Below, piece after piece: positions 1 to 64,000 of a DNA stretch of 64,000 nt. Position numbers and translations under genes: made by a program. Origin of the DNA: Flavobacteriia bacterium (lineage in GTDB: Bacteria; Bacteroidota; Bacteroidia; Flavobacteriales_D; Crocinitomicaceae); assembly GCA_947450325.1 (NCBI GenBank), contig CANFUT010000017.1:1-64000 (forward strand). Direction: 5' to 3'. The notes beneath the pieces were generated by a model that worked only from the letters and a program-made list of their open reading frames with translations, was not told where the DNA came from and made no database searches. Numbering within the stretch: position 1 is the first letter of the stretch; the number at the start of each line of letters is the position of its first letter.

Positions 1-108
<108 letters not shown>

Positions 109-179
109 ATAAAACTTTGAATTTTTGTTGTTAGCTCAATCCGATTTATTGTTACGCTGTTTCCTTATTTCCTAATTTG

Positions 180-190
180 TCAAAGAACTT
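180..190 (-). promoter_or_regulatory. boxA-like antitermination site in the 16S leader
   Basis: The minus strand reads AAGTTCTTTGA here, about 70 nt before the mature 16S start. It resembles the boxA consensus (TGYTCTTTNA) found in bacterial rRNA leaders, where NusB/S10 bind to prevent premature Rho termination. Position and orientation are as expected; function is inferred from the motif. Confidence 0.6.
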
Positions 191-276
191 CTTTTGTCAA
201 CCTATAAACATCACTGCTCATAAACTCAATTAAACCTCGTTAGATCTAATCTCCCTCTCCACTCGTTTGCGGGGTG

Positions 277-306
277 CAAAGGTAAGCAACTTTTTTATTT
301 ATGCAA
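277..306 (-). promoter_or_regulatory. rRNA promoter P2 (16S-proximal), Bacteroidota type
   Basis: On the minus strand TTG (306-304) is followed after exactly 19 nt by TACCTTTG (284-277). This fits the Bacteroidota primary sigma factor consensus (TTG at -33, TAnnTTTG at -7). The sequence just downstream is CACCCCGCAAACGAG, nearly identical to that after P1, which suggests a tandem duplication. Confidence 0.85.
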
Positions 307-383
307 GAAAAACTTTAATTATTTTTTCTTGTTTCCTTAATAAATGCTGAGATTTCAATTTCTTTTCGCTCGTTAGCGGGGTG

Positions 384-413
384 CAAAGGTATGTAGTCTT
401 TTTCGTTTAGCAA
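384..413 (-). promoter_or_regulatory. rRNA promoter P1 (16S-distal), Bacteroidota type
   Basis: On the minus strand TTG (413-411) is followed after 19 nt by TACCTTTG (391-384), the same element and spacing as P2, 107 bp further from the 16S gene. The initial transcribed stretch CACCCCGCTAACGAG differs from that of P2 by one base. Confidence 0.85.
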
Positions 414-608
414 GGGCTTTTTTGAATTATTTTGAAAGTATTTTTCAAGGTGTTGTTTTTCAAGAAATTAAAACGAAACATACTCGATTTATTGTTCCGT
501 CAATTAATTTCAGGGTATAAGAACCATTGACAATCTAACATTTAGAAGCTGCAATTTAGAAAGTCCAATAAAGAATCTTAGATGAAGTCTCCTAAATTTC
601 AAACAAAA

Positions 609-634
609 AAAGAGTAGAAAAAATTCTACTCTTT
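609..634 (-). terminator. Rho-independent terminator of the 656-871 gene
   Basis: There is a perfect 11-bp inverted repeat (609-619 with 624-634) around a 4-nt loop. On the minus strand it is followed by a T-rich run from 608 downwards. It sits 22 nt past the stop codon of the small minus-strand gene. Confidence 0.85.
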
Positions 635-655
635 AAAATTATGTTTAACAAAAAA

Positions 656-871
656 CTATCTTTTCACAACTTGCTTCACAATTCTTTTCCCTCTTGGCGG
701 TTCAGAAACAGTAATGTAAGTTACAGCATCATTTACCACAAATTTTTGTTTTGCATAAGGCTCATAGAAGTCATACGCCTCCCCTGGTATTAAATCATTA
801 GAAACTGATCCTGTATCGTCATCGTAAAATAAGATTATTTTACCAGCACATTTTTCAATTTTTGAAGCCAT
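656..871 (-). CDS. Hypothetical 71-residue protein
   Basis: I do not recognise this small protein. It starts with ATG at 871 and ends with KRIVKQVVKR, so the C-terminus is strongly basic while the middle is acidic (YDDDTGS, PGEAYDFYEPY). There is no signal peptide, membrane segment or cysteine pair (only one Cys). A good terminator directly downstream and a TATTTTTG promoter-like -7 element at 908-901 support it being a real, separately transcribed gene. It is divergent from the phosphatase gene starting at 919, and the 47-bp gap probably carries both promoters. It could be a small nucleic-acid-binding or regulatory protein, but that is a guess from charge alone. Confidence 0.6.
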   Translation of the reverse strand: MASKIEKCAGKIILFYDDDTGSVSNDLIPGEAYDFYEPYAKQKFVVNDAVTYITVSEPPRGKRIVKQVVKR

Positions 872-918
872 AATAGTATATATTTACAGATTAATAATAT
901 CAAAAATAATTATTTAGA

Positions 919-2913
919 GTGAAAAGCGTTGCTATTTTTTCATTATTACTGTTTTTTTCAATTCAATTTCCTTTATTCGCTCAAAAAAAGGACTTAAAAA
1001 TCATTTCTGAAATTGAAAATCTAAAAAACGACTCTTCGAAAGTTGAAGAATATCTTCAATTAGCTACAAATACACTTGAAATAAATTCAAAACTCGCACT
1101 TAAATATGCTCTAGAGGCTAAGCGAATCGCTCAAACAACAAATATTCGAAAACATAAAATATACTACTCACTGTCGGATTTATATTTCACGCTGGGCGAC
1201 TACAAAAAATCTACATATTATTCTTTCCTTCTGCTCAAGGAAACGAAAAAGCTTCAAGAAAATACGAGATACGACTATGAAGGGCGAGCCTACGAAAAAC
1301 TTTCAGGTATTAATGAAAAAAATGGTGACTTAGATTTAGCGATTAATTATCAGAAAAAAGCAATTGAACTTTATAAAAAAATCAAAAATGACAATTACTA
1401 TATTGTCGCTTATATCAATCTCGCAAATTACTACCTAGATCAAAATAACATTGAGTCAGCCTTGAAATATTATTGGTTTGTTGAATCAAAATTAAAACCT
1501 GAACATCTAGAAAAATACGAATCATACGTTTATAATGGCATTGCAGTATGCTATGACTATGAGGGTAAACTAGATAAATCATTAGAATACTACGAAAAAT
1601 CTAAAAATGCTATTCTTAGAAATAATCCAAAAGATATCTCATCTCTAGCTGTTGCGTATAATAATATAGGCACACTTCAAAATGAAAAAGCAGATTACCT
1701 TTCGTCAATTAAAAGTTTAGAAGAATCTCTCAAACTTTTCCAAAAACTGGATGACAGAAAATCAACTTTAGATGTTTACTATAATCTAGCGTTGTCAAAT
1801 AAAAATGCAAAAAAAATAAATGAATCTAACCAGTATTTATGGAAATTTGTTGAAATACAAGATTCCATTTTTGATGATGAAACCAAACAAATGATTCATG
1901 ATCTTTCGATTAAATATCAATCTGAAAAAAAAGAACAAGAAAATAAAATTCTAGCGCAAGAAAACGAGAAAAAGCAATTGTCAATTTATTTTTCAGTAGC
2001 CGGAATTGTGCTAACAACACTTATTATCATTGTTATTTTTAGAAGTAATCGAATCAAAGAAAAAGCAAATAAAAACCTCGAAGATAAAAAGCAAATAATT
2101 GAAGACTACTCTCATACTCTTGAGAAACAACATGCATTGTTGGAAATAAAAACACGAGAAATTACAGATAGTATCAGATACGCTGAACGAATTCAGGGTG
2201 CCATTCTGCCTCCTGATCAAAAATGGAACAATATTCTCCCGAATTCATTTATCTACTATCAACCCAAAGATATTTTAAGTGGAGATTTTTATTGGATCGC
2301 AGAAGTTGATTCACATATTTTCATTGCCGCAGCAGATTGCACTGGGCACGGGGTTCCAGGCGCTTTGATTTCCATTGTGAATTTTAACTTACTCAATAAA
2401 GCTGTACTAGAAAAAGGTTTGATAAATCCAAATGAAATACTAGACACAGTGAATATCTGGCTGACTGAAACATTGAACCAGAAAGACAGTGAAAGTCGAA
2501 TCAAAGATGGGATGGATATTTCCTTGATTTCAATTGATAAAAGCACTAAAGAATGTGTTTTTGCCGGAGCAAACAACCCTCTTTACCTTTTCGCAAACGA
2601 TGAGCTAATTGAATTTAAAGGAGATAAATTCCCTGTTGGTGGGTACATTCACGATGAAATCAATCACTTTACAAATCATAAAATCCAATTAAACCCAGGT
2701 GATACTTTGTATTTATTCTCTGATGGGTTCCCTGATCAATTTGGAGGAGAAAAAGGTAAAAAATTCAAATATAAATCCTTCAAAGAATCACTTGCCTTGG
2801 CGAATAAGCTGCCAATTTCACAACAAAAAGCGTATTTAAATAACTCTCATCTCGCTTGGAAAGGTGAACATGAACAAACAGATGATATATTGATCATCGG
2901 AATACAATTATAA
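919..2913 (+). CDS. TPR-repeat membrane protein with SpoIIE-type (PP2C) phosphatase domain
   Basis: The protein has a signal peptide (about 1-22, ending FAQ), a periplasmic array of TPR-like helical repeats (about 40-330), one membrane helix (about 353-374), a coiled-coil linker (to about 420) and a cytoplasmic SpoIIE/PP2C serine phosphatase domain (about 430-664). The phosphatase metal-ligand motifs are visible as SGDFYW, AADCTGHGVPGA, SDGFPDQ and the final TDDIL. This architecture is common in Bacteroidota and is thought to relay an envelope signal to dephosphorylation of an anti-anti-sigma-type partner; no such partner is encoded nearby. The start is GTG at 919, chosen because it gives the signal peptide and no ATG is available early. 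It is followed after 3 nt by rdgB. Confidence 0.88.
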   Translation: MKSVAIFSLLLFFSIQFPLFAQKKDLKIISEIENLKNDSSKVEEYLQLATNTLEINSKLALKYALEAKRIAQTTNIRKHKIYYSLSDLYFTLGDYKKSTYYSFLLLKETKKLQENTRYDYEGRAYEKLSGINEKNGDLDLAINYQKKAIELYKKIKNDNYYIVAYINLANYYLDQNNIESALKYYWFVESKLKPEHLEKYESYVYNGIAVCYDYEGKLDKSLEYYEKSKNAILRNNPKDISSLAVAYNNIGTLQNEKADYLSSIKSLEESLKLFQKLDDRKSTLDVYYNLALSNKNAKKINESNQYLWKFVEIQDSIFDDETKQMIHDLSIKYQSEKKEQENKILAQENEKKQLSIYFSVAGIVLTTLIIIVIFRSNRIKEKANKNLEDKKQIIEDYSHTLEKQHALLEIKTREITDSIRYAERIQGAILPPDQKWNNILPNSFIYYQPKDILSGDFYWIAEVDSHIFIAAADCTGHGVPGALISIVNFNLLNKAVLEKGLINPNEILDTVNIWLTETLNQKDSESRIKDGMDISLISIDKSTKECVFAGANNPLYLFANDELIEFKGDKFPVGGYIHDEINHFTNHKIQLNPGDTLYLFSDGFPDQFGGEKGKKFKYKSFKESLALANKLPISQQKAYLNNSHLAWKGEHEQTDDILIIGIQL

Positions 2914-2916
2914 TTT

Positions 2917-3498
2917 ATGGAAATCATTTTTGCCTCTTCAAATCAAAACAAAGCCAAAGAAATTCAAGCGGCTTTGCCAAAAGAATTCATAATAAAAACT
3001 TTGCTAGACTTGGATTTTCATGAGGAAATACCTGAAACAGCAGATACTTTTGCTGGAAATGCTTTGCTAAAAGCTCAATTTGTTGCTGAAAAATGGAATT
3101 TGCCTTGTTTCTCCGATGATTCAGGATTAGAAATAGAAGCACTAAACAATGAGCCGGGAGTTTACTCCGCAAGATATGCAGGCACTCAAAGAAATGACGA
3201 TGAAAATATGAATTTGGTGCTTGAAAAACTTCAAAACGAAACAAACAGAAAAGCTTGTTTCAAAACAGTTATCGCATTAATTATTGATGGGAAAACTTTA
3301 CTTTTTGAAGGAAAAGTGGATGGAACTATCCGACACGACAAAATAGGAAATCATGGTTTCGGATACGACCCGATTTTTGAACCTGAAGGTTTGGGGAAGT
3401 CTTTTGCTGAAATGGACATTGAAGAAAAATCAAACTATAGTCATAGAAAAAGAGCAGTTGATCAAATGGTAAAATACTTGATTTTAAATACCTACTAA
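2917..3498 (+). CDS. rdgB: XTP/dITP pyrophosphatase (RdgB/HAM1 family)
   Basis: This 193-residue protein hydrolyses non-canonical purine nucleoside triphosphates (dITP, XTP) to monophosphates and so keeps them out of DNA and RNA. It shows the family's N-terminal SSNQNKAKEI motif (residues 7-16), the catalytic FSDDSGLEIEAL block (65-76), the GVYSARYAG segment, and FGYDPIFEPEG near residue 150. Length is normal for the family. It begins 3 nt after the phosphatase stop, so the two are probably co-transcribed. No clear terminator follows. Confidence 0.95.
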   Translation: MEIIFASSNQNKAKEIQAALPKEFIIKTLLDLDFHEEIPETADTFAGNALLKAQFVAEKWNLPCFSDDSGLEIEALNNEPGVYSARYAGTQRNDDENMNLVLEKLQNETNRKACFKTVIALIIDGKTLLFEGKVDGTIRHDKIGNHGFGYDPIFEPEGLGKSFAEMDIEEKSNYSHRKRAVDQMVKYLILNTY

Positions 3499-3585
3499 AT
3501 GCCTAATCAATATTTGACTTTTGAATATTCTATAAAACTATACATATTAACCAATCAAAATCTTCTTCAATTAAATTCAAAAAGT

Positions 3586-3593
3586 TACCTTTG
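3586..3593 (+). promoter_or_regulatory. Promoter -7 element for icd
   Basis: TACCTTTG lies 37 nt ahead of the icd ATG and matches the Bacteroidota -7 consensus. The -33 box is poor (TTC rather than TTG at about the right distance), so confidence is moderate. Confidence 0.55.
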
Positions 3594-3630
3594 TAACAAT
3601 TGAAAATAAAAACTAAAATACACGATTAAC

Positions 3631-4857
3631 ATGGCAAAAATTAAAGTTGCAAATCCTGTTGTAGAGCTTGATGGCGATGAAATGACAAGGATTATTTGGA
3701 AATTCATCAAAGACAAATTGATTCTTCCTTATTTAGATCTTGATATCAAATACTACGATTTAGGAATCGAAAAAAGAGATGAAACAAATGACCAAATCAC
3801 TGTTGATGCTGCTGAAGCTATCAAAAAATACCAAGTAGGTATCAAGTGTGCAACAATTACGCCTGACGAAGCGCGTGTACAAGAATTTCATTTGAAATCA
3901 ATGTGGAAATCTCCAAATGGTACAATTCGTAACATTTTGGATGGTACTGTTTTTAGAGAACCAATCGTGATGAAAAACGTTCCTCGCTTGGTTACAAACT
4001 GGACGGCGCCAATCATCGTTGGTCGTCACGCTTTTGGTGATCAATACCGTGCAACAGATGCTGTTTTCAAAGGAAAAGGAAAATTAACTATGACTTTTAC
4101 GCCAGAAGATGGTGGGGAAACACAAACTTTTGACGTTTACAATTTCAAAGGTGATGGCGTTGGAATGGCAATGTATAACACGGACGAAAGTATCGAAGGT
4201 TTTGCAAGAAGCTGTTTCAATATGGCTTTGACCAAAAAATGGCCTTTGTACCTTTCTACTAAAAATACAATCCTTAAAAAATACGATGGTCGTTTCAAAG
4301 ACATTTTTGAAACTATCTTTCAAGCTGAATTTAAAGCACAATTTGATGCTGCTGGAATCACATACGAGCACCGTTTGATCGATGACATGGTTGCTTCTGC
4401 TTTGAAATGGAACGGAAATTTTGTTTGGGCTTGTAAAAATTATGACGGTGACGTACAATCTGACACTGTTGCTCAAGGTTTTGGATCTTTAGGATTAATG
4501 ACTTCTGTTTTGATTACTCCTGATGGAAAAATCATGGAATCAGAAGCAGCACACGGAACAGTTACAAGACACTACCGTGATCACCAAAACGGTAAGAAAA
4601 CTTCTACAAATCCAATCGCATCTATTTTTGCTTGGACACGTGGTTTGGCTTTCAGAGGAAAATTAGACAACAACCAAGAATTGATTGATTTCTGCGAAAC
4701 CTTAGAAAGAGTTTGTATCGAAACTGTTGAAAGTGGTGTAATGACCAAAGATTTAGCTGTTTGTATCCACGGAAGAGAAACGAATGATTCTCACTTCGTA
4801 AATACGGAAGATTTCTTGGACGCTTTGGATAGAGGATTACAGTCGAAAATGGCGTAG
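3631..4857 (+). CDS. icd: NADP-dependent isocitrate dehydrogenase (homodimeric, eukaryote-like type)
   Basis: This 408-residue enzyme oxidatively decarboxylates isocitrate to 2-oxoglutarate in the TCA cycle, producing NADPH. The N-terminus [13 protein letters not shown], the substrate-binding stretch [19 protein letters not shown] and the [13 protein letters not shown] signature are characteristic of the type II IDH group that also includes mitochondrial and cytosolic eukaryotic enzymes. Length is typical. It is a single-gene unit with its own -7 element upstream and a terminator downstream. Confidence 0.96.
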
Positions 4858-4876
4858 TCTATTCGAACTATATTTG

Positions 4877-4934
4877 TCCCTGTCAGGATTTATTTATTTG
4901 TTATTCAACGACAAAATTTAAATACTGACAGGGA
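4877..4934 (+). terminator. Terminator of icd
   Basis: TCCCTGTCAG (4877-4886) and CTGACAGGGA (4925-4934) are perfect 10-bp inverted complements separated by a long AT-rich loop of 38 nt. TTTTTTATTTTT follows immediately. The loop is unusually long, but the stem plus T-run is convincing. Confidence 0.75.
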
Positions 4935-4990
4935 TTTTTTATTTTTACAAAAAATGAAATCATTTTAAGATTCAAAAGCTTACATTCAAA

Positions 4991-6388
4991 ATGAAAATTT
5001 CAAGTCAATTTTTCTTACTCTGCACCACCATAATTTTCCTTTCTGCCTGCGCAGAAATAAAACCTGTGGAACCTGCGATACAAATCACAAAACCAGGACC
5101 AGTCAAACAAGAAGCTTCCATCATTGATGTTCCCATTCAAGTGGAACTGAAGCCCTATTTCAAACAAGCAGATGCCGCAGTTCCTAACAAATTTTCAGGA
5201 AAAGAAGACCATTGCGAAGGAACAAGCTATTCCTACGTTTTTGAACGAAACCCAATTGAATTTAGCGGTAAGGGAAATAATTTACAATTTGATATCGAAG
5301 GCAAATATTCTTTGAAAGTCAATTATTGCCCAAATTGTACAGATGTTTTTGATGACAATGGAACATGTGTAATTCCAAGATTATATGCCAGTTGTGGTGT
5401 AGGTGAACCGATGCGAAAAATTTCAATTTCTTACAACTCTTCTTTCGAGTTATTGCCGAATTACCAGCTTAAATCAGTCACAAAACTAAAGGAAATCAAA
5501 CCTTTATCAAAATGTGAAGTGACCGTTTTTAAATACGATGCTACTGAAGATTTGGTAAAAGAAGTCAAAAAAGCACTCAAAGACATGGCGGGAGATATTG
5601 ACAAAAAAGTCAGTGAAACCCAAATCAAAAATGAAATCGACAAAGCATGGAAAACCATGTCTAAACCAATGAAAATAGACAAATATGGCTATCTATACAT
5701 TCAGCCTGACAAAATTAGTGTGAGCAATTTTCAACTCAACGGAAGTCTACTGAATTTCAATATTGCAATGGAAGCGTATCCTAAAGTTGAATTGACAAAA
5801 AATACTACAGAACCAAAACCACTTCCAAATCTTTCCAATTATCTTAAAAAAGATGGGTTCAATATTCAACTAGACGTGATTGGAAATTATGATTCACTTT
5901 CAAGATTGCTTTCTTCCGAATTGAAAGGCAAAGAAATTGACATCAAAAAAAACAAAGTCATCATTGATTCAGCGAAAATATTTGGCGCAGCAAATCAACA
6001 ATTGAGTTTTGCTATCTCGTTTTCCGGCAAACGCAAAGGAACACTTTATCTTGTCGGCACACCAACATTCGACAATCAAAAACAACAAATTTCATTTCCT
6101 GATTTAACTTTTGATTTAGAAACCAAAAATGCATTGCTCAAAAGCGGAAAATGGCTATTCAATGATAAAATCACCCAATCTATTCGAGGATTTGCCACCT
6201 ACAATTTAAAAACCATTTTAGATGAATCGGCTATTAAATTGGAAAAAGAATTGAATCGTAAAATTGACGAAAAAACAGCGATTGAAGGTAAAATGAGTCA
6301 ACTCCGAGTTGAAGCTATTTATCCTATGAACAATGAATTATTGATCAGAACAAATTTATCAGGAAACATTAAACTGGTGGTGAATTAA
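4991..6388 (+). CDS. DUF4403 family lipoprotein
   Basis: This 465-residue protein begins with a lipoprotein signal ending in LSAC (Cys at about residue 20), so it should be lipidated by Lgt, encoded later in this window. The body matches my memory of the Bacteroidota DUF4403 family: VPIQVELKPYF near the N-terminus, a cysteine-containing segment (NYCPNCTDVF) and repeated tubular-lipid-binding-like beta/alpha stretches. The function of the family is not established; a role in the outer-membrane or periplasmic envelope is inferred from the lipobox. It stands between icd and the OmpA-like genes, all on the same strand. Confidence 0.75.
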   Translation: MKISSQFFLLCTTIIFLSACAEIKPVEPAIQITKPGPVKQEASIIDVPIQVELKPYFKQADAAVPNKFSGKEDHCEGTSYSYVFERNPIEFSGKGNNLQFDIEGKYSLKVNYCPNCTDVFDDNGTCVIPRLYASCGVGEPMRKISISYNSSFELLPNYQLKSVTKLKEIKPLSKCEVTVFKYDATEDLVKEVKKALKDMAGDIDKKVSETQIKNEIDKAWKTMSKPMKIDKYGYLYIQPDKISVSNFQLNGSLLNFNIAMEAYPKVELTKNTTEPKPLPNLSNYLKKDGFNIQLDVIGNYDSLSRLLSSELKGKEIDIKKNKVIIDSAKIFGAANQQLSFAISFSGKRKGTLYLVGTPTFDNQKQQISFPDLTFDLETKNALLKSGKWLFNDKITQSIRGFATYNLKTILDESAIKLEKELNRKIDEKTAIEGKMSQLRVEAIYPMNNELLIRTNLSGNIKLVVN

Positions 6389-6432
6389 ATTATTCTAGTA
6401 AATTACTTTTGAACCTTAACAAATATTTTTTC

Positions 6433-6460
6433 TTGTTCCGCTGAATAAGTAGTAATTTTG
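6433..6460 (+). promoter_or_regulatory. Promoter for the tandem OmpA-like genes
   Basis: TTG (6433-6435), a 17-nt spacer and TAATTTTG (6453-6460) fit the Bacteroidota consensus. The -7 box ends 27 nt before the preferred ATG at 6488, which also argues against the earlier in-frame start at 6458, since that would lie inside the promoter. Confidence 0.65.
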
Positions 6461-6487
6461 AAGCAGCAATATTATTTTAATTTTTTG

Positions 6488-7660
6488 ATGAGAATCTCCA
6501 CTCTATTTTTCCTTTTCTTCACTTTTACCCTATCAGCCCAAAAGGTACTATTGCCAAATCATAATATTGCAGATTGTTCAGGTGCCGTTGAATTACAAAA
6601 TGTCGGAAACTTCAATTCCGAATTCACTGGTGACAAAGGCCGTTTGAAAGATTTTTTTGCCTATTCTTATCTACCAAACTTCAAAGAAACGAACTCGCTA
6701 TTTTTTAAATTTACAGCTCCACGAAATGGAAAATTGAGCCTCGCAGCTAAAATTTCAACTGGGAAATTTGATTTAATTGTGTTAAAAAGTATTTCAGGAA
6801 ATATAGTCGATGACATCTATTATGGTAGAGCAACCATCGAAAAATCCACTAAAAGTCCCGTTTCTGAAATTCTAATTCCAAAAGATTCAATCGCTAGTAA
6901 AGACACAATATCAATTAATTTGAAATCAGATGATATTGTCATGATGGTATTTAACACTGAAAAAGGCCTTAAAGAGTTTTTAAACTTCTCAATCACGTTT
7001 GAAATTTCTGATGAATTTGAAAACCCTGATAAGTTCAAAAAAGTAATTGATGAAAGAAAAAACGGTCTTGCTGCGACAATGGAAATTCAAATTCGCGATG
7101 CAGAAACAGGGCTTCCCGTCATTTCGAATGTCAATATCAAAGACAAGAAAAAATCAAATTTGTATAAAGGTTCTGATTTAATTTTCAGTACTGAAAAGAT
7201 GAATCTATTGACTATTAAATGCGACGCTACTGGTTATTTCTTTTCTGAAGAAACATTCAAAGTTTATCCTGATTCATCAAAAATCATTAAAATCCAACTT
7301 CAATCTTTAAGCAAAGGAAAAAAATTGAAAATTGATAAATTGCAATTCATTAAAGGAACAGATCAAATTTTCCCAGGCACAGAATCGAACCTAATTGGTG
7401 TAAAAGATTTCTTACTTTTAAATGCTGAAATAAAGATCGAAGTACAAGGCCATGTCAACAATGAAGGGGAAAATGACATGTCTTCAAAAAGCCTTTCAAG
7501 AAAAAGAGCGAGAAAAGTTCGTAACTTTTTTAAAGCTTGTGGCGTAAACGGAAAAAGATTGACTGTGAAAGCTTTCAGCAATAAGTTTCCGATTTACCCA
7601 AATCCAAAAAATGAGAAAGAATCTCAAGCAAACAGAAGGGTGGAAATTAAAATTCTTTAA
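6488..7660 (+). CDS. Secreted protein with C-terminal OmpA-like domain, copy 1
   Basis: This protein of 390 residues starts at ATG 6488, which places the signal peptide MRISTLFFLFFTFTLSAQ at the N-terminus. It has three parts: an N-terminal beta-rich domain opening with NIADCSGAVELQ; a middle domain starting IRDAETGLPVISNV that looks like a carboxypeptidase-regulatory/PEGA fold; and an OmpA-type domain at the C-terminus ending ANRRVEIKIL. OmpA domains bind peptidoglycan and tie the outer membrane to the cell wall. Here the usual aspartate of the GHTD-type motif is replaced (GHVN), so binding may be altered. The next gene is a paralogue of the same architecture, 63 nt on. Confidence 0.85.
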   Translation: MRISTLFFLFFTFTLSAQKVLLPNHNIADCSGAVELQNVGNFNSEFTGDKGRLKDFFAYSYLPNFKETNSLFFKFTAPRNGKLSLAAKISTGKFDLIVLKSISGNIVDDIYYGRATIEKSTKSPVSEILIPKDSIASKDTISINLKSDDIVMMVFNTEKGLKEFLNFSITFEISDEFENPDKFKKVIDERKNGLAATMEIQIRDAETGLPVISNVNIKDKKKSNLYKGSDLIFSTEKMNLLTIKCDATGYFFSEETFKVYPDSSKIIKIQLQSLSKGKKLKIDKLQFIKGTDQIFPGTESNLIGVKDFLLLNAEIKIEVQGHVNNEGENDMSSKSLSRKRARKVRNFFKACGVNGKRLTVKAFSNKFPIYPNPKNEKESQANRRVEIKIL

Positions 7661-7723
7661 AAGAATGAATTAGCCTGAAAAAAATCATTGTCATTTCTGA
7701 TAGAAATTGAAAAAACTACTGAA

Positions 7724-8908
7724 ATGAAATTTTTATTTACTTTTTTTGTTTTAACAACCTCATTGAGTTATGCTCAATCACCGTTTTTTACCTCAGAAAA
7801 TATTGCTGATTGTAATGGTGCAACATCAATTAACTTCCCTGGAAATTATACTCTGCAATTTCCGGATTCCAAAGGCAAGGTGAACGATTTAGAAGCTTAT
7901 ACCACTTTGAAAACTGTTAATGAAAAAAACAGCTTGTGGTGTTATTTTGTTGCTCCTTATGACGGTAAATTAATTATAGATGCAAAAATTGCTTCTGGAA
8001 CCGTTCAAATGATTGCTTTTCAGAATGAAGTGGATGATTTATGTGTTGGATTACAAAAAGGAACCACCGAAATCAAAAGAATTATCGATCAAACTAAAAG
8101 CAATGAAGTTAGTTTTTCATTAAACATTAGTGAAAACAGCCTTTATCCAATGGAATTGAAAAAAGACCAAAAAGTCATGTTTCTATTTAACACCCAAGAA
8201 AAAGGAAAACCGACTTTGGAGTTCAATCTTAAATTTGAGAGAACCAGCGATGAATTGAGTTTAGAAGAAAAAAATAAAGCCCAAAAAGTAATTGACATTC
8301 GCAAAAGCAATGTAAATCCTTACGTCAACATAAAAATTAGAGATCTTGAAACTGGAAATCCTATTGTTGCAAATATCGAGGTAAATGGAATTAAAAAACT
8401 GTCTACCCTTTACAATGGTTCCGATTTCTTATTCAACGTTGATAAATCAGGTCAAATTGATGTGAAGTGCGATGCGCAAGGTTATTTCTTCGCTGATAGA
8501 AACGAAGCGATTTCTTCACGATCAAACCATGAATTAACGATTTGGATGGAAAGAATTGGTCCTGGCAAAAGTTTACGATTAGACGATATTGAATTTCAAT
8601 CTGGTACAAGTTCGTTAACAACTGGAGCAGAGGATAAATTGCGCAGATTGAAAGATTTTCTCTCTTTAAATTCAGGAATAAAAATCGAAATCCAAGGCCA
8701 TGTGCATTCAACTGGTGACAATTGTTTTGCCGCTCAAAAACTTTCTGAAGCAAGAGCTAGAAGGGTTTTCCTTTTTCTTGAAGAAAATGGGATTGATAAA
8801 AACAGAATGAATGCTGTTGGATATGGAAATACGCAACCGATTTTCGAAAATCCAAAATTCTCCTACGAAGAACAAGCAAATCGGAGGGTAGAAATAAAAG
8901 TGATGTAA
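7724..8908 (+). CDS. Secreted protein with C-terminal OmpA-like domain, copy 2
   Basis: This protein of 394 residues is a clear tandem paralogue of the preceding gene: same N-terminal motif (NIADCNGATSI), same middle domain (IRDLETGNPIVANI) and same C-terminal OmpA domain ending ANRRVEIKVM. I chose ATG 7724 because it gives a signal peptide MKFLFTFFVLTTSLSYAQ; the longer frame would need a TTG. The peptidoglycan-contact aspartate is again replaced (GHVH), while the LSEARARR arginine is kept. The two copies have diverged considerably, so the duplication is not recent. A terminator follows directly. Confidence 0.85.
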   Translation: MKFLFTFFVLTTSLSYAQSPFFTSENIADCNGATSINFPGNYTLQFPDSKGKVNDLEAYTTLKTVNEKNSLWCYFVAPYDGKLIIDAKIASGTVQMIAFQNEVDDLCVGLQKGTTEIKRIIDQTKSNEVSFSLNISENSLYPMELKKDQKVMFLFNTQEKGKPTLEFNLKFERTSDELSLEEKNKAQKVIDIRKSNVNPYVNIKIRDLETGNPIVANIEVNGIKKLSTLYNGSDFLFNVDKSGQIDVKCDAQGYFFADRNEAISSRSNHELTIWMERIGPGKSLRLDDIEFQSGTSSLTTGAEDKLRRLKDFLSLNSGIKIEIQGHVHSTGDNCFAAQKLSEARARRVFLFLEENGIDKNRMNAVGYGNTQPIFENPKFSYEEQANRRVEIKVM

Positions 8909-8918
8909 AAACGAATTA

Positions 8919-8956
8919 ACAAAAAAAAGAATCTCAAATGAAACTCTTTTTTTTGT
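8919..8956. terminator. Bidirectional terminator between the OmpA-like genes and hutU
   Basis: A 12-bp inverted repeat (8919-8930 with 8945-8956) is made of an A8 run paired with a T8 run. It gives a T-run on either strand and lies between two convergent genes ending at 8908 and 8968. Confidence 0.75.
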
Positions 8957-8967
8957 CTAATAATTTT

Positions 8968-10968
8968 CTATTTGAACAATTTTGAAATCAAATCATCTTC
9001 AACAATTGCAGGAATAGTCACTTTTAACTTTGGTTCCATTTCCATTGCTCTTTTGATAGCAAAAATTGCACCTTCGTTTCTTGCCCAACTTCTGCGAGAA
9101 ATACCGTTGTTTACATCCCAGTGCAACATCATTTTCAATCTTCTGTCAGCGTCTTTTGAACCGTCTAACAACATTCCAAAACCACCGTTTATTACTTCGC
9201 CCCAGCCTACTCCGCCGCCATTGTGAATGGAAATCCAAGTCGCGCCTCTAAATCCATCTCCAATCACATTTTGAATGGCCATGTCAGCGGTGAATTTTGA
9301 ACCATCATAAATGTTAGACGTTTCTCTATAAGGAGAGTCTGTTCCCGAAACATCGTGGTGGTCTCTTCCGAGAATAACTTCTCCAATTTCACCTGCTGCA
9401 ATTGCATTATTAAAAGCTTCAGCGATTCGCATTCTACCTTCTGCATCAGCATATAGGATTCGCGCTTGAGAACCAACGACCAATTTATTTTCTTGCGCTC
9501 CTTTGATCCACTGAATATTATCTTCCATCTGTTGGATAATTTCTTTTGGAGAGTTTAAGATCATTTTTTCCAAAACAGCACAAGCTATTTCATCTGTTTT
9601 AGCTAAATCTTCTGGATTTCCTGAAGCACAAACCCATCTAAATGGTCCAAAACCATAATCAAAACACATCGGTCCCATGATGTCTTGCACGTAAGAAGGA
9701 TATTTAAAATCAATGTGATTTTCCGCCATTACATCTGCTCCTGCTCTCGATGCTTCCAATAAGAAAGCATTTCCGTAATCAAAGAAATAAGTTCCTTTAG
9801 CTGTATGCTTATTAATTGTTGCAGCATGACGAATCAAAGTTTCTTTCACTTTCGCTCTAAACAATTCAGGATTATTTGCCATTAAATCATTTGACTCCTC
9901 AAATGACAAACCGATTGGATAATATCCACCAGCCCAAGGGTTGTGTAATGATGTTTGATCAGAACCTAAATCAATGTGTAAATTTTGGGCATCAAATTTC
10001 TCCCATACTTCTACTATATTCCCCAAATAAGCAATAGATACAGCTTCTTGATTTGACATTGCTTCTCGAACTCTGCGAGTCAATTCGTCTAAATCCTGAA
10101 TGATTTCATTTACCCATCCTTGTTCGTGTCTAATTTTTGTAATCTTAGGATTAACTTCAGCACAAACAGTTACACAACCTGCGATATTCCCAGCTTTTGG
10201 CTGCGCACCACTCATTCCTCCTAAACCAGAAGTAACAAAAAGCGATCCTTTTGGAGACTTTTTAATCTTTCTAAATCCATTTAAAACGGTAATAGTAGTT
10301 CCATGAACAATTCCTTGCGGACCAATATACATATAAGAACCCGCTGTCATTTGACCGTATTGCGTTACTCCTAATGCGTTGAATTTTTCCCAATCATCCG
10401 GTTTTGAATAATTCGGAATCATCATCCCATTCGTCACAACCACTCTTGGAGCGTCTTTATGCGAAGGAAAAAGTCCCATTGGATGCCCAGAATACATGGT
10501 TAAGGTTTGATCTTCTTCCATTTCTGACAAATATTTCATTGTCAATCTGTATTGAATCCAATTCTGGAAAACAGCACCATTACCTCCGTAAGTTATTAAC
10601 TCATGTGGATGTTGTGCAACAGCGTGGTCTAAATTATTTTGAATCATCAACATGATCGCTTTTGCCTGTTGACATTTCCCTGGATAATCGTTTATTGATC
10701 TTGCGTAAATTTTGTAATCAGGACGGAATCTATGCATGTAAATTCTACCATAAATTTCCAATTCTTCTAAAAATTCAGAAGCAAGTTCAGCGTGAAAATT
10801 TTCTGGAAAATAGCGCAATGCATTCCTCAATGCCAATTTTCTTTCCTCTTCTGAAAGAATTTCTTTTCGCTTAGGCGCATGATTAACATTTGAATCATAG
10901 ACCTTTTTTGGAGGAAGTACACTTGGAATTCCTTGTTTAATATCTTCTTGAAATTCTTGTATTGTCAT
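8968..10968 (-). CDS. hutU: Urocanate hydratase (urocanase)
   Basis: This protein of 666 residues, from ATG 10968, performs the second step of histidine degradation, converting urocanate to imidazolonepropionate with tightly bound NAD+. Family hallmarks seen include YGGNGAVFQNWIQYRL, MYSGHPMGLFPSH, GQMTAGSYMYIGPQGIVHG, the glycine-rich TSGLGGMSGAQPKA segment and DHHDVSGTDSPYRET. Length (about 670) matches the long Bacteroidota form. A longer reading from 10995 uses a TTG and adds an unlikely leader. A TATTTTTG -7-like box lies at 10992-10985. The other hut genes (hutH, hutI, hutG) are not next to it. Confidence 0.96.
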   Translation of the reverse strand: MTIQEFQEDIKQGIPSVLPPKKVYDSNVNHAPKRKEILSEEERKLALRNALRYFPENFHAELASEFLEELEIYGRIYMHRFRPDYKIYARSINDYPGKCQQAKAIMLMIQNNLDHAVAQHPHELITYGGNGAVFQNWIQYRLTMKYLSEMEEDQTLTMYSGHPMGLFPSHKDAPRVVVTNGMMIPNYSKPDDWEKFNALGVTQYGQMTAGSYMYIGPQGIVHGTTITVLNGFRKIKKSPKGSLFVTSGLGGMSGAQPKAGNIAGCVTVCAEVNPKITKIRHEQGWVNEIIQDLDELTRRVREAMSNQEAVSIAYLGNIVEVWEKFDAQNLHIDLGSDQTSLHNPWAGGYYPIGLSFEESNDLMANNPELFRAKVKETLIRHAATINKHTAKGTYFFDYGNAFLLEASRAGADVMAENHIDFKYPSYVQDIMGPMCFDYGFGPFRWVCASGNPEDLAKTDEIACAVLEKMILNSPKEIIQQMEDNIQWIKGAQENKLVVGSQARILYADAEGRMRIAEAFNNAIAAGEIGEVILGRDHHDVSGTDSPYRETSNIYDGSKFTADMAIQNVIGDGFRGATWISIHNGGGVGWGEVINGGFGMLLDGSKDADRRLKMMLHWDVNNGISRRSWARNEGAIFAIKRAMEMEPKLKVTIPAIVEDDLISKLFK

Positions 10969-11057
10969 CTTGAAAAATTTGACACAAAAATACAATGAAA
11001 ATGTAGAAAAAAGGCGAAATTATTTAATCCAATATCAGAATTCTCAAATTTTGAAAA

Positions 11058-13670
11058 TTATCTAATTATGGTAACATGACCATTAAAATTATAGATATCA
11101 TCTGTAATCGAATCCTTTGTTCTTATTACCCAAGTATAGGTCCCGTCAGGTAAAACTTCACCATTATAAGTTCCGTCCCACTTAACGCTGATATCGTTTG
11201 ATTCCCAAATAATTTCACCCCAACGATTGTAAATCTTTAAATTGAAATCATAAATATCAATACCCGCCATGTAAACAAACCAAGATTGATTGAATTCATC
11301 CCCGTCAGGTGTAAAAACGTTCGGTGCATAAATGTAAACTTCAGGTAAAACAGGAACAAAATAATTCGCAGTGTCTTTACAACCAAATTCTGAAGTAGTT
11401 ATCAATTGCGCTGAATAGCTATTTACCTCGCCTTCTGGAAATTTTACAATTGGATTTTCTAAAATTGAAGTTGCAGGATTTCCTGATTGCAAATTCCATT
11501 CATAACTGTATCCATCAATTGATTGATTTAGGAAAAAGACTTCCGTATTAAACATGTAGATTGGAGAAGGAGTCCAAATAAAATCAGCTACAGGTTTTGG
11601 ATTTGAATGCAAAAATGCTGGTATCGTTAAAGAATCAACACATCCTGCTGAAGAAACAACAATCAATTGAACGTCATAATCTCCTGCCCACATAGCGGTA
11701 GTTGTAAATGAATTTTGATTGATAAAAGTTTGACCATCAGACACTGCCCACGATGAACTTTGCACCATCGTCGGATCAGTAGTATTTGTTACAACAAAAA
11801 CAGCTGGCTCACAAATCGCACTATCTAAAACAGTAAATTGCGGTTGAGGCAAAGGCAAAACAACAACCTCACAAGAAAGCACCAACGGTGATGATTCGCA
11901 ACCATCGGTTATTGTTACAGTGTATGTCATTGTTGAAGGAGGATTCGCACTTATTGTGCTTGTTGCGCCAGAAGAGTTTGTTCCATTTGACCAAATAAAA
12001 TTGTAAGGAGCACCGATACCATCAGCGCCAGAAGCTGTGATATTTTGAGGGTATCCAGGACAAATTGAAAATGTTGGTGTAATCGCGCCGGAAATAGGCA
12101 GTCTTACTGTAACATAAATAGAATCTGGAGCAGATTGACAACCATTTTGATTTACAGCAATCACATCGTAATATGTATTCACAATTGGAGAACCAGTCTG
12201 ATTCGCAGCGCTGCTGTTTGTATGTCCCCAAATGTAAGTAAACGATGTTCCGTTTGCTCCTTGCGCGATTAAATTCGCAGTTCCATTTTGACAAATCAAC
12301 GTGTCATTTGACAATGAAACTGTTACCGCTAATGGTTCAACTAATGTTATCGGAGAACAAACTTGGCAACCCAATGTGTTTCTTGAACAAACTGTATACG
12401 TTCCGGCTGCAAAACCTCCTAATGTATTTGAAGTTTGCCAAGTTACACCATTATCAAAACTATATTCAGATGCTTGAGGTGAAGAAATTGTAATCGTTCC
12501 ATCCACGTAACCACCACATGTAGGATCCACTTTTGAAACAGTTTGTACCAATTCAGAAACCAAAACGGAAACTGTATCTCTGATTATTCCACAAACAGTA
12601 TTATTTTCTCTCAAAATAAATTTATACAAACCTGGCTGATTTACAGTAACGGTAGGATTTAAAGTGCTGAAATTAGGTGAAAAAGTAGCAGTAGCTGCTG
12701 GAGTGAGACCCGTTGGCAAAATACTTGACCAAGAAGATGTATTAGAAGGACTACCAACCGTTCCAGACAAATTAATGGTTTGACCGAAGCAAACATTTTG
12801 ATCTACTCCTGCGTTTGGTTGTGGAGGATTCACCACTGTGATTGTAAAATCAACAACTTCAACTGTTCCAGATGTTGGCTCCGTTACTTCAACCGAATAT
12901 ACTGTTGTAACTGTTGGTGTAACTGTAACATTTGACCCACCAGTTGTATTTGATACGCCTGTTGTAACCAACCAATTAAAAGTAGGATTTATCATACCTG
13001 GAGTCAATATATTGACCGTGGCAGAATTTCCTAAACAAATTGTTTGATCAGGAGTCGTTGGATTGCAATCAACACTTGCAGAACCGAAAAAATTCAAATT
13101 CACATTTTGTGATGTTCCACTATAATTTGAAAGACAAAGTAGATAAGTTTGACCTGCAACCACATTCAGCGGAGCAACATAACTTGTACCAGATGCATTA
13201 GGCGGATAATTAGCTGGCGTTGACATTCCTGTATTTCCGTTACATGTGCCATTCCAGTTACATGCAGCAGGAGCCAATGTATTGCCAGTAATACCTGCAC
13301 ATGTTGCAGATGCATTTGTGTAAGGCCACATGATCCAATCAAAACATCCACTGCCAGAAGGAGTACCATTTGCATTTAATCCGATAATTGACCATTGCAA
13401 AGTTCCTGATGTTACAATTGAAATTGTAATAAAAGTTGAACTCGTCTCCCCAGACAACAAACATCCTGAATTACTTCCATATGGAGGAGTTGAAGGATTT
13501 GAAATGTTATTTGAGGTTGTAAAATCAATAATATTTGTCGCCGAATTAGTTGGTTGTATTCCAAATGAAGGAGTTGTACAACCTGGAACTGCTCCATTGC
13601 AATTATTTGGAGTTTGACCATTAGCAATAAAAATGACCAATAAATTTAAGATTAAAATTATATTTTTCAT
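11058..13670 (-). CDS. T9SS-exported multidomain protein with type B (gliding motility-associated) C-terminal domain
   Basis: This protein of 870 residues, from ATG 13670, has a signal peptide (MKNIILILNLLVIFIANGQ), a Cys/Gly/Thr-rich region, a series of Ig/PKD-like beta domains (for example FTITVVNPPQPNAG, and a later one near VADFIWTPSP) and a C-terminal domain beginning YAPNVFTPDGDEFNQSW and ending FNGHVTIIR. That C-terminal domain is the T9SS type B sorting signal, which directs export across the outer membrane and surface attachment or release. The start is 5 nt after the stop of the upstream 115-residue gene, so the two are surely co-transcribed. The role is probably adhesion or surface structure; the ligand is unknown. 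Confidence 0.88.
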   Translation of the reverse strand: MKNIILILNLLVIFIANGQTPNNCNGAVPGCTTPSFGIQPTNSATNIIDFTTSNNISNPSTPPYGSNSGCLLSGETSSTFITISIVTSGTLQWSIIGLNANGTPSGSGCFDWIMWPYTNASATCAGITGNTLAPAACNWNGTCNGNTGMSTPANYPPNASGTSYVAPLNVVAGQTYLLCLSNYSGTSQNVNLNFFGSASVDCNPTTPDQTICLGNSATVNILTPGMINPTFNWLVTTGVSNTTGGSNVTVTPTVTTVYSVEVTEPTSGTVEVVDFTITVVNPPQPNAGVDQNVCFGQTINLSGTVGSPSNTSSWSSILPTGLTPAATATFSPNFSTLNPTVTVNQPGLYKFILRENNTVCGIIRDTVSVLVSELVQTVSKVDPTCGGYVDGTITISSPQASEYSFDNGVTWQTSNTLGGFAAGTYTVCSRNTLGCQVCSPITLVEPLAVTVSLSNDTLICQNGTANLIAQGANGTSFTYIWGHTNSSAANQTGSPIVNTYYDVIAVNQNGCQSAPDSIYVTVRLPISGAITPTFSICPGYPQNITASGADGIGAPYNFIWSNGTNSSGATSTISANPPSTMTYTVTITDGCESSPLVLSCEVVVLPLPQPQFTVLDSAICEPAVFVVTNTTDPTMVQSSSWAVSDGQTFINQNSFTTTAMWAGDYDVQLIVVSSAGCVDSLTIPAFLHSNPKPVADFIWTPSPIYMFNTEVFFLNQSIDGYSYEWNLQSGNPATSILENPIVKFPEGEVNSYSAQLITTSEFGCKDTANYFVPVLPEVYIYAPNVFTPDGDEFNQSWFVYMAGIDIYDFNLKIYNRWGEIIWESNDISVKWDGTYNGEVLPDGTYTWVIRTKDSITDDIYNFNGHVTIIR

Positions 13671-13675
13671 AACTA

Positions 13676-14023
13676 CTAATTTGGACAATTTACAAAAGGG
13701 TAAGGATTCACTAAATCTGTTCCATGTAAACCAATTTGGATACAATTTGCTTTAGTATCATAGATTCCCAACCAAGACTTGAAAGTTTCTAAAGGCAATT
13801 CATTGATATCTTTGGTAAGCAAAAATAGTCTTTTTGAAATCCAATCCAATCTAACGACTTTCACGTATGGATTTGCTTGCAATGAAGCTGTTAAATCATT
13901 GAAATCTTCTTGATTATCAATAGTGAGCATACATTGAGCAAAAAAATGCGTTTCATTTTGTTGTTGACTAAATGAACCAAAGCTGGTCAACATAATTACG
14001 AATCCTACAAGAAATAATTTCAT
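13676..14023 (-). CDS. Hypothetical secreted protein, partner of the T9SS protein
   Basis: I do not recognise a named family. The 115-residue product has a clear signal peptide (MKLFLVGFVIMLTSFGSFSQ) and a compact mature part of about 95 residues with a beta-alpha-beta-like pattern (FFAQCMLTIDNQEDFNDLTASLQANP, then VKVVRLDWISKRLFLLTK), reminiscent of small ferredoxin-like folds. It lies 5 nt upstream of the large T9SS-exported protein, and the pair forms a two-gene unit downstream of the eno terminator. It may be a periplasmic helper or sensor for that protein; this is inferred only from position. Confidence 0.65.
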   Translation of the reverse strand: MKLFLVGFVIMLTSFGSFSQQQNETHFFAQCMLTIDNQEDFNDLTASLQANPYVKVVRLDWISKRLFLLTKDINELPLETFKSWLGIYDTKANCIQIGLHGTDLVNPYPFVNCPN

Positions 14024-14119
14024 TATAAAGTGTTTATGATTATTTTGAAGACGAATTTAAGTTTAATTAGTTGTCTTTCAAAATGAAAAAAAATGAGTTA
14101 TTGTAAAGCTAAAACAAAA

Positions 14120-14143
14120 AAAGAAGGACATATGCCCTTCTTT
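14120..14143 (-). terminator. Terminator of the ribosomal-carA-eno block
   Basis: On the minus strand AAAGAAGGGC pairs with GTCCTTCTTT (10 bp including one G-U) around an ATAT loop, followed by TTTTTTTGTTTT. It lies 22 nt past the eno stop codon. Confidence 0.85.
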
Positions 14144-14165
14144 AAATATATTATTGTTAGGATTT

Positions 14166-15464
<1,299 letters not shown>

Positions 15465-15484
15465 TCATTAATTAGGTAACTAAA

Positions 15485-16585
15485 TTATTTCGATTGTTGC
15501 ATGTTATCGATAAATTGATCAAACAAGTATCTTGAATCATGCGGTCCAGCGGATGCTTCAGGGTGGTATTGCACAGAAAAAACAGGTTTTCCAATCAATT
15601 CAATTCCAGCAATTGTATTGTCATTCAAATGAATGTGAGTTACGGCAATTGAGTCATTTCCTTCAACACTTTCTTTGGAAATCACAAATCCATGATTCTG
15701 AGAAGTAATTTCTCCCTTACCTGTCTTCAAATTTTTGATTGGATGATTAATTCCTCTGTGACCGTTAAACATCTTAACCGTCTTCAAACCTTGGCTTAAA
15801 CCTAAAATTTGATGTCCTAAACAAATTCCAAAAGTTGGAATATTAGAATCAACAATTTGAGAAACCAATTGAATAGTCTCATTCATCGCGCCAGGATCGC
15901 CCGGACCATTAGAAATCATAAAACCATCAGGATTGAATGATTTCATTTCCTCTAAGGTAGAATACATTGGGAAAACACGTACATGACAACCTCTTTCTAC
16001 CAAACAACGAATGATATTCTTTTTGACTCCTAAATCTAAAAGTGCAACTTTAAATTTCGCATCTTCAGGAATGGAATCATAAACCTTTTCAGTTGTAACT
16101 TTGGATGATAATTCTAAACCATCCATGGAAGGAACTTGTTTTAGAAGCGCTTTTAATTCATCAATATCTAGAATATCAGACGAAATAATAGCATTCATTG
16201 CGCCTTTACTTCTGATATGACGAACTAATGAGCGTGTATCTATGTCGGAAATCCCAACACAATCATTTTCAATCATCATAGAGTCCAATGACCCTTTAGC
16301 TGAAGAACGAGAATAAATTTCAGAGTATTTTTTGGTAACTAAACCAGCAATTTTGATAGATTCAGATTCACTTTCTGAATCATGAATACCGTAGTTTCCA
16401 ATATGGGCAGTATTCATCACTAAAATCTGACCAAAATAGGATGGATCTGTAAACACTTCTTGATAACCGGTCATCCCAGTATTAAAAGCAATTTCTCCAG
16501 TAGTTGTTCCTTTTTTACCTACAGCAATTCCTTGATAAAAGGTACCGTCTTCTAATAAGAGGATAGCTGGTATTCTTTCTTCCAT
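15485..16585 (-). CDS. carA: Carbamoyl-phosphate synthase small (glutaminase) subunit
   Basis: This 366-residue subunit releases ammonia from glutamine for the large subunit CarB to make carbamoyl phosphate for pyrimidine and arginine synthesis. The C-terminal class I glutamine amidotransferase domain carries the nucleophile in FGICLGHQ (Cys about 254), and the His/Glu pair lies in QYHPEASAGPHDS. The N-terminal small-subunit domain shows TGEIAFNTGMTGYQE and DTRSLVRHIR. carB is not in the window. It is separated from rplQ by a terminator and has its own -7 element, and leads into eno. I recall the order rplQ-carA-eno from other Flavobacteriia. Confidence 0.96.
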   Translation of the reverse strand: MEERIPAILLLEDGTFYQGIAVGKKGTTTGEIAFNTGMTGYQEVFTDPSYFGQILVMNTAHIGNYGIHDSESESESIKIAGLVTKKYSEIYSRSSAKGSLDSMMIENDCVGISDIDTRSLVRHIRSKGAMNAIISSDILDIDELKALLKQVPSMDGLELSSKVTTEKVYDSIPEDAKFKVALLDLGVKKNIIRCLVERGCHVRVFPMYSTLEEMKSFNPDGFMISNGPGDPGAMNETIQLVSQIVDSNIPTFGICLGHQILGLSQGLKTVKMFNGHRGINHPIKNLKTGKGEITSQNHGFVISKESVEGNDSIAVTHIHLNDNTIAGIELIGKPVFSVQYHPEASAGPHDSRYLFDQFIDNMQQSK

Positions 16586-16600
16586 CTAAAAATATTTTTG

Positions 16601-16627
16601 CAAAGGTAGGATTTCAATCTGAATCAA
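16601..16627 (-). promoter_or_regulatory. Promoter for carA-eno
   Basis: TACCTTTG on the minus strand (16608-16601) lies 15 nt ahead of the carA ATG. A TTG (16627-16625) lies 16 nt upstream of it, slightly closer than usual. Together with the rplQ terminator this suggests carA-eno can be transcribed separately from the ribosomal block. Confidence 0.55.
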
Positions 16628-16699
16628 ACTAGAAATTTGCATAAACAAATATTAAACTTCACAAAAAAAGTGAAAAAGCGAAAAAACTTAAAACAAAAA

Positions 16700-16722
16700 A
16701 AAGGGCGGTAAAACCGCCCTTT
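16700..16722 (-). terminator. Terminator after rplQ
   Basis: A perfect 10-bp GC-rich stem (AAAGGGCGGT with ACCGCCCTTT, 16700-16709 and 16713-16722), a 3-nt loop and, on the minus strand, a T-rich run follow the rplQ stop by 20 nt. This ends the long ribosomal block. Confidence 0.92.
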
Positions 16723-16742
16723 CTGATAGATTTAAATCTAAA

Positions 16743-17303
16743 TTATTTTTCTTCATCTGAAGTGTTCTCTTCAGCTGATTCGTCTGCTGCTTCTTCAGTA
16801 GATGCCTCTGGAGCCTCTTCTGTTTCAACAGCTGTCTCTTCAACAACAGTAACTTCTTCAGTAGCAGCTGTAGCTTTAGCACCACCTCCACTACGACGAG
16901 AACGTCTTGTAGTTGATTTTTTAGTAGTGTCATTCAACATTAATTCGTTGAAATCAACTAATTCAATCATACACATTTCAGCATTATCTCCTAAACGGAA
17001 ACCAGTACGAATGATACGAGTGTAACCTCCAGGACGACCTGCAACTTTAGGAGCGATATCTCTGAACAATTCAGAAACTGCGTCTTTACTACCTAAATAA
17101 CTAAAAACTGTTCTACGTGAGTGAGTAGAATCCGTTTTTGATTTTGTTATCAATGGTTCAACATATACTCTAAGCGCTTTTGCTTTTGCTACAGTTGTAG
17201 AAATGCGTTTGTGCTCGATAAGAGAACATGCCATATTAGACAACATCGCTTTTCTGTGAGCTGATTTTCTGCCTAAATGATTTAATTTTTTACCGTGTCT
17301 CAT
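16743..17303 (-). CDS. rplQ: 50S ribosomal protein L17 with long acidic C-terminal tail
   Basis: The first ~120 residues are a standard L17 ([21 protein letters not shown], then [21 protein letters not shown] and [19 protein letters not shown]). The total is 186 residues because of a tail rich in Ala, Glu, Thr and Val following a short basic stretch ([14 protein letters not shown]). Extended L17 proteins occur in Bacteroidota; the tail's role is unknown and it is probably disordered. It is the last ribosomal gene of the alpha operon and is followed by a strong terminator. Confidence 0.96.
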
Positions 17304-17330
17304 TTTAATTAATTTCGTAAGTAACGGTTA

Positions 17331-17361
17331 ATTGAATAATTCTAGATCGCTATTATTCAAT
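17331..17361 (-). other. Inverted repeat between rpoA and rplQ
   Basis: ATTGAATAAT (17331-17340) and ATTATTCAAT (17352-17361) form a perfect 10-bp AT-rich stem with an 11-nt loop in the 93-nt gap between rpoA and rplQ. No T-run follows on the minus strand, so it is not a classical terminator. It may be an RNA processing or translation-control hairpin for rplQ. Confidence 0.5.
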
Positions 17362-17396
17362 CACCTATTACGATATTTTACATTTAATTTGCGATC

Positions 17397-18389
17397 CTAA
17401 TCTTTGTCCAATTTATATTTGGCTACGTTCATTCCAAAGTTCAAACCTTTGTTATCAACCAAATCTTCTAATTCCGTAAGAGATTTCTTACCAAAATTAC
17501 GGAACTTCAAAAGGTCATTTTTGTTGTATGAAACTAAATCACCTAAAGTTTCAACATCAGCAGCTTTTAAACAATTCAATGCACGCACTGAAAGGTCCAT
17601 ATCAACTAATTTTGTTTTCAACAATTGACGCATGTGAAGAGATGTTTCATCAAATTCCTCTGTATCAGATTTAACTTCACTATCCAAAGTAATTTTCTCA
17701 TCAGAGAATAACATGAAATGGTGAATTAAAATCTTTGCAGCTTCTTTCAATGCATCTTTAGGATGAATAGAACCATCAGAGGTAATTTCCATCACTAATT
17801 TTTCATAATCCGTTTTTTGTTCAACACGATAATTTTCAATCGTGTAGTTTACATTTTTAATCGGAGTAAAGATTGAATCAATAAAAATGGTTCCGAAAGG
17901 TACTCCACTAATTTTGTTTTCTTCTGCAGGAACGTAACCACGACCTTTAACGATCGTCATTTCCATTTCAAATTTAACAGAAGATTCCATATTGCAGATT
18001 ACTAAATCTGGATTCAATACTTGGAAAGCAGAAGTAAATTTACCTAAATCACCAGCAGTTAATTGATTTTGTCCAGAGATAGAAACAATTACTGTTTCGT
18101 TATCAGTACCTTCAATTTGTTGTTTGAATCGAACTTGTTTTAAGTTCAATACGATTTCAGTAACGTCTTCTACTACTCCTTTCAAGGTAGTAAACTCGTG
18201 ATCGACACCTTCTATTCTGATAGAAGCGATTGCATAACCTTCCAAAGAAGATAACAATATACGACGCAACGCATTCCCAACGGTAATACCGTATCCAGGC
18301 TCGAGCGGACGGAACTCAAATTGTCCCTTGTGCTCATCAGACTGAATCATGATAACCTTATCGGGCTTTTGGAAGTCTAAAATAGCCAT
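17397..18389 (-). CDS. rpoA: DNA-directed RNA polymerase subunit alpha
   Basis: This protein of 330 residues has an N-terminal assembly domain ([28 protein letters not shown], where alpha dimerises and contacts beta/beta') and a C-terminal domain (about 255-325: [18 protein letters not shown], then [14 protein letters not shown]) that contacts UP elements and activators. It lies between rpsD (17 nt upstream) and rplQ, the usual alpha-operon position. Confidence 0.98.
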
Positions 18390-18406
18390 GTTAATGCTTT
18401 AAATTA

Positions 18407-19015
18407 TTATTTAGAATACAATTCGACGATAAGCTGTTCCTTGATATTTTCAGGAATCATGTCACGAGCAGGAATGCTCAAAACTTTACCTGTCATATCA
18501 GATGGATTCCAATCCAACCAATCGTATTTCTTATTATTTGAAGCCAACGATGAAGTGATTGCCTCTAAAGATTTAGATTTTTCACGAACACCAACAACAT
18601 CACCAACTTTCAATGTGTATGAAGGAATATTTACTACTTCTCCGTTTACAGTAATATGTCTGTGAGAAACCAACTGACGTGCACCACGACGAGTTGGAGA
18701 AACACCCATACGGAAAACTGTATTGTCTAAACGAGATTCACATAATTGAAGCAAAACCTCACCGGTAATACCTTTACTACGAGAAGCTTTATCAAACATA
18801 TTTGAGAACTGACGCTCTAAAATACCGTAAGTATATTTTGCTTTTTGTTTTTCAGCTAACTGAATAGCGTACTCTGACTTTTTGCCACCTCTTCTTTTAG
18901 AGGGACCATGTTGTCCTGGACCATAAGCTCTTTTATCAAGAGATTTGTCTGGACCAAAAATTGGGTCTAAGAAACGTCGAGCAATTTTCGACTTTGGACC
19001 TGTGTATCTTGCCAT
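18407..19015 (-). CDS. rpsD: 30S ribosomal protein S4
   Basis: This 202-residue protein is a primary 16S rRNA binder that nucleates 30S body assembly. The S4 RNA-binding domain is visible ([34 protein letters not shown]). The N-terminus [14 protein letters not shown] is typical and there is no zinc-binding Cys cluster. In E. coli S4 is the translational repressor of the alpha operon; here a hairpin lies in the 72-nt gap just upstream of this gene. Confidence 0.98.
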
Positions 19016-19017
19016 TT

Positions 19018-19090
19018 CTATTTGTTATTATAAAGAGCACCATGAATTAAGGCTTTTCCTTCGATGGTGTTGTTCTCCTATTTGTTATTA
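19018..19090 (-). promoter_or_regulatory. Structured rpsK-rpsD spacer: hairpin flanked by a 13-bp direct repeat
   Basis: CTATTTGTTATTA occurs exactly at 19018-19030 and 19078-19090. Between the copies, CACCAT/ATGGTG (19038-19043 with 19064-19069) encloses a second small stem AAGG/CCTT (19049-19052 with 19058-19061). It sits immediately ahead of rpsD on the transcript, and a candidate function is S4 autoregulation. The structure is visible; the function is inferred. Confidence 0.45.
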
Positions 19091-19474
19091 AACTCTTCTT
19101 CTTTTTGGAGGTCTACAACCATTGTGTGGTAATGGAGTAATATCCATGATTTCAATTACTTCAATCCCAGCATTATGCAAAGAACGGATTGCAGACTCAC
19201 GTCCTCCACCTGGTCCTTTAACAAATACTTTCACTTTACGTAATCCGAAGTCATGTGCTTCTTTCGCTGCATCCTCAGCTGCAACTTGCGCTGCGTAAGG
19301 AGTGTTCTTTTTAGAACCACGGAAGCCCATTTTTCCAGCCGATGACCAAGAGATAACTTGACCAGCGTTGTTTGTCAAAGAAATAATTACATTGTTGAAG
19401 GTAGCTTGAATATGCGCTTCACCCAAAGCATCTACTTTGACATTTTTCTTCTTCTTTTGATTAGACTTTGCCAT
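19088..19474 (-). CDS. rpsK: 30S ribosomal protein S11
   Basis: This protein of 128 residues belongs to the platform of the 30S subunit near the Shine-Dalgarno helix region. The conserved core [34 protein letters not shown] and the C-terminal tail [13 protein letters not shown] identify it. It starts 8 nt after rpsM; its stop codon lies within the second copy of the direct repeat in the spacer. Confidence 0.98.
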
Positions 19475-19482
19475 CTTAATTA

Positions 19483-19857
19483 TTATTTACTCACTTTTTT
19501 CTTGTTCGCAACTGTTTTTCTCTTACCTTTTCTTGTACGAGAGTTGTTTTTTGTTCTTTGACCTCTCAAAGGTAAACCAGCTCTATGGCGAATTCCTCTG
19601 TTACAACCGATATCCATCAAACGTTTGATGTTCAATTGAATTTCAGAACGCAATTGACCTTCTACTTTGATTTCGCTCAAAGATTCACGAATTGCACCAA
19701 TTTGCTCATCTGTCCAATCTTGAACTTTGATGTTCTCATCGATGTTGTTCGTTTTCAAAATCTGAGCCGCTGTACTGCGACCAATACCGAAGATGTAAGT
19801 TAAACCGATTACACCTCTTTTTTTCTTTGGTAAATCTATACCTGCTATACGTGCCAT
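19483..19857 (-). CDS. rpsM: 30S ribosomal protein S13
   Basis: This protein of 124 residues sits in the 30S head and makes intersubunit bridges with L5. It carries the helix-hairpin-helix start ([21 protein letters not shown]) and the basic tail motif [22 protein letters not shown]. It is preceded by rpmJ with a 12-nt gap, the normal gene order. Confidence 0.98.
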
Positions 19858-19869
19858 AATTCTTACTAA

Positions 19870-19986
19870 TTATCCTTGTCTTTGTTTAAGTTTAGGATTC
19901 TTTTTATTAATCACGTAAACTCTACCTTTTCTTTTAACGATCTTGCAATCTGCAGAACGCTTTTTAACTGAAGCTCTAACTTTCAT
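19870..19986 (-). CDS. rpmJ: 50S ribosomal protein L36 (38 residues)
   Basis: Too short for most gene finders but unambiguous. The frame from ATG 19986 to the stop at 19870-19872 begins [20 protein letters not shown], continues [18 protein letters not shown] and ends there. It lies between infA and rpsM, where L36 normally sits. Only one cysteine (in ADCKIV) is present and the other zinc ligands are missing, so this is the zinc-independent (C-) form. Confidence 0.96.
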
Positions 19987-20007
19987 TTCGTTTTCTAATT
20001 AAATAGA

Positions 20008-20226
20008 CTATTTATATCTAAATGAGATACGACCTTTTGATAAATCATAAGGTGACATTTCTACTTTTACTCTGTCTCCTGGTAAAATCTTGATGTAAAA
20101 CATTCTCATTTTACCTGAAATGTGCGCTGTAATAACGTGACCATTTTCTAACTCAACTCTAAACATTGCGTTTGATAATGCTTCGATGATTACACCGTCT
20201 TGTTCAATTGATGTTTGCTTTGCCAT
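20008..20226 (-). CDS. infA: Translation initiation factor IF-1
   Basis: This protein of 72 residues has an S1-like OB fold that occupies the ribosomal A site during initiation. [20 protein letters not shown] and the core [19 protein letters not shown] with [19 protein letters not shown] are near-universal. It begins 2 nt after the secY stop codon, so adk and map, which often lie between these genes, are absent. Confidence 0.98.
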
Positions 20227-20228
20227 GA

Positions 20229-21569
20229 TTAAAATCCAGATAATTCTTTAGCTGCTCTTCTACCTTTAACTTTTGAACCTTCCATCAAACCATCCATGTG
20301 ACGATTTAATAAATAAGTTTCAATTTGTTGTAGTGTATCCAAAACAACACCAACCATGATTAACAAAGAAGTTCCTCCAAAAAACATTTCGAAGCCAGAT
20401 GTAATACCTGCTGAATGCGCAATAGAAGGCAAAATAGCAATCATTGCCAAGAAAATAGATCCTGGAAGCGTGATTCTTGAGACCAAAGTATCAATGTAAT
20501 CAGCTGTTTCTTCCCCTGGACGAACCCCTGGAATAAAACCACCATTTCTTTTCATATCATCTGCCATTTTTCGAGGATTAATCATAATCGCTGTATAGAA
20601 AAATGTAAAGACGATAATCAAAAGCGCTAACAATGCATTGTAAGGAACTCCATAAATGTTTGAGAAAGCATTTTGAAACCAACCACCACCATCTTTTCCA
20701 GCAGTACTAGAAACAATCATCATTGGGATAGTTACAATTGCCTGAGCAAAAATGATTGGCATTACACCGCTTGCATTTACCTTAATTGGCAAATAGCTTC
20801 TTGCTCCTTCTTCAGTAGCTCTCGCCCCGGCAATTCTTTTTGCAGTGTTCATTGGAATTTTACGTACACCTTGAACAATCAAAATTGTACCTAAAACAAT
20901 AAGCATAAATGCTACAATTTCTAATACAATTTTAATCAAGTTATCTTCATTCATACCGATTTCCGCAAAAAATGCTTGAGGTAATCTTGAAAGAATCCCA
21001 ACTGTAATCAACAAAGAAATACCGTTACCAATACCTTTATCTGTAATACGCTCACCTAACCACACAGCAAACATAGATCCTGCAACCATTACGATTACTG
21101 ACTGAACCCACCAAAGTGATGTAGCGTCTACAGGTAATGCACCTTTGTTACCAACCCATTGAGTTAAGTATGCAGGAGCTTGTAAAGCACAAATCACAAT
21201 CGTAAGAATACGTGTGTAGTTGTTGATACGTTTTTTTCCAGATTCACCTTCATTTTGCATTTTCTGAACAGCTGGAACAGCCATTCCTAGAAGTTGCATG
21301 ATGATCGAAGCACTGATATATGGCATAATTCCTAATGCCATCACTGATGCATTAGAGAAACCACCACCTGAAAATAGAGAAAGCAAAGTAGTCAATGCAT
21401 TACCATCACCTTTAGCGTTAGAAGCTGCTAAAGCAGCATAGTTAACACCAGGTAAAATAACGAAAGACCCTATGCGATAAACAAGAATTAAAGAAAGAGT
21501 CAAAATGATTCTCTTTCTTAATTCTTCTACTTTCCATATGTTTTTAATATTCTGTATAAACTTCTTCAT
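20229..21569 (-). CDS. secY: Protein translocase channel subunit SecY
   Basis: This protein of 446 residues with about ten membrane helices forms the Sec channel in the inner membrane through which the signal-peptide proteins of this window pass. Recognisable segments are [21 protein letters not shown] (first helix), the [30 protein letters not shown] plug/TM2 area, and [18 protein letters not shown] in the cytoplasmic loop. It is located between rplO and infA in the spc operon. Confidence 0.98.
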
Positions 21570-21594
21570 TTGGAAAAAATGTTGGCAAAGTTAA

Positions 21595-22041
21595 TTAGAT
21601 TTCTGAACAAATACCACCTTGAGCTTCAATTCCTGCTTTTGCAGTGTCAGAAAACTTGTGTGCGGTAACATTAATCTTCGTTTTCAACTCGCCTCGTCCT
21701 AAGATTTTAACCAAGTCATTTCTAGAGATGATACCGTTTTCACGTAAAATTTCTGGTGTAATTTCAGAAATATTTTTTCTCTCAATTAATGATTGAATAA
21801 TATCTAAATTAATTGCTTTATATTCAACACGGTTGATATTTTTAAAACCAAATTTTGGTACTCTACGTTGAAGTGGCATTTGCCCTCCTTCGAAACCAAT
21901 TTTAGTACTATATCCCGATCTTGATTTTGCTCCCTTGTGCCCTCTTGTTGAAGTTCCACCATGCCCTGATCCTTGACCACGAGCAATACGCTTTCCTTGC
22001 TTAACAGAACCTTTTGCAGGAGTTAAATTATTTAAGTTCAT
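21595..22041 (-). CDS. rplO: 50S ribosomal protein L15
   Basis: This protein of 148 residues has a glycine-rich, basic N-terminal extension (GQGSGHGGTSTRGHKGAKSR) that threads into the 23S rRNA, followed by GGQMPLQRRVPKFGF. The globular C-terminal part (VKILGRGELKTKINVTAHKFS) is typical. It lies between rpmD and secY. Confidence 0.97.
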   Translation of the reverse strand: MNLNNLTPAKGSVKQGKRIARGQGSGHGGTSTRGHKGAKSRSGYSTKIGFEGGQMPLQRRVPKFGFKNINRVEYKAINLDIIQSLIERKNISEITPEILRENGIISRNDLVKILGRGELKTKINVTAHKFSDTAKAGIEAQGGICSEI

Positions 22042-22061
22042 TTTAATTCGATTTAAAGATT

Positions 22062-22238
22062 CTACTCAACAACTTCTAGTAAGTGTTGTACTTTCTTAAT
22101 CATTCCAAGGATTTGAGGAGTTACCTCTTTTTCCACAGTTTGATTCAATTTTCTAAATCCAAGTGCTTTAATCGTAGCCTTTTGAACAGCTGGGCGTTTA
22201 ATAGCGCTTCTTACTTGCTTAATTTTAATTATAGCCAT
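22062..22238 (-). CDS. rpmD: 50S ribosomal protein L30
   Basis: This protein of 58 residues runs from ATG 22238 (MAIIKIKQVRSAIKRPAVQK). An extended reading from 22295 would overlap the end of rpsE and give a non-homologous leader, so the shorter start is preferred. It shows the family GFRKLNQTV motif and ends in VQHLLEVVE. The S5-L30-L15 order is standard. Confidence 0.95.
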   Translation of the reverse strand: MAIIKIKQVRSAIKRPAVQKATIKALGFRKLNQTVEKEVTPQILGMIKKVQHLLEVVE

Positions 22239-22248
22239 TTTCGTAATA

Positions 22249-22764
22249 TTAACCGTTAAACACTTTATCCAAACTAATTCCACGTTGTTTAGCAACAGCT
22301 ACAGCATCTCTCATTTTAGAAAGTGCGTCCATTGTCGCTTTAATAACGTTGTGAGGGTTTGAAGACCCTTGAGATTTAGCCAATACGTTATGTATACCAA
22401 CACTTTCTAATACAGCACGCATTGCACCTCCTGCAATAACACCTGTACCGATAGTAGCTGGTTTTAGTAGAACCTCTGCACCACCAAATTTACCTTTTTG
22501 TGCATGAGGAACAGTTCCACGTAAAATTGGAACTTTGATCAAATTCTTTTTTGCATCGTCAATACCTTTAGTAATAGCTTCAGTTACCTCCTTCGCTTTA
22601 CCAAGTCCGTGTCCAACGATACCATTTTCGTCACCTACAACAACAATTGCTGAGAAACTGAATGTACGACCTCCTTTAGTTACTTTAGTCACACGATTCA
22701 CAGCAACAAGCTTATCTTTAAGCTCTAAGTCTGCAGATTTTACTCTATTTAATGTTTGTGCCAT
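22249..22764 (-). CDS. rpsE: 30S ribosomal protein S5
   Basis: This protein of 171 residues contributes to decoding fidelity and mRNA entry. It has the N-terminal double-stranded-RNA-binding-like domain ([23 protein letters not shown] cut by the [10 protein letters not shown] loop) and the C-terminal S5 domain ([23 protein letters not shown]). It lies 5 nt after rplR and 10 nt before rpmD. Confidence 0.98.
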
Positions 22765-22769
22765 CGTTT

Positions 22770-23123
22770 TTAAAATTTAAGTCCGCCTTCTCTAGCTGAG
22801 TCAGCCAATGATTTAACTCTACCGTGGTACAAGTAACCGTTTCTATCAAAAACGACAGCTTGAATACCAGCTTTAACTGCTTTCTCAGCAACTTCTTTTC
22901 CTACAACAGCAGCCTGACCAACTTTATTCAATTTTTCAGTTGCTTTGTTATTGTAAGAAGATGCAGATGCAAGAGTAACACCTTTTGTGTCATCAATTAA
23001 TTGCGCGTAGATTTGTTTGTTACTGCGGAAAACCGTCAAACGAGGCAATTGAGCAGTACCAGAAATTTTCTTTCTGATTCTTCTTTTAATCTTTGCTCTT
23101 CTTTTTAATTTACTAAATGCCAT
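22770..23123 (-). CDS. rplR: 50S ribosomal protein L18
   Basis: This protein of 117 residues binds 5S rRNA together with L5. The basic N-terminus ([18 protein letters not shown]), [19 protein letters not shown] and the C-terminal [21 protein letters not shown] mark the family. It lies between rplF and rpsE. Confidence 0.97.
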
Positions 23124-23135
23124 GATAATTACAAA

Positions 23136-23690
23136 TTATTTTTTACCTGCAGCTTTACCAGCTTTTCTTCTAATTTCTTCACCTACGAATCGAACACCTT
23201 TACCTTTGTATGGTTCTGGTTTACGAAGAGAACGAATTTTGGCAGCAACTTGACCAATCAACTGTTTGTCGAATGATTCTAAAGTCACAACTGGAGCTTT
23301 ACCCTTAAGGGTTTCTGCAGATACCTTAATTTCTGAAGGAAGTTCGATAGCGATTGGGTGAGAATAACCTAGTGACAACTCCAACAATTGACCTGTTGCT
23401 GTTGCACGGTAACCTACACCTACTACTTCTAATGCCTTCTTGTACCCTTCTGATACACCAATGACCATATTATTGATCAATGAACGGTATAAACCGTGTT
23501 TAGCTCTATGAGCTGGTGCGTCTGATTCGCGGCTAAAAGTGATTACATTGTCCTCGATAGTCACAGTCACACAAGAATCGATTTCTTGTGTCAAAGTTCC
23601 TTTAGGACCCTTAACGGAAACAGTTGTTCCGTTTAATGTTACTTCTACTCCACTCGGGATCGTAACTGGGGATTTACCTATCCTTGACAT
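23136..23690 (-). CDS. rplF: 50S ribosomal protein L6
   Basis: This protein of 184 residues consists of two related beta domains located near the sarcin-ricin loop. MSRIGKSPVTIPSGVEV begins it, and the RNA-binding EPYKGKGVRFVGEEIRRKAGK signature is at the C-terminus. It sits in the standard spc position between rpsH and rplR. Confidence 0.98.
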   Translation of the reverse strand: MSRIGKSPVTIPSGVEVTLNGTTVSVKGPKGTLTQEIDSCVTVTIEDNVITFSRESDAPAHRAKHGLYRSLINNMVIGVSEGYKKALEVVGVGYRATATGQLLELSLGYSHPIAIELPSEIKVSAETLKGKAPVVTLESFDKQLIGQVAAKIRSLRKPEPYKGKGVRFVGEEIRRKAGKAAGKK

Positions 23691-23711
23691 TTTTAATTAT
23701 TAATTATGATA

Positions 23712-24110
23712 TTAATATACGTAGCAGAGAACCTCTCCACCTACGTTTTCTCTTCTTGCTTCTTTATCAGTGATTACACCTCTAGAAGTAGAAACGATTG
23801 CAATTCCAAGACCATTCAATACACGTGGCATTTCAGAAGCACCGCTATATTTTCTCAAACCTGGACGTGAAGCACGCTCCAATTTTGTGATAGCCGGAAC
23901 TTTAGTCGACTGATTGTATTTAAGTGCAATTTTGATCACACCTTGTTTGTCATCTTCCTCGAATTTAAAATTCGTGATGTAACCTTGATCGAAAAGGATC
24001 TGTGTCATGGCTCTTTTAACGTTAGAACCAGGAATTTCAACCATTTTCAAACGGGCACTACTCGCGTTTCTGATTCGGGTCAGAAAATCTGCTATAGGAT
24101 CTGTATTCAT
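23712..24110 (-). CDS. rpsH: 30S ribosomal protein S8
   Basis: This protein of 132 residues is a primary binder of the 16S central domain and, in E. coli, the translational repressor of the spc operon. [17 protein letters not shown] and the C-terminal [19 protein letters not shown] followed by EVLCYVY are diagnostic. Confidence 0.98.
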
Positions 24111-24128
24111 CTGTTTTCCTAAAAAATA

Positions 24129-24443
24129 TTACCAACTTGATTTCTTGATGCCTGGGATTTTCCCTGCTAAAGCCATTTCACGGAAAGTTACCCTTGAAAT
24201 TCCAAACTGACGCATGTAACCTCTTGGACGACCTGTTAAACCGCAACGATTGTGCAAGCGAACTTTAGATCCGTTTGCTGGCAATTTTTGCAATGCCATC
24301 ATAGCATCCCACTTAGCATTTTGTACTGTTTCATCAGTACTTGTAGATTTCAAAATAGCTGTTAATTCTGCTCTTTTTTTAGCATCTTTAGCAACCATTC
24401 TTTCTCTTTTGCGCTCACGCGCTTTCATTGATTCCTTAGCCAT
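24129..24443 (-). CDS. rpsN: 30S ribosomal protein S14 (zinc-free long form)
   Basis: This protein of 104 residues begins [19 protein letters not shown], has the [20 protein letters not shown] core and ends IPGIKKSSW. It lacks the CxxC pairs of the zinc-binding form. From memory the version in Flavobacterium is about 89 residues, so this one carries roughly 15 extra residues in the N-terminal half (around [20 protein letters not shown]), closer to the 101-residue E. coli type. Confidence 0.97.
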
Positions 24444-24449
24444 CTCTTC

Positions 24450-25001
24450 TTATTTTTTTGTAAATGGAAAACCAAATGCGTCTAACAAAGCTTTACCTTC
24501 TTCATCGCTTTCAGCAGACGTAACAAAAGTAATATCCATTCCCATGATACGACTTACTTTGTCGATATCAATTTCTGGGAAAATGATGTGCTCTTTAACT
24601 CCAAGGTTAAAATTTCCTCTTCCATCAAATCCTTTTGGACTGATACCTCTAAAGTCACGTGTACGTGGCAAAGCAACAGCTATCAAACGATCTAAGAAAT
24701 CGTACATTTTATCTCCGCGCAATGTTACTTTCGTACCAATTGGCATCCCTTTACGTAATTTAAAGTTAGAGATATCTTTTTTAGAATTTGTAGCAATTGC
24801 TTTTTGTCCAACAATTCTAGACAAATCTGCAACAGCATTATCAACTAACTTTTTATCTGCAACCGCATCTCCAATACCTTGGCTCAACACGATTTTTTGT
24901 AATTTAGGTACACGCATTACCGTCTTGTACCCAAATTTTTCAGTAAGTGCAGGAATTACTTCCTGTGCATACTTTTCCTTAAGTCTTGGCGTATAACTCA
25001 T
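24450..25001 (-). CDS. rplE: 50S ribosomal protein L5
   Basis: This protein of 183 residues binds 5S rRNA and forms the bridge to S13. [39 protein letters not shown] and [18 protein letters not shown] identify it. Its ATG shares one base with the rplX stop codon (TAATG), a sign of translational coupling. Confidence 0.98.
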
Positions 25002-25318
25002 TACTTAATTTCCTGTCCGGACTTTTTAGAATAACGTACTAATTTACCTGCATCGTTCATTTTACGACCCACTCTTGAAGCAGTGCCATTATGAACTACC
25101 ATGAGATTGGAAATATGGATACCACTTTCCTTTTCAACAATTCCTCCTTGAGGATCAGAAGCAGAAGGTTTTGTATGACGTTTCATCATGTTTAAACCTT
25201 CAACCGTTGCACGGTCCTTCTTTTTGTCGATTACAAGAATTTTTCCCTCTTGTCCACGAGATTCTCCGCTAAGTACCTTAACAGAGTCTCCAACTTTAAT
25301 GTGTAATTTCTTTTGCAT
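25001..25318 (-). CDS. rplX: 50S ribosomal protein L24
   Basis: This protein of 105 residues, from ATG 25318 ([15 protein letters not shown]), is an assembly initiator of the 50S subunit. The KOW motif ([21 protein letters not shown]) and [18 protein letters not shown] are visible. The longer frame to 25360 overlaps rplN and adds a non-homologous leader, so I reject it. Confidence 0.96.
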
Positions 25319-25331
25319 GACTTTACAATTT

Positions 25332-25700
25332 TTAAAGTACTTCAGGAGCAAGAGATACAATTTTCATGTAATTGTTCTCACGAAGCTCACGAGCTACTGG
25401 TCCGAAAATACGGGTTCCTCTCATCTCACCTGCTTGGTTTAAAATAACCACAGCATTGTCATCAAATCGGATGTATGAACCGTCAGCTCTACGTACCTCT
25501 TTTTTTGTTCTTACTACCACAGCCTTGGCTACCTGACCTTTCTTAACGGCACCAGAGGGCATTGCGCTCTTTACAGCAACTACGATTTTGTCTCCTACAG
25601 ATGCATAACGACGTTTTGTACCTCCTAAAACACGGATGCACAATACCTCTTTTGCTCCAGAGTTATCTGCTACTGAAAGTCTTGATTCCTGTTGTATCAT
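25332..25700 (-). CDS. rplN: 50S ribosomal protein L14
   Basis: This protein of 122 residues is a beta-barrel that bridges to the 16S r[23 protein letters not shown], the basic loop [20 protein letters not shown] and the C-terminal [11 protein letters not shown] are typical. It lies between rpsQ and rplX. Confidence 0.98.
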
Positions 25701-25710
25701 TACTTAATGA

Positions 25711-25968
25711 TTATTTAGCTCTTTCAACAATTTCTACTAATCTCCAATTCTTGCTTTTAGACAAGGGTCTTGTTTCCATGATGCGAACTGTATCGCCTTC
25801 GTTACAGTCATTATTTTCATCGTGGGCTACAAATTTAGTAGTTTTTTTTACGAACTTACCATATTTTGGATGTTTTACTTTTCTTTCTACAGAAACAACG
25901 ATAGATTTTTCCATCTTATCGCTAGTAACAACACCTACTCTCTCTTTTCTTAAATTACGCTTTTCCAT
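25711..25968 (-). CDS. rpsQ: 30S ribosomal protein S17
   Basis: This protein of 85 residues has an OB fold and binds the 5' domain of 16S rRNA. The core [20 protein letters not shown] with [15 protein letters not shown] and the [20 protein letters not shown] end are the family pattern. Confidence 0.97.
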
Positions 25969-25994
25969 ACGAAGCTAATTGCATTTAATGCAGG

Positions 25995-26189
25995 CTATGC
26001 CTGCGTTTCACGTTTTCCTAACTCCGTTTTCAGACGTGCAATAGTCTTTCTAATTACACGAATTTGCATAGGATTTTCCATTGGAGTAACACTGTGAGAA
26101 ATTTTCATTTTTAACAATTGTTCCTCTGTAGATCCGATGCGACTCTTTAAGTCTGTCAACGAAAGTTTTGTGATTTCTTCTTGTTTCAT
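25995..26189 (-). CDS. rpmC: 50S ribosomal protein L29
   Basis: This protein of 64 residues is a two-helix protein near the nascent-peptide tunnel exit. MKQEEITKLSLTDLKSRI and the second helix ending RKTIARLKTELGKRETQA match the family. It lies 8 nt after rplP and 26 nt before rpsQ. Confidence 0.96.
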   Translation of the reverse strand: MKQEEITKLSLTDLKSRIGSTEEQLLKMKISHSVTPMENPMQIRVIRKTIARLKTELGKRETQA

Positions 26190-26197
26190 CTTACTTA

Positions 26198-26626
26198 CTA
26201 TTTACCTGGTATAACATAATCATTGCGAACAATGAATTTACATTTTACAGGAAGTTTTTGTGCAGCTAAACGAAGTGCTTCCTTAGCTATTTCATAAGGA
26301 ACTCCATCTGCTTCAAACATAATACGACCTGGTTTAACTACTGCTACCCAGTGACTTGGAGCACCCTTACCTTTACCCATCCTTACCTCTGCAGGTTTAG
26401 ATGTTACTGGTTTGTCTGGGAAGATTCTAATCCAAACCTGACCTTCACGTTTCATGTAACGCGTAACTGCGATACGTGAAGCTTCGATCTGGCGTGAAGT
26501 AATCCATGCTGGCTCCAGGGTTTTAAGTCCAAAAGATCCAAAAGCAATGGTGCTACCTCTTTCAGCTTCACCTCTGTTTCTTCCTTTTTGTACCCTTCTG
26601 AATTTGGTTCTTTTTGGCTGTAACAT
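26198..26626 (-). CDS. rplP: 50S ribosomal protein L16
   Basis: This protein of 142 residues helps position A-site t[22 protein letters not shown], the [20 protein letters not shown] signature and the [17 protein letters not shown] end identify it. It follows rpsC by 24 nt. Confidence 0.98.
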
Positions 26627-26650
26627 TTTCCGAAAATTTTACTGTATCAA

Positions 26651-27391
26651 TTATTTTTTCTTTCTTTTACCACCATTTCCGGCTGGTTTACGATTACCTT
26701 GAGATGGAGCACCACTACCTTTAGCAGATCCTGCAGCCATTCCAATGTTTGGAGATAAATCTCTCTTACCGAAAACTTCACCTTTACAGATCCATACCTT
26801 GATACCGATACGACCGTATGTAGTGTGTGCTTCGCTTACCGCGTAATCAATATCCGCTCTGAACGTATGTAACGGAGTACGTCCATCTTTGTACATCTCG
26901 GTACGAGCCATTTCAGCACCATTAAGACGTCCGGAGATTTTTACTTTGATACCTTCTGCACCCATTCTCATCGTAGAACCAATTGACATCTTGATTGCAC
27001 GACGGAAAGAAATTCGGGCTTCAATTTGACGAGCAATTCCATCAGCAACTAAACGAGCATCCAATTCTGGACGTTTCACCTCGAAAATGTTGATCTGAAT
27101 CTCTTTTTTCGTCAATTTTTTTAATTCTTCTTTCAGTTTGTCAACTTCTTGACCACCTTTACCGATAATTACACCCGGACGAGCCGTGTTAATAGTTACA
27201 GTAACAAGTTTAAGCGTACGCTCGATAATAATCTTCGCGATACTAGCTCTGGATAAACGGGCAGAAAGATATTTGCGGATTTTATCGTCTTCAACGATTT
27301 TATCTTTGTAATCATTTCCACCGTACCAGTTAGACTCCCATCCGTGGATGAAACCAAGTCTATTTCCTATTGGATTCGTTTTTTGTCCCAT
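26651..27391 (-). CDS. rpsC: 30S ribosomal protein S3
   Basis: This protein of 246 residues lines the mRNA entry tunnel. The KH type II domain ([20 protein letters not shown]) and the C-terminal S3 domain ([20 protein letters not shown]) are clear. It ends with a Gly/Lys-rich tail ([15 protein letters not shown]). Confidence 0.98.
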
Positions 27392-27402
27392 GTTATCCTT
27401 AC

Positions 27403-27798
27403 TTATTTAGCACCATCAACTATGATGGTAACGTGGTTCGATCTTTTTCTTACTCTATGCGCTCTTCCTTGAGGTGCAGTTTGAATACGTTTCATCATAG
27501 CCGCACTATCAACTTGAATTGATCTAACAACTAATTTCTCGTCTTCAATACTTTTCCCTTCATTTTTAAGTTCCCAGTTAGCAATTGCAGAACGCAATAA
27601 CTTTTCCAAACTTTTAGAGGCAAATTTCGAATTATGTTGCAAAATATTTAGAGCTTTATTAACGTCAACTCCCCTTACAAGATCTGCAACTAATCTCATC
27701 TTTCTTGGAGCAATCGGAGATGCTTTCAAACTTGCAATTGCAGTTGTGCTTTTCTCTTCTTTTAACTTTTCAGCTCTTTCTCTTTTTCTAGCGCCCAT
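27403..27798 (-). CDS. rplV: 50S ribosomal protein L22
   Basis: This protein of 131 residues has a beta hairpin that reaches into the exit tunnel ([20 protein letters not shown], then [14 protein letters not shown]). The helical core ([20 protein letters not shown]) is standard. An N-terminal extension of about 20 charged residues ([17 protein letters not shown]) precedes it. Confidence 0.97.
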
Positions 27799-27819
27799 GT
27801 CACTAATAAATTTAAAAAA

Positions 27820-28098
27820 CTATCTTTTCTTATTTTTCTTATCCGCTCCATGACCACGGAAGTTACGAGTTGGTGAAAATTCACCTAACTTGTGACCAAC
27901 CATGTTTTCAGTAGCGAAAACTGGAATAAACTTATTCCCGTTATGCACAGCAACTGTTAACCCAACCATTTCTGGGGTAATAGTAGAAGCTCTTGACCAA
28001 GTTTTGATCACAGCTTTGCTGTTAGAAGCGTGAGCTTCGTCCACTCGTTTACTTAACTTGTAATGTACGAACGGCGGTTTTTTCAACGATCTACTCAT
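27820..28098 (-). CDS. rpsS: 30S ribosomal protein S19
   Basis: This protein of 92 residues lies in the 30S head with S13. [35 protein letters not shown] and [16 protein letters not shown] are the family markers. It starts 3 nt after rplB. Confidence 0.98.
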
Positions 28099-28101
28099 GA
28101 C

Positions 28102-28926
28102 TTATTTTTTTCTTTTGTCGATGATAAACTTATCTGAATACTTAGTTTTAGCACGAGTTTTGTATCCTTTTGCAGGAACTCCATTACGTGATCTTGGATG
28201 ACCTCCAGAATTTCTTCCTTCACCACCACCCATCGGGTGATCAACAGGATTCATTACAACACCACGAACACGTGGACGACGGCCTAACCATCTTGAACGA
28301 CCTGCTTTTCCAGATACAACTAAACTATGCTCAGAATTTGAAACTGAACCAATTGTTGCCATACAAGTTGTCAAAATCATTCTAGTTTCACCAGAAGGCA
28401 TTTTGATAATTGCATAACGACCGTCACGCGCATTTAACTGTGCATACGTTCCAGCTCCACGAGCAATTGCTCCTCCTTTTCCTGGTTTCAATTCAATATT
28501 GTGAATTACAGTTCCTAATGGAACATCACTCAAAAACATTGCATGACCAACATTAGGTGTAGCTGTTTTTCCAGACAATACAGTATCTCCAACTTTTAAA
28601 CCTTCAGGAGCAATGATGTATCTTTTCTCACCGTCAGCATACCACAACAAAGCGATACGTGCAGTACGATTTGGATCATACTCAATCGTTTTAACAGTTG
28701 CAGGGATATCCTGCTTGTCTCTTTTAAAATCAATGATACGGTATTTTTGTTTGTGACCACCTCCAATGTATCTCATGGTCATTCTACCGTCATTGTTACG
28801 ACCTCCAGACTTACTGATACCTTCAACCAAACTCTTTTCAGGAATGTTTGTAGTTACCTCTTTGTAAGTACTGTTAATCTTGTGTCTTTGCCCTGGAGTT
28901 GTAGGCTTGAATTTTTTAAGACCCAT
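28102..28926 (-). CDS. rplB: 50S ribosomal protein L2
   Basis: This protein of 274 residues is needed for subunit joining and peptidyl-transferase centre structure. The C-terminal [14 protein letters not shown] motif, with its functionally key histidine, and the middle GNIELKPG-like region ([20 protein letters not shown]) are intact. It lies between rplW and rpsS. Confidence 0.98.
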
Positions 28927-28935
28927 TCTTTTTTC

Positions 28936-29232
28936 TTAAATGTTATTAAACAAATCAATCGTCTCTCCATCTGCAACTGTTACTACCGCTTTTTTCCAAG
29001 GGTTGTTTGGTTGCACAACGATACCTCTATTCGTTTGTTTGATAGAGGATTTACCACCGCCATATGTCATTGTACGAACTTTAACTATGTTAACACCATA
29101 CATCTTCTCGACAGCTTTTTTAATTTCAATCTTGTTTGCACTCTTTGCAACTTCAAAAGTAAAACTGTTACGAGACTCACTCGCAGCAGTTGCTTTCTCA
29201 GTAATTAGAGGCTTTCTGATAATTATATTCAT
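28936..29232 (-). CDS. rplW: 50S ribosomal protein L23
   Basis: This protein of 98 residues from ATG 29232 docks signal recognition particle and trigger factor at the tunnel exit. IIIRKPLITEKATAASES and YGVNIVKVRTMTYGGGKSS are typical. A GTG one codon earlier is possible but the ATG is preferred. Confidence 0.96.
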   Translation of the reverse strand: MNIIIRKPLITEKATAASESRNSFTFEVAKSANKIEIKKAVEKMYGVNIVKVRTMTYGGGKSSIKQTNRGIVVQPNNPWKKAVVTVADGETIDLFNNI

Positions 29233-29239
29233 CACTAAA

Positions 29240-29866
29240 TCAGTTTAGAATCTTTTCAATTACTTCTATTGAACTCTCAGCCAAAACCACTTTTTTCGCG
29301 TTCAATACATCAAATGTATTTACTGAATCAGCAGTAACAACTTTCACACGTTTCAAGTTACGAGACGACAAATATACGTTATCATTCTCAGAACCTAAAA
29401 TCAAAAGAATTTTATCGTTTTGCAATTCTAAGTTGCTCAACATGTTTTTAAATTCTTGTGTTTTGATACTAGCAAAATTTGGATCTTCCAATACCAAAAT
29501 CGCTTCTGATTGTGCTTTGTACGCAAAAGCTGACTTACGTGCAAGACGTTTCAATTTTACGTTCAATTTAAAGTGATAATCACGTGGACGTGGTCCGAAA
29601 ATACGACCTCCACCTACGATTGTACCAGATTTGATACTACCAGCACGTGCGCCACCTGTTCCTTTTTGTTTTTTAATTTTTCTAGTTGAACCAGCAATTT
29701 CTGCTCTTTCTTTCGCTTTGTGTGTTCCTTGGCGACGATTAGCTAAATGCTGTTTAACATCTAAATAAATTGCATGATCATTTGGTGCTATTCCAAAGAC
29801 TGCATCCGAAAGAGTTACTTTTCTAGAAGTAGCTTTTCCTGTTTGGTCAAATACTTTAACTTCCAT
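29240..29866 (-). CDS. rplD: 50S ribosomal protein L4
   Basis: This protein of 208 residues from ATG 29866 (MEVKVFDQTGKATSRKV) has an extended loop that reaches the exit tunnel (KQKGTGGARAGSIKSGTIVG, then GGRIFGPRPRDY). In E. coli L4 represses its own S10 operon. An earlier TTG would overlap the rplC stop region; the ATG, 1 nt after the rplC stop, is favoured. Confidence 0.97.
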   Translation of the reverse strand: MEVKVFDQTGKATSRKVTLSDAVFGIAPNDHAIYLDVKQHLANRRQGTHKAKERAEIAGSTRKIKKQKGTGGARAGSIKSGTIVGGGRIFGPRPRDYHFKLNVKLKRLARKSAFAYKAQSEAILVLEDPNFASIKTQEFKNMLSNLELQNDKILLILGSENDNVYLSSRNLKRVKVVTADSVNTFDVLNAKKVVLAESSIEVIEKILN

Positions 29867-29867
29867 T

Positions 29868-30482
29868 TTATCTCTCAATTAATACGGTTGAACCTTTAGC
29901 TCCAGGAATAGACCCTTTCACTACAATTAAATTTTTGTCAGCTAACACTTTCAAAACTTCTAAGTTTTCAATCAAAACTCGCTTGTTTCCCATTTGTCCT
30001 GCCATACGCATTCCTTTGAATACTCTTGCAGGATAAGAAGCAGCTCCAATTGATCCTGGTGCACGCAAACGGTTATGTTGACCGTGTGTAGATTGACCTA
30101 CTCCACCAAAACCGTGTCTTTTTACAACACCTTGAAAACCTTTTCCTTTTGAAGTACCAGCTACTCCAACGAATTCACCTTCTGAGAAGATGTCAACGCT
30201 TACTACATCTCCAAGACTTAGTCCTTCAAAACCTTTGAACTCAACAACCGTTTGTTTTGGTGTTGTATTCGCTTTTTTGAAGTGACCTTTCAATGCGTTT
30301 GGTGTGCGACTATCTTTACGCTCACCGAAACCTAATTGAACAGCCTCGTACCCGTCTCTGTCTTGTGTCTTTAACTGTGTTACGACACAAGGACCAGCTT
30401 CTATCACTGTGCATGGTGTTGCCTTACCCTCGGCACTGTAGATGCTAGTCATTCCGACTTTTCTACCAATTAATCCAGGCAT
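29868..30482 (-). CDS. rplC: 50S ribosomal protein L3
   Basis: This protein of 204 residues binds the 23S 3' domain early in assembly. [20 protein letters not shown], the [15 protein letters not shown] loop that reaches the peptidyl-transferase centre, and [13 protein letters not shown] are intact. It follows rpsJ with a 44-nt AT-rich gap. Confidence 0.98.
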
Positions 30483-30526
30483 ACTTTGTTAATTATAAAT
30501 TATGAATTATAAATATAAAGTTCTTA

Positions 30527-30832
30527 TCAAACTTTAATTTCTACGTCTACTCCACTTGGAAGCTCCAAGCGCATCAATGCATCTACTGTTTTTGAAGATG
30601 AACTGTAAATATCTAACAATCTCTTGTAAGAACACAATTCAAACTGCTCACGTGCTTTCTTGTTAACGTGTGGAGATTTCAATACAGTGTAGATTCTTTT
30701 ATGTGTTGGCAATGGAATTGGTCCGCTTACTACAGCGCCAGTAGCCTTTACCGTTTTTACAATCTTCTCAGCTGATTTATCAACTAAGTTGTGATCGTAT
30801 GATTTTAATTTAATTCTAATTTTTTGGCTCAT
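30527..30832 (-). CDS. rpsJ: 30S ribosomal protein S10
   Basis: This protein of 101 residues is part of the 30S head and, as NusE, of antitermination complexes that act on boxA sites such as the one in the rRNA leader here. [18 protein letters not shown] and [18 protein letters not shown] identify it. It follows fusA directly, with no tuf gene in between. Confidence 0.98.
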
Positions 30833-30843
30833 TTCTAAACTTA

Positions 30844-32949
30844 TTAAGCGTTTACTTTACCGTTCACTTTAGCTACAACATCTTTTGTAACGTTAGCAGG
30901 AGTTTCTGCAAAATGTGAGAACTCCATTGTTGAACTTGCACGTCCTGATGATAATGTACGTAACTGAGTTACATAACCGAACATTTCAGACAATGGAACA
31001 TCAGCTTTAACAACTTTTGATCCTGCTCTGTCATCCATTCCTTTCATCATACCACGACGACGGTTCAAGTCACCAACGATATCACCCATGTTTTCTTCTG
31101 GAGTTAAAACCTCCAATTTCATGATAGGCTCCAACAAAATCGGTTGACATTTTTTCAAAGCTTCACGGTAAGCCATTTTAGCAGCAACCTCGAAAGACAA
31201 TGAATCTGAATCGACAGCGTGGAAAGACCCATCTAACAATTCAACTTTGAATGAATCTACTGGATAACCAGCTAATACACCATTTTTCATTGACTCTTTG
31301 AAACCTTTCTCAACTGAAGGAATAAATTCTCTAGGAATGTTACCACCTTTGATTGAGTTAATGAATTCCAATCCTGTTTTTTCAATGTTTTCTTGAGGAG
31401 AAATTCTTACCAAGATATCAGCAAATTTTCCACGTCCACCTGATTGTTTTTTGTAAACTTCTCGGTGTTCAACGCTTCCAGTAATTGCTTCACGGTAAGA
31501 AACCTGAGGAGCACCTTGATTAACTTCAACTTTGAACTCTCTTTTCAAACGGTCAACGATAATTTCTAAGTGAAGCTCACCCATTCCTTCGATGATAGTT
31601 TGTCCTGTTTCGTGATCAGATTTAACTTTGAAAGTTGGATCTTCTTCAGCCAATTTGTTCAAACCGATAGATAATCTATCTGTGTCAGCTTGCGTTTTTG
31701 GTTCAATTGCCAATCCAATAACTGGATCTGGGAAATCCATAGATTCTAATACGATTGGATGCCCTTCAGCACACAAAGTATCTCCTGTACGAATATCTTT
31801 AAATCCAACAACCGCACCGATATCTCCAGCCCCTAACTCATCAATTTGAATTTGTTTGTTAGCATGCATTTGGAAGATACGTGAAATACGTTCTTTATTG
31901 TCTGAACGAGAATTGTAAACGTAAGAACCTGCTGGCAATTTACCAGAATAAGCACGTACGAAACACAAACGTCCAACGAAAGGATCTGTTGCAATTTTAA
32001 AAGCTAAACCAGCAAAAGGCTCATCAAAAGAAGGATTACGAACAATTTCTTCGTCAGTCTTTGGATTGATACCTTCAATAGCACCATTATCCAACGGTGA
32101 TGGTAAAATAGCCATTACATAATCCAACATTGTTTGTACACCTTTATTTTTGAAAGATGAACCACATAACATTGGAACAATTTTTCCAGAAATTGTAGCA
32201 GCACGTAATGCAGCTAAAATTTCATTCTCAGTAATTGAGTTTGGATCTTCGAAGTATTTTTCCATCAAAGACTCATCGAATTCTGCAACTGCTTCCAATA
32301 ATTTCTCACGGTATTCAGTAGCTTCTTCAATCATGTCAGCTGGAATTTCAACTTCTTTAAAAGTCATTCCTTTGTCGTGCTCATTCCAAACAATTCCTCT
32401 CCAGTTAACTAAATCTACCACTCCTTCGAATGAATCTTCAGCACCAATTGGTAATTGCAATGGAACAGCGTAACTTCCTAACATGTCTTTAACTTGCTTA
32501 ACGACATTTAAGAAGTCAGCACCAGAACGGTCCATTTTGTTAACGAAACCAATTCTTGGAACATTATAGTTATTAGCTAATCTCCAGTTTGTTTCTGATT
32601 GAGGCTCTACACCGTCAACTGCAGAAAACAAGAAAACTAAACCATCCAATACTCTTAACGAACGATTCACCTCAACTGTAAAGTCAACGTGTCCTGGAGT
32701 ATCAATAATATTTACATGGTATTTCTCATCGCGGTACATCCAGTCGATAGTAACAGCAGCAGAAGTAATTGTAATACCTCTTTCTTGCTCTTGCTCCATC
32801 CAATCTGTTGTTGCACCACCGTCATGTACTTCACCAATTTTGTGACTCATTCCTGAGTAATACAAAATACGCTCAGTAGTAGTCGTTTTTCCAGCATCAA
32901 TATGTGCTGCAATTCCGATGTTACGGGTATATTTAAGATCTCTAGCCAT
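30844..32949 (-). CDS. fusA: Elongation factor G
   Basis: This 701-residue GTPase drives ribosomal translocation and, with RRF, recycling. The GTP-binding motifs are AHIDAGKT (15-22), DTPGH (83-87) and NKMD (137-140); the switch region [11 protein letters not shown] and the C-terminal EF-G domains follow. It lies between rpsG and rpsJ. The tuf gene that follows fusA in the classical str operon is missing here. Confidence 0.99.
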
Positions 32950-32954
32950 GACAA

Positions 32955-33425
32955 TTAAAATCTAAAGTGTGAGAACGCTTTGTTAGCCTCAGCCATACGA
33001 AGTGTATCTTCTTTCTTTTTGTATGCTGCACCTTCTTCTTTAGAAGCTGCGATAATTTCAGACGCTAATTTACCAGCCATAGATTTCTCATTACGCTTAC
33101 GAGCATAACCGATCAACCATTTCATCGCTAATGAATTTTTTCTGTCTTCACGAACTGGTGTTGGAATTTGGAAAGTAGCTCCACCTACACGGCGACTTCT
33201 AACCTCTACACTTGGAGTAACATTTTCCAATGCTTTTTTCCAAGCTTCCAATCCTGTTGTTTCTTCTAACTTAGTATCTACAATTGCCAATGCATCGTAG
33301 AAAATTTTGAACGCTAAGTTTTTCTTCCCATCATACATCAAGTTGTTAACGAATTTCGTTACTTGAACATCGTTGAACTTTGGATCCGGGAGGATGGGGT
33401 TCTTTTTGGCTTTTCTTCTTCTCAT
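32955..33425 (-). CDS. rpsG: 30S ribosomal protein S7
   Basis: This protein of 156 residues nucleates assembly of the 30S head and in E. coli regulates the str operon. [39 protein letters not shown] and the C-terminal [19 protein letters not shown] are diagnostic. It lies 19 nt after rpsL. Confidence 0.98.
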
Positions 33426-33444
33426 TTCTTAGAAAGCTTTAAAA

Positions 33445-33825
33445 TTATTTTTTCGCTTTTGGTCTTTTCGTACCATACTTGGAACGACGCTGAGTTCTTC
33501 CTTCTACTCCAGCTGTATCTTCTGCACCTCGTACAATGTGGTATCTAACCCCAGGAAGATCTTTTACTCTTCCTCCACGTACGAGCACCAAAGAGTGCTC
33601 TTGTAAATTGTGTCCTTCACCACCGATGTAAGCATTGACTTCCTTACCATTAGTGAGACGAACCCTCGCTACTTTTCTCATAGCTGAATTCGGCTTTTTA
33701 GGAGTAGTGGTGTAAACCCTTACACATACCCCTTTGCGTTGCGGACAAGAATCAAGAGCAGCAGATTTGCTTTTCTTTACATTTGCCGTACGACCTTTGC
33801 GAACTAATTGTTGAATAGTTGGCAT
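33445..33825 (-). CDS. rpsL: 30S ribosomal protein S12
   Basis: This protein of 126 residues from ATG 33825 ([12 protein letters not shown]) is a decoding-centre protein. The loops [17 protein letters not shown] and [17 protein letters not shown] both retain lysines at the positions (K43 and K88 in E. coli) whose changes give streptomycin resistance, so it looks wild type there. It is the first gene of the ribosomal block, 57 nt after its promoter. The longer frame to 33864 is rejected because it is non-homologous. Confidence 0.97.
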
Positions 33826-33881
33826 ACTAATTCTCTGTGTTTTATAAATAAATAAACTGCCCAAACATACTTTGGGGGGTG

Positions 33882-33911
33882 CAAATATAGCGAATTAATT
33901 TTAGAAACCAA
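33882..33911 (-). promoter_or_regulatory. Promoter of the str-S10-spc-alpha ribosomal block
   Basis: On the minus strand TTG (33911-33909), exactly 19 nt, then TATATTTG (33889-33882). The spacing is the same as in both rRNA promoters, and the downstream GCACCCCCC resembles their GCACCCCGC. It is the only strong promoter seen ahead of the roughly 17-kb ribosomal block. Confidence 0.85.
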
Positions 33912-33960
33912 GCGCTTAGCTGTAATTAAATGATTTTTTTCACATCCAATTGTTTAAAAT

Positions 33961-33980
33961 AAAAAAGATGATTCTTTTTT
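33961..33980. terminator. Possible weak AT-rich terminator
   Basis: AAAAAAGA (33961-33968), a TGAT loop and TCTTTTTT (33973-33980) form an 8-bp stem with almost no G-C pairs, 100 nt past the stop of the saccharopine dehydrogenase-like gene. It could end that transcript before the ribosomal promoter. Confidence 0.4.
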
Positions 33981-34080
33981 TACTTTGACAATAACGAAAT
34001 TAGAGTATGTAAAAACCTTGAATTTTGTAGCGCTAGAAGGGAAAAGAAATTATTTATGCCTTAAATGAAGATAATCAGAA

Positions 34081-35412
34081 CTAATTGTATTTCTCGATGA
34101 ATTTTATTCCAAACGATTCTAATTCCATTAAAATCGGATCGTAAACTTCTTTCATCACTGGTATTTGAACTCCTTTCAATTTTAAGCCACCATTTAAAAT
34201 CATTTTTCCGCAAATAGCGACCGGCAAACCGACTGTATTACTCATAGATGTATACACCTGATTTTCTCCAATATTGACCATGGAAGAAATAATCGTTTCT
34301 TTCTCCCCATCTAAATCACTAACAAATTCATGATGCATCACCAACATGTCTTTATCTTCAGGTGAAAGAACCCATTTTTTCACTAACAAACTTTCAAGCA
34401 ATTGTGCTGGAGACGCATTTTCAATTCCAAATGGAATATTATCTTCAAATATACCCAACCAAACAAATTTATTGAATAGTTCCTCATCGTCGAAAGTGAA
34501 ATATCTTTTCATTTTATTCTCAACGGTATCTTCAATTTTATAAGGCAAAAAAGCATTCAGAAAACTTCTCGGAGTTAACTGTTCAGATTTTTCTAACTTA
34601 TAGGTATCATCAGTCATTCCTAACTGCACAAAAACATTCCAAGCTTTACAGAAATCTTTTCTTCTTAACGTACCTCTATATATAGTAGGAATATTTTCTA
34701 ATCCATAAACGCTTCTGTATGATAACGAATCTCTATTTGCATACCCCTCGAATTTGCCATAACCTTCAATTTCAATCTCATCTAATCGTTGAAAAAGCTG
34801 ACCATAAGGGATATATTTGTATTGATTTTCCTCGATAAAACAAGCCGCACCTCCCTGACCCGCCAACACAACATTGCGAGGGTTCCATGTAAATTTATAG
34901 TTCCAAGGATTATCGTCATTTTCTGGAGCAATTAATCCACCACAAAAAGATTTGAAACTATACATCTTCCTTCCTCTTTCTTTGATTTCATCCAATATCT
35001 TAGCTGCACTCATGTGGTCGATACCCGGATCTACTCCAATCTCATTCATTATGATAATTCCTGCGTTTTTTGCGGCTTCATCAAGCAATCTCATTTCAGG
35101 GGAAACGTAGGAAGGAGTAATCAGATTCGTTTTTAGTTCAATACAGTCTTTGGCAACTTCAACGTGAAAACGGGCTGGAAGCATGCTGACAACTAAATCT
35201 GCTTTCTCAATCTCCGGTCGTCGTTCGATTGGATTTAATGCATTAAAACTTAAAGCAATTCCAGCAGGGTGGTTATTCAATTTGCGTTTTACCAATTCAA
35301 TATCTTGATCAACAACCCTAACCTGCCAATTATTTTCGATTGAATTGTCCAAAAAATAACGAATCAATGAAGAACTTGACATACCCGCCCCTATCACTAA
35401 AATTGTTTGCAT
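34081..35412 (-). CDS. Saccharopine dehydrogenase family oxidoreductase
   Basis: This 443-residue protein has an N-terminal Rossmann fold (MQTILVIGAGMSSSSLIRYF), the family stretch ADLVVSMLPARFHVEVAKDC, and MNEIGVDPGIDHMSA, which is characteristic of saccharopine reductases (Lys9/AASS type). These enzymes interconvert saccharopine and alpha-aminoadipate semialdehyde plus glutamate in lysine metabolism. In Bacteroidota such single-domain proteins are generally taken to be lysine-degrading. It stands alone, with a TAACTTTG -7 element 20 nt before its ATG. The exact substrate is inferred from the family. Confidence 0.85.
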   Translation of the reverse strand: MQTILVIGAGMSSSSLIRYFLDNSIENNWQVRVVDQDIELVKRKLNNHPAGIALSFNALNPIERRPEIEKADLVVSMLPARFHVEVAKDCIELKTNLITPSYVSPEMRLLDEAAKNAGIIIMNEIGVDPGIDHMSAAKILDEIKERGRKMYSFKSFCGGLIAPENDDNPWNYKFTWNPRNVVLAGQGGAACFIEENQYKYIPYGQLFQRLDEIEIEGYGKFEGYANRDSLSYRSVYGLENIPTIYRGTLRRKDFCKAWNVFVQLGMTDDTYKLEKSEQLTPRSFLNAFLPYKIEDTVENKMKRYFTFDDEELFNKFVWLGIFEDNIPFGIENASPAQLLESLLVKKWVLSPEDKDMLVMHHEFVSDLDGEKETIISSMVNIGENQVYTSMSNTVGLPVAICGKMILNGGLKLKGVQIPVMKEVYDPILMELESFGIKFIEKYN

Positions 35413-35431
35413 GACTGAATTTATAAAAGCG

Positions 35432-35439
35432 CAAAGTTA
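35432..35439 (-). promoter_or_regulatory. Promoter -7 element for the saccharopine dehydrogenase-like gene
   Basis: TAACTTTG on the minus strand lies 19 nt before the ATG at 35412. The nearest TTG (35457-35455) is only 15 nt upstream of it, shorter than usual. Confidence 0.45.
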
Positions 35440-35612
35440 TATAATTTGCAACTACAAAAAGTGTCGAAAACACACATAATTAAGGAATGATTTAAACCTT
35501 TTATTAACAAATTCAAAGTTCGAAATAAGTAAAGAACTGATACTTCAATAAATCTCTTCATTTTTAAAAACTGAATAATCATTTTAGATTTTCAAAATCC
35601 ATAAAAAAATAA

Positions 35613-35620
35613 TACCTTTG
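35613..35620 (+). promoter_or_regulatory. Promoter -7 element for prs-rplY
   Basis: TACCTTTG followed by CAACC lies 20 nt ahead of the prs ATG and matches the Bacteroidota -7 consensus. No good TTG is seen at -33. Confidence 0.55.
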
Positions 35621-35640
35621 CAACCTCTAAAACTAGAAAA

Positions 35641-36576
35641 ATGTCAGTTGGTGTAAAAATTTTCTCAGGAAGGGCTTCACAAGATTTAGCAAATAGAATT
35701 GCAAAATCTTACGGAATCTCTTTAGGTGACGTGAAAGTAATGGAATTTAGTGATGGTGAATTTCAACCTTCATTTGAAGAAACTGTTCGTGGTCAAGATG
35801 TTTTTATCGTTCAATCAACGATGCCACCTGCTGACAATCTTTTTGAACTTTTATTGATGGTTGATGCTGCTAAAAGAGCTTCTGCTAGAAAAATTATCGC
35901 TGTAATTCCTTATTTCGGTTTTGCTCGTCAAGACAGAAAAGACAAACCACGAGTTGCTATCGGTGCTAAATTGGTTGCCAATATGTTAATGGCCGCAGGT
36001 GTAGATCGTATCATAACTATGGATTTACATGCTGATCAAATTCAAGGTTTCTTTGAAGTTCCAGTTGACCATTTATTTGCTTCAACTATTTTCTACCAAG
36101 AAATGTTGGCACTAAATAATGGAAATCTAATCGTCGCTGCTCCTGACGCAGGAGGTGCAAAGCGTGCAAATTCTTATGCTAAAAAATTAGATACAGGTTT
36201 GGCAATTTGTCACAAGCAAAGAAAGAAAGCAAATGAAGTTGCCGAAATGACCGTTATTGGAGATGTGGCAGGAAAAGATGTTATCTTGATTGATGACATG
36301 TGTGACACCGCTGGAACATTAACCAAAGCAGCAGATTTATTCATGGAAAAAGGTGCTTTAAGTGTTCGTGCTTTTTGCACCCACGCTGTTCTTTCAGGGC
36401 CTGCATACGAAAGAATCAATAATTCTCGTTTGACTGAATTAATCGTAACTGATACGATTCCGTTAAAGCAACATTCAGACAAAATCAGAGTGCTTCCAAT
36501 TGACGCACTTTTTTCTGATGTAATTCGTAGATTGGTGAATAATCAATCTATCAGTTCTCACTTTGTAATATCATAA
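35641..36576 (+). CDS. prs: Ribose-phosphate pyrophosphokinase (PRPP synthetase)
   Basis: This 311-residue enzyme makes PRPP from ribose 5-phosphate and ATP for purine, pyrimidine, histidine and tryptophan synthesis. FSDGEFQPSFEETVRGQDVF, the ATP-binding/flexible-loop segment IPYFGFARQDRKDKPR and the PRPP-binding DDMCDTAGTLTKAA signature are clear. It is followed after 19 nt by rplY, an arrangement seen widely in bacteria. Confidence 0.98.
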   Translation: MSVGVKIFSGRASQDLANRIAKSYGISLGDVKVMEFSDGEFQPSFEETVRGQDVFIVQSTMPPADNLFELLLMVDAAKRASARKIIAVIPYFGFARQDRKDKPRVAIGAKLVANMLMAAGVDRIITMDLHADQIQGFFEVPVDHLFASTIFYQEMLALNNGNLIVAAPDAGGAKRANSYAKKLDTGLAICHKQRKKANEVAEMTVIGDVAGKDVILIDDMCDTAGTLTKAADLFMEKGALSVRAFCTHAVLSGPAYERINNSRLTELIVTDTIPLKQHSDKIRVLPIDALFSDVIRRLVNNQSISSHFVIS

Positions 36577-36595
36577 ACAATAAATAACAAGTAAA

Positions 36596-37186
36596 ATGAA
36601 AGTAATCTCATTGAGCGGTTCGGTTAGATCGAACGTAGGGAAAAAAGATGCTGCAGCTCTACGAAGAGCAGACTTGGTACCATGCGTACTTTACGGTCAA
36701 GGCACACAAACTCACTTTTCTGCAAAGAAAAATGACATTGAAAAATTGGTTTTCACACCAGAAGTTTATCAAGTTGAATTAGATATCGATGGACAAAAAG
36801 CGACTGCTATCATCCAAGATATTCAGCAAGATCCTATCAAAGGAACAGTAAGACACATTGATTTCTTCCAGTTAGATGCTAACAAACCAGTAAGAGTTGG
36901 TTTGCCAGTTCGTTTAACAGGTGCTTCTCGTGGTGTACTTGCCGGAGGTAAATTGTTACAAGTTTTCCGTCGTTTAACAGTTGTTGGTTTACCTGGTTCT
37001 TTACCAGATGCTATCACTATCGACATTACTAAATTGCGTATTGGTCAATCAATTCGTGTTAGTCAAATTGACAGCAACGACTTGAAATTCTTGGAACCAG
37101 CTAACGCAGTTGTAGTTTCAGTTAAAATGGCTCGTGGTGCTGCAAAAGGTTCTGATGCAGACGACGAAGATGAAGAAGAAGCATAA
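36596..37186 (+). CDS. rplY: 50S ribosomal protein L25/general stress protein Ctc
   Basis: This 196-residue protein combines the N-terminal L25 5S-rRNA-binding domain (LSGSVRSNVGKKDAAALRRA, DLVPCVLYGQGTQTHF) with the TL5/CTC C-terminal beta domain and an acidic tail (SDADDEDEEEA). It is co-transcribed with prs and closed by a terminator with a UUCG loop. Confidence 0.95.
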   Translation: MKVISLSGSVRSNVGKKDAAALRRADLVPCVLYGQGTQTHFSAKKNDIEKLVFTPEVYQVELDIDGQKATAIIQDIQQDPIKGTVRHIDFFQLDANKPVRVGLPVRLTGASRGVLAGGKLLQVFRRLTVVGLPGSLPDAITIDITKLRIGQSIRVSQIDSNDLKFLEPANAVVVSVKMARGAAKGSDADDEDEEEA

Positions 37187-37205
37187 AATTCTAATTCAAA
37201 ATAAT

Positions 37206-37230
37206 AAAATCCTGGCTTCGGTCAGGATTT
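37206..37230 (+). terminator. Terminator of prs-rplY
   Basis: AAAATCCTGGC and GTCAGGATTTT form an 11-bp stem (one G-U) closed by a stable C(TTCG)G tetraloop, followed by a T-run. It lies 20 nt after the rplY stop. Confidence 0.92.
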
Positions 37231-37380
37231 TTTTTTGCTTCAAACTTTCTTTTAAAAGTCTGAAAATCAAAAAAGATTATAGAATCAATTAGATAATATT
37301 GAATTTTTTAAATTAATTTTGTGGAATTGAAATGCCACACGCATCCTTATAGAAATGTTTAATCTTAAAACTTACAAATT

Positions 37381-38100
37381 ATGAAAAAGTTAATTTTTAC
37401 AGCACTTCTAGCTTTACCAGGAATCGCAAGTGCACAAGGCGCGTTTGGTGAAATCATCGGAACCGTAATTAATGCTGATAGCATGAAACTATCTCATGCG
37501 ACTGTCTACACAGAATCAAATGGAACAATCTACAAAGATTTGACCGATATGAACGGGAAATTCAGAATTTCAGCCATTCCTGCAGGAAAATATTTATTCA
37601 CTATCGTTGCTGAAGGCGATACCATGAAAAATATCCCGGGAGAAATCAACATGGATGGCATCGAAAACTTACAAACCATTGTATTTGAACCAAGCGGAGA
37701 AGACTTAGGAGAACTTACAGTTGTTTATGATCGAAATGAAATTCATTTATTGAAATACGGCGTAAATCCAGTAATCAAAATGAGTTCAGAAGAAATCAAA
37801 AGAAGTCCTTTGAAATTCAACCAAACTGCCATGATTGCAGCCATGTCTTCTGACATCAAAGTTGCCGACGATGGACAATTGGTTTTCAGAGGAGCAAGAA
37901 AAGGTGACATGATTTACATGATGGACGGCGTTAAAATGAATGCAGTATCAAACGTTCCAAGTTGTTCAATCGGCGAAATGATGGTCTACACAGGTGGAAT
38001 TCCAGCAAAATACGGTGACACAACAGGTGGCGTTGTCGTAATGGAAACTAAAAGTTACTTTGATTTATATAGAGAATGGAAATCAAGTCAGAATAAATAA
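37381..38100 (+). CDS. Secreted carboxypeptidase-regulatory + TonB-receptor plug protein without a barrel
   Basis: This 239-residue protein has a signal peptide (MKKLIFTALLALPGIASAQ), a carboxypeptidase-regulatory-like beta domain (about 25-105: IIGTVINADSMKLSHATVYT, then DMNGKFRISAIPAGKY) and a TonB-dependent receptor plug-like domain (about 125-228: IKRSPLKFNQTAMIA, FRGARKGDMIYMMDGVKM, YTGGIPAKYGDTTGGVV). In a normal SusC-type receptor a ~600-residue outer-membrane barrel follows; here the frame stops after the plug, with a strong terminator downstream, so this looks like a complete stand-alone gene and not a broken one. Its job is unknown; it might partner with a separate barrel or act as a periplasmic scaffold. 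Confidence 0.8.
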   Translation: MKKLIFTALLALPGIASAQGAFGEIIGTVINADSMKLSHATVYTESNGTIYKDLTDMNGKFRISAIPAGKYLFTIVAEGDTMKNIPGEINMDGIENLQTIVFEPSGEDLGELTVVYDRNEIHLLKYGVNPVIKMSSEEIKRSPLKFNQTAMIAAMSSDIKVADDGQLVFRGARKGDMIYMMDGVKMNAVSNVPSCSIGEMMVYTGGIPAKYGDTTGGVVVMETKSYFDLYREWKSSQNK

Positions 38101-38119
38101 TAAATATTCACACTAAACC

Positions 38120-38154
38120 AAAAGCGCCCGACTCTCAAAGAATCGGGCGCTTTT
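38120..38154 (+). terminator. Terminator after the plug protein gene
   Basis: A 12-bp stem with a GC-rich core (38120-38131 with 38143-38154) and an 11-nt loop is followed by a T-run on the plus strand. It also lies just past the stop of the convergent manC gene (38175), where the stem could act without a strong T-run. Confidence 0.9.
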
Positions 38155-38174
38155 TATATATCTTATATTTGAAA

Positions 38175-39266
38175 TCAGTCTTTCTTGAAAAAACTTGGAC
38201 TTGATTCCTCCATTGGAGCCATGTATTTCTTCAAGTTTTGCTCATCATTTTTATTCAAAATCATTAACATATTGTCTGATTCAACCACAATGTGATTGTT
38301 CAAACCTTCAATCAAAGCCAATTTTGAATTTGGTAAATTTACAATGCAATTACTAGAATTGATCATGTAAACATTGTCTCCAATAACCGCATTTCCATTG
38401 TAGTCCTTTTCTAAATGCGTGTAAACACTTCCCCAAGTTCCTAAATCAGACCAATCGAAATTTGCCAATACAACATCTACATTTTTAGCGTTTTCCATCA
38501 CAGCAAAATCGATAGAAATATCTTCACAAACTTCAAAGCAGTGATTAATCGAAGCTTGCTCATCGGAAGTATTGTAAAAACCGTTTTCCTCTGAAAACAA
38601 TCCCAACAAATCTGGTTTAAATTTCTTTAATGCATCTAAAATTGTATTTGCAGTCCAAACAAAAATCCCTGAATTCCAATAGTAATTCCCTGACTTCAAA
38701 AACAACTCAGCTACCTCTCTATCAGGCTTTTCAGTAAAATGTTTTACTTCTCTAACTTGTCCACCTAAAATATCACCTTGTTCAGTAAACTCAATATAAC
38801 CATATCCAGTATCAGGACGTGTTGGCTTGATACCTAAGGTAACTAATCGATCATTTTGATTCGCTGTATTGATTGCTATCTGAACAATTTCAATAAACTT
38901 ATCTTCTTTCAAAATCAAGTGGTCCGACGGTGCAACAATCAATGTTGCTTTTGGATTCATTGAATGAATTTTAGAAGCTGCATAAGCAATACAAGGCGCC
39001 GTATTTTTTCTTTTTGGCTCAGTTAAAATTTGACTCAAAGAAATCATTGGCAATTGCTCTTTCACTAAATCTACATAACCTTCATTGGTCATAATGTAGA
39101 TTTGAGTTTCAGGTGCAATTTTTGTCAATCGCTCAAAAGTCATTTGCAACAAAGATTTTCCAATCCCAAGAACATCTAAAAATTGTTTTGGTTTTTGCGG
39201 CGTTGACATTGGCCAAAAGCGGCTCCCAATGCCGCCAGCCATAATGATACAATAATTATTTTCCAT
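38175..39266 (-). CDS. manC: Mannose-1-phosphate guanylyltransferase
   Basis: This enzyme of 363 residues from ATG 39266 makes GDP-mannose from mannose 1-phosphate and GTP, feeding surface polysaccharide and glycan synthesis. The nucleotidyltransferase signature IIMAGGIGSRFWPMSTPQKPKQF, the EPKRKNTAPCIAYAA segment, the APSDHLI motif and PDTGYGYIEF are intact. It has only the transferase part and lacks the isomerase (PMI) domain of fused ManC/AlgA proteins. It follows the SprT-like gene by 11 nt on the same strand. Confidence 0.93.
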   Translation of the reverse strand: MENNYCIIMAGGIGSRFWPMSTPQKPKQFLDVLGIGKSLLQMTFERLTKIAPETQIYIMTNEGYVDLVKEQLPMISLSQILTEPKRKNTAPCIAYAASKIHSMNPKATLIVAPSDHLILKEDKFIEIVQIAINTANQNDRLVTLGIKPTRPDTGYGYIEFTEQGDILGGQVREVKHFTEKPDREVAELFLKSGNYYWNSGIFVWTANTILDALKKFKPDLLGLFSEENGFYNTSDEQASINHCFEVCEDISIDFAVMENAKNVDVVLANFDWSDLGTWGSVYTHLEKDYNGNAVIGDNVYMINSSNCIVNLPNSKLALIEGLNNHIVVESDNMLMILNKNDEQNLKKYMAPMEESSPSFFKKD

Positions 39267-39277
39267 GTTAATATATC

Positions 39278-39904
39278 TCAAATTAATGGTTTCACTTCTG
39301 TGAGCGCATGCACTAAATACTTTTTATTACTCGATATTTCATCACACAAATATCTTTTTCTTCGTAATTCGCGCTTGATAAAATGTTTGCCTTGAAGCAC
39401 AAAAGTAGTATTTTTCGGCAATGATTCAAGTAAAACAATTCCTTCTTTTGGTTTATCATAAGTTCTCAAAACCCTTGTCAAATTTACATCAGAACACGAA
39501 GATGCTTTTGTGTTTGTCAACGATTGAACCAAAGCGTTTAAAATATCTTTTGGCAATAGACCAGAATCTATTGCAGGTAACAATAAGCTTCTATAAATAC
39601 TTTTCCATTCTTCGCCATGTGGTTTGACACGATGACCAAATTCCAAAAAAGTTTTCAAATGTGCAAATTCATGCAGCGTTGTAATCAAAAATGCGTAGGG
39701 ATTTAAATCTCCATTTACAGTAATCTGCGATTTCTCGCCATTCATTCCCGCTCTAAAATCACCTAATTTAGTGGTACGCGGCGCAACAATTTTAAAGCTT
39801 ACTGGATTTTCAAACAACAAATTAACAACCATTTCCTCGAAGCCGTTTGGCACAAATGCCTTTAATTTCTCAAGAATTAATTGCCTTTTATTCGTTGTTT
39901 TCAT
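39278..39904 (-). CDS. SprT-like zinc metalloprotease domain protein
   Basis: This protein of about 208 residues from ATG 39904 contains the metallopeptidase motif TLHEFAHLKTF (HExxH) with a likely third histidine ligand in VKPHGEEWKSIY. This is the SprT/Spartan-type arrangement, associated in eukaryotes with cleavage of DNA-protein crosslinks; the bacterial role is not established. The C-terminal third is basic (KRELRRKRYLCDE) and may bind nucleic acid. It is directly upstream of manC and probably co-transcribed, with no obvious functional link. Confidence 0.8.
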   Translation of the reverse strand: MKTTNKRQLILEKLKAFVPNGFEEMVVNLLFENPVSFKIVAPRTTKLGDFRAGMNGEKSQITVNGDLNPYAFLITTLHEFAHLKTFLEFGHRVKPHGEEWKSIYRSLLLPAIDSGLLPKDILNALVQSLTNTKASSCSDVNLTRVLRTYDKPKEGIVLLESLPKNTTFVLQGKHFIKRELRRKRYLCDEISSNKKYLVHALTEVKPLI

Positions 39905-40001
39905 CATTCTGACGTTAAAATTAATTGAAGTAATCAATATTGATTCATAAAAATGGAAATTCTCTTCAAAAAAACGAAATTATACATTAATTTAGCGGTC
40001 A

Positions 40002-40742
40002 GTGAAGATACTAGAAAACATAGGGAAATATTGCATAATGCTTTGGATTGTTTTTTCTAAACCAGAAAAATTCAAAATTTTCCGCAAAAGAACATTTGAT
40101 GAAATTCAAACCATTGGTATAAATTCTTTACCAATCGTTGCGTTAATGTCTGTATTTATTGGTGGTGTAATTGCATTGCAAACTGCTTCCAACATGGACA
40201 ACCCCATCCTTCCAGATTATACAATCGGTTTCATTACACGTTCAAGTACGATATTAGAATTATCTCCAACAATTATCTCTTTGATTTTAGCAGGAAAAGT
40301 TGGATCCAATGTAGCTTCTGAAATTGGAACAATGAGAATTACCGAACAAATTGATGCACTAGAAATTATGGGCGTTAATTCATTGACTTACTTGGTACTT
40401 CCTAAAATCGTAGCTGCCGTTATTTTCTTCCCAATTTTGATTACTTTTTCAATGACTTTAGGCATTGTTGGTGGCTGGATTTCATTGATAATTGCAGATT
40501 TATCAACTACAGAAACCTATTTGATTGGAATCAGATATTATTTCAAGACTGGAGATATAGTTTATGCATTGACTAAAACTGTTGTTTTTGGATTCTTAAT
40601 CGTTTCAATCTCTTCATTCTATGGCTACTATTCAAAAGGCGGCTCTTTGGACGTTGGCCGTTCGTCGACCCAAGCAGTTGTGAGCAGCAGTATCGCAATT
40701 TTAGTAGCTAATTTCTTACTTACCCAAATGATTCTTTTGTAA
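40002..40742 (+). CDS. mlaE: MlaE/YrbE-type lipid-transport ABC permease
   Basis: This protein of 246 residues with about five to six membrane helices is the inner-membrane permease of a phospholipid transport (Mla-type) system that maintains outer-membrane asymmetry. The family signature GKVGSNVASEIGTMRITEQIDALEIMG is present (residues about 103-129). The start is GTG at 40002, supported by the fit of KILENIGKYCIML to the N-terminus of homologues as I remember them. Its stop overlaps the start of the ATPase gene (TAATG). Confidence 0.92.
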   Translation: MKILENIGKYCIMLWIVFSKPEKFKIFRKRTFDEIQTIGINSLPIVALMSVFIGGVIALQTASNMDNPILPDYTIGFITRSSTILELSPTIISLILAGKVGSNVASEIGTMRITEQIDALEIMGVNSLTYLVLPKIVAAVIFFPILITFSMTLGIVGGWISLIIADLSTTETYLIGIRYYFKTGDIVYALTKTVVFGFLIVSISSFYGYYSKGGSLDVGRSSTQAVVSSSIAILVANFLLTQMILL

Positions 40743-41497
40743 TGATTGAAGTAAAAAATGTTTCAAAAACGTTTGGTGAGAATAAAGTACTAGACAATGT
40801 TTCAGCAATATTTGAAACAGGTAAAGTCAATTTGATTATCGGCGCATCTGGTCAAGGAAAATCGGTTTTAGCAAAATGTATCGTTGGTTTACATGAAGTA
40901 GATGAAGGTTCTATTTTTTACGATGAACTGGATTTTTGCATCATGTCTCCAGAAGACAGAAGAAAAATCAGAACTGAAATCGGAATGCTTTTTCAAGGTT
41001 CTGCGCTTTTTGACTCTATGACCGTTGAACAAAATATCATTTTCCCTCTTTCGATGTTCACCAAAATGTCAAAAGGTGAAATGCTAGACAGGGCTAATTT
41101 TTGTTTAGAACGAGTGAATCTTGCTGGACGAAATAAATTGTATCCCGCCGAATGTAGTGGTGGAATGCAAAAAAGAATTGCCATTGCAAGAGCGATTGCG
41201 ATGAATCCAAAATACCTTTTTTGTGATGAACCAAATTCTGGTTTAGATCCTCAGACTTCGATTTTAATTGATGCGCTAATCAAAGAAATCACTTACGAAT
41301 ACAATATGACAACCATCGTGATTACACACGACATGAATAGTGTAATCGAGATTGGCGACCATATCAATTTTATTTATAAAGGTCAAAATTGGTGGCAAGG
41401 AAACAACAAAACGATTGTCACAACTGATAACAAGGAAGTCGTTGATTTTGTTTATGCATCAGACTTCATGAAACAAATTAGAAGCAAACTGGCTTGA
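40742..41497 (+). CDS. mlaF: MlaF-type ABC transporter ATP-binding protein
   Basis: This 251-residue ATPase has a Walker A (IIGASGQGKSVLAKCIVG), a signature motif (ECSGGMQKRIAIARAIA), a Walker B (YLFCDEPNSGLDP) and the switch histidine (TIVITHDMNS). It is translationally coupled to the MlaE-like permease. The MlaD/MCE substrate-binding protein, needed for function, is not adjacent, so it must be encoded elsewhere. Confidence 0.93.
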   Translation: MIEVKNVSKTFGENKVLDNVSAIFETGKVNLIIGASGQGKSVLAKCIVGLHEVDEGSIFYDELDFCIMSPEDRRKIRTEIGMLFQGSALFDSMTVEQNIIFPLSMFTKMSKGEMLDRANFCLERVNLAGRNKLYPAECSGGMQKRIAIARAIAMNPKYLFCDEPNSGLDPQTSILIDALIKEITYEYNMTTIVITHDMNSVIEIGDHINFIYKGQNWWQGNNKTIVTTDNKEVVDFVYASDFMKQIRSKLA

Positions 41498-41507
41498 TGC
41501 TTAACCA

Positions 41508-42125
41508 ATGTCTGATATGGATTTATTCAATCAATCTTCAGAAAACAATTTATTATTTGGAGAAAGTATCGTTGAATCTCATGGAATCATTTTTAGTAAG
41601 GAAGAAATCTCTGCGATTTTCAATGATTTATTGAAAGACATTGCTTGGGAAATTGACGAAATTTTAATCTTTGGTAAAAAAATCACAACCAAAAGAAAAA
41701 CAGCTTGGTACGGTGACAAACCATTTACTTATACCTATTCACACGCCACCAAAATTGCACTTACTTGGACGCAAACTTTACTTGAAATCAAAGAAAAAGT
41801 AGAATTGATTTCAAACGAAAAATACAATTCTTGTTTACTAAATCTTTACCACGATGGCAGCGAAGGCATGGGTTGGCATAGCGACGACGAAAAAATGATT
41901 GTTCCAAAATCAGCCATAGCATCTGTAAGTTTTGGTGCAACGAGAAAATTTGTTTTCAAACATAAAAAAGACAAAACACAAGTTTCTACCATTCTTGAAA
42001 ATGGCAGCTTGTTGGTCATGAAAGGAGAAACACAAATTGACTGGCTTCATGCCCTACCCAAAAGTTTAAAAATCAAAACACCTAGAATTAATTTGACTTT
42101 TAGAATGATTGTCGATCAGCAATGA
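41508..42125 (+). CDS. AlkB-like 2-oxoglutarate/Fe(II) dioxygenase
   Basis: This 205-residue enzyme has the iron ligands in WHSDDEK (HxD) and a later His (WLHALPK), and the 2-oxoglutarate-binding arginines in the C-terminal PRINLTFRMI, the AlkB hallmark. AlkB proteins remove alkyl lesions such as 1-methyladenine and 3-methylcytosine from DNA or RNA by oxidation. It lies 10 nt after the mlaF-like gene and is probably in the same transcript, though unrelated in function. The start could also be the Met at 41517. Confidence 0.88.
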   Translation: MSDMDLFNQSSENNLLFGESIVESHGIIFSKEEISAIFNDLLKDIAWEIDEILIFGKKITTKRKTAWYGDKPFTYTYSHATKIALTWTQTLLEIKEKVELISNEKYNSCLLNLYHDGSEGMGWHSDDEKMIVPKSAIASVSFGATRKFVFKHKKDKTQVSTILENGSLLVMKGETQIDWLHALPKSLKIKTPRINLTFRMIVDQQ

Positions 42126-42219
42126 ATTTATTTTATTTTCAATTATTCAATTTCGATTAAAAAACAATACATTTATACTTCAATTTTAAATCAAACATCA
42201 AATCTTAAACCTTTAAAAA

Positions 42220-44139
42220 ATGGCGAATATTTTTCTAAACTACTGGTGGATTCTTCTAATAATACTTTGCGTAATACTTTACAAATATATTTTGAGATTC
42301 CTTTTTGGAATGGTCATCGTACCAGAAGATAAAATCGGACTGGTTACCAAAAAGTTTGTACTATTCGGAATCAACAAAGAACTTCCCGATGGCAGAATTG
42401 TAGCAACTTTAGGAGAAGCAGGTTTCCAAGCAAAAACGTTGGCTCCAGGACTTTATTTCTGGAAATGGTTTTGGCAATATGATGTGACGATGGAATCATT
42501 CACGATTATCCCCGAAGGAAAAATCGGTTTGGTACTTGCCAAAGATGGAGGTGAAATTCCAACCGGAAATATCCTTGCAAAATATGTAGAAAGTGACAAT
42601 TTTCAAGATGCAACTAAATTCCTTGATAACAGTGGTCAAAGAGGTCGTCAAACTACTTATATTACTGCTGGTTCATACAGAATAAATACGATGCTTTTTC
42701 ATGTTTCGACTACAGATATGGTGCGCATTCAAGAAAGTATGGTTGGAATTATTACAACGCTTGATGGTTTGCCAATCGACGCTGGTCAAATTGCAGGTAA
42801 ATTAGTAGATGAACATAATAATTTTCAAGATTTTGATTTATTCATTAAAAATGGAGGAAACAGAGGATTACAACCTCAAGTTATATTAGCTGGATCTTAC
42901 AACTTAAATCCTTGGGCAATTCAAATTGAAGAAACACCAATGACAGAAATTCCAATTGGATTTGTTGGAGTTGTCATTTCTTATGTTGGTCAAGATGGAA
43001 AAGATTTAACTGGGACAGACTTTAAACATGGAAATATTGTTGAAAAAGGATACAAAGGAGTTTGGTTAGAACCACTTGGTCCAGGGAAATATCCAATCAA
43101 CAAATACATTATGAAAGTGGAATTAGTGCCCACGACAAATCTAGTTTTAAACTGGGCGTCGGCAAGAAGTGAAGCACATAACCTTGACAAAAATCTTTCT
43201 ACAATCACTGTGAGATCCAAAGACGGATTCCCTTTCAATTTAGATGTTGCGCAAATTATTCACGTGCCAACGACTGAAGCTCCCAAAGTAATCGCTCGTT
43301 TTGGAAATATGGTCAATTTGGTTTCACAAGTATTGGAACCAACGATTGGAAACTATTTCAGAAACTCTGCGCAAGACAGTGATGTTATCGCGTTTTTATC
43401 GTCAAGAAAAGAAAGACAAGAGTCTGCAAAAGAACACATTAAAAAAGTATTGGACGAATACAATGTAAATGCGGTTGATACTTTGATTGGTGACATTGTA
43501 CCGCCAGAATCATTAATGAAAACGTTGACGGACAGAAAAATTGCTGAGGAACAAAAAGTGACTTACGAAACCCAAAAGAAAGCGCAAGAAACTAGACAGG
43601 GAATGGAGAAAGAAACTGCCATTGCCGATATGCAAAAAGACATCGTGAAAGCGCAACAAAGTGTTGAAATTGCAGAAAGAACTGCAAGTGCAACAGTTAA
43701 AAAAGCAGAAGGAGATTCAACTGGTGTTAAATTAGCAGTTGGAGCGGAAGCAGAAGCAACAAAACTTAGAGCACATGCAGAAGCGGAAGCAACGAAAGCA
43801 CGCGCAGAAGCAGAATCTCAGGCAATTAAATTGAAAGCATCTGCCCAAGCTGAACAAATTACTTTGACAGGAAATGCAGAAGCAGGGAAAATTCTTGCAA
43901 TCGGTAAATCAAATGCGGAGGCTTATGAATTGGCTGTAAAAGCCATTGGAGGTGAAAACTTTACCAAATATAAAATCACCGAAGAATTGGCGAAAGGAAA
44001 TGTCAAATTAATTCCAGACGTGCTCATCGGTGGAAATGGGAATGGAAATTCCATGGATGGACTTCTTGGCTTGAAATTGATGGAAATGATGGAGCCAGAA
44101 AAAAAGAAAGTCGATAAAAAACCGCCATTGAAACCTTAA
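42220..44139 (+). CDS. SPFH/flotillin-like membrane protein
   Basis: This 639-residue protein has an N-terminal membrane anchor (about 5-32, IFLNYWWILLIILCVILYKY), an SPFH (band 7) region with internal repeats (two segments resembling ILAGSY with NFQD nearby), and a long Ala/Glu-rich coiled coil (about 440-580: AEAEATKLRAHAEAEATKAR) typical of flotillins. Flotillins organise membrane microdomains and oligomerise as rings or cages. It is followed after 1 nt by a Sel1-repeat protein gene, which suggests a functional pair. No NfeD homologue, the usual partner, is adjacent. Confidence 0.9.
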   Translation: MANIFLNYWWILLIILCVILYKYILRFLFGMVIVPEDKIGLVTKKFVLFGINKELPDGRIVATLGEAGFQAKTLAPGLYFWKWFWQYDVTMESFTIIPEGKIGLVLAKDGGEIPTGNILAKYVESDNFQDATKFLDNSGQRGRQTTYITAGSYRINTMLFHVSTTDMVRIQESMVGIITTLDGLPIDAGQIAGKLVDEHNNFQDFDLFIKNGGNRGLQPQVILAGSYNLNPWAIQIEETPMTEIPIGFVGVVISYVGQDGKDLTGTDFKHGNIVEKGYKGVWLEPLGPGKYPINKYIMKVELVPTTNLVLNWASARSEAHNLDKNLSTITVRSKDGFPFNLDVAQIIHVPTTEAPKVIARFGNMVNLVSQVLEPTIGNYFRNSAQDSDVIAFLSSRKERQESAKEHIKKVLDEYNVNAVDTLIGDIVPPESLMKTLTDRKIAEEQKVTYETQKKAQETRQGMEKETAIADMQKDIVKAQQSVEIAERTASATVKKAEGDSTGVKLAVGAEAEATKLRAHAEAEATKARAEAESQAIKLKASAQAEQITLTGNAEAGKILAIGKSNAEAYELAVKAIGGENFTKYKITEELAKGNVKLIPDVLIGGNGNGNSMDGLLGLKLMEMMEPEKKKVDKKPPLKP

Positions 44140-44140
44140 A

Positions 44141-44827
44141 ATGAGCTATCAAAAATCCATATTCATCATTCTTGAAAAGGAGCTTTGCACAGTCTATTTG
44201 TATGAAGATGGATTTAAATTAAATGAATTAGAACCAGTTCAGAAAATTTTTCATTTTCATGATTATTCTTTTGATCTATTTCAAGGTTTAATTCACGGCT
44301 TAAAACAGTTCAATCTTCCGGTTGGACGTTATTTTTATGGAATTTCAGCAGATTGTAACCCTATTTTAGTTCGGCATTTTAAAAAAGTATTTAAGGGTTC
44401 TAATAATTTAGGAGTAAAGGCAGTAAAACTGAAGTTTGCGCAAATTTATTTGAAATACGCTGACATTTATTTTTCTGGACATTATTACATGACAGACTTT
44501 AAACCAGTCTATGAAATGTCGTTTCCATTTTTTCAAAAATCTGTAGCATGGGGAGAATCGAACTACTCGTTGAACTGGTTTTACCTTGCTTACTCTTATT
44601 ATTTTGGACTTGGAACGAAGATTGACTATGAAAAAGGCTACAAACTTTTTGAAAAAATTGTTGAAAGCAATAAATCAACCATCATTGTAGGAGATGCTTT
44701 ATATTATTTGGGATTTGCGCACAAATTTGGTTTTTACGTTGAAAAAAATCCTTCAAAAGCAATTCCATTTTTCATACATGGAAAGGAATTGCAAAATCAA
44801 AAATGTATGGAGGAATTGAATTCTTAA
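44141..44827 (+). CDS. Sel1-like repeat protein next to flotillin
   Basis: This 228-residue cytoplasmic protein (no signal peptide) has no domain I recognise in its first half, but the second half shows Sel1/TPR-like helical pairs (LAYSYYFGLGTKIDYEKGYK, then YYLGFAHKFGFYVEKNPSKA). Such repeats mediate protein-protein contacts. The start is 1 nt after the flotillin stop, so it probably acts with that protein. Its last 4 nt overlap the end of the convergent gene. Confidence 0.7.
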   Translation: MSYQKSIFIILEKELCTVYLYEDGFKLNELEPVQKIFHFHDYSFDLFQGLIHGLKQFNLPVGRYFYGISADCNPILVRHFKKVFKGSNNLGVKAVKLKFAQIYLKYADIYFSGHYYMTDFKPVYEMSFPFFQKSVAWGESNYSLNWFYLAYSYYFGLGTKIDYEKGYKLFEKIVESNKSTIIVGDALYYLGFAHKFGFYVEKNPSKAIPFFIHGKELQNQKCMEELNS

Positions 44828-45321
44828 AATCTTAATCCCCAGGAAACATAAATTGACTCAGGCCAACCAACTCCAGTTCTAAAAACATAATTTTGACCTG
44901 GAATCATTTTTCTGTAACCAACAGCAAAAGAAATGGGGATTATTGCATCTTGCATATCACCATGATAAAAATATGAAGTACCAAAACTAGTTTCAAGATG
45001 ATGTTTGTTCTCACCTAAAAGTAAGCCAAATCTTAAGGCTACATATTGGCTAGCTCCCTCCCAGTGCGCAGCAGCTCCAGTTCCAACCGTTACAAACGAA
45101 GAAAATTTAGATTTAAGAAAACCCTCTTTAAGTTGACGTTCGTAGTAAACATAAGCCGGAGAATATAATAGAACTGACCCAATACCGCCGTAAAAAAGGT
45201 TTTTATACGAAATTAGTTGAACATTGTCATCATTCACTTTATACCTACTAGGAATCTGAGCCGCTACGTTATATAGCAGGCAAATAAAACAGAAAACGAG
45301 AAAACTTTTACAGATTTTCAT
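44824..45321 (-). CDS. Hypothetical secreted, probably outer-membrane protein
   Basis: This 165-residue protein has a signal peptide (MKICKSFLVFCFICLLYNVAAQ) followed by alternating hydrophobic/aromatic strands (LFYGGIGSVLLYSPAYVYYE, YVALRFGLLLGENKHHLE, PISFAVGYRKMIPGQNYVFR) and a terminal WGLRF, the aromatic last residue typical of outer-membrane beta-barrels. It is likely a small eight-strand-like barrel. It has its own good promoter and overlaps the 3' end of the convergent Sel1 gene by 4 nt. Confidence 0.7.
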   Translation of the reverse strand: MKICKSFLVFCFICLLYNVAAQIPSRYKVNDDNVQLISYKNLFYGGIGSVLLYSPAYVYYERQLKEGFLKSKFSSFVTVGTGAAAHWEGASQYVALRFGLLLGENKHHLETSFGTSYFYHGDMQDAIIPISFAVGYRKMIPGQNYVFRTGVGWPESIYVSWGLRF

Positions 45322-45341
45322 AAAAGTGCATTAAAACACAC

Positions 45342-45372
45342 CAAAACTAAATAATTAATTTAAAACTTGCAA
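45342..45372 (-). promoter_or_regulatory. Promoter for the small outer-membrane protein gene
   Basis: On the minus strand TTG (45372-45370), 20 nt, then TAGTTTTG (45349-45342), 20 nt ahead of the ATG at 45321. It fits the Bacteroidota consensus. Confidence 0.65.
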
Positions 45373-45396
45373 AATTTAGATAATTGGGCACAAAAA

Positions 45397-45420
45397 AAGG
45401 TCAACAAAATTGCTGACCTT
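45397..45420 (-). terminator. Terminator of the 46-residue lipoprotein gene
   Basis: AAGGTCA (45397-45403) pairs with TGACCTT (45414-45420). On the minus strand the stem is followed by a T-run (complement of the A-run at 45392-45398). It lies 21 nt past the stop. Confidence 0.75.
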
Positions 45421-45441
45421 GATTCTTTAGGAGAAAATAGC

Positions 45442-45582
45442 TTATTTATTAGCTAAATCTGAATTTTCTACTTTGTCAATACTTCCGTAAGCGTCGCAAC
45501 TTCCTTTTTTCTTAGTGCCACATGAAGCAATAACAAAAGCAGATAACAACCCTATAAGTGTCAAGGTCAATACTTTTTTCAT
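45442..45582 (-). CDS. Small lipoprotein, 46 residues
   Basis: This short frame, from ATG 45582 to a stop at 45442-45444, reads MKKVLTLTLIGLLSAFVIAS then CGTKKKGSCDAYGSIDKVEN and SDLANK. The lipobox VIASC gives a mature peptide of about 26 residues starting with the lipidated cysteine. It has its own terminator and a TAATTTTG -7-like element at 45625-45618. Tiny lipoproteins of this kind (Lpp-like or entericidin-like in size only) are often missed. Function is unknown. Confidence 0.8.
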   Translation of the reverse strand: MKKVLTLTLIGLLSAFVIASCGTKKKGSCDAYGSIDKVENSDLANK

Positions 45583-45716
45583 ATTCGATCGATTTTAATT
45601 TGTCTGTTTGTGTGCAACAAAATTAAAAAAAAAAGTAAAGACTCGGAAATTTATTTTTCATTTATCTAACATATTAGTGTTGAAATAATGAACTTTGTTT
45701 GACGTTAAAAGGATTC

Positions 45717-47411
45717 ATGAAATTTTTTGCCTTATATTTTTTTTTATTTGTTTCCATTTTAGGATGGAGTCAAAAAGATTATAAGCTAAAATTTACAAAC
45801 GAAGATTTTAAAATTTTAAAGAAAAATCCAACGATCATTTTCAAGGATAGCTTATCAGCATTGACCTACGCGAAGGATTTCAAAAATTTTGGCATTAAAA
45901 AAGGTTACCTCCTCGCCTCGATCGATTCATTGCTTTTCAAAGAAAAAGAATTGTCGATTCATTTTTTTCTTGGTCCAAAGTTTAAATCCGCCAAACTTTC
46001 TATGGACGCGACAGATTTACAATTTTATCGAAAATATAATATAGTTAACGAGAAATTAATCTCAAACTTGGATTTCAATCCAACCGAAATTGGAAATTTA
46101 CTCCAAAAACTACAACAGACGTTGGAAAACAATGGATATCCTTTTGCGGCAGTTTCTCTGAATAAAATTGAAATCGACAGTTCAAATTTGAAAGCGCATA
46201 TTCAAATTAACAAAGGAAATGATGTTCGTTGGACAAAAATCAACCTCAAAGGAGACAATTTATCAACGAGTAAACTCATTGGTTCATACATTCATATCAA
46301 AACTGGAGATTTATACAATCAATCTGATGTTCAATTGATAAGCGCCAGATTAAAACAAATCAGTTTTTTAGAAGAAATCAAACCTGCCGAAATTTTATTT
46401 ACCAAAGACGGCGCAGAATTGTTTCTTTACTTGAAATCAAAACCTGTGAGTTTGGCAAATGGAGTAATCGGTTTGCAACCCAATCAAAATACCAGCAAAA
46501 TTTCAGTAACCGGCGACATTAGATTGAAATTAGTAAATGTCTTAAAGCGCGCTGAAATGATTGATTTAAATTGGAAAAGTCTGCAAGCACAAACGCAATC
46601 TTTGAAAGCTCAATTGAATTTACCCAATCTATTTAAATCACCGTTTGGAATTGATGGTCAATTTCAACTCTACAAAAGAGATTCGTCATTTTTAGAACTC
46701 AAATTAACTGCTGGAATTCAATATGCACTCAACAACGGAAGTTATTTGAAAGCATTTTACAGAAATAATTCTTCTTCTGTTTTGCGTGGCGGAAAAAATA
46801 ATCCTGCATTTTCGAAATTAGGTTCTGTTCAAACAAATGCCTACGGTCTAGCACTCTTTAAGCAAAATATTGACTACTTGCCAAATCCATCTCGAGGATT
46901 TACATTGCTGTTAGATGCCTCCGTTGGATTGAGAAAATCTAAAGCAAACGACACTGCTCAAGTAATTAAAAACACCACGTATCGAGGAGAAATTCAACTG
47001 AATTGGTTCATTCCATTGGCTAAACGACACGTTTTGAGATTGGCAAATCAATCTGAATTTTACATCGCTCCAACTTTTTATCAAAATGAAGCTTTTAGAT
47101 TTGGTGGACAAGTTTCTCAACGCGGCTTCAACGAAGAAGAATTGCGCGCGACAACGAGAACCATTTTTACAGCGGAATACCGTTTTATGGTGGATCGAAA
47201 TTCATTTGCATTTTTATTTTTTGACCAAAGTTGGTATGAAAATCGAACTACAAATTATTACAAAGATCATCCTTTCGGTTTTGGAACTGGTTTTTCATTC
47301 GGAACGAAGATTGGAACTTTTTCAATTTCCTATGCGCTCGGCAAACAATTTGGAAATCCGATATTGATTAAAGACGGTAAAATACATTTCGGATATATTG
47401 CCTACTTTTAA
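45717..47411 (+). CDS. Omp85-family outer-membrane protein (POTRA + barrel)
   Basis: This protein of 564 residues from ATG 45717, which is preceded by an AAAAGGA ribosome-binding-like stretch; the earlier frame start is TTG. It has a signal peptide (MKFFALYFFLFVSILGWSQ), POTRA-like periplasmic repeats (about 85-240, including the pattern INLKGDNLSTSKLIGSYIHI followed by GDLYN) and a C-terminal 16-strand-type barrel. The RGFNEEEL motif in the barrel corresponds to the conserved (V)RGF/Y loop of BamA/TamA/FhaC proteins, and the chain ends in F. It probably inserts or translocates outer-membrane proteins. The next gene, 23 nt on, is a GWxTD lipoprotein. Confidence 0.85.
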   Translation: MKFFALYFFLFVSILGWSQKDYKLKFTNEDFKILKKNPTIIFKDSLSALTYAKDFKNFGIKKGYLLASIDSLLFKEKELSIHFFLGPKFKSAKLSMDATDLQFYRKYNIVNEKLISNLDFNPTEIGNLLQKLQQTLENNGYPFAAVSLNKIEIDSSNLKAHIQINKGNDVRWTKINLKGDNLSTSKLIGSYIHIKTGDLYNQSDVQLISARLKQISFLEEIKPAEILFTKDGAELFLYLKSKPVSLANGVIGLQPNQNTSKISVTGDIRLKLVNVLKRAEMIDLNWKSLQAQTQSLKAQLNLPNLFKSPFGIDGQFQLYKRDSSFLELKLTAGIQYALNNGSYLKAFYRNNSSSVLRGGKNNPAFSKLGSVQTNAYGLALFKQNIDYLPNPSRGFTLLLDASVGLRKSKANDTAQVIKNTTYRGEIQLNWFIPLAKRHVLRLANQSEFYIAPTFYQNEAFRFGGQVSQRGFNEEELRATTRTIFTAEYRFMVDRNSFAFLFFDQSWYENRTTNYYKDHPFGFGTGFSFGTKIGTFSISYALGKQFGNPILIKDGKIHFGYIAYF

Positions 47412-47434
47412 ATGATTGAATAGCTAAAACGACC

Positions 47435-48667
47435 ATGAAATATTTATTGTGCTGTATTCTATTAACCTTGATTTTTGCTTCATGCGAATCAGAAAAAGAA
47501 ATGATAGATGGATATGCACATTTGAAACCGATTACACCAGTAAAACTAAAATACAGCGAAGATTTGACTTTCGATTTTAGGATTTATGAAGAAAATGATT
47601 CAACCGCAAAGATTTATTTCGACATTTTAAATGAAAATCTACTTTCGAAAAGAGATACCTTGGATCGATGGACAAGAAAAGCAGCATTGCAAATAGCCGT
47701 CAGAAAAAACAGTTTGACAAAAGAAGTTTACGATTCGCAATCAAAGAATTGGTTGAACATTGGAAATGAAAATTTCATCGACAGTATTTCGATCAAAATT
47801 CCGAAACGCGAAGATGTGTTTATTTCTACGATTTACACAGATCAAAACAAACACGTCTATTTTGAAAACCAGAATTGGTGGATACGAAAGAAAACGTTCA
47901 TTCCCGAACAGTTTATTTTATTGAACTTGCAGGATAAAAAACCGACTGTTAAACATTTTATAAAACAAGACTCTTTGCTCATCAAAAGCGAGATGCATAA
48001 TAATCAAACCGTCGAAATAAAACAAATTAAAGAGCATTACAAACCTGCGATTGCGCCTTTTTCAACATCCAACTCCGATCCCGATTTCAGCAAATTTGAT
48101 ACAATTTTCTCATGCAAATTTGTGAATAACGAATTGAAAATGAATTCAAAGGATTTGATTACCATTATCACCAACCAGGCCGATAATGCTGAATCGCTGG
48201 GCTTTTTCACCTATTCTAAAAATGAAATCGAAATCGCCTATTTGTGTATGACTTATCTTTGTAGCGCGAATGAAATAGAAAAATTCAAAGACCAAAATCA
48301 ACAAGCTGCAGCATTTGAGGAATTTTGGTTGAAAGCAGCACAAAATGATAAAAACAAAGCAAACCAATTGAAAAAAGAATTTCTGAGAAGAGTTGAATTC
48401 GCAAACAAAAATTTCAGCTCGTACAAATTGGGTGCACTAACTGACTTAGGAATGATTTACATCGTCTATGGCGAACCTAACAAAATTGAAAAAGATGGTT
48501 TTCAGCAAAATTGGTATTATTCACAGCAAGTAAATGAACAAATAAGATTTACATTCATGAATGATCAATCAATCATGTTTCCAAACAATTTTTACCTTGA
48601 ACGAGGACCAAATTATCGCAGTTCATATTATCTGGCAGTAGAAAATTGGAGAAATGGTTTTCTTTAA
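47435..48667 (+). CDS. GWxTD-domain lipoprotein
   Basis: This protein of 410 residues has a lipoprotein signal (lipobox FASC, Cys about 17). The C-terminal half matches the GWxTD domain of Bacteroidota: EEFWLKAAQNDKNKANQLKK, then EFLRRVEFANKNFSS, LGALTDLGMIYIVYGEPNKI and QNWYYS. Note that the eponymous GWxTD reads GALTD here, with the Trp lost. The function of the family is unknown. It follows the Omp85-like gene in the same orientation (23-nt gap), so both may act in the outer membrane. Confidence 0.82.
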   Translation: MKYLLCCILLTLIFASCESEKEMIDGYAHLKPITPVKLKYSEDLTFDFRIYEENDSTAKIYFDILNENLLSKRDTLDRWTRKAALQIAVRKNSLTKEVYDSQSKNWLNIGNENFIDSISIKIPKREDVFISTIYTDQNKHVYFENQNWWIRKKTFIPEQFILLNLQDKKPTVKHFIKQDSLLIKSEMHNNQTVEIKQIKEHYKPAIAPFSTSNSDPDFSKFDTIFSCKFVNNELKMNSKDLITIITNQADNAESLGFFTYSKNEIEIAYLCMTYLCSANEIEKFKDQNQQAAAFEEFWLKAAQNDKNKANQLKKEFLRRVEFANKNFSSYKLGALTDLGMIYIVYGEPNKIEKDGFQQNWYYSQQVNEQIRFTFMNDQSIMFPNNFYLERGPNYRSSYYLAVENWRNGFL

Positions 48668-49112
48668 TCGAAGTTCCAACTAACAATTATTCGATAAAAT
48701 AAATTTTGTTTATGAATAGAAACAAATCAAAATGTTTTAGATTTTAAATGTTGCGTGGCTTAAATTAATTGTTTTATACTTTTGGCCTTGGAAGAAAGGT
48801 TTTTAAAGTCGCACTGAAAATGTAGACTTTTGGAGGAAGCTACGAAGTGTCAACGTAGTAGATCACCGACAAAATCACGTTTTCAGAAGATTTTAAAATA
48901 AAGCGCTTGAGTCGAGAATTTGAATTCGTACAAAAATTTGCGCTTTAACTTGATGACTCAGCCTTGATTTTTGGGTTCGTTTTGATCAAGCAAAAGGAAC
49001 AAAGAATTTTAGTCGGAAGATAACTGCAATTATACTTTTTAATGTTATTGGGTCATTTTTTGATACTTTAGCACCTGATTTTATTAAATCAACAAAATAG
49101 ATACAAAATTCA
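48668..49112 (+). other. 445-nt intergenic region with a candidate structured RNA
   Basis: No protein gene fits here. A TTG (48752-48754) and a near-consensus TATACTTTGG (48776-48785) could be a promoter. From about 48800 to 49000 several nested complementarities occur: 48801-48807/48892-48898, 48814-48823/48877-48886, 48839-48844/48854-48859, 48900-48906/48940-48946, a possible pseudoknot 48908-48913/48955-48960, and a final hairpin 48975-48984/48991-49000. G-U pairs in two stems favour the plus strand. I could not match it to tmRNA, RNase P RNA, SRP RNA or 6S RNA. Confidence 0.45.
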
Positions 49113-50432
49113 ATGTTATACCGCATATTAAAAGTAATTGTTGCCATCGGAATCAGACTTTATTACAAAGAAATAAAAGTCAAAAACCGCAAGCAATTGA
49201 ATGTAAATGGACCTTGTATTATTCTCGCGAATCATCCGAATACTTTGATGGATGCTTGGGTAATCGGAAATATTTGTAAACAACCGATTCACTACATGGC
49301 GAAAGCGACCTTGTTTAATTCTCCGCTCAAACAAAAGATTTTGCGCAGCTTAAACATGATTCCAATCAATCGCCGTGGTGAAGGAAAAATTGCTGGCGTT
49401 GCGAATCAAGATTCTTTTGAAGCTTGTTATCGTGTGTTGGAAGAAGGAAAAACTTTGGTCATTTTTCCTGAAGGAACAAGTTACCTTGAACGACATTTGC
49501 GAGAATTGAAAACGGGTGCTGCACGCATCGCATTGGAAGTTGAAAATAGAAATCAAGGAAATTTACATGTGCAAATCGTTCCTTTGGGATTGAATTATTT
49601 GAAAGCAAATCGCTTCAGAAGCGACATTTTGGTGCAAGTAGGAAATCCAATGTCGGTCGAATCCTATTTGGAAGATTACCAACAAAGCGCTGGAACTGCC
49701 GCCAAACGTTTGACCGAACAAATTCGAATTCGCCTAGAACAATTGCTTTTCAATTCCGCTGCGAAAGAGGAAGAAGAGTTGACCGAATCGTTGCACGAAA
49801 TTTTCACTTCAAAATACATCAAAAATGAAGGAAAAGGCGTGGAAGGCGAAGTTAAATTGATCAAACAAATCCGCGACAAAATTTCTGAAATCACCATCAC
49901 ACAACCTTGGAAATTGGATGAAATCAAATCGCGTTTAATTCAACTTCAATGGCAATTAAATAAATTCGAAATCCGCGCTGATTTTTTAGACAGAAGATTT
50001 CGCTCGGTTATGTTTTTGAGACAAATAGCCATGTCGATCCTGTTTTTAGTAATCGGTTTACCTTTATTTCTTTATGGCGTTTTACACAGTATTTTGCCTT
50101 TCAAATTGATCGATATTTTGGTGCCAAAAATGACCAAAGAAGTGGAATATTACGCGCCCATGGCTGTTTTACTCGGACTTGTGCTTTATCCTTTGACTTA
50201 TTTGGGCTTTGCTTACGGCGTTCAATGGTTGTTTGACCTCACTTTCTGGGAAAAATTCGCCTATTTCTGGAGTTTGCCGATTTTCGGGCTATTTGCTTTT
50301 TCATTTTTCAAATACCTAAAACACATCGCTTTCAAATGGAAATTTGTGTTTTTGATGATCAACAACAAGCAAACGATGTTGGAGTTGCAAACGCAGAAGA
50401 ATGAATTGCGGGAGTTGATTTTTGGGGAGTAG
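49113..50432 (+). CDS. 1-acylglycerol-3-phosphate acyltransferase-like (PlsC domain) membrane protein
   Basis: This 439-residue protein has a PlsC acyltransferase domain in the first ~220 residues: the catalytic HX4D motif in ANHPNTLMDAW, INRRGEG, and FPEGTSYLERHLRELKTGAA. After a charged helical middle come several membrane helices (about 300-410: QIAMSILFLVIGLPLFLYGV, MAVLLGLVLYPLTYLGFAYG). Such enzymes transfer acyl groups in phospholipid or related lipid synthesis. The long C-terminal membrane part makes it larger than a standard PlsC (about 240), so a non-canonical acceptor is possible. The start ATG lies downstream of the structured intergenic region. Confidence 0.87.
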   Translation: MLYRILKVIVAIGIRLYYKEIKVKNRKQLNVNGPCIILANHPNTLMDAWVIGNICKQPIHYMAKATLFNSPLKQKILRSLNMIPINRRGEGKIAGVANQDSFEACYRVLEEGKTLVIFPEGTSYLERHLRELKTGAARIALEVENRNQGNLHVQIVPLGLNYLKANRFRSDILVQVGNPMSVESYLEDYQQSAGTAAKRLTEQIRIRLEQLLFNSAAKEEEELTESLHEIFTSKYIKNEGKGVEGEVKLIKQIRDKISEITITQPWKLDEIKSRLIQLQWQLNKFEIRADFLDRRFRSVMFLRQIAMSILFLVIGLPLFLYGVLHSILPFKLIDILVPKMTKEVEYYAPMAVLLGLVLYPLTYLGFAYGVQWLFDLTFWEKFAYFWSLPIFGLFAFSFFKYLKHIAFKWKFVFLMINNKQTMLELQTQKNELRELIFGE

Positions 50433-50435
50433 AAA

Positions 50436-50846
50436 CTATTTCATCTCAAAATACTTTACCGCCAATTCATAACTTTCCATCCCAAATCCAAAAATGCAAC
50501 CTTTGCAAACTGGCGAAATCAAGGATGTATGTCTGAATGATTCTCTTGCGCTGATATTCGAAATATGCACTTCCACAACGGGCGTTTCAACGGCTGCAAT
50601 GCAATCGCGAATCGCGACACTTGTGTGTGTGTATCCGCCCGCATTCAAAATAATTCCATCCACTTTCGCAGCTTGAATTTGATTGATAATTTCGCCTTCA
50701 ACATTCGATTGAAAATAAGTCAAATTTGCTTTGGTCTTGGTTTTCAAGGTTTCAAAATAAGCCTCAAAAGTCATATCGCCATATACCGATGTTTCGCGCT
50801 GACCAAGTAAATTCAAATTGGGTCCGTTAATGATTAAAATGTTCAT
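50436..50846 (-). CDS. aroQ: 3-dehydroquinate dehydratase, type II
   Basis: This enzyme of 136 residues from ATG 50846 carries out the third step of the shikimate pathway. MNILIINGPNLNLLGQRE, the catalytic Tyr in TSVYGDMTF, LNAGGYTHTSVAIRD, and VHISNISARESFRHTSLISP are signature features. Two earlier Met codons would extend it, into the divergent xerD-like gene's start; the short form fits homologues best. Its stop is 3 nt from the convergent acyltransferase stop. Confidence 0.96.
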   Translation of the reverse strand: MNILIINGPNLNLLGQRETSVYGDMTFEAYFETLKTKTKANLTYFQSNVEGEIINQIQAAKVDGIILNAGGYTHTSVAIRDCIAAVETPVVEVHISNISARESFRHTSLISPVCKGCIFGFGMESYELAVKYFEMK

Positions 50847-50869
50847 ATTTGTATTCATATTTGCATGCA

Positions 50870-51769
50870 ATGACTTGGGAACGCTATATTAAGCATTTTG
50901 TTTCGTATTTGAAAATCGAAAAAGGTTTGGCTGAAAATTCAATTTTGGCTTACCAGCGTGATGTGTTTAATTTAATGGATTTCGCTATCAAGCAAGGAAT
51001 TGAAGTTGAAGCGATTCGTGTGGTGCATTTGAAAGCGTTTTTGACTTCCATCAACGAATTGGGAATTGGTGCACGAAGTCAGGCAAGAATGATTTCTGGA
51101 ATCAAACAATTTTTTCTCTTTTTGATTTTGGAAGATGTCATCAAAAACGACCCCAGCGAATTGCTCGAAATGCCGAAAATTGGCAAAAAACTTCCCGAAG
51201 TTTTGGAAATTGAAGAAATTGACGCTTTGATTGCAGCGATTGATTTGAGCAAAAACGAAGGTCACAGAAACCGCGCCATGTTGGAAACGCTTTACAGTTG
51301 CGGTTTGCGTGTGAGTGAATTAGTCAACTTGCGATTTTCGGATTTGTTTTTTGAAGAAGGTTTTATCCGCGTCATCGGAAAAGGAAACAAAGAAAGATTG
51401 GTTCCTGTGAGTCCAAGTGTGGAGAAGGAAATCGGAATTTACAACGATTTTATTCGCCGTCACCAACACATTCAACCAGGAAATGAAAATGTCGTTTTCT
51501 TAAATCGCCGCGGAGCAAAATTGACACGCGTGATGATTTTCACCATCATCAAAAATTTGGCAAACGAAATTGGATTGCAAAAGAATATCAGTCCGCATAC
51601 TTTCCGACATTCTTTCGCAACACATTTGCTCGAAGGCGGTGCCAATTTGCGTGCAATTCAAGAAATGCTGGGACATGAATCAATCACAACCACAGAAATT
51701 TACACGCATTTAGACCAAAGATTTATCCGCGAAGCAATCATTTCCTATCATCCGAGAAATATCAAATAG
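50870..51769 (+). CDS. xerD: Tyrosine recombinase XerC/XerD family
   Basis: This 299-residue site-specific recombinase resolves chromosome dimers at dif. The SAM-like N-terminal domain (1-100) is followed by the catalytic domain with Arg147 (SCGLRVSEL), Lys171 (GKGNKER), His243/Arg246 (HTFRHSF), His269 (LGHESITTTEIYTH) and the nucleophile Tyr278. The single Xer-type gene in the window, with the HESITTTEIYTHLD ending, favours XerD. ATG 50870 is chosen over a TTG at 50849. It is divergent from aroQ with only 23 bp between start codons, which leaves little room for two separate promoters. Confidence 0.93.
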   Translation: MTWERYIKHFVSYLKIEKGLAENSILAYQRDVFNLMDFAIKQGIEVEAIRVVHLKAFLTSINELGIGARSQARMISGIKQFFLFLILEDVIKNDPSELLEMPKIGKKLPEVLEIEEIDALIAAIDLSKNEGHRNRAMLETLYSCGLRVSELVNLRFSDLFFEEGFIRVIGKGNKERLVPVSPSVEKEIGIYNDFIRRHQHIQPGNENVVFLNRRGAKLTRVMIFTIIKNLANEIGLQKNISPHTFRHSFATHLLEGGANLRAIQEMLGHESITTTEIYTHLDQRFIREAIISYHPRNIK

Positions 51770-52016
51770 ACTTGGAGACTCCTCCGTGTTCTTTTCGATA
51801 ATTTTCAATCAATTGATTCAAAGAATCCAAATAATCGGATAGATTTTTTTGGTCAATCGTGGGATTTTCTTCCGTCGGAATAGAGACGGGCATTTCAGTT
51901 AAAAACTTAGACAATTCAGGCTCATTTTTTCGAATCCAAAGTGTTTTCGCTAAAATTTGCTCATTCAAAATTTGAATCGGTGTTTTCTCTTCGAAATTTT
52001 CGTTGCTACTTTTCAT
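51762..52016 (-). CDS. Hypothetical 84-residue protein
   Basis: I do not recognise this protein. From ATG 52016 (MKSSNENFEEKTPIQILNEQ) it is a short, acidic, largely helical soluble protein with KTLWIRKNEPELSKFLTEMP and a helical end (YLDSLNQLIENYRKEHGG). An alternative start at 52040 adds 8 residues. There is no signal or membrane segment. Its 3' end overlaps the convergent xerD-like gene by 8 nt. The coding pattern (charged helices, no low-complexity bias) looks real. Confidence 0.65.
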   Translation of the reverse strand: MKSSNENFEEKTPIQILNEQILAKTLWIRKNEPELSKFLTEMPVSIPTEENPTIDQKNLSDYLDSLNQLIENYRKEHGGVSKSI

Positions 52017-52209
52017 AATCGTGGATTTTATTTTCTTCAAGGTAGTTCGATAAAACAGATTTAAAGTTTAATTGACAGTATTTCATGCTCAAATTTTGAT
52101 TTATTGTGAGTAATTCAAATAAACATTGACTTGTTAACTAATTGAGCGATTTTAAAAGCTTTGCTTGAATTAATAGCTTAATTTTGGAATCATTGATAAA
52201 GTCAAAATT

Positions 52210-54444
52210 ATGTTCAATCGGGTTTTTCTATTTGTAATTGGTATCATCAGCATCGCATGGATTACTTATGTTGGTTTTGATTTACTGGATCGCTCAGATA
52301 AAATTACTCCGCAAAATATTTTTGACTCACGCGACGGCGAAATTCTGATTGTAAACAGAACCAAAGAATTGGATTTAAATCAATTGGATTTCAAAATTCA
52401 AAGTGAATTTAAAGTTTGGATGGATACTTTGTTGGCTGCTCCATTTCCAAATGAACGCATTTTTGTGTCGAGAAAAAGAACTTTGATTGTGATTGAATTG
52501 CCTGTGATTTGGAGCGAAACGGTTGCCAATAAATATTTCAAATCCAAAAACATCACACTATCGAAAGTAAATGAAGATGAATTTACCATCGGCAATGGAA
52601 CCAAAGTACGTTTTCAACGCAACTTTTTATTGATCTCAAAATCTGAAATCGAACCAACTGAAGAAGCTTTGGAATGGCCACTTTGGGATAAAAAAGCAAC
52701 CGCAAGTATCATTCAATTGAATCAACCTTTGTTGTCAACGGATGTTTATTTCAAAACTGACGGAACCGTTTCTTATCAGACGAAATACAGCAAAAATATC
52801 AACAGTAAAAAAGTCGATGACCAAGATATCTTCGCCGAAGTATTGCCGAATAAATTGAAAAATTACCATTTCTATGAAAAGAAATTTGCGCTTTCTTCGG
52901 AAGTAATTTCAGAAGAAAGTCCACTTTACAAATGGGCAGAATTTGGTTATGTTTCATTCGAATACCAAGGAAAAAAATGCATTGTTTCAGATTATCTCAG
53001 CGGTCAAGATCCATTTGTGGTGATTAGTGAAGAAATGTCGAATGCAGATACAACGACAAACGCTTCAACTCGACAATATCGCAAAATTCAATTGACAAAA
53101 TCGTTTCCAAGCAATGTGTCCAAAGGATTTTACATGATGTACTTAGCGGACAAAATCGTGATTTCTGAAAGCAAGGAAACTTGTCAAGCGATTGTTGCTG
53201 ATTATGAATTAGGAAAAACAGTCGCGTTGACCGAGAACATCAAAAATGCGATTTATCAAAAATTGCCAAAGAAAGTTTCTGAGCGATTCATTTCAGGAAA
53301 CATTGCTTTTGCGCAAAGTGCGTATCAAAACATTTTGATCAAAACGCAAATCTTCCGTTTGATGGTTGAAGAGCAAGAATTGGAAGAAGTTGAAATTCCG
53401 AAGGAAATGAGTTGGTCTCAGACGATTGATGGACGCGTGATCCAGTTTTTAGGGCGCGGAAATCAACAATACATTTGGACTTCTGCAGGTAAATTGGTTT
53501 CTATTTCAAACAAACAATTGCGTTGGAAAATCAACGTGGAAGGAACATTGATTAGCGATCCACAATTCGTCGAATGGCAAGGAAATGTCGCCAATGTGAT
53601 TTTGTTTAATACAGATTCTAAAATTTATTTAATCAACGAATCTGGACAAAATATCGCAGGTTTCCCCTTTCAAGTTGACAACAATGCGACAAACGGCGCT
53701 ACATTCTTCAAATCTAAAAATGGTGGAAATTTAGTCGTCATGGATGAACGTGAGCAATTGTTGCACATCGATTCAAGAGGGAAATTGGTGAATACGCTGA
53801 AAATGAACGTTGGAAATGTCAAAAATCCAGTGGATGTTTTCGTGCAAAAAGGAAATTTGATTGCTGTTATAACAGGTTCAGAAAGAACGCAAACAGTGAA
53901 TTTACAAAAACACAAAATTGTAAAGACGCACGAAGCGATGCCACAAGACAGAATTTCTGTTAGTTCCGAAAATGGTCCAAGTTATTTCGCAGTGCAAAAT
54001 GGATCGTTGAAAAAATTGGATTATACGGGTAAAGAAACTGTTTTGGCGAACTATCCAAATGCGAAACAATTCAAATTAATTGAAGGCAAAAATTTCAGTT
54101 ACCTTGCATTTATCAGTTATAACAAAATTCACGTGTTGAATCAACAAGGTGTAAAATTATTCCAATTTGATATTCCATTCAAAGAATTGGCTTCGTATGA
54201 CGTCATCACTTTGCAAAATGGAAAAACCTATATTGCGATGATTGATGCCATTGAAAATAATTTGTACGTTTTTGATCGCTACGAAAAAAACTACACCCAA
54301 AAACCATTGGAAGGAAAAGAACAAGTAATTCTGTCTGAAAAAGGAAATAACAATTTGGTTGTCACCACTTCAGGAAATGGATTTGTCGTACAATATTTTG
54401 ATATCTTAAAACAACAAAGTAGTGCTTCCGGACAAGAGGAATAA
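52210..54444 (+). CDS. Hypothetical membrane-anchored protein with C-terminal beta-propeller-like region
   Basis: I do not recognise a named family for this 744-residue protein. It has an N-terminal membrane helix without cleavage site (about 4-22, VFLFVIGIISIAWITYVGFD), an alpha/beta N-terminal part (to about 410), and a C-terminal part (about 415-735) of repeated beta segments of roughly 40-50 residues with the rhythm of a propeller (GNQQYIWTSAGKLVSISNKQ, VILFNTDSKIYLINESGQN, YLAFISYNKIHVLNQQGVKL, YIAMIDAIENNLYVFDRYEK). A periplasmic scaffold or binding role is inferred. It is a single gene, convergent with the Nudix gene, with a TAATTTTG element at 52179-52186 upstream. Confidence 0.75.
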   Translation: MFNRVFLFVIGIISIAWITYVGFDLLDRSDKITPQNIFDSRDGEILIVNRTKELDLNQLDFKIQSEFKVWMDTLLAAPFPNERIFVSRKRTLIVIELPVIWSETVANKYFKSKNITLSKVNEDEFTIGNGTKVRFQRNFLLISKSEIEPTEEALEWPLWDKKATASIIQLNQPLLSTDVYFKTDGTVSYQTKYSKNINSKKVDDQDIFAEVLPNKLKNYHFYEKKFALSSEVISEESPLYKWAEFGYVSFEYQGKKCIVSDYLSGQDPFVVISEEMSNADTTTNASTRQYRKIQLTKSFPSNVSKGFYMMYLADKIVISESKETCQAIVADYELGKTVALTENIKNAIYQKLPKKVSERFISGNIAFAQSAYQNILIKTQIFRLMVEEQELEEVEIPKEMSWSQTIDGRVIQFLGRGNQQYIWTSAGKLVSISNKQLRWKINVEGTLISDPQFVEWQGNVANVILFNTDSKIYLINESGQNIAGFPFQVDNNATNGATFFKSKNGGNLVVMDEREQLLHIDSRGKLVNTLKMNVGNVKNPVDVFVQKGNLIAVITGSERTQTVNLQKHKIVKTHEAMPQDRISVSSENGPSYFAVQNGSLKKLDYTGKETVLANYPNAKQFKLIEGKNFSYLAFISYNKIHVLNQQGVKLFQFDIPFKELASYDVITLQNGKTYIAMIDAIENNLYVFDRYEKNYTQKPLEGKEQVILSEKGNNNLVVTTSGNGFVVQYFDILKQQSSASGQEE

Positions 54445-54445
54445 A

Positions 54446-55072
54446 TTATTTTTTCAAAATATATTTCAATTCATTTAGAATCAAAGCTGTTGCACCCCAT
54501 ATTTGTTTTTCATTAATTTGAAAACAAGGAATATTCTTCATCGTTACAGCATTTGAAATCTTGAATTCCATTGTTCTTATGTTTGAATCATCCAATAAAT
54601 CATCCATGGTAATGGTAAATATTGATTCAACTTCTCTTTCATCTGGCGTGAATGCTGGTTTTTCAGGATAAAAAAACAAAAATGGCTCAACGTGAAAATT
54701 ACTCACAGGAATGTAAACGGATGTCAATTTTCCTATCAAATGATTGTCAAAAAGCTGAATTCCAACTTCCTCCCAACATTCTCTTATGGCAGTGAATGCC
54801 AAATTTTCATCACTCAATTCTCTTTTTCCGCCCGGAAAACTAACTTGTCCGCTGTGACTACCGTCATACGATGGTCGTTGTATTAAAGTACAATGCTGTT
54901 TTCCATTTTCTTCGAAAAGCATCACAGCAACTGCAGATTCTTTCACGTCTACAGCTTCTTTCAAAGCGTTACTCGAAAGCGGTCTATTGACTGGCATCAT
55001 GCTTTTATGCGCCTCCTCTCCAGGAAGTTCTGCCTGAAATAATTGAATTAAGTTTTGGTTAAAAGGATGCAT
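54446..55072 (-). CDS. Nudix hydrolase, probable CoA pyrophosphatase (NudL/YeaB type)
   Basis: This 208-residue enzyme has the Nudix box FPGGKRELSDENLAFTAI then RECWEEVGI (about 114-140), preceded by the CoA-specific-type segment TLIQRPSYDGSHSGQVSFPGG. The family cleaves CoA or related nucleotide diphosphate compounds. It is 1 nt away from the stop of the upstream-convergent gene and is co-directional with the lipoprotein gene at 55073, whose stop abuts its start. Confidence 0.9.
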   Translation of the reverse strand: MHPFNQNLIQLFQAELPGEEAHKSMMPVNRPLSSNALKEAVDVKESAVAVMLFEENGKQHCTLIQRPSYDGSHSGQVSFPGGKRELSDENLAFTAIRECWEEVGIQLFDNHLIGKLTSVYIPVSNFHVEPFLFFYPEKPAFTPDEREVESIFTITMDDLLDDSNIRTMEFKISNAVTMKNIPCFQINEKQIWGATALILNELKYILKK

Positions 55073-55669
55073 TTATCTGACTGATTGAATGATTTTTTTG
55101 AAGTCATCAAATAAATAAGTCGATAAATCTTGACTTGTAATAAACTGAAAAACATACCATTGATTGTTCTTCTCAACCGTTGCAATCACATATTTCATGT
55201 CGTAATCATATTCATCAACACGACCATAAATTACTTCCATCGAACCAGGGAGTTTCGAACCTTTAGGCAAGTCGGTTTTGATTGAATTTTCTAAATATTG
55301 AAAGGAATTTCGTCGTTGATTCATATAAAACTCATGTACCGCAGTTAATTTTGGTACTTCTTCATCAAACGAGAACGAATATTCATCTGCTTCGTTTGCG
55401 TCAAAATGTTCAACAGAGATATAGACGCCTAATTGATAATTTACTTTTGAAAGTCCATCCGATTTATACATGAAATCCGTATTTCCTTTTTCTAAGTTTT
55501 TCGGTAAGTCAAAATTTATTCCTTTGAAATAATTTCTTTTCCAATTTTTAAAATCATAATGGTTTGCGCGCAAATTTTTCAAATCTTGCGTATTCAAATC
55601 CGGCGTTGGACAAGCACATAGAATCAACCAAAGCGATGAAAAAAGGGTAAAATAGAAGATTATTTTCAT
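55073..55669 (-). CDS. Hypothetical lipoprotein
   Basis: I do not recognise the family. The 198-residue product has a hydrophobic signal ending LILCAC, a plausible lipobox (Cys about 20), and a mature domain of mixed alpha/beta character (FKGINFDLPKNLEKG, VYISVEHFDANEADEYSFSF, YVIATVEKNNQWYVFQFITS). It overlaps neither neighbour, abuts the Nudix gene start, and the two are likely co-transcribed. It probably sits in the periplasm anchored to a membrane. Confidence 0.68.
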   Translation of the reverse strand: MKIIFYFTLFSSLWLILCACPTPDLNTQDLKNLRANHYDFKNWKRNYFKGINFDLPKNLEKGNTDFMYKSDGLSKVNYQLGVYISVEHFDANEADEYSFSFDEEVPKLTAVHEFYMNQRRNSFQYLENSIKTDLPKGSKLPGSMEVIYGRVDEYDYDMKYVIATVEKNNQWYVFQFITSQDLSTYLFDDFKKIIQSVR

Positions 55670-56033
55670 TCAGCTAAGGTATAAAAAATCAAGAATAAAA
55701 TTTAAGTCAAGTAACCATTTATTTATAGTTTGATTTTTGTCGATTGTTTTTAGATGAATTTAAAAAATTAAAGTTGGTACCAGCGGTACCAAATCTTTTT
55801 AACGACGAATGAAATGAGTCGCTAAAAACAACCACCAATGATTTGTTTTTGGCGTGCGTTTTTGGATAAAAACCATGACGAAAACTACATTGAATATTCA
55901 ACAATAAAGAATCTAAAAAATAAATTTATCGGCGACGAAAATTCATCTAATCCCTTTTCAACTGCAATTCAAAATTTCCTGACAAAAAAATAATCCCTAA
56001 CTTTGTGCTTTCTTTAATTAATACAAGCATAGC
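55670..56033. other. 364-nt intergenic region with a KpnI-centred dyad
   Basis: There is no convincing gene here. A perfect 8-bp inverted repeat, TTGGTACC (55774-55781) and GGTACCAA (55785-55792) around AGC, is followed by ATCTTTTT and looks like a terminator hairpin or operator. A TAACTTTG -7-like box for trhO lies at 55998-56005. The rest is AT-rich with nothing I can identify. Confidence 0.5.
55998..56005 (+). promoter_or_regulatory. Promoter -7 element for trhO-lgt-lnt
   Basis: TAACTTTG matches the consensus and lies 28 nt before the trhO ATG at 56034. No TTG is found at the expected -33 distance. Confidence 0.45.
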
Positions 56034-57116
56034 ATGCAACTGTGGAACACATTAAGTAAAGAGGATTTGGTAAAAAAATTAAACGAAAGCGGTTATCAAT
56101 TTGTAACTGTTTCTTTTTACCAATATGCACAAATTGCAAATCCTCCATTGTTTAGAGATCATTTATTTTTAAAATGTTCTGAATTAGATGTCGTTGGGCG
56201 AATTTATGTCGCACACGAAGGAATAAATGCACAAATTTCTGTGCCGATTCCCAATTTCGAAAAGTTCAGGAATATGCTTTACGAAATCGAGTTTTTAAAT
56301 GGAATCAGATTGAATATTGCAGTAGACGAATCAGCAACTGAACATCCTTTCCTAAAATTAAAAATCAAAGTTCGAGACAAAATTTTAGCTGATGGTTTGA
56401 ATGACCAAACGTTTGACGTTACCAATAAGGGAATTCATTTAAATGCTGCAGAATTCAATGAATTGACAAATGATCCAAATACAATCTTAATTGATTTTAG
56501 GAATCACTATGAAAGTGAAGTTGGACATTTCAAAGGTGCAATCACGCCTGATGTGGATACTTTTAGAGAATCTTTGCCTATTATCGAAGAATCAATTTTG
56601 AAAGGAAACGAGGATAAAAATATTGTGATGTATTGCACAGGCGGAATCAGATGTGAAAAAGCATCCGCTTGGTATAAACACAGAGGTTTTAAAAATGTAC
56701 ATCAATTAGAAGGTGGAATCATCAAATACGCCAACGATTGCGATAAATTAGGCATTGAAAATAAATTTGTAGGAAAAAATTTCGTTTTCGATGAAAGACG
56801 AGGCGAGCGAATTACTCCAGATGTGATTTCCAATTGTCATCAATGCGGTGAAGCTTGCGACGTGCATACAAACTGTGCAAACGATGGTTGCCATTTACTT
56901 TTCATTCAATGCGAAAATTGCAAAGCCAAATATGACAACTGCTGCTCTCAAGAATGCACTGATATTCATCATTTGCCTTTGGAAGAACAAAAAGCATTGC
57001 GCAAAGGCAACGTTGTGAGCAATAAAATTTTCAAAAAAGGTCGTTCTGAAAAGTTAATTTTCAAAGAAAACAACCAAAAACCATTATCTTTCGCTTCAGA
57101 ATCTCAAAATCAATAA
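56034..57116 (+). CDS. trhO: tRNA uridine-34 hydroxylase, rhodanese family (TrhO/YceA)
   Basis: This 360-residue protein hydroxylates U34 in the wobble position of certain tRNAs in an oxygen-dependent way. The N-terminal ferredoxin-like domain (about 1-110: YVAHEGINAQISVP) is followed by a rhodanese domain (about 130-230) with the active cysteine in MYCTGGIRCEKASAWYKHRG and HQLEGGIIKYANDC, and a C-terminal Cys-rich motif (CHQCGEACDVHTNC, QCENCKAKYDNCC) typical of this family. It starts an operon with lgt (1-nt gap) and lnt. Confidence 0.93.
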   Translation: MQLWNTLSKEDLVKKLNESGYQFVTVSFYQYAQIANPPLFRDHLFLKCSELDVVGRIYVAHEGINAQISVPIPNFEKFRNMLYEIEFLNGIRLNIAVDESATEHPFLKLKIKVRDKILADGLNDQTFDVTNKGIHLNAAEFNELTNDPNTILIDFRNHYESEVGHFKGAITPDVDTFRESLPIIEESILKGNEDKNIVMYCTGGIRCEKASAWYKHRGFKNVHQLEGGIIKYANDCDKLGIENKFVGKNFVFDERRGERITPDVISNCHQCGEACDVHTNCANDGCHLLFIQCENCKAKYDNCCSQECTDIHHLPLEEQKALRKGNVVSNKIFKKGRSEKLIFKENNQKPLSFASESQNQ

Positions 57117-57117
57117 A

Positions 57118-57969
57118 ATGAATTTAGTCATCGATTGGAAAGTCAGTTCAGAAATTATTCCCGGTTGGGCAACGCCAAACTTATACGGATTGCTTTTTGT
57201 AACAGGATTGATTATTGGATTTTTAGTGATCAAAAGAATGTTCAAGAAAGAAGGGATTCCTGAATCATTATTGGACAAACTATTAATTTACATAGTTTTA
57301 GCAACAATTATTGGTGCAAGATTAGGACATGTGTTTTTCTACGATTGGGAAGCGTATAAAGCGGATCCAATTGCGATTTTTAAGATTTGGGAAGGTGGAT
57401 TGGCATCTCATGGTGCGGCGATATTGATTTTGGTTGCGCTGTATATTTTTTCTAAAAAAGAATCCAAACGTCCAATGATTTGGGTGCTAGATCGCGTGGC
57501 TGCGCCAATTGCAATTGCAGGATGTTTTATCCGATTAGGGAATTTGGTAAATCATGAAATCATTGGTGTTCCAACAGATTTGCCGTGGGGATTTATTTTC
57601 AATAATGCGGGTGATGATTATTTGGTTGAAGGATTACAAGTGGCGCGCCATCCAGCGCAATTGTATGAAGCAATTTATTATTTCTTTACATTTTTCCTGT
57701 TGATGTATTTGTATTGGAAAACCAATGCGAGAAACAAACCAGGAATTATTTTTGGAACTTTCATGATTGTGCTTTGGACAGGAAGATTGCTGATTGAATT
57801 TGTAAAAGTAGGACAAACCGAACGCGACAATGTGATGGCTTTGAATACTGGCCAAATGTTGAGTATTCCTTTCATCATTGCCGGAATTGTGATTCTGTAT
57901 TTCGGAATAAAAAGTAAACCAAAAGCCGAAACTTCTCCAAGTGAATCTTTGGATTCCAAAGTAAATTAG
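57118..57969 (+). CDS. lgt: Prolipoprotein diacylglyceryl transferase
   Basis: This protein of 283 residues with about seven membrane helices adds the diacylglyceryl group to the lipobox cysteine of prolipoproteins, the first step in lipoprotein maturation. Signature segments are ARLGHVFFYDWEAY, the GCFIRLGNLVNHEIIG stretch, and HPAQLYEAIYYF. It processes the many lipobox proteins encoded in the window. It is directly followed by lnt, and signal peptidase II is not present. Confidence 0.96.
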   Translation: MNLVIDWKVSSEIIPGWATPNLYGLLFVTGLIIGFLVIKRMFKKEGIPESLLDKLLIYIVLATIIGARLGHVFFYDWEAYKADPIAIFKIWEGGLASHGAAILILVALYIFSKKESKRPMIWVLDRVAAPIAIAGCFIRLGNLVNHEIIGVPTDLPWGFIFNNAGDDYLVEGLQVARHPAQLYEAIYYFFTFFLLMYLYWKTNARNKPGIIFGTFMIVLWTGRLLIEFVKVGQTERDNVMALNTGQMLSIPFIIAGIVILYFGIKSKPKAETSPSESLDSKVN

Positions 57970-57994
57970 TTTCATTTCAATCTATCTTATTCAA

Positions 57995-59596
57995 ATGTTT
58001 AAATTCAATAGAAAACAGCGCTATTTAGCAAGTTTATTAAGCGGTTTACTCTTGGTGATTTCGTTTCCGTTCACAGGAAGTTTGGCGCCATTGATGTTTG
58101 TTGCGCTTGTTCCTTTGCTTTTGGTAGAAAATCAAATTGCTGAAAATCGTTTGCGTTCATCGAATGTTTTTGTTCACGCCTATTTGGTGTTTTTCATTTA
58201 CAATGTCGGAACAACTTGGTGGATTTGGAATGCAAGTCCAATCGGAGCGATCATGGCTTTTGTGCTCAATTCATTGATCATGACATTGGTTTTCCAAATT
58301 TTCCATTTTACTAAAAAAGGACTAGGATTTAAATTTGGCTTTTGGACATTCATTTTTTGCTGGATTGGATTTGAATATTTGCACTTTCAATGGGAACTTT
58401 CGTGGCCATGGTTGGCTTTTGGAAATACCTTTTCAAGATTGCCTTTTTTAGTGCAATGGTATTCTGTGACTGGCGTATTAGGTGGTTCACTTTGGGTTTT
58501 GATGGCGAATATATTGACTTTCAGAATTATCGATAAAATTTACTTCAAAAAGCAAAATTGGAAATTTCAAAAAACAGTAATTATTCAATTGATTTGCTTG
58601 ATTTTTATTCCGATTGCGATTTCATTGATTCAATATGTCAGTTATTCCGAGCAAGGGAAAGACACTGAAATTGTGGTAACACAACCTAATATAGATCCAT
58701 ACAATGAAAAGTTTACAGGTAGTGTAAAAGATCAACTTGACAAAATTTGTGATTTAGCAGATCGAAATACAACTAAAAAAACTGCTTTTGTTTTAGCGCC
58801 GGAAACCGCTTTGCCTTTCTCTTTTTATGAAGATGAAGTGGAAAGAATCATCTATTTCCCTTATTTAGTCGAGCGCAAAGCCAATTGGCCAAATGCTACT
58901 TTATTGATTGGTGCTTCAACTAGAAAATATTTTAAAAACAAAAGATCTCGCGCTTCAGTCAAGATTTTGGGCGGACCAGGTTATGAAGAATTTTACAATT
59001 CTTCCATGATGATTGACCATTTGGATCAACCTTCATTTATCCACAAATCTAAATTGGTTTTGGGAGTGGAAAAAATCCCTTTCTCCAATATTTTTCCTTT
59101 CTTGGAAGAATTGGCAATCAACAATGGTGGAACAAGTGGAACTTTAGGGATTGAAGATGAATCACAGGTGTTTACATCTAATGGAATTACATATGCACCA
59201 GTGGTTTGTTACGAATCTATTTATGGCGAATTTATCGCACAACAATGTCGCAAAGGCGCAGAGTTGATTTTTGTAATTACCAATGACGGTTGGTGGAAAG
59301 ATACGCCTGGCTACAAACAACACATGTCATTCGCAAGATTGCGCGCCATTGAAAATAGACGTGGCGTAGCACGTTCAGCAAATACTGGGATTTCGTGTTT
59401 TATTAACCAAAAAGGAGATGTAATAAAAGCTTCGTCCTGGTGGAAAGAATACAGTTTGAAAGCCACATTGAAACGCAATTCTAAGCAAACGTTTTACACA
59501 CAATATGGAGATTGGATGGGGAAATCATTCGTAATGGTTTCGCTAGTCTTATTTCTTTTTGCGATTTACAAACGAATTTTCGCGAGATCCAACTAG
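57995..59596 (+). CDS. lnt: Apolipoprotein N-acyltransferase
   Basis: This protein of 533 residues adds the third fatty acid to lipoproteins. The N-terminal part has several membrane helices (1-215); the periplasmic carbon-nitrogen hydrolase domain (about 225-505) shows the catalytic Glu in LAPETALPFSF, a Lys in KLVLGVEKIPF and the catalytic Cys in APVVCYESIYGE. A final membrane helix follows. It ends overlapping by 4 nt with the convergent AarF-like gene. Confidence 0.94.
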   Translation: MFKFNRKQRYLASLLSGLLLVISFPFTGSLAPLMFVALVPLLLVENQIAENRLRSSNVFVHAYLVFFIYNVGTTWWIWNASPIGAIMAFVLNSLIMTLVFQIFHFTKKGLGFKFGFWTFIFCWIGFEYLHFQWELSWPWLAFGNTFSRLPFLVQWYSVTGVLGGSLWVLMANILTFRIIDKIYFKKQNWKFQKTVIIQLICLIFIPIAISLIQYVSYSEQGKDTEIVVTQPNIDPYNEKFTGSVKDQLDKICDLADRNTTKKTAFVLAPETALPFSFYEDEVERIIYFPYLVERKANWPNATLLIGASTRKYFKNKRSRASVKILGGPGYEEFYNSSMMIDHLDQPSFIHKSKLVLGVEKIPFSNIFPFLEELAINNGGTSGTLGIEDESQVFTSNGITYAPVVCYESIYGEFIAQQCRKGAELIFVITNDGWWKDTPGYKQHMSFARLRAIENRRGVARSANTGISCFINQKGDVIKASSWWKEYSLKATLKRNSKQTFYTQYGDWMGKSFVMVSLVLFLFAIYKRIFARSN

Positions 59597-60906
59597 TCCA
59601 AAGTGTAATTCAATTTTACTTCAGCCTTTATTTGATTTAGCAGTCCATAAATTCCAAACATTGTGCGCATCACATAAATCGAGTGTTTTGGTCCGCGGGC
59701 ATTGTTCATGTTCCTGATTTCCTTGTCTTTGGCAATATTTTCTCCCATGTTATAAATCTGCTTGAAAAACGCATCATCACCAAAATCAAAACTTGGTTGT
59801 CTGAAAGGTTTGCCCAAAAGCAAAATCATTTCTTCAAAAGTGGCAATCAAGATTTTTTGCTCAGCTTCTGTATCTTCATCTCTCAACAAGTCCAAGGTTC
59901 TATAAAGCGCTAGTAATCTAACTTTGTCGTTTAATATTGCTGGATCGAGCAATTGAAAATAAGAATCAAAAAAGTCTGACGGAATTTCTTTTACACAGCC
60001 AAAGTCAATCACACAAAGGTTATTATCTGCATCAACAATGAAATTTCCAGGATGTGGATCAGCGTGAACTTTGCGTAAAACTTTCATTTGAAACAAACAA
60101 AAATCCCACATCGCCTGACCAATTTTATTGCGAATTTCTTGTGACGGATTTGTTTTCAAAAATTCTGGCAACATTTTTCCCTCGATCCAATCCATGGTAA
60201 TGATTCTTTTATTTGACCATTCAGGATAATAAATTGGAAAACGCAAACCTTCGAGAGGAGCGCAATCATTTGCTATTTCTGTTGCTTGTCTGAGTTCTAA
60301 TTCATAATCAGTTTCTTCCAAAAGTTTGGATTCTACCTCATCCATATAAACTTTCAAATCTGCAGCTTTCATTTTCATCATTTGAGCCGCCAAAGGTTTC
60401 ACCATCTTCAAATCTGAACTAATAGAATCGGCTACTCCAGGATACTGAATTTTTACAGCTAAATTTTTGCCATCTTTAGTGGCTTTGTGCACTTGTCCAA
60501 TACTCGCAGCATGAACAGCATCTTTAGAAAAAGTATCAAAAAGATCCAGTGGTTTTTGATTGAAATATTGCTGGAAAGTTTTTAAAATCAAAGGATATGA
60601 AAGTGGCGGAGCATTGTATTGTGCCAAAGAAAATTTATCTTGATATGCCCTTGGTAAAATTTGATTGTCCATGCTCATCATTTGCGCAACTTTCAATGCG
60701 CTTCCTTTCATTTCGCTCAAAGATTTATAGATATCTGTCGCATTATCTTCATGCAAACTATCTTTTGACAAGTCAGGATGAATTGCCTTTTTCGCATAAT
60801 ATTTGATGTAGTTCCCACCGACTTTTGCACCCGTTCCAATGATTTTCGCTGCGCGTTTCACTTTGGAAGTAGGAATGCTATTTTGTCCTTCTCCAGCCTC
60901 ACTCAT
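59593..60906 (-). CDS. AarF/UbiB-type (ABC1) atypical kinase
   Basis: This 437-residue protein carries the ABC1/UbiB core: the KxGQ-like motif appears as ALKVAQMMSMDNQ, the ATP-binding lysine lies in LAVKIQYPGV, and the catalytic block in VHADPHPGNF followed by VIDFGCVKE. UbiB relatives act in quinone synthesis or lipid homeostasis. The Ala in KVAQ (usually Gly) is noted. It begins 2 nt after the stop of the TetR-like gene, so the two are one transcriptional unit. Confidence 0.88.
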   Translation of the reverse strand: MSEAGEGQNSIPTSKVKRAAKIIGTGAKVGGNYIKYYAKKAIHPDLSKDSLHEDNATDIYKSLSEMKGSALKVAQMMSMDNQILPRAYQDKFSLAQYNAPPLSYPLILKTFQQYFNQKPLDLFDTFSKDAVHAASIGQVHKATKDGKNLAVKIQYPGVADSISSDLKMVKPLAAQMMKMKAADLKVYMDEVESKLLEETDYELELRQATEIANDCAPLEGLRFPIYYPEWSNKRIITMDWIEGKMLPEFLKTNPSQEIRNKIGQAMWDFCLFQMKVLRKVHADPHPGNFIVDADNNLCVIDFGCVKEIPSDFFDSYFQLLDPAILNDKVRLLALYRTLDLLRDEDTEAEQKILIATFEEMILLLGKPFRQPSFDFGDDAFFKQIYNMGENIAKDKEIRNMNNARGPKHSIYVMRTMFGIYGLLNQIKAEVKLNYTLD

Positions 60907-60908
60907 GA

Positions 60909-61544
60909 TTAAAATATTTTAGTTTTCAAGGCAAATTTTCCAAAATCTAGCATAGAATCTATCGGACTTGTTCCGAACATATCAACACTTAAATTCACCG
61001 TTTTTTCGATGGCTGCATCTGTATTGGCAAATTCAACTGAATCATCATTCATCCAAACTCTGAAAAGATAAGTAAATACCAATTTAAAGCCTTTCGCAAA
61101 ATGATTTCCAATGATTGGTCTGTCTTTGATTTCATCAGAAATTTTGCCATCACTCAAGATGTTGTCAACCCTGGTTTCCATTTCTTCGAAAAAGAGTTTC
61201 CAATCTTTCATCGTTTGAGGAGCTTTACGCAAATCATTGTATTTGAGCAACAAATAAGATCTTTGTGTTTGAAATTGTTCGAACAAAGTGAAATACAACG
61301 CCAATAATTTCTCACGAGCTGAAAAACTTCTGTATTGAGGATCTTCATCCATAATCGAAAGCGTTTTTTTCAATAGATTTAATGGAATTAATTGTTGAAC
61401 TTGCTCTAAATTCCCAAAACTTTGGTAAAAAACAGATTCTTCAATTTTGATTTTTTTGGTCAATTCAAATACTGAATGTGGCGCACGACCATTGAGCAAT
61501 TCGAACTCAATGTAACCTTTGGTTATTTTTTCTTCGGTTGTCAT
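60909..61544 (-). CDS. TetR-family-like regulator
   Basis: This 211-residue protein has an N-terminal segment resembling a TetR helix-turn-helix (ITKGYIEFELLNGRAPHSVF, IEESVFYQSFGNLEQV) and a helical C-terminal region (FSAREKLLALYFTLFEQFQT, SYLLLKYNDLRKAPQTMKDW) like TetR ligand-binding domains. It lies immediately upstream of the AarF-type kinase gene on the same strand and likely regulates, or is modulated with, it. The HTH match is weak by eye, so the call is moderate. Confidence 0.68.
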   Translation of the reverse strand: MTTEEKITKGYIEFELLNGRAPHSVFELTKKIKIEESVFYQSFGNLEQVQQLIPLNLLKKTLSIMDEDPQYRSFSAREKLLALYFTLFEQFQTQRSYLLLKYNDLRKAPQTMKDWKLFFEEMETRVDNILSDGKISDEIKDRPIIGNHFAKGFKLVFTYLFRVWMNDDSVEFANTDAAIEKTVNLSVDMFGTSPIDSMLDFGKFALKTKIF

Positions 61545-61865
61545 GTTGTAATATTTACATAATGAGTTTTAAAATTACTACAGTTAATTGGATAAATATT
61601 CGAAAAATCTATATTTTTTTTAACTGTTTTGATTTTTTAAGAATTTATCAAAAAGTGTCAAAATATGTTCCGATTTGAAGCTTGTTTTTGACTCCAAAAT
61701 TTCTATCTATCTCCTTGTTAAACAATCGTTTTTTATATTTGTTTCTATGTTAACAAAGAATATATTAAAGTTTGGTTAACATTCGCTGTTTTTGAAAGCA
61801 ACCTTTCTGCTAAAAATGTATCTTTGTAGTAATACTTTATTTCTAGAATTTTCGTTAATACTCCT
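61545..61865. other. 321-nt divergent intergenic region
   Basis: The region lies between the TetR-like gene (minus) and the large T9SS-type gene (plus). It holds TTGTTAAACAA (61715-61725), an 8-bp inverted repeat ATGTTAAC/GTTAACAT (61747-61754 and 61775-61782) with a further 3-bp extension across a bulge, and a TATCTTTG -7-like box (61819-61826). The dyads could be operator sites; no gene is seen. Confidence 0.55.
61819..61826 (+). promoter_or_regulatory. Promoter -7 element for the large secreted protein gene
   Basis: TATCTTTG matches the consensus and lies 39 nt before the ATG at 61866. A TTTG at 61791-61794 is 24 nt upstream, slightly farther than usual. Confidence 0.5.
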
Positions 61866-64000
61866 ATGCGTTATCTCTTTATATTTTTTTTGGTTCTGAT
61901 ATCAAATGTTTCTCGCGCTACTCATGTGATGGGTGGAGAGATAACTTGGACCTGTCAGGGTGGGAATTACGTTTTTGAATTGGTTTTTTACCGTGATTGT
62001 AATGGCGCACAAGTAAATACTGTTAGCGAAACAATTCAAGTTTGGAATCATCCGACTCTTTCAAGCATTGATGTTGCTTTTATTTCGAGAACAGATATTT
62101 CTCCAATTTGTAGTCAAGTTGCTGGTTCACCGCCTCAATTGGCTTGCGGAACTGGCACTGGCGGAGGAAATGGAATCGGCGCGATTGAAAAAGTAACTTA
62201 CAGAAGTTTACCAATTACATTGGCTGGAATTCCACCTGTTGGAGGTTGGATTTTTACAGCGCAGAATTTTTCTCGAAGCAACGCAATTACCAATTTAGTC
62301 AATCCTTCAAATTATGGAATAACGATTGCCGCCTACATGTTCGCTGTTCCAAATTCAGCAACTGGATGTGTGGATTCTTCTCCAAAATTTTTGCAAGAAC
62401 CTTATTTGGTAACCTGCGCTGGATCGCCTTACATTTACAACATGAATGCCGTTGATGCTGATTTAGATTCCATCGCAATCAGTTTTGGTGCACCATTGAA
62501 TAATTTTAATTCAGGTACTTTCGATCCTCCTAACAATCCAATTGAAGTTCCTTTTGAAGTCGGATTCACTGCCAACTCTCCTACTCCTGACAATTCATTC
62601 AATGGAGCAAATGTTCCTGCTTCGGTCAATAACAGCACTGGTGAATTGACATTTCTAAGCAATACAATTGGAAACTTTGTTGTCAAGGTAATTGTAAAAT
62701 CATACAGAAATGGCGTTTTGATTGCCCAAGTGGAACGAGAAATTCAATTGGCTGTAATCAATTGTCTTCCAACAAATAATGCACCCGTAATTGCTGGGCC
62801 ATTTGGTGGATTGTTTGAAACAACTATCAATGCAGGTACTTTGGTGAATTTCAATTTGGCTTCATCAGATGTTGAATTGTTGCAAGATGGTTCGCCACAA
62901 AATAATTTACTGACGGCGTCAGGTTTGATGTTCGGAACCAATTATACAAGTAATACTGGTTGTGGTATTATTCCTTGTGCGACACTAAACACAACGCCTA
63001 CCATTACAGGTGTTCAAGGAGTTTCAACAAATTTCAATTGGCAGACAAGTTGTGATCATTTAGTAAATCAATACGGAATTGTAGCAGAAGAAGTTCCTTA
63101 CCATTTTGTATTTAAAGTGCAAGATAATTATTGTCAAGTTCCAAAAGTAACTTACGCTACGATAACAATTCATGTCAAAAACCCTGGAATTGTTCAGCCG
63201 CCAAAAATCAATTGTATTCAAACTGCTGCTAACGGTAACCTTACCATAAATTGGACTCCATCGACTGATGTAAATGGAACTTTTGTTTCTTATGTCATTA
63301 GACGAGTTTCGTCAACTAATCCAATCGCTACACTCAACAACATAAATTTGAATTCTTACACGATTGCTGGAATTACAACTCCTGAATCGTTTTATATTCA
63401 AACAGTTTCTGGTTGTAGTGGAAATACAATTTTGTCAAGTGACACCGTTTCAAATATTGTTTTAACATTGGCAAATCCATCCAACGGAACGGCTGTTTTG
63501 AACTGGAATGAACCGGTTTCTCCTTATAATCCTGAATTAAATCCATATTACCACATCATGCGAGAATATCCAACGGGGACTTGGACTTTAATCGACAGTG
63601 TAGCTTATGGAACCCAAACTTTCAAGGACACAATCGATATTTGTAATGCATTTTTGAATTATCAAATTATTTTGCCAACGACGAGTTGTGATTTTACATC
63701 CAACATTGTAGGCGATAATTTTGAAGACATGATTACGCCTGATATTCCAATCATTACTTCTGTTACGATTGATACTTTGACTGGCGATGTGACGATTACG
63801 TGGAATACAAATGGACAGGAAGACACTTACGGATATGTGATTTACATGGCTGATCCTGATGGCGTTTTGTTTGAGTTGGACACCACTTGGGGAATCAATA
63901 GTACAACTTATACTTTCAGTCCAAACACTTCAAATGCAGCATTGACTTTTTCCGTTGCGGCTTTCGATTCTTGTTTTACAGTTTCTACTCCATCCACTTA
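61866..64000 (+). CDS. Large secreted adhesin-like protein, gliding-motility/T9SS-associated, 3'-truncated by window end
   Basis: An open frame from ATG 61866 continues without a stop to the last base, giving at least 711 residues. It has a signal peptide (MRYLFIFFLVLISNVSRA) and the N-terminal THVMGGEITWTC then YVFELVFYRDCNG segment characteristic of very large Bacteroidota surface proteins that carry a T9SS C-terminal domain. Repeated beta-sandwich units follow, some with a fibronectin type III-like rhythm (NGNLTINWTPSTDVNGTFVS, then NGTAVLNWNEPVSPYNPEL, then TGDVTITWNTNGQEDTYGYV). The end and any sorting domain are outside the window. Adhesion or gliding-surface function is inferred from the family. 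Confidence 0.88.
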   Translation, partial: MRYLFIFFLVLISNVSRATHVMGGEITWTCQGGNYVFELVFYRDCNGAQVNTVSETIQVWNHPTLSSIDVAFISRTDISPICSQVAGSPPQLACGTGTGGGNGIGAIEKVTYRSLPITLAGIPPVGGWIFTAQNFSRSNAITNLVNPSNYGITIAAYMFAVPNSATGCVDSSPKFLQEPYLVTCAGSPYIYNMNAVDADLDSIAISFGAPLNNFNSGTFDPPNNPIEVPFEVGFTANSPTPDNSFNGANVPASVNNSTGELTFLSNTIGNFVVKVIVKSYRNGVLIAQVEREIQLAVINCLPTNNAPVIAGPFGGLFETTINAGTLVNFNLASSDVELLQDGSPQNNLLTASGLMFGTNYTSNTGCGIIPCATLNTTPTITGVQGVSTNFNWQTSCDHLVNQYGIVAEEVPYHFVFKVQDNYCQVPKVTYATITIHVKNPGIVQPPKINCIQTAANGNLTINWTPSTDVNGTFVSYVIRRVSSTNPIATLNNINLNSYTIAGITTPESFYIQTVSGCSGNTILSSDTVSNIVLTLANPSNGTAVLNWNEPVSPYNPELNPYYHIMREYPTGTWTLIDSVAYGTQTFKDTIDICNAFLNYQIILPTTSCDFTSNIVGDNFEDMITPDIPIITSVTIDTLTGDVTITWNTNGQEDTYGYVIYMADPDGVLFELDTTWGINSTTYTFSPNTSNAALTFSVAAFDSCFTVSTPST

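What the first reader, a model, noticed from the sequence alone, without database searches (positions are those of the whole stretch)
48752..49000. Candidate novel structured RNA with possible H-type pseudoknot upstream of plsC-like gene
A 445-nt gap with no protein gene contains six complementary pairs in a nested order: 7 bp (48801-48807/48892-48898), 10 bp (48814-48823/48877-48886), 6 bp (48839-48844/48854-48859), 7 bp (48900-48906/48940-48946), a 6-bp pairing that would form a pseudoknot (48908-48913/48955-48960), and a 10-bp hairpin with one mismatch (48975-48984/48991-49000). The two stems with G-U pairs pair properly only on the plus strand. A promoter-like TTG/TATACTTTGG precedes it. 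It matches none of the classical housekeeping RNAs by eye.
Basis: partly seen in the sequence, partly recalled or inferred. Interest (0 to 1): 0.6.

Follow-up and report, generated by a model that had tools for sequence, protein, structure and literature searches.

The report
Jumping DNA carrying a structured RNA
The segment is one copy of a small jumping DNA element, scattered through the genomes of some flavobacteria, whose core is kept in shape as a folded RNA with a knot-like end; it is not in the RNA family library searched, and its job is unknown.

Summary
Window 48784-49008 is one of 16 dispersed copies in its genome; DNA search finds more in two of four other same-genus genomes. A model of the core matches 26 of 120 genomes, 9 of 24 genera, of the family. 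No Rfam match. Covariation is strong: 334 double-changed cells against 96 in shuffles, 28-85 in slid controls. G-U cells outnumber A-C cells 106 to 29, pointing to plus-strand RNA. The unit moves as DNA: a sister copy has an empty site in two relatives with a 12-bp duplication; a second subfamily has inverted ends and empty sites at 3 of 3 loci tried. Neighbouring genes vary, so a plsC leader is rejected. Best reading: a MITE-like element carrying a selected structured RNA. Transposase, transcript and RNA function remain unknown.

The parts
48678..48690 (+). possible left copy of an old, imperfect target duplication (AACTAACAATTAT)
   Evidence: compared by eye with 49022-49033; exact core CAATTAT in both; tentative, no empty site found for this copy
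48691..48783 (+). left flank of the mobile unit, AT-rich; shared with part of the copies only; weak promoter-like TATACTTTTGG at its end
   Evidence: read by eye; exact TAnnTTTG in 3 of 36 copies
48784..49008 (+). conserved structured RNA core, from GGCCTTGG to GGAACAAAG
48784..48786 (+). P0, GGC pairing with GCC 48961-48963 (its last base overlaps S1a, so the two compete there)
   Evidence: 2 of 3 pairs never vary in A1, so little evidence either way
48801..48810 (+). P1 5' strand, pairs with 48889-48898
   Evidence: 5 of 10 pairs with double changes in A1, 10 of 10 in A3
48814..48820 (+). P2 5' strand (CTGAAAA), pairs with 48880-48886 (TTTTCAG)
   Evidence: 0 of 7 pairs with double changes in A1, 5 of 7 in A3
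48825..48836 (+). P2b 5' strand, pairs with 48866-48876; beside it a conserved internal loop GGAAG/GATCACC
48840..48843 (+). P3 5' strand CTAC, pairs with GTAG 48858-48861
   Evidence: one pair shows all four Watson-Crick types, AU 32, UA 23, GC 10, CG 9
48899..48906 (+). TAAAGCGC arm of the second hairpin, pairs with 48940-48947; variable interior
   Evidence: 8 of 8 pairs never vary in 25 copies, so no covariation evidence
48963..48968 (+). S1a CTTGAT of the 3' interleaved pairing; pairs with ATCAAG 48985-48990
   Evidence: 150 of 150 cells paired in A1; sixth pair Watson-Crick in 110 of 114 segments; 4 of 6 pairs never vary in A4
48975..48984 (+). S2a GTTCGTTTTG of the 3' interleaved pairing; pairs with CAAAAGGAAC 48991-49000
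   Evidence: 5 of 8 counted pairs with double changes in A4
49009..49021 (+). right flank of the mobile unit, with an AGTCGGA inverted-repeat remnant
   Evidence: comparable with the right end of copy L038, which an empty site defines
49022..49033 (+). possible right copy of the old target duplication (AACTGCAATTAT)
   Evidence: tentative

Best explanation
This is a non-autonomous, MITE-like mobile element of about 330-350 bp. Its core, about 225 nt, is kept as a folded plus-strand RNA: a long hairpin with a conserved GGAAG/GATCACC internal loop, a second hairpin, and a 3' end in which CTTGAN pairs with the loop of the last hairpin in H-type pseudoknot order. Shown: dispersal; empty sites with target duplications for sister copies; inverted ends in the sister subfamily; covariation; plus-strand bias. 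Inferred: a transposase encoded elsewhere moves the DNA; the insert is transcribed, from a weak promoter of its own or by read-through from the gene in front; the compact RNA with its knotted 3' end shields or ends the transcript. That would keep insertions between genes harmless and the element alive. I give the mobile, RNA-structured element 0.7 and the shielding role alone about 0.3.
For: 16 copies in the own genome; full or partial copies in G001 and G004, mostly beside different genes. Empty site for copy L038 in two relatives with a 12-bp duplication; element 362 bp including a 23-bp mini-insert. Sister subfamily: inverted ends (12 of 21 rows show the left motif, 12 the right, 7 both by pattern); one exact 8-bp duplication confirmed by empty sites in two genomes, two more loci empty in relatives but diverged. 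Covariation on A1: 11 of 57 pairs against a shuffled mean of 2.8; on A3: 30 of 32 pairs and 334 cells against 96. G-U 106, A-C 29. 3' pairing: 110 of 114 against a permutation mean of 86.8, maximum 95; 44 double-changed cells against 14.1. In five orthologous pairs the core has 26 differences in 975 positions, the left flank 47 in 548, DNA upstream 144 in 1948.
Against: No transposase or autonomous partner was found by end sequence in four genomes. The window copy has no empty site in the four relatives searched, and its duplication is imperfect. The search for direct repeats over all copies is weak: 15 of 36 copies reach 9 bases against 27% of controls. One of the five orthologous pairs carries the core-versus-left contrast: without it 22 of 857 against 17 of 438, p = 0.23; core versus upstream stays at p = 0.0005. 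In one search two of five measures do not exceed shuffles (6 pairs against 4.6; 13 types against 13.0), and 4 of 6 S1 pairs never vary. In segments without a strong S2, 93 of 113 also pair at the sixth S1 position. The promoter is weak and no transcript data exist here. S1 and S2 could form in turn rather than together.
Confidence: 0.7

Rival explanations
1. The fold acts as single-stranded DNA. The element is a REP/IS200-like unit whose hairpins are read by a Y1 (HUH) transposase, and the RNA look is a by-product.
For: Y1 transposases occur in G000, G001, G003 and G004. PMC6006769 (passages read) says that Bacteroidetes subclass 2.6 genes are flanked by atypical structures with copies elsewhere in the genome. 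Tandem head-to-tail units exist in G099 and G123.
Against: For 15 of 19 Y1 hits I read 260 bases upstream and 300 downstream by eye and saw neither this element nor its 3' hairpin. G099 and G123, rich in copies, show no Y1 hit, though they are incomplete. Target duplications of 8 and 12 bp and inverted ends do not fit IS200/605 (recalled). The G-U over A-C bias favours RNA.
Confidence: 0.12
2. A host trans-acting small RNA gene family that was multiplied by riding on a transposon; the RNA has a cellular target.
For: The core diverges more slowly than the DNA further upstream in orthologous pairs. The internal loop is conserved across genera. Matches in 9 of 24 genera.
Against: Patchy: no match by DNA in G003 and one weak model hit; 1 to 25 matches per positive genome; some copies lose part or all of the core. 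An essential RNA would not be expected to be so uneven.
Confidence: 0.12
3. A cis-regulatory leader of the plsC-like gene, as the title of the finding suggests.
For: It lies about 105 nt upstream of the gene in the same orientation.
Against: The other copies lie beside different ORFs, in front of, behind and between convergent ones. In G001, G002 and G003 the flank query matched the plsC-like side alone, or the other flank elsewhere.
Confidence: 0.02
4. An ordinary MITE without RNA function. Covariation is inherited from a few active source copies and reflects only the palindromic needs of DNA.
For: Empty sites, duplications and inverted ends; copies with internal deletions.
Against: Covariation in nested and interleaved helices across genera, the G-U bias and the slow core against upstream DNA are more than a DNA palindrome needs.
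Confidence: 0.2

Closest known systems
MITEs (miniature inverted-repeat transposable elements; features recalled)
   Same: short, no ORF, dispersed, target duplications, inverted ends, no transposase of its own
   Different: a core of about 225 nt that covaries as RNA across genera; ends of the window subfamily are short and decayed
Mobile/repeat sequence candidates such as MRSC-65-2 (PMC11109978, passages read)
   Same: structured motif in several copies per genome, orientation to genes not consistent, thought selfish
   Different: no adjacent transposase noticed here (flanks not scanned by Pfam); the UYCCGG repeat named there was not looked for
REP sequences with RAYT/TnpA-REP (PMC6006769, passages read)
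   Same: dispersed extragenic structures, Y1 genes in some of the same genomes
   Different: about 340 bp rather than 20-40 bp (length from the start of the PMC3733652 abstract, search listing); the Y1 genes read are not flanked by it
HEARO / omega RNAs and IS110 bridge RNAs (recalled)
   Same: mobile DNA that carries a conserved structured RNA
   Different: no Rfam match at gathering; inverted ends and target duplications; adjacency to IscB, TnpB or IS110 genes not tested

Membership tests
MITE | target site duplication at insertions | tested here: met
   12 bp with empty sites in two relatives for sister copy L038; exact 8 bp with empty sites in two genomes for L129; the window copy itself shows only an imperfect repeat
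MITE | terminal inverted repeats | tested here: inconclusive
   clear in the sister subfamily (both motifs in 7 of 21 rows by pattern); in the window subfamily a short imperfect TTGTCCGA / AGTCGGACGA pair seen by eye
MITE | no coding capacity | tested here: met
   no ORF of 60 aa or more in 48668-49112
MITE | autonomous partner with the same ends | tested here: inconclusive
   none seen with end sequences in G000, G001, G003, G004
REP/RAYT | short palindrome beside the tnpA-REP gene | tested here: not met
   element about 340 bp; flanks of 15 of 19 Y1 hits read by eye, none carries it
Rfam families (release 15) | match at or above a family's gathering score | tested here: not met
   whole window: only 16S and an S4 leader elsewhere; 15 loci: none; one search shows only sub-threshold matches
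HEARO / omega RNA | adjacent IscB or TnpB gene in some copies | not tested
   flanking ORFs listed but not scanned against Pfam
cis-regulatory leader | constant position upstream of related genes | tested here: not met
   different ORFs and orientations in the copies (ORFs not annotated)
H-type pseudoknot RNA | two interleaved helices that both show compensatory change | tested here: met
   A4, 24 of 32 hairpins: S1 99.3% and S2 97.8% of cells paired, double changes in 1 of 6 and 5 of 8 pairs; S1 sixth pair 110 of 114
H-type pseudoknot RNA | both helices form at the same time | not testable with these tools
   S1b fills the whole six-base loop of S2; needs probing

The most novel reading that the evidence does not exclude
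The RNA itself takes part in mobility. The conserved core with its knotted 3' end is a guide or scaffold for an unknown transposase, much as bridge or omega RNAs serve their enzymes, and this is why the RNA outlasts changes of the DNA ends between subfamilies.
Probability: 0.12. Interest if true: 0.85.

Novelty: new variant of a known kind. Interest (0 to 1): 0.55.

Why it matters
Mobile DNA that preserves an elaborate RNA fold is uncommon, and some such RNAs proved to guide the mobile element's enzyme (recalled: omega and bridge RNAs). Here is a family with dozens of natural variants, empty sites and a defined fold, in flavobacteria. It gives a direct way to ask what selects an RNA inside a transposon. 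A U-rich strand followed by an A-U helix whose loop pairs back is also a testable 3'-end structure.

Tried and rejected
Rfam at gathering and at E up to 10 on the segment: only sub-threshold matches there. Phage and plasmid records by distant blastn and one exact pattern in viral contigs: nothing. Y1/RAYT association: flanks of 15 of 19 hits read by eye, not met. Autonomous partner by end sequence: not found. Direct-repeat search over all copies: weak (15 of 36 copies with 9 or more bases, against 27% of 1260 mismatched controls), so I rely on empty sites. Copy C12c has an exact 12-base repeat, but its flanks in G001 are about 174 bases apart and in G004 on separate contigs, so it is not a clean empty site. 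A Bacteroidota promoter box (consensus recalled) is exact in 3 of 36 copies: not claimed.

Literature: five full-text searches, with terms on REPs and Bacteroidetes, Flavobacteriales and dispersed repeats, MITEs and structured RNA, candidate structured RNAs, and Fluviicola. Only the 8 to 15 papers listed by each were seen, as titles and starts of abstracts; none of these described this element. Passages were read in PMC2864571, PMC6006769 and PMC11109978. Not in print is therefore claimed only for these searches.

Rows left out: A1 holds 25 of 39 aligned copies; A2 holds 25 of the 39 plus L004; copies with inserts or deletions were mostly dropped. A3 comes from 72 chosen loci and includes one antisense match (L016 minus, 25.5 bits) and repeated loci (82 of 84 rows distinct); 144 of its cells are mismatches other than A-C. 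The 114 segments were found by a pattern that needs CTTGA and TCAAG, so only the sixth pair is a test; they include overlapping segments (71 after merging: 67 paired against 49.8). A4 holds 24 of the 32 hairpins; of the eight dropped, three (L173, L078, L012) have an imperfect S1, the others long or different stems. The five orthologous pairs were picked by eye from flank likeness. Genome searches over 40 genomes score fewer candidates per genome with stricter filters.

Full report
What is there. The plus strand of 48780-49020 folds at -67.1 kcal/mol, z -3.75 against 200 shuffles. No Rfam family matches here at gathering; at E up to 10 only sub-threshold matches appear.

It is a repeat. A DNA search of 59 related genomes returned places in 13, with many in the own genome and in two of four other same-genus genomes. 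Searched alone, the own genome has 16 copies at 79-100% identity. G001 shows 14 and G004 30 matching places, many of them partial and several at contig ends; G002 and G003 show none by DNA, though the RNA model later gives one weak match in G003. Thirty-nine copies were aligned. By my reading 34 run from GGCCTTGG to GGAACA without a break other than mini-inserts; two have internal deletions and three are cut inside the last hairpin. Left of this core only part of the copies agree.

It is a fold under selection. On 25 copies, 99.1% of cells pair and 11 of 57 pairs show double changes, against a mean of 2.8 in shuffles and 1-3 when partners are slid. A model of 101 core positions (R1) finds matches in 26 of 120 genomes of the family, 9 of 24 genera, and in 14 of 299 genomes of the order, all but one in the same family. 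On 84 matches (82 distinct) from 72 loci, 30 of 32 pairs show double changes, 334 cells in all, against 96.2 in shuffles and 28-85 in slid controls; the covariation score is 0.349 against 0.136. The alignment was fitted to the model, so the absolute figures lean to it. G-U cells number 106, A-C cells 29 and other mismatches 144; shuffles give about 214 G-U and 131 A-C, with a ratio never above 1.81 in 200. In the sequences not used to build the model the counts are 66 and 27.

The 3' end. The last hairpin, GTTCGTTTTG/CAAAAGGAAC, has the loop ATCAAG, which is complementary to CTTGAT just upstream of the T run. In relatives the last base of CTTGAN changes with its partner: T-A 98, C-G 7, A-T 4, G-C 1, not paired 4 of 114 segments with a strong second stem; 110 paired against a permutation mean of 86.8 and maximum of 95 in 20000. 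Segments without a strong second stem pair at this position in 93 of 113. On 24 chosen hairpins (23 distinct) 98.4% of the cells of both helices pair; 44 cells carry double changes against 14.1 in shuffles and at most 3 in slid controls; five of eight S2 pairs and one of six S1 pairs show them, and four S1 pairs never vary; the number of pairs changed (6 against 4.6) and of pair types (13 against 13.0) do not exceed shuffles. The two helices are interleaved, as in an H-type pseudoknot. S1 fills the whole six-base loop, so the two may form together, as in loop-loop contacts, or in turn. This was not decided.

It moves. For copy L038 the relatives G001 and G004 have the uninterrupted site; the own genome has 362 bp more, flanked by ATTTAAAATCAA twice. 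The insertion changes the last codons of the gene in front (my reading of the sequences). A second subfamily, 20 matches of about 28-34 bits in G001, was fetched as 18 stretches from G001 and 2 from G004. Its ends read GGGTAAAACTTA...GAGGTGCTGA and the inverse at the right; four units measure 394-448 bp. For three loci (L129, L120, L121) relatives match across the predicted junction in one piece. At L129 the junction is base-exact in G000 and G001 with an 8-bp duplication; the other two sites are too diverged to fix the duplication. The window copy shows only an imperfect repeat, AACTAACAATTAT / AACTGCAATTAT, and no empty site was found for it. In G099 and G123 units stand head to tail, sometimes reduced to the left part and the 3' hairpin.

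Is it constrained in place? In five orthologous pairs the core has 26 differences in 975 aligned positions, the left flank 47 in 548, the DNA further upstream 144 in 1948. Without the pair G0_C10a/G1_C9 core and left flank no longer differ clearly (22 of 857, 17 of 438, p = 0.23), while core and upstream still do (p = 0.0005). This suggests, but does not prove, selection after insertion.

Context. The nearest ORFs differ from copy to copy and lie in various orientations (mechanical ORFs, not annotated). Searches of plasmids, phages and viral contigs found nothing. One exact pattern in genome contigs gave nine stretches, all from one metagenome-assembled genome titled Flavobacteriia bacterium isolate RE-26jul17-152; contig lengths shared loci indicate that this is G004. 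Records of the window's own genome may be left out of that scan.

Rivals. Y1 transposases are present in 7 of 11 genomes searched, and a paper describes atypical structures beside a Bacteroidetes subclass (PMC6006769, passages), but the flanks read do not carry this element. No partner transposase was found by end sequence.

Conclusion. A MITE-like element with a conserved RNA core whose 3' end has knot-order pairing. That it moves and that it folds as RNA are well supported; that it is transcribed, what moves it and what the RNA does are inference. It is filed as a new variant of a known kind because mobile elements with structured RNAs are known, while this fold and its vehicle were found in no library or paper listing searched here.

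Noticed in passing
L036, L043, L038, L040, L039, L054, L045, L056, L060, L062, L064, L065 (copies): Mini-inserts of 23-30 nt (such as ACTTCCGAAGGATGCAGCGAAGCT) sit at the same few positions of the RNA in different copies; orthologous copies in two species differ by 24 gap columns in 3 of 5 pairs. Two of the insert types are near reverse complements of each other.
   Followed up: partly
L060, L064, L065 (G004 contig ends): In G004 three copies are broken inside the 3' hairpin at ACCGCGCAAGCAG by the same following sequence, as if another element inserts there.
   Followed up: no
L166-L185 (G099, G123): Head-to-tail arrays of units, some without the RNA core; the core is flanked by GCCTTG direct repeats that could explain its loss.
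   Followed up: partly
L008, L017, L022, L027 (G040): A different long core, with the same kind of 3' hairpin, in places about 500 bp apart on one contig; suggests that the 3' module is shared by several element families.
   Followed up: no
L011, L018, L028 (G021), L010 (G050), L013 (G023): Likely relatives with a similar internal-loop motif (GAAG...ATCAC) and 3' hairpin; G021 and G023 gave no R1 match.
   Followed up: no
L029 562, L077 1120, L083 2015 (positions in the oriented loci): Hairpins of the CTTGAT...ATCAAG kind that stand apart from the R1 core.
   Followed up: no
window 19038-19069: S4-Flavobacteria ribosomal protein leader (RF03141) on the minus strand, 41.9 bits.
   Followed up: no
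window 1-108: Part of a 16S rRNA gene on the minus strand, model positions 1-109 (RF00177).
   Followed up: no
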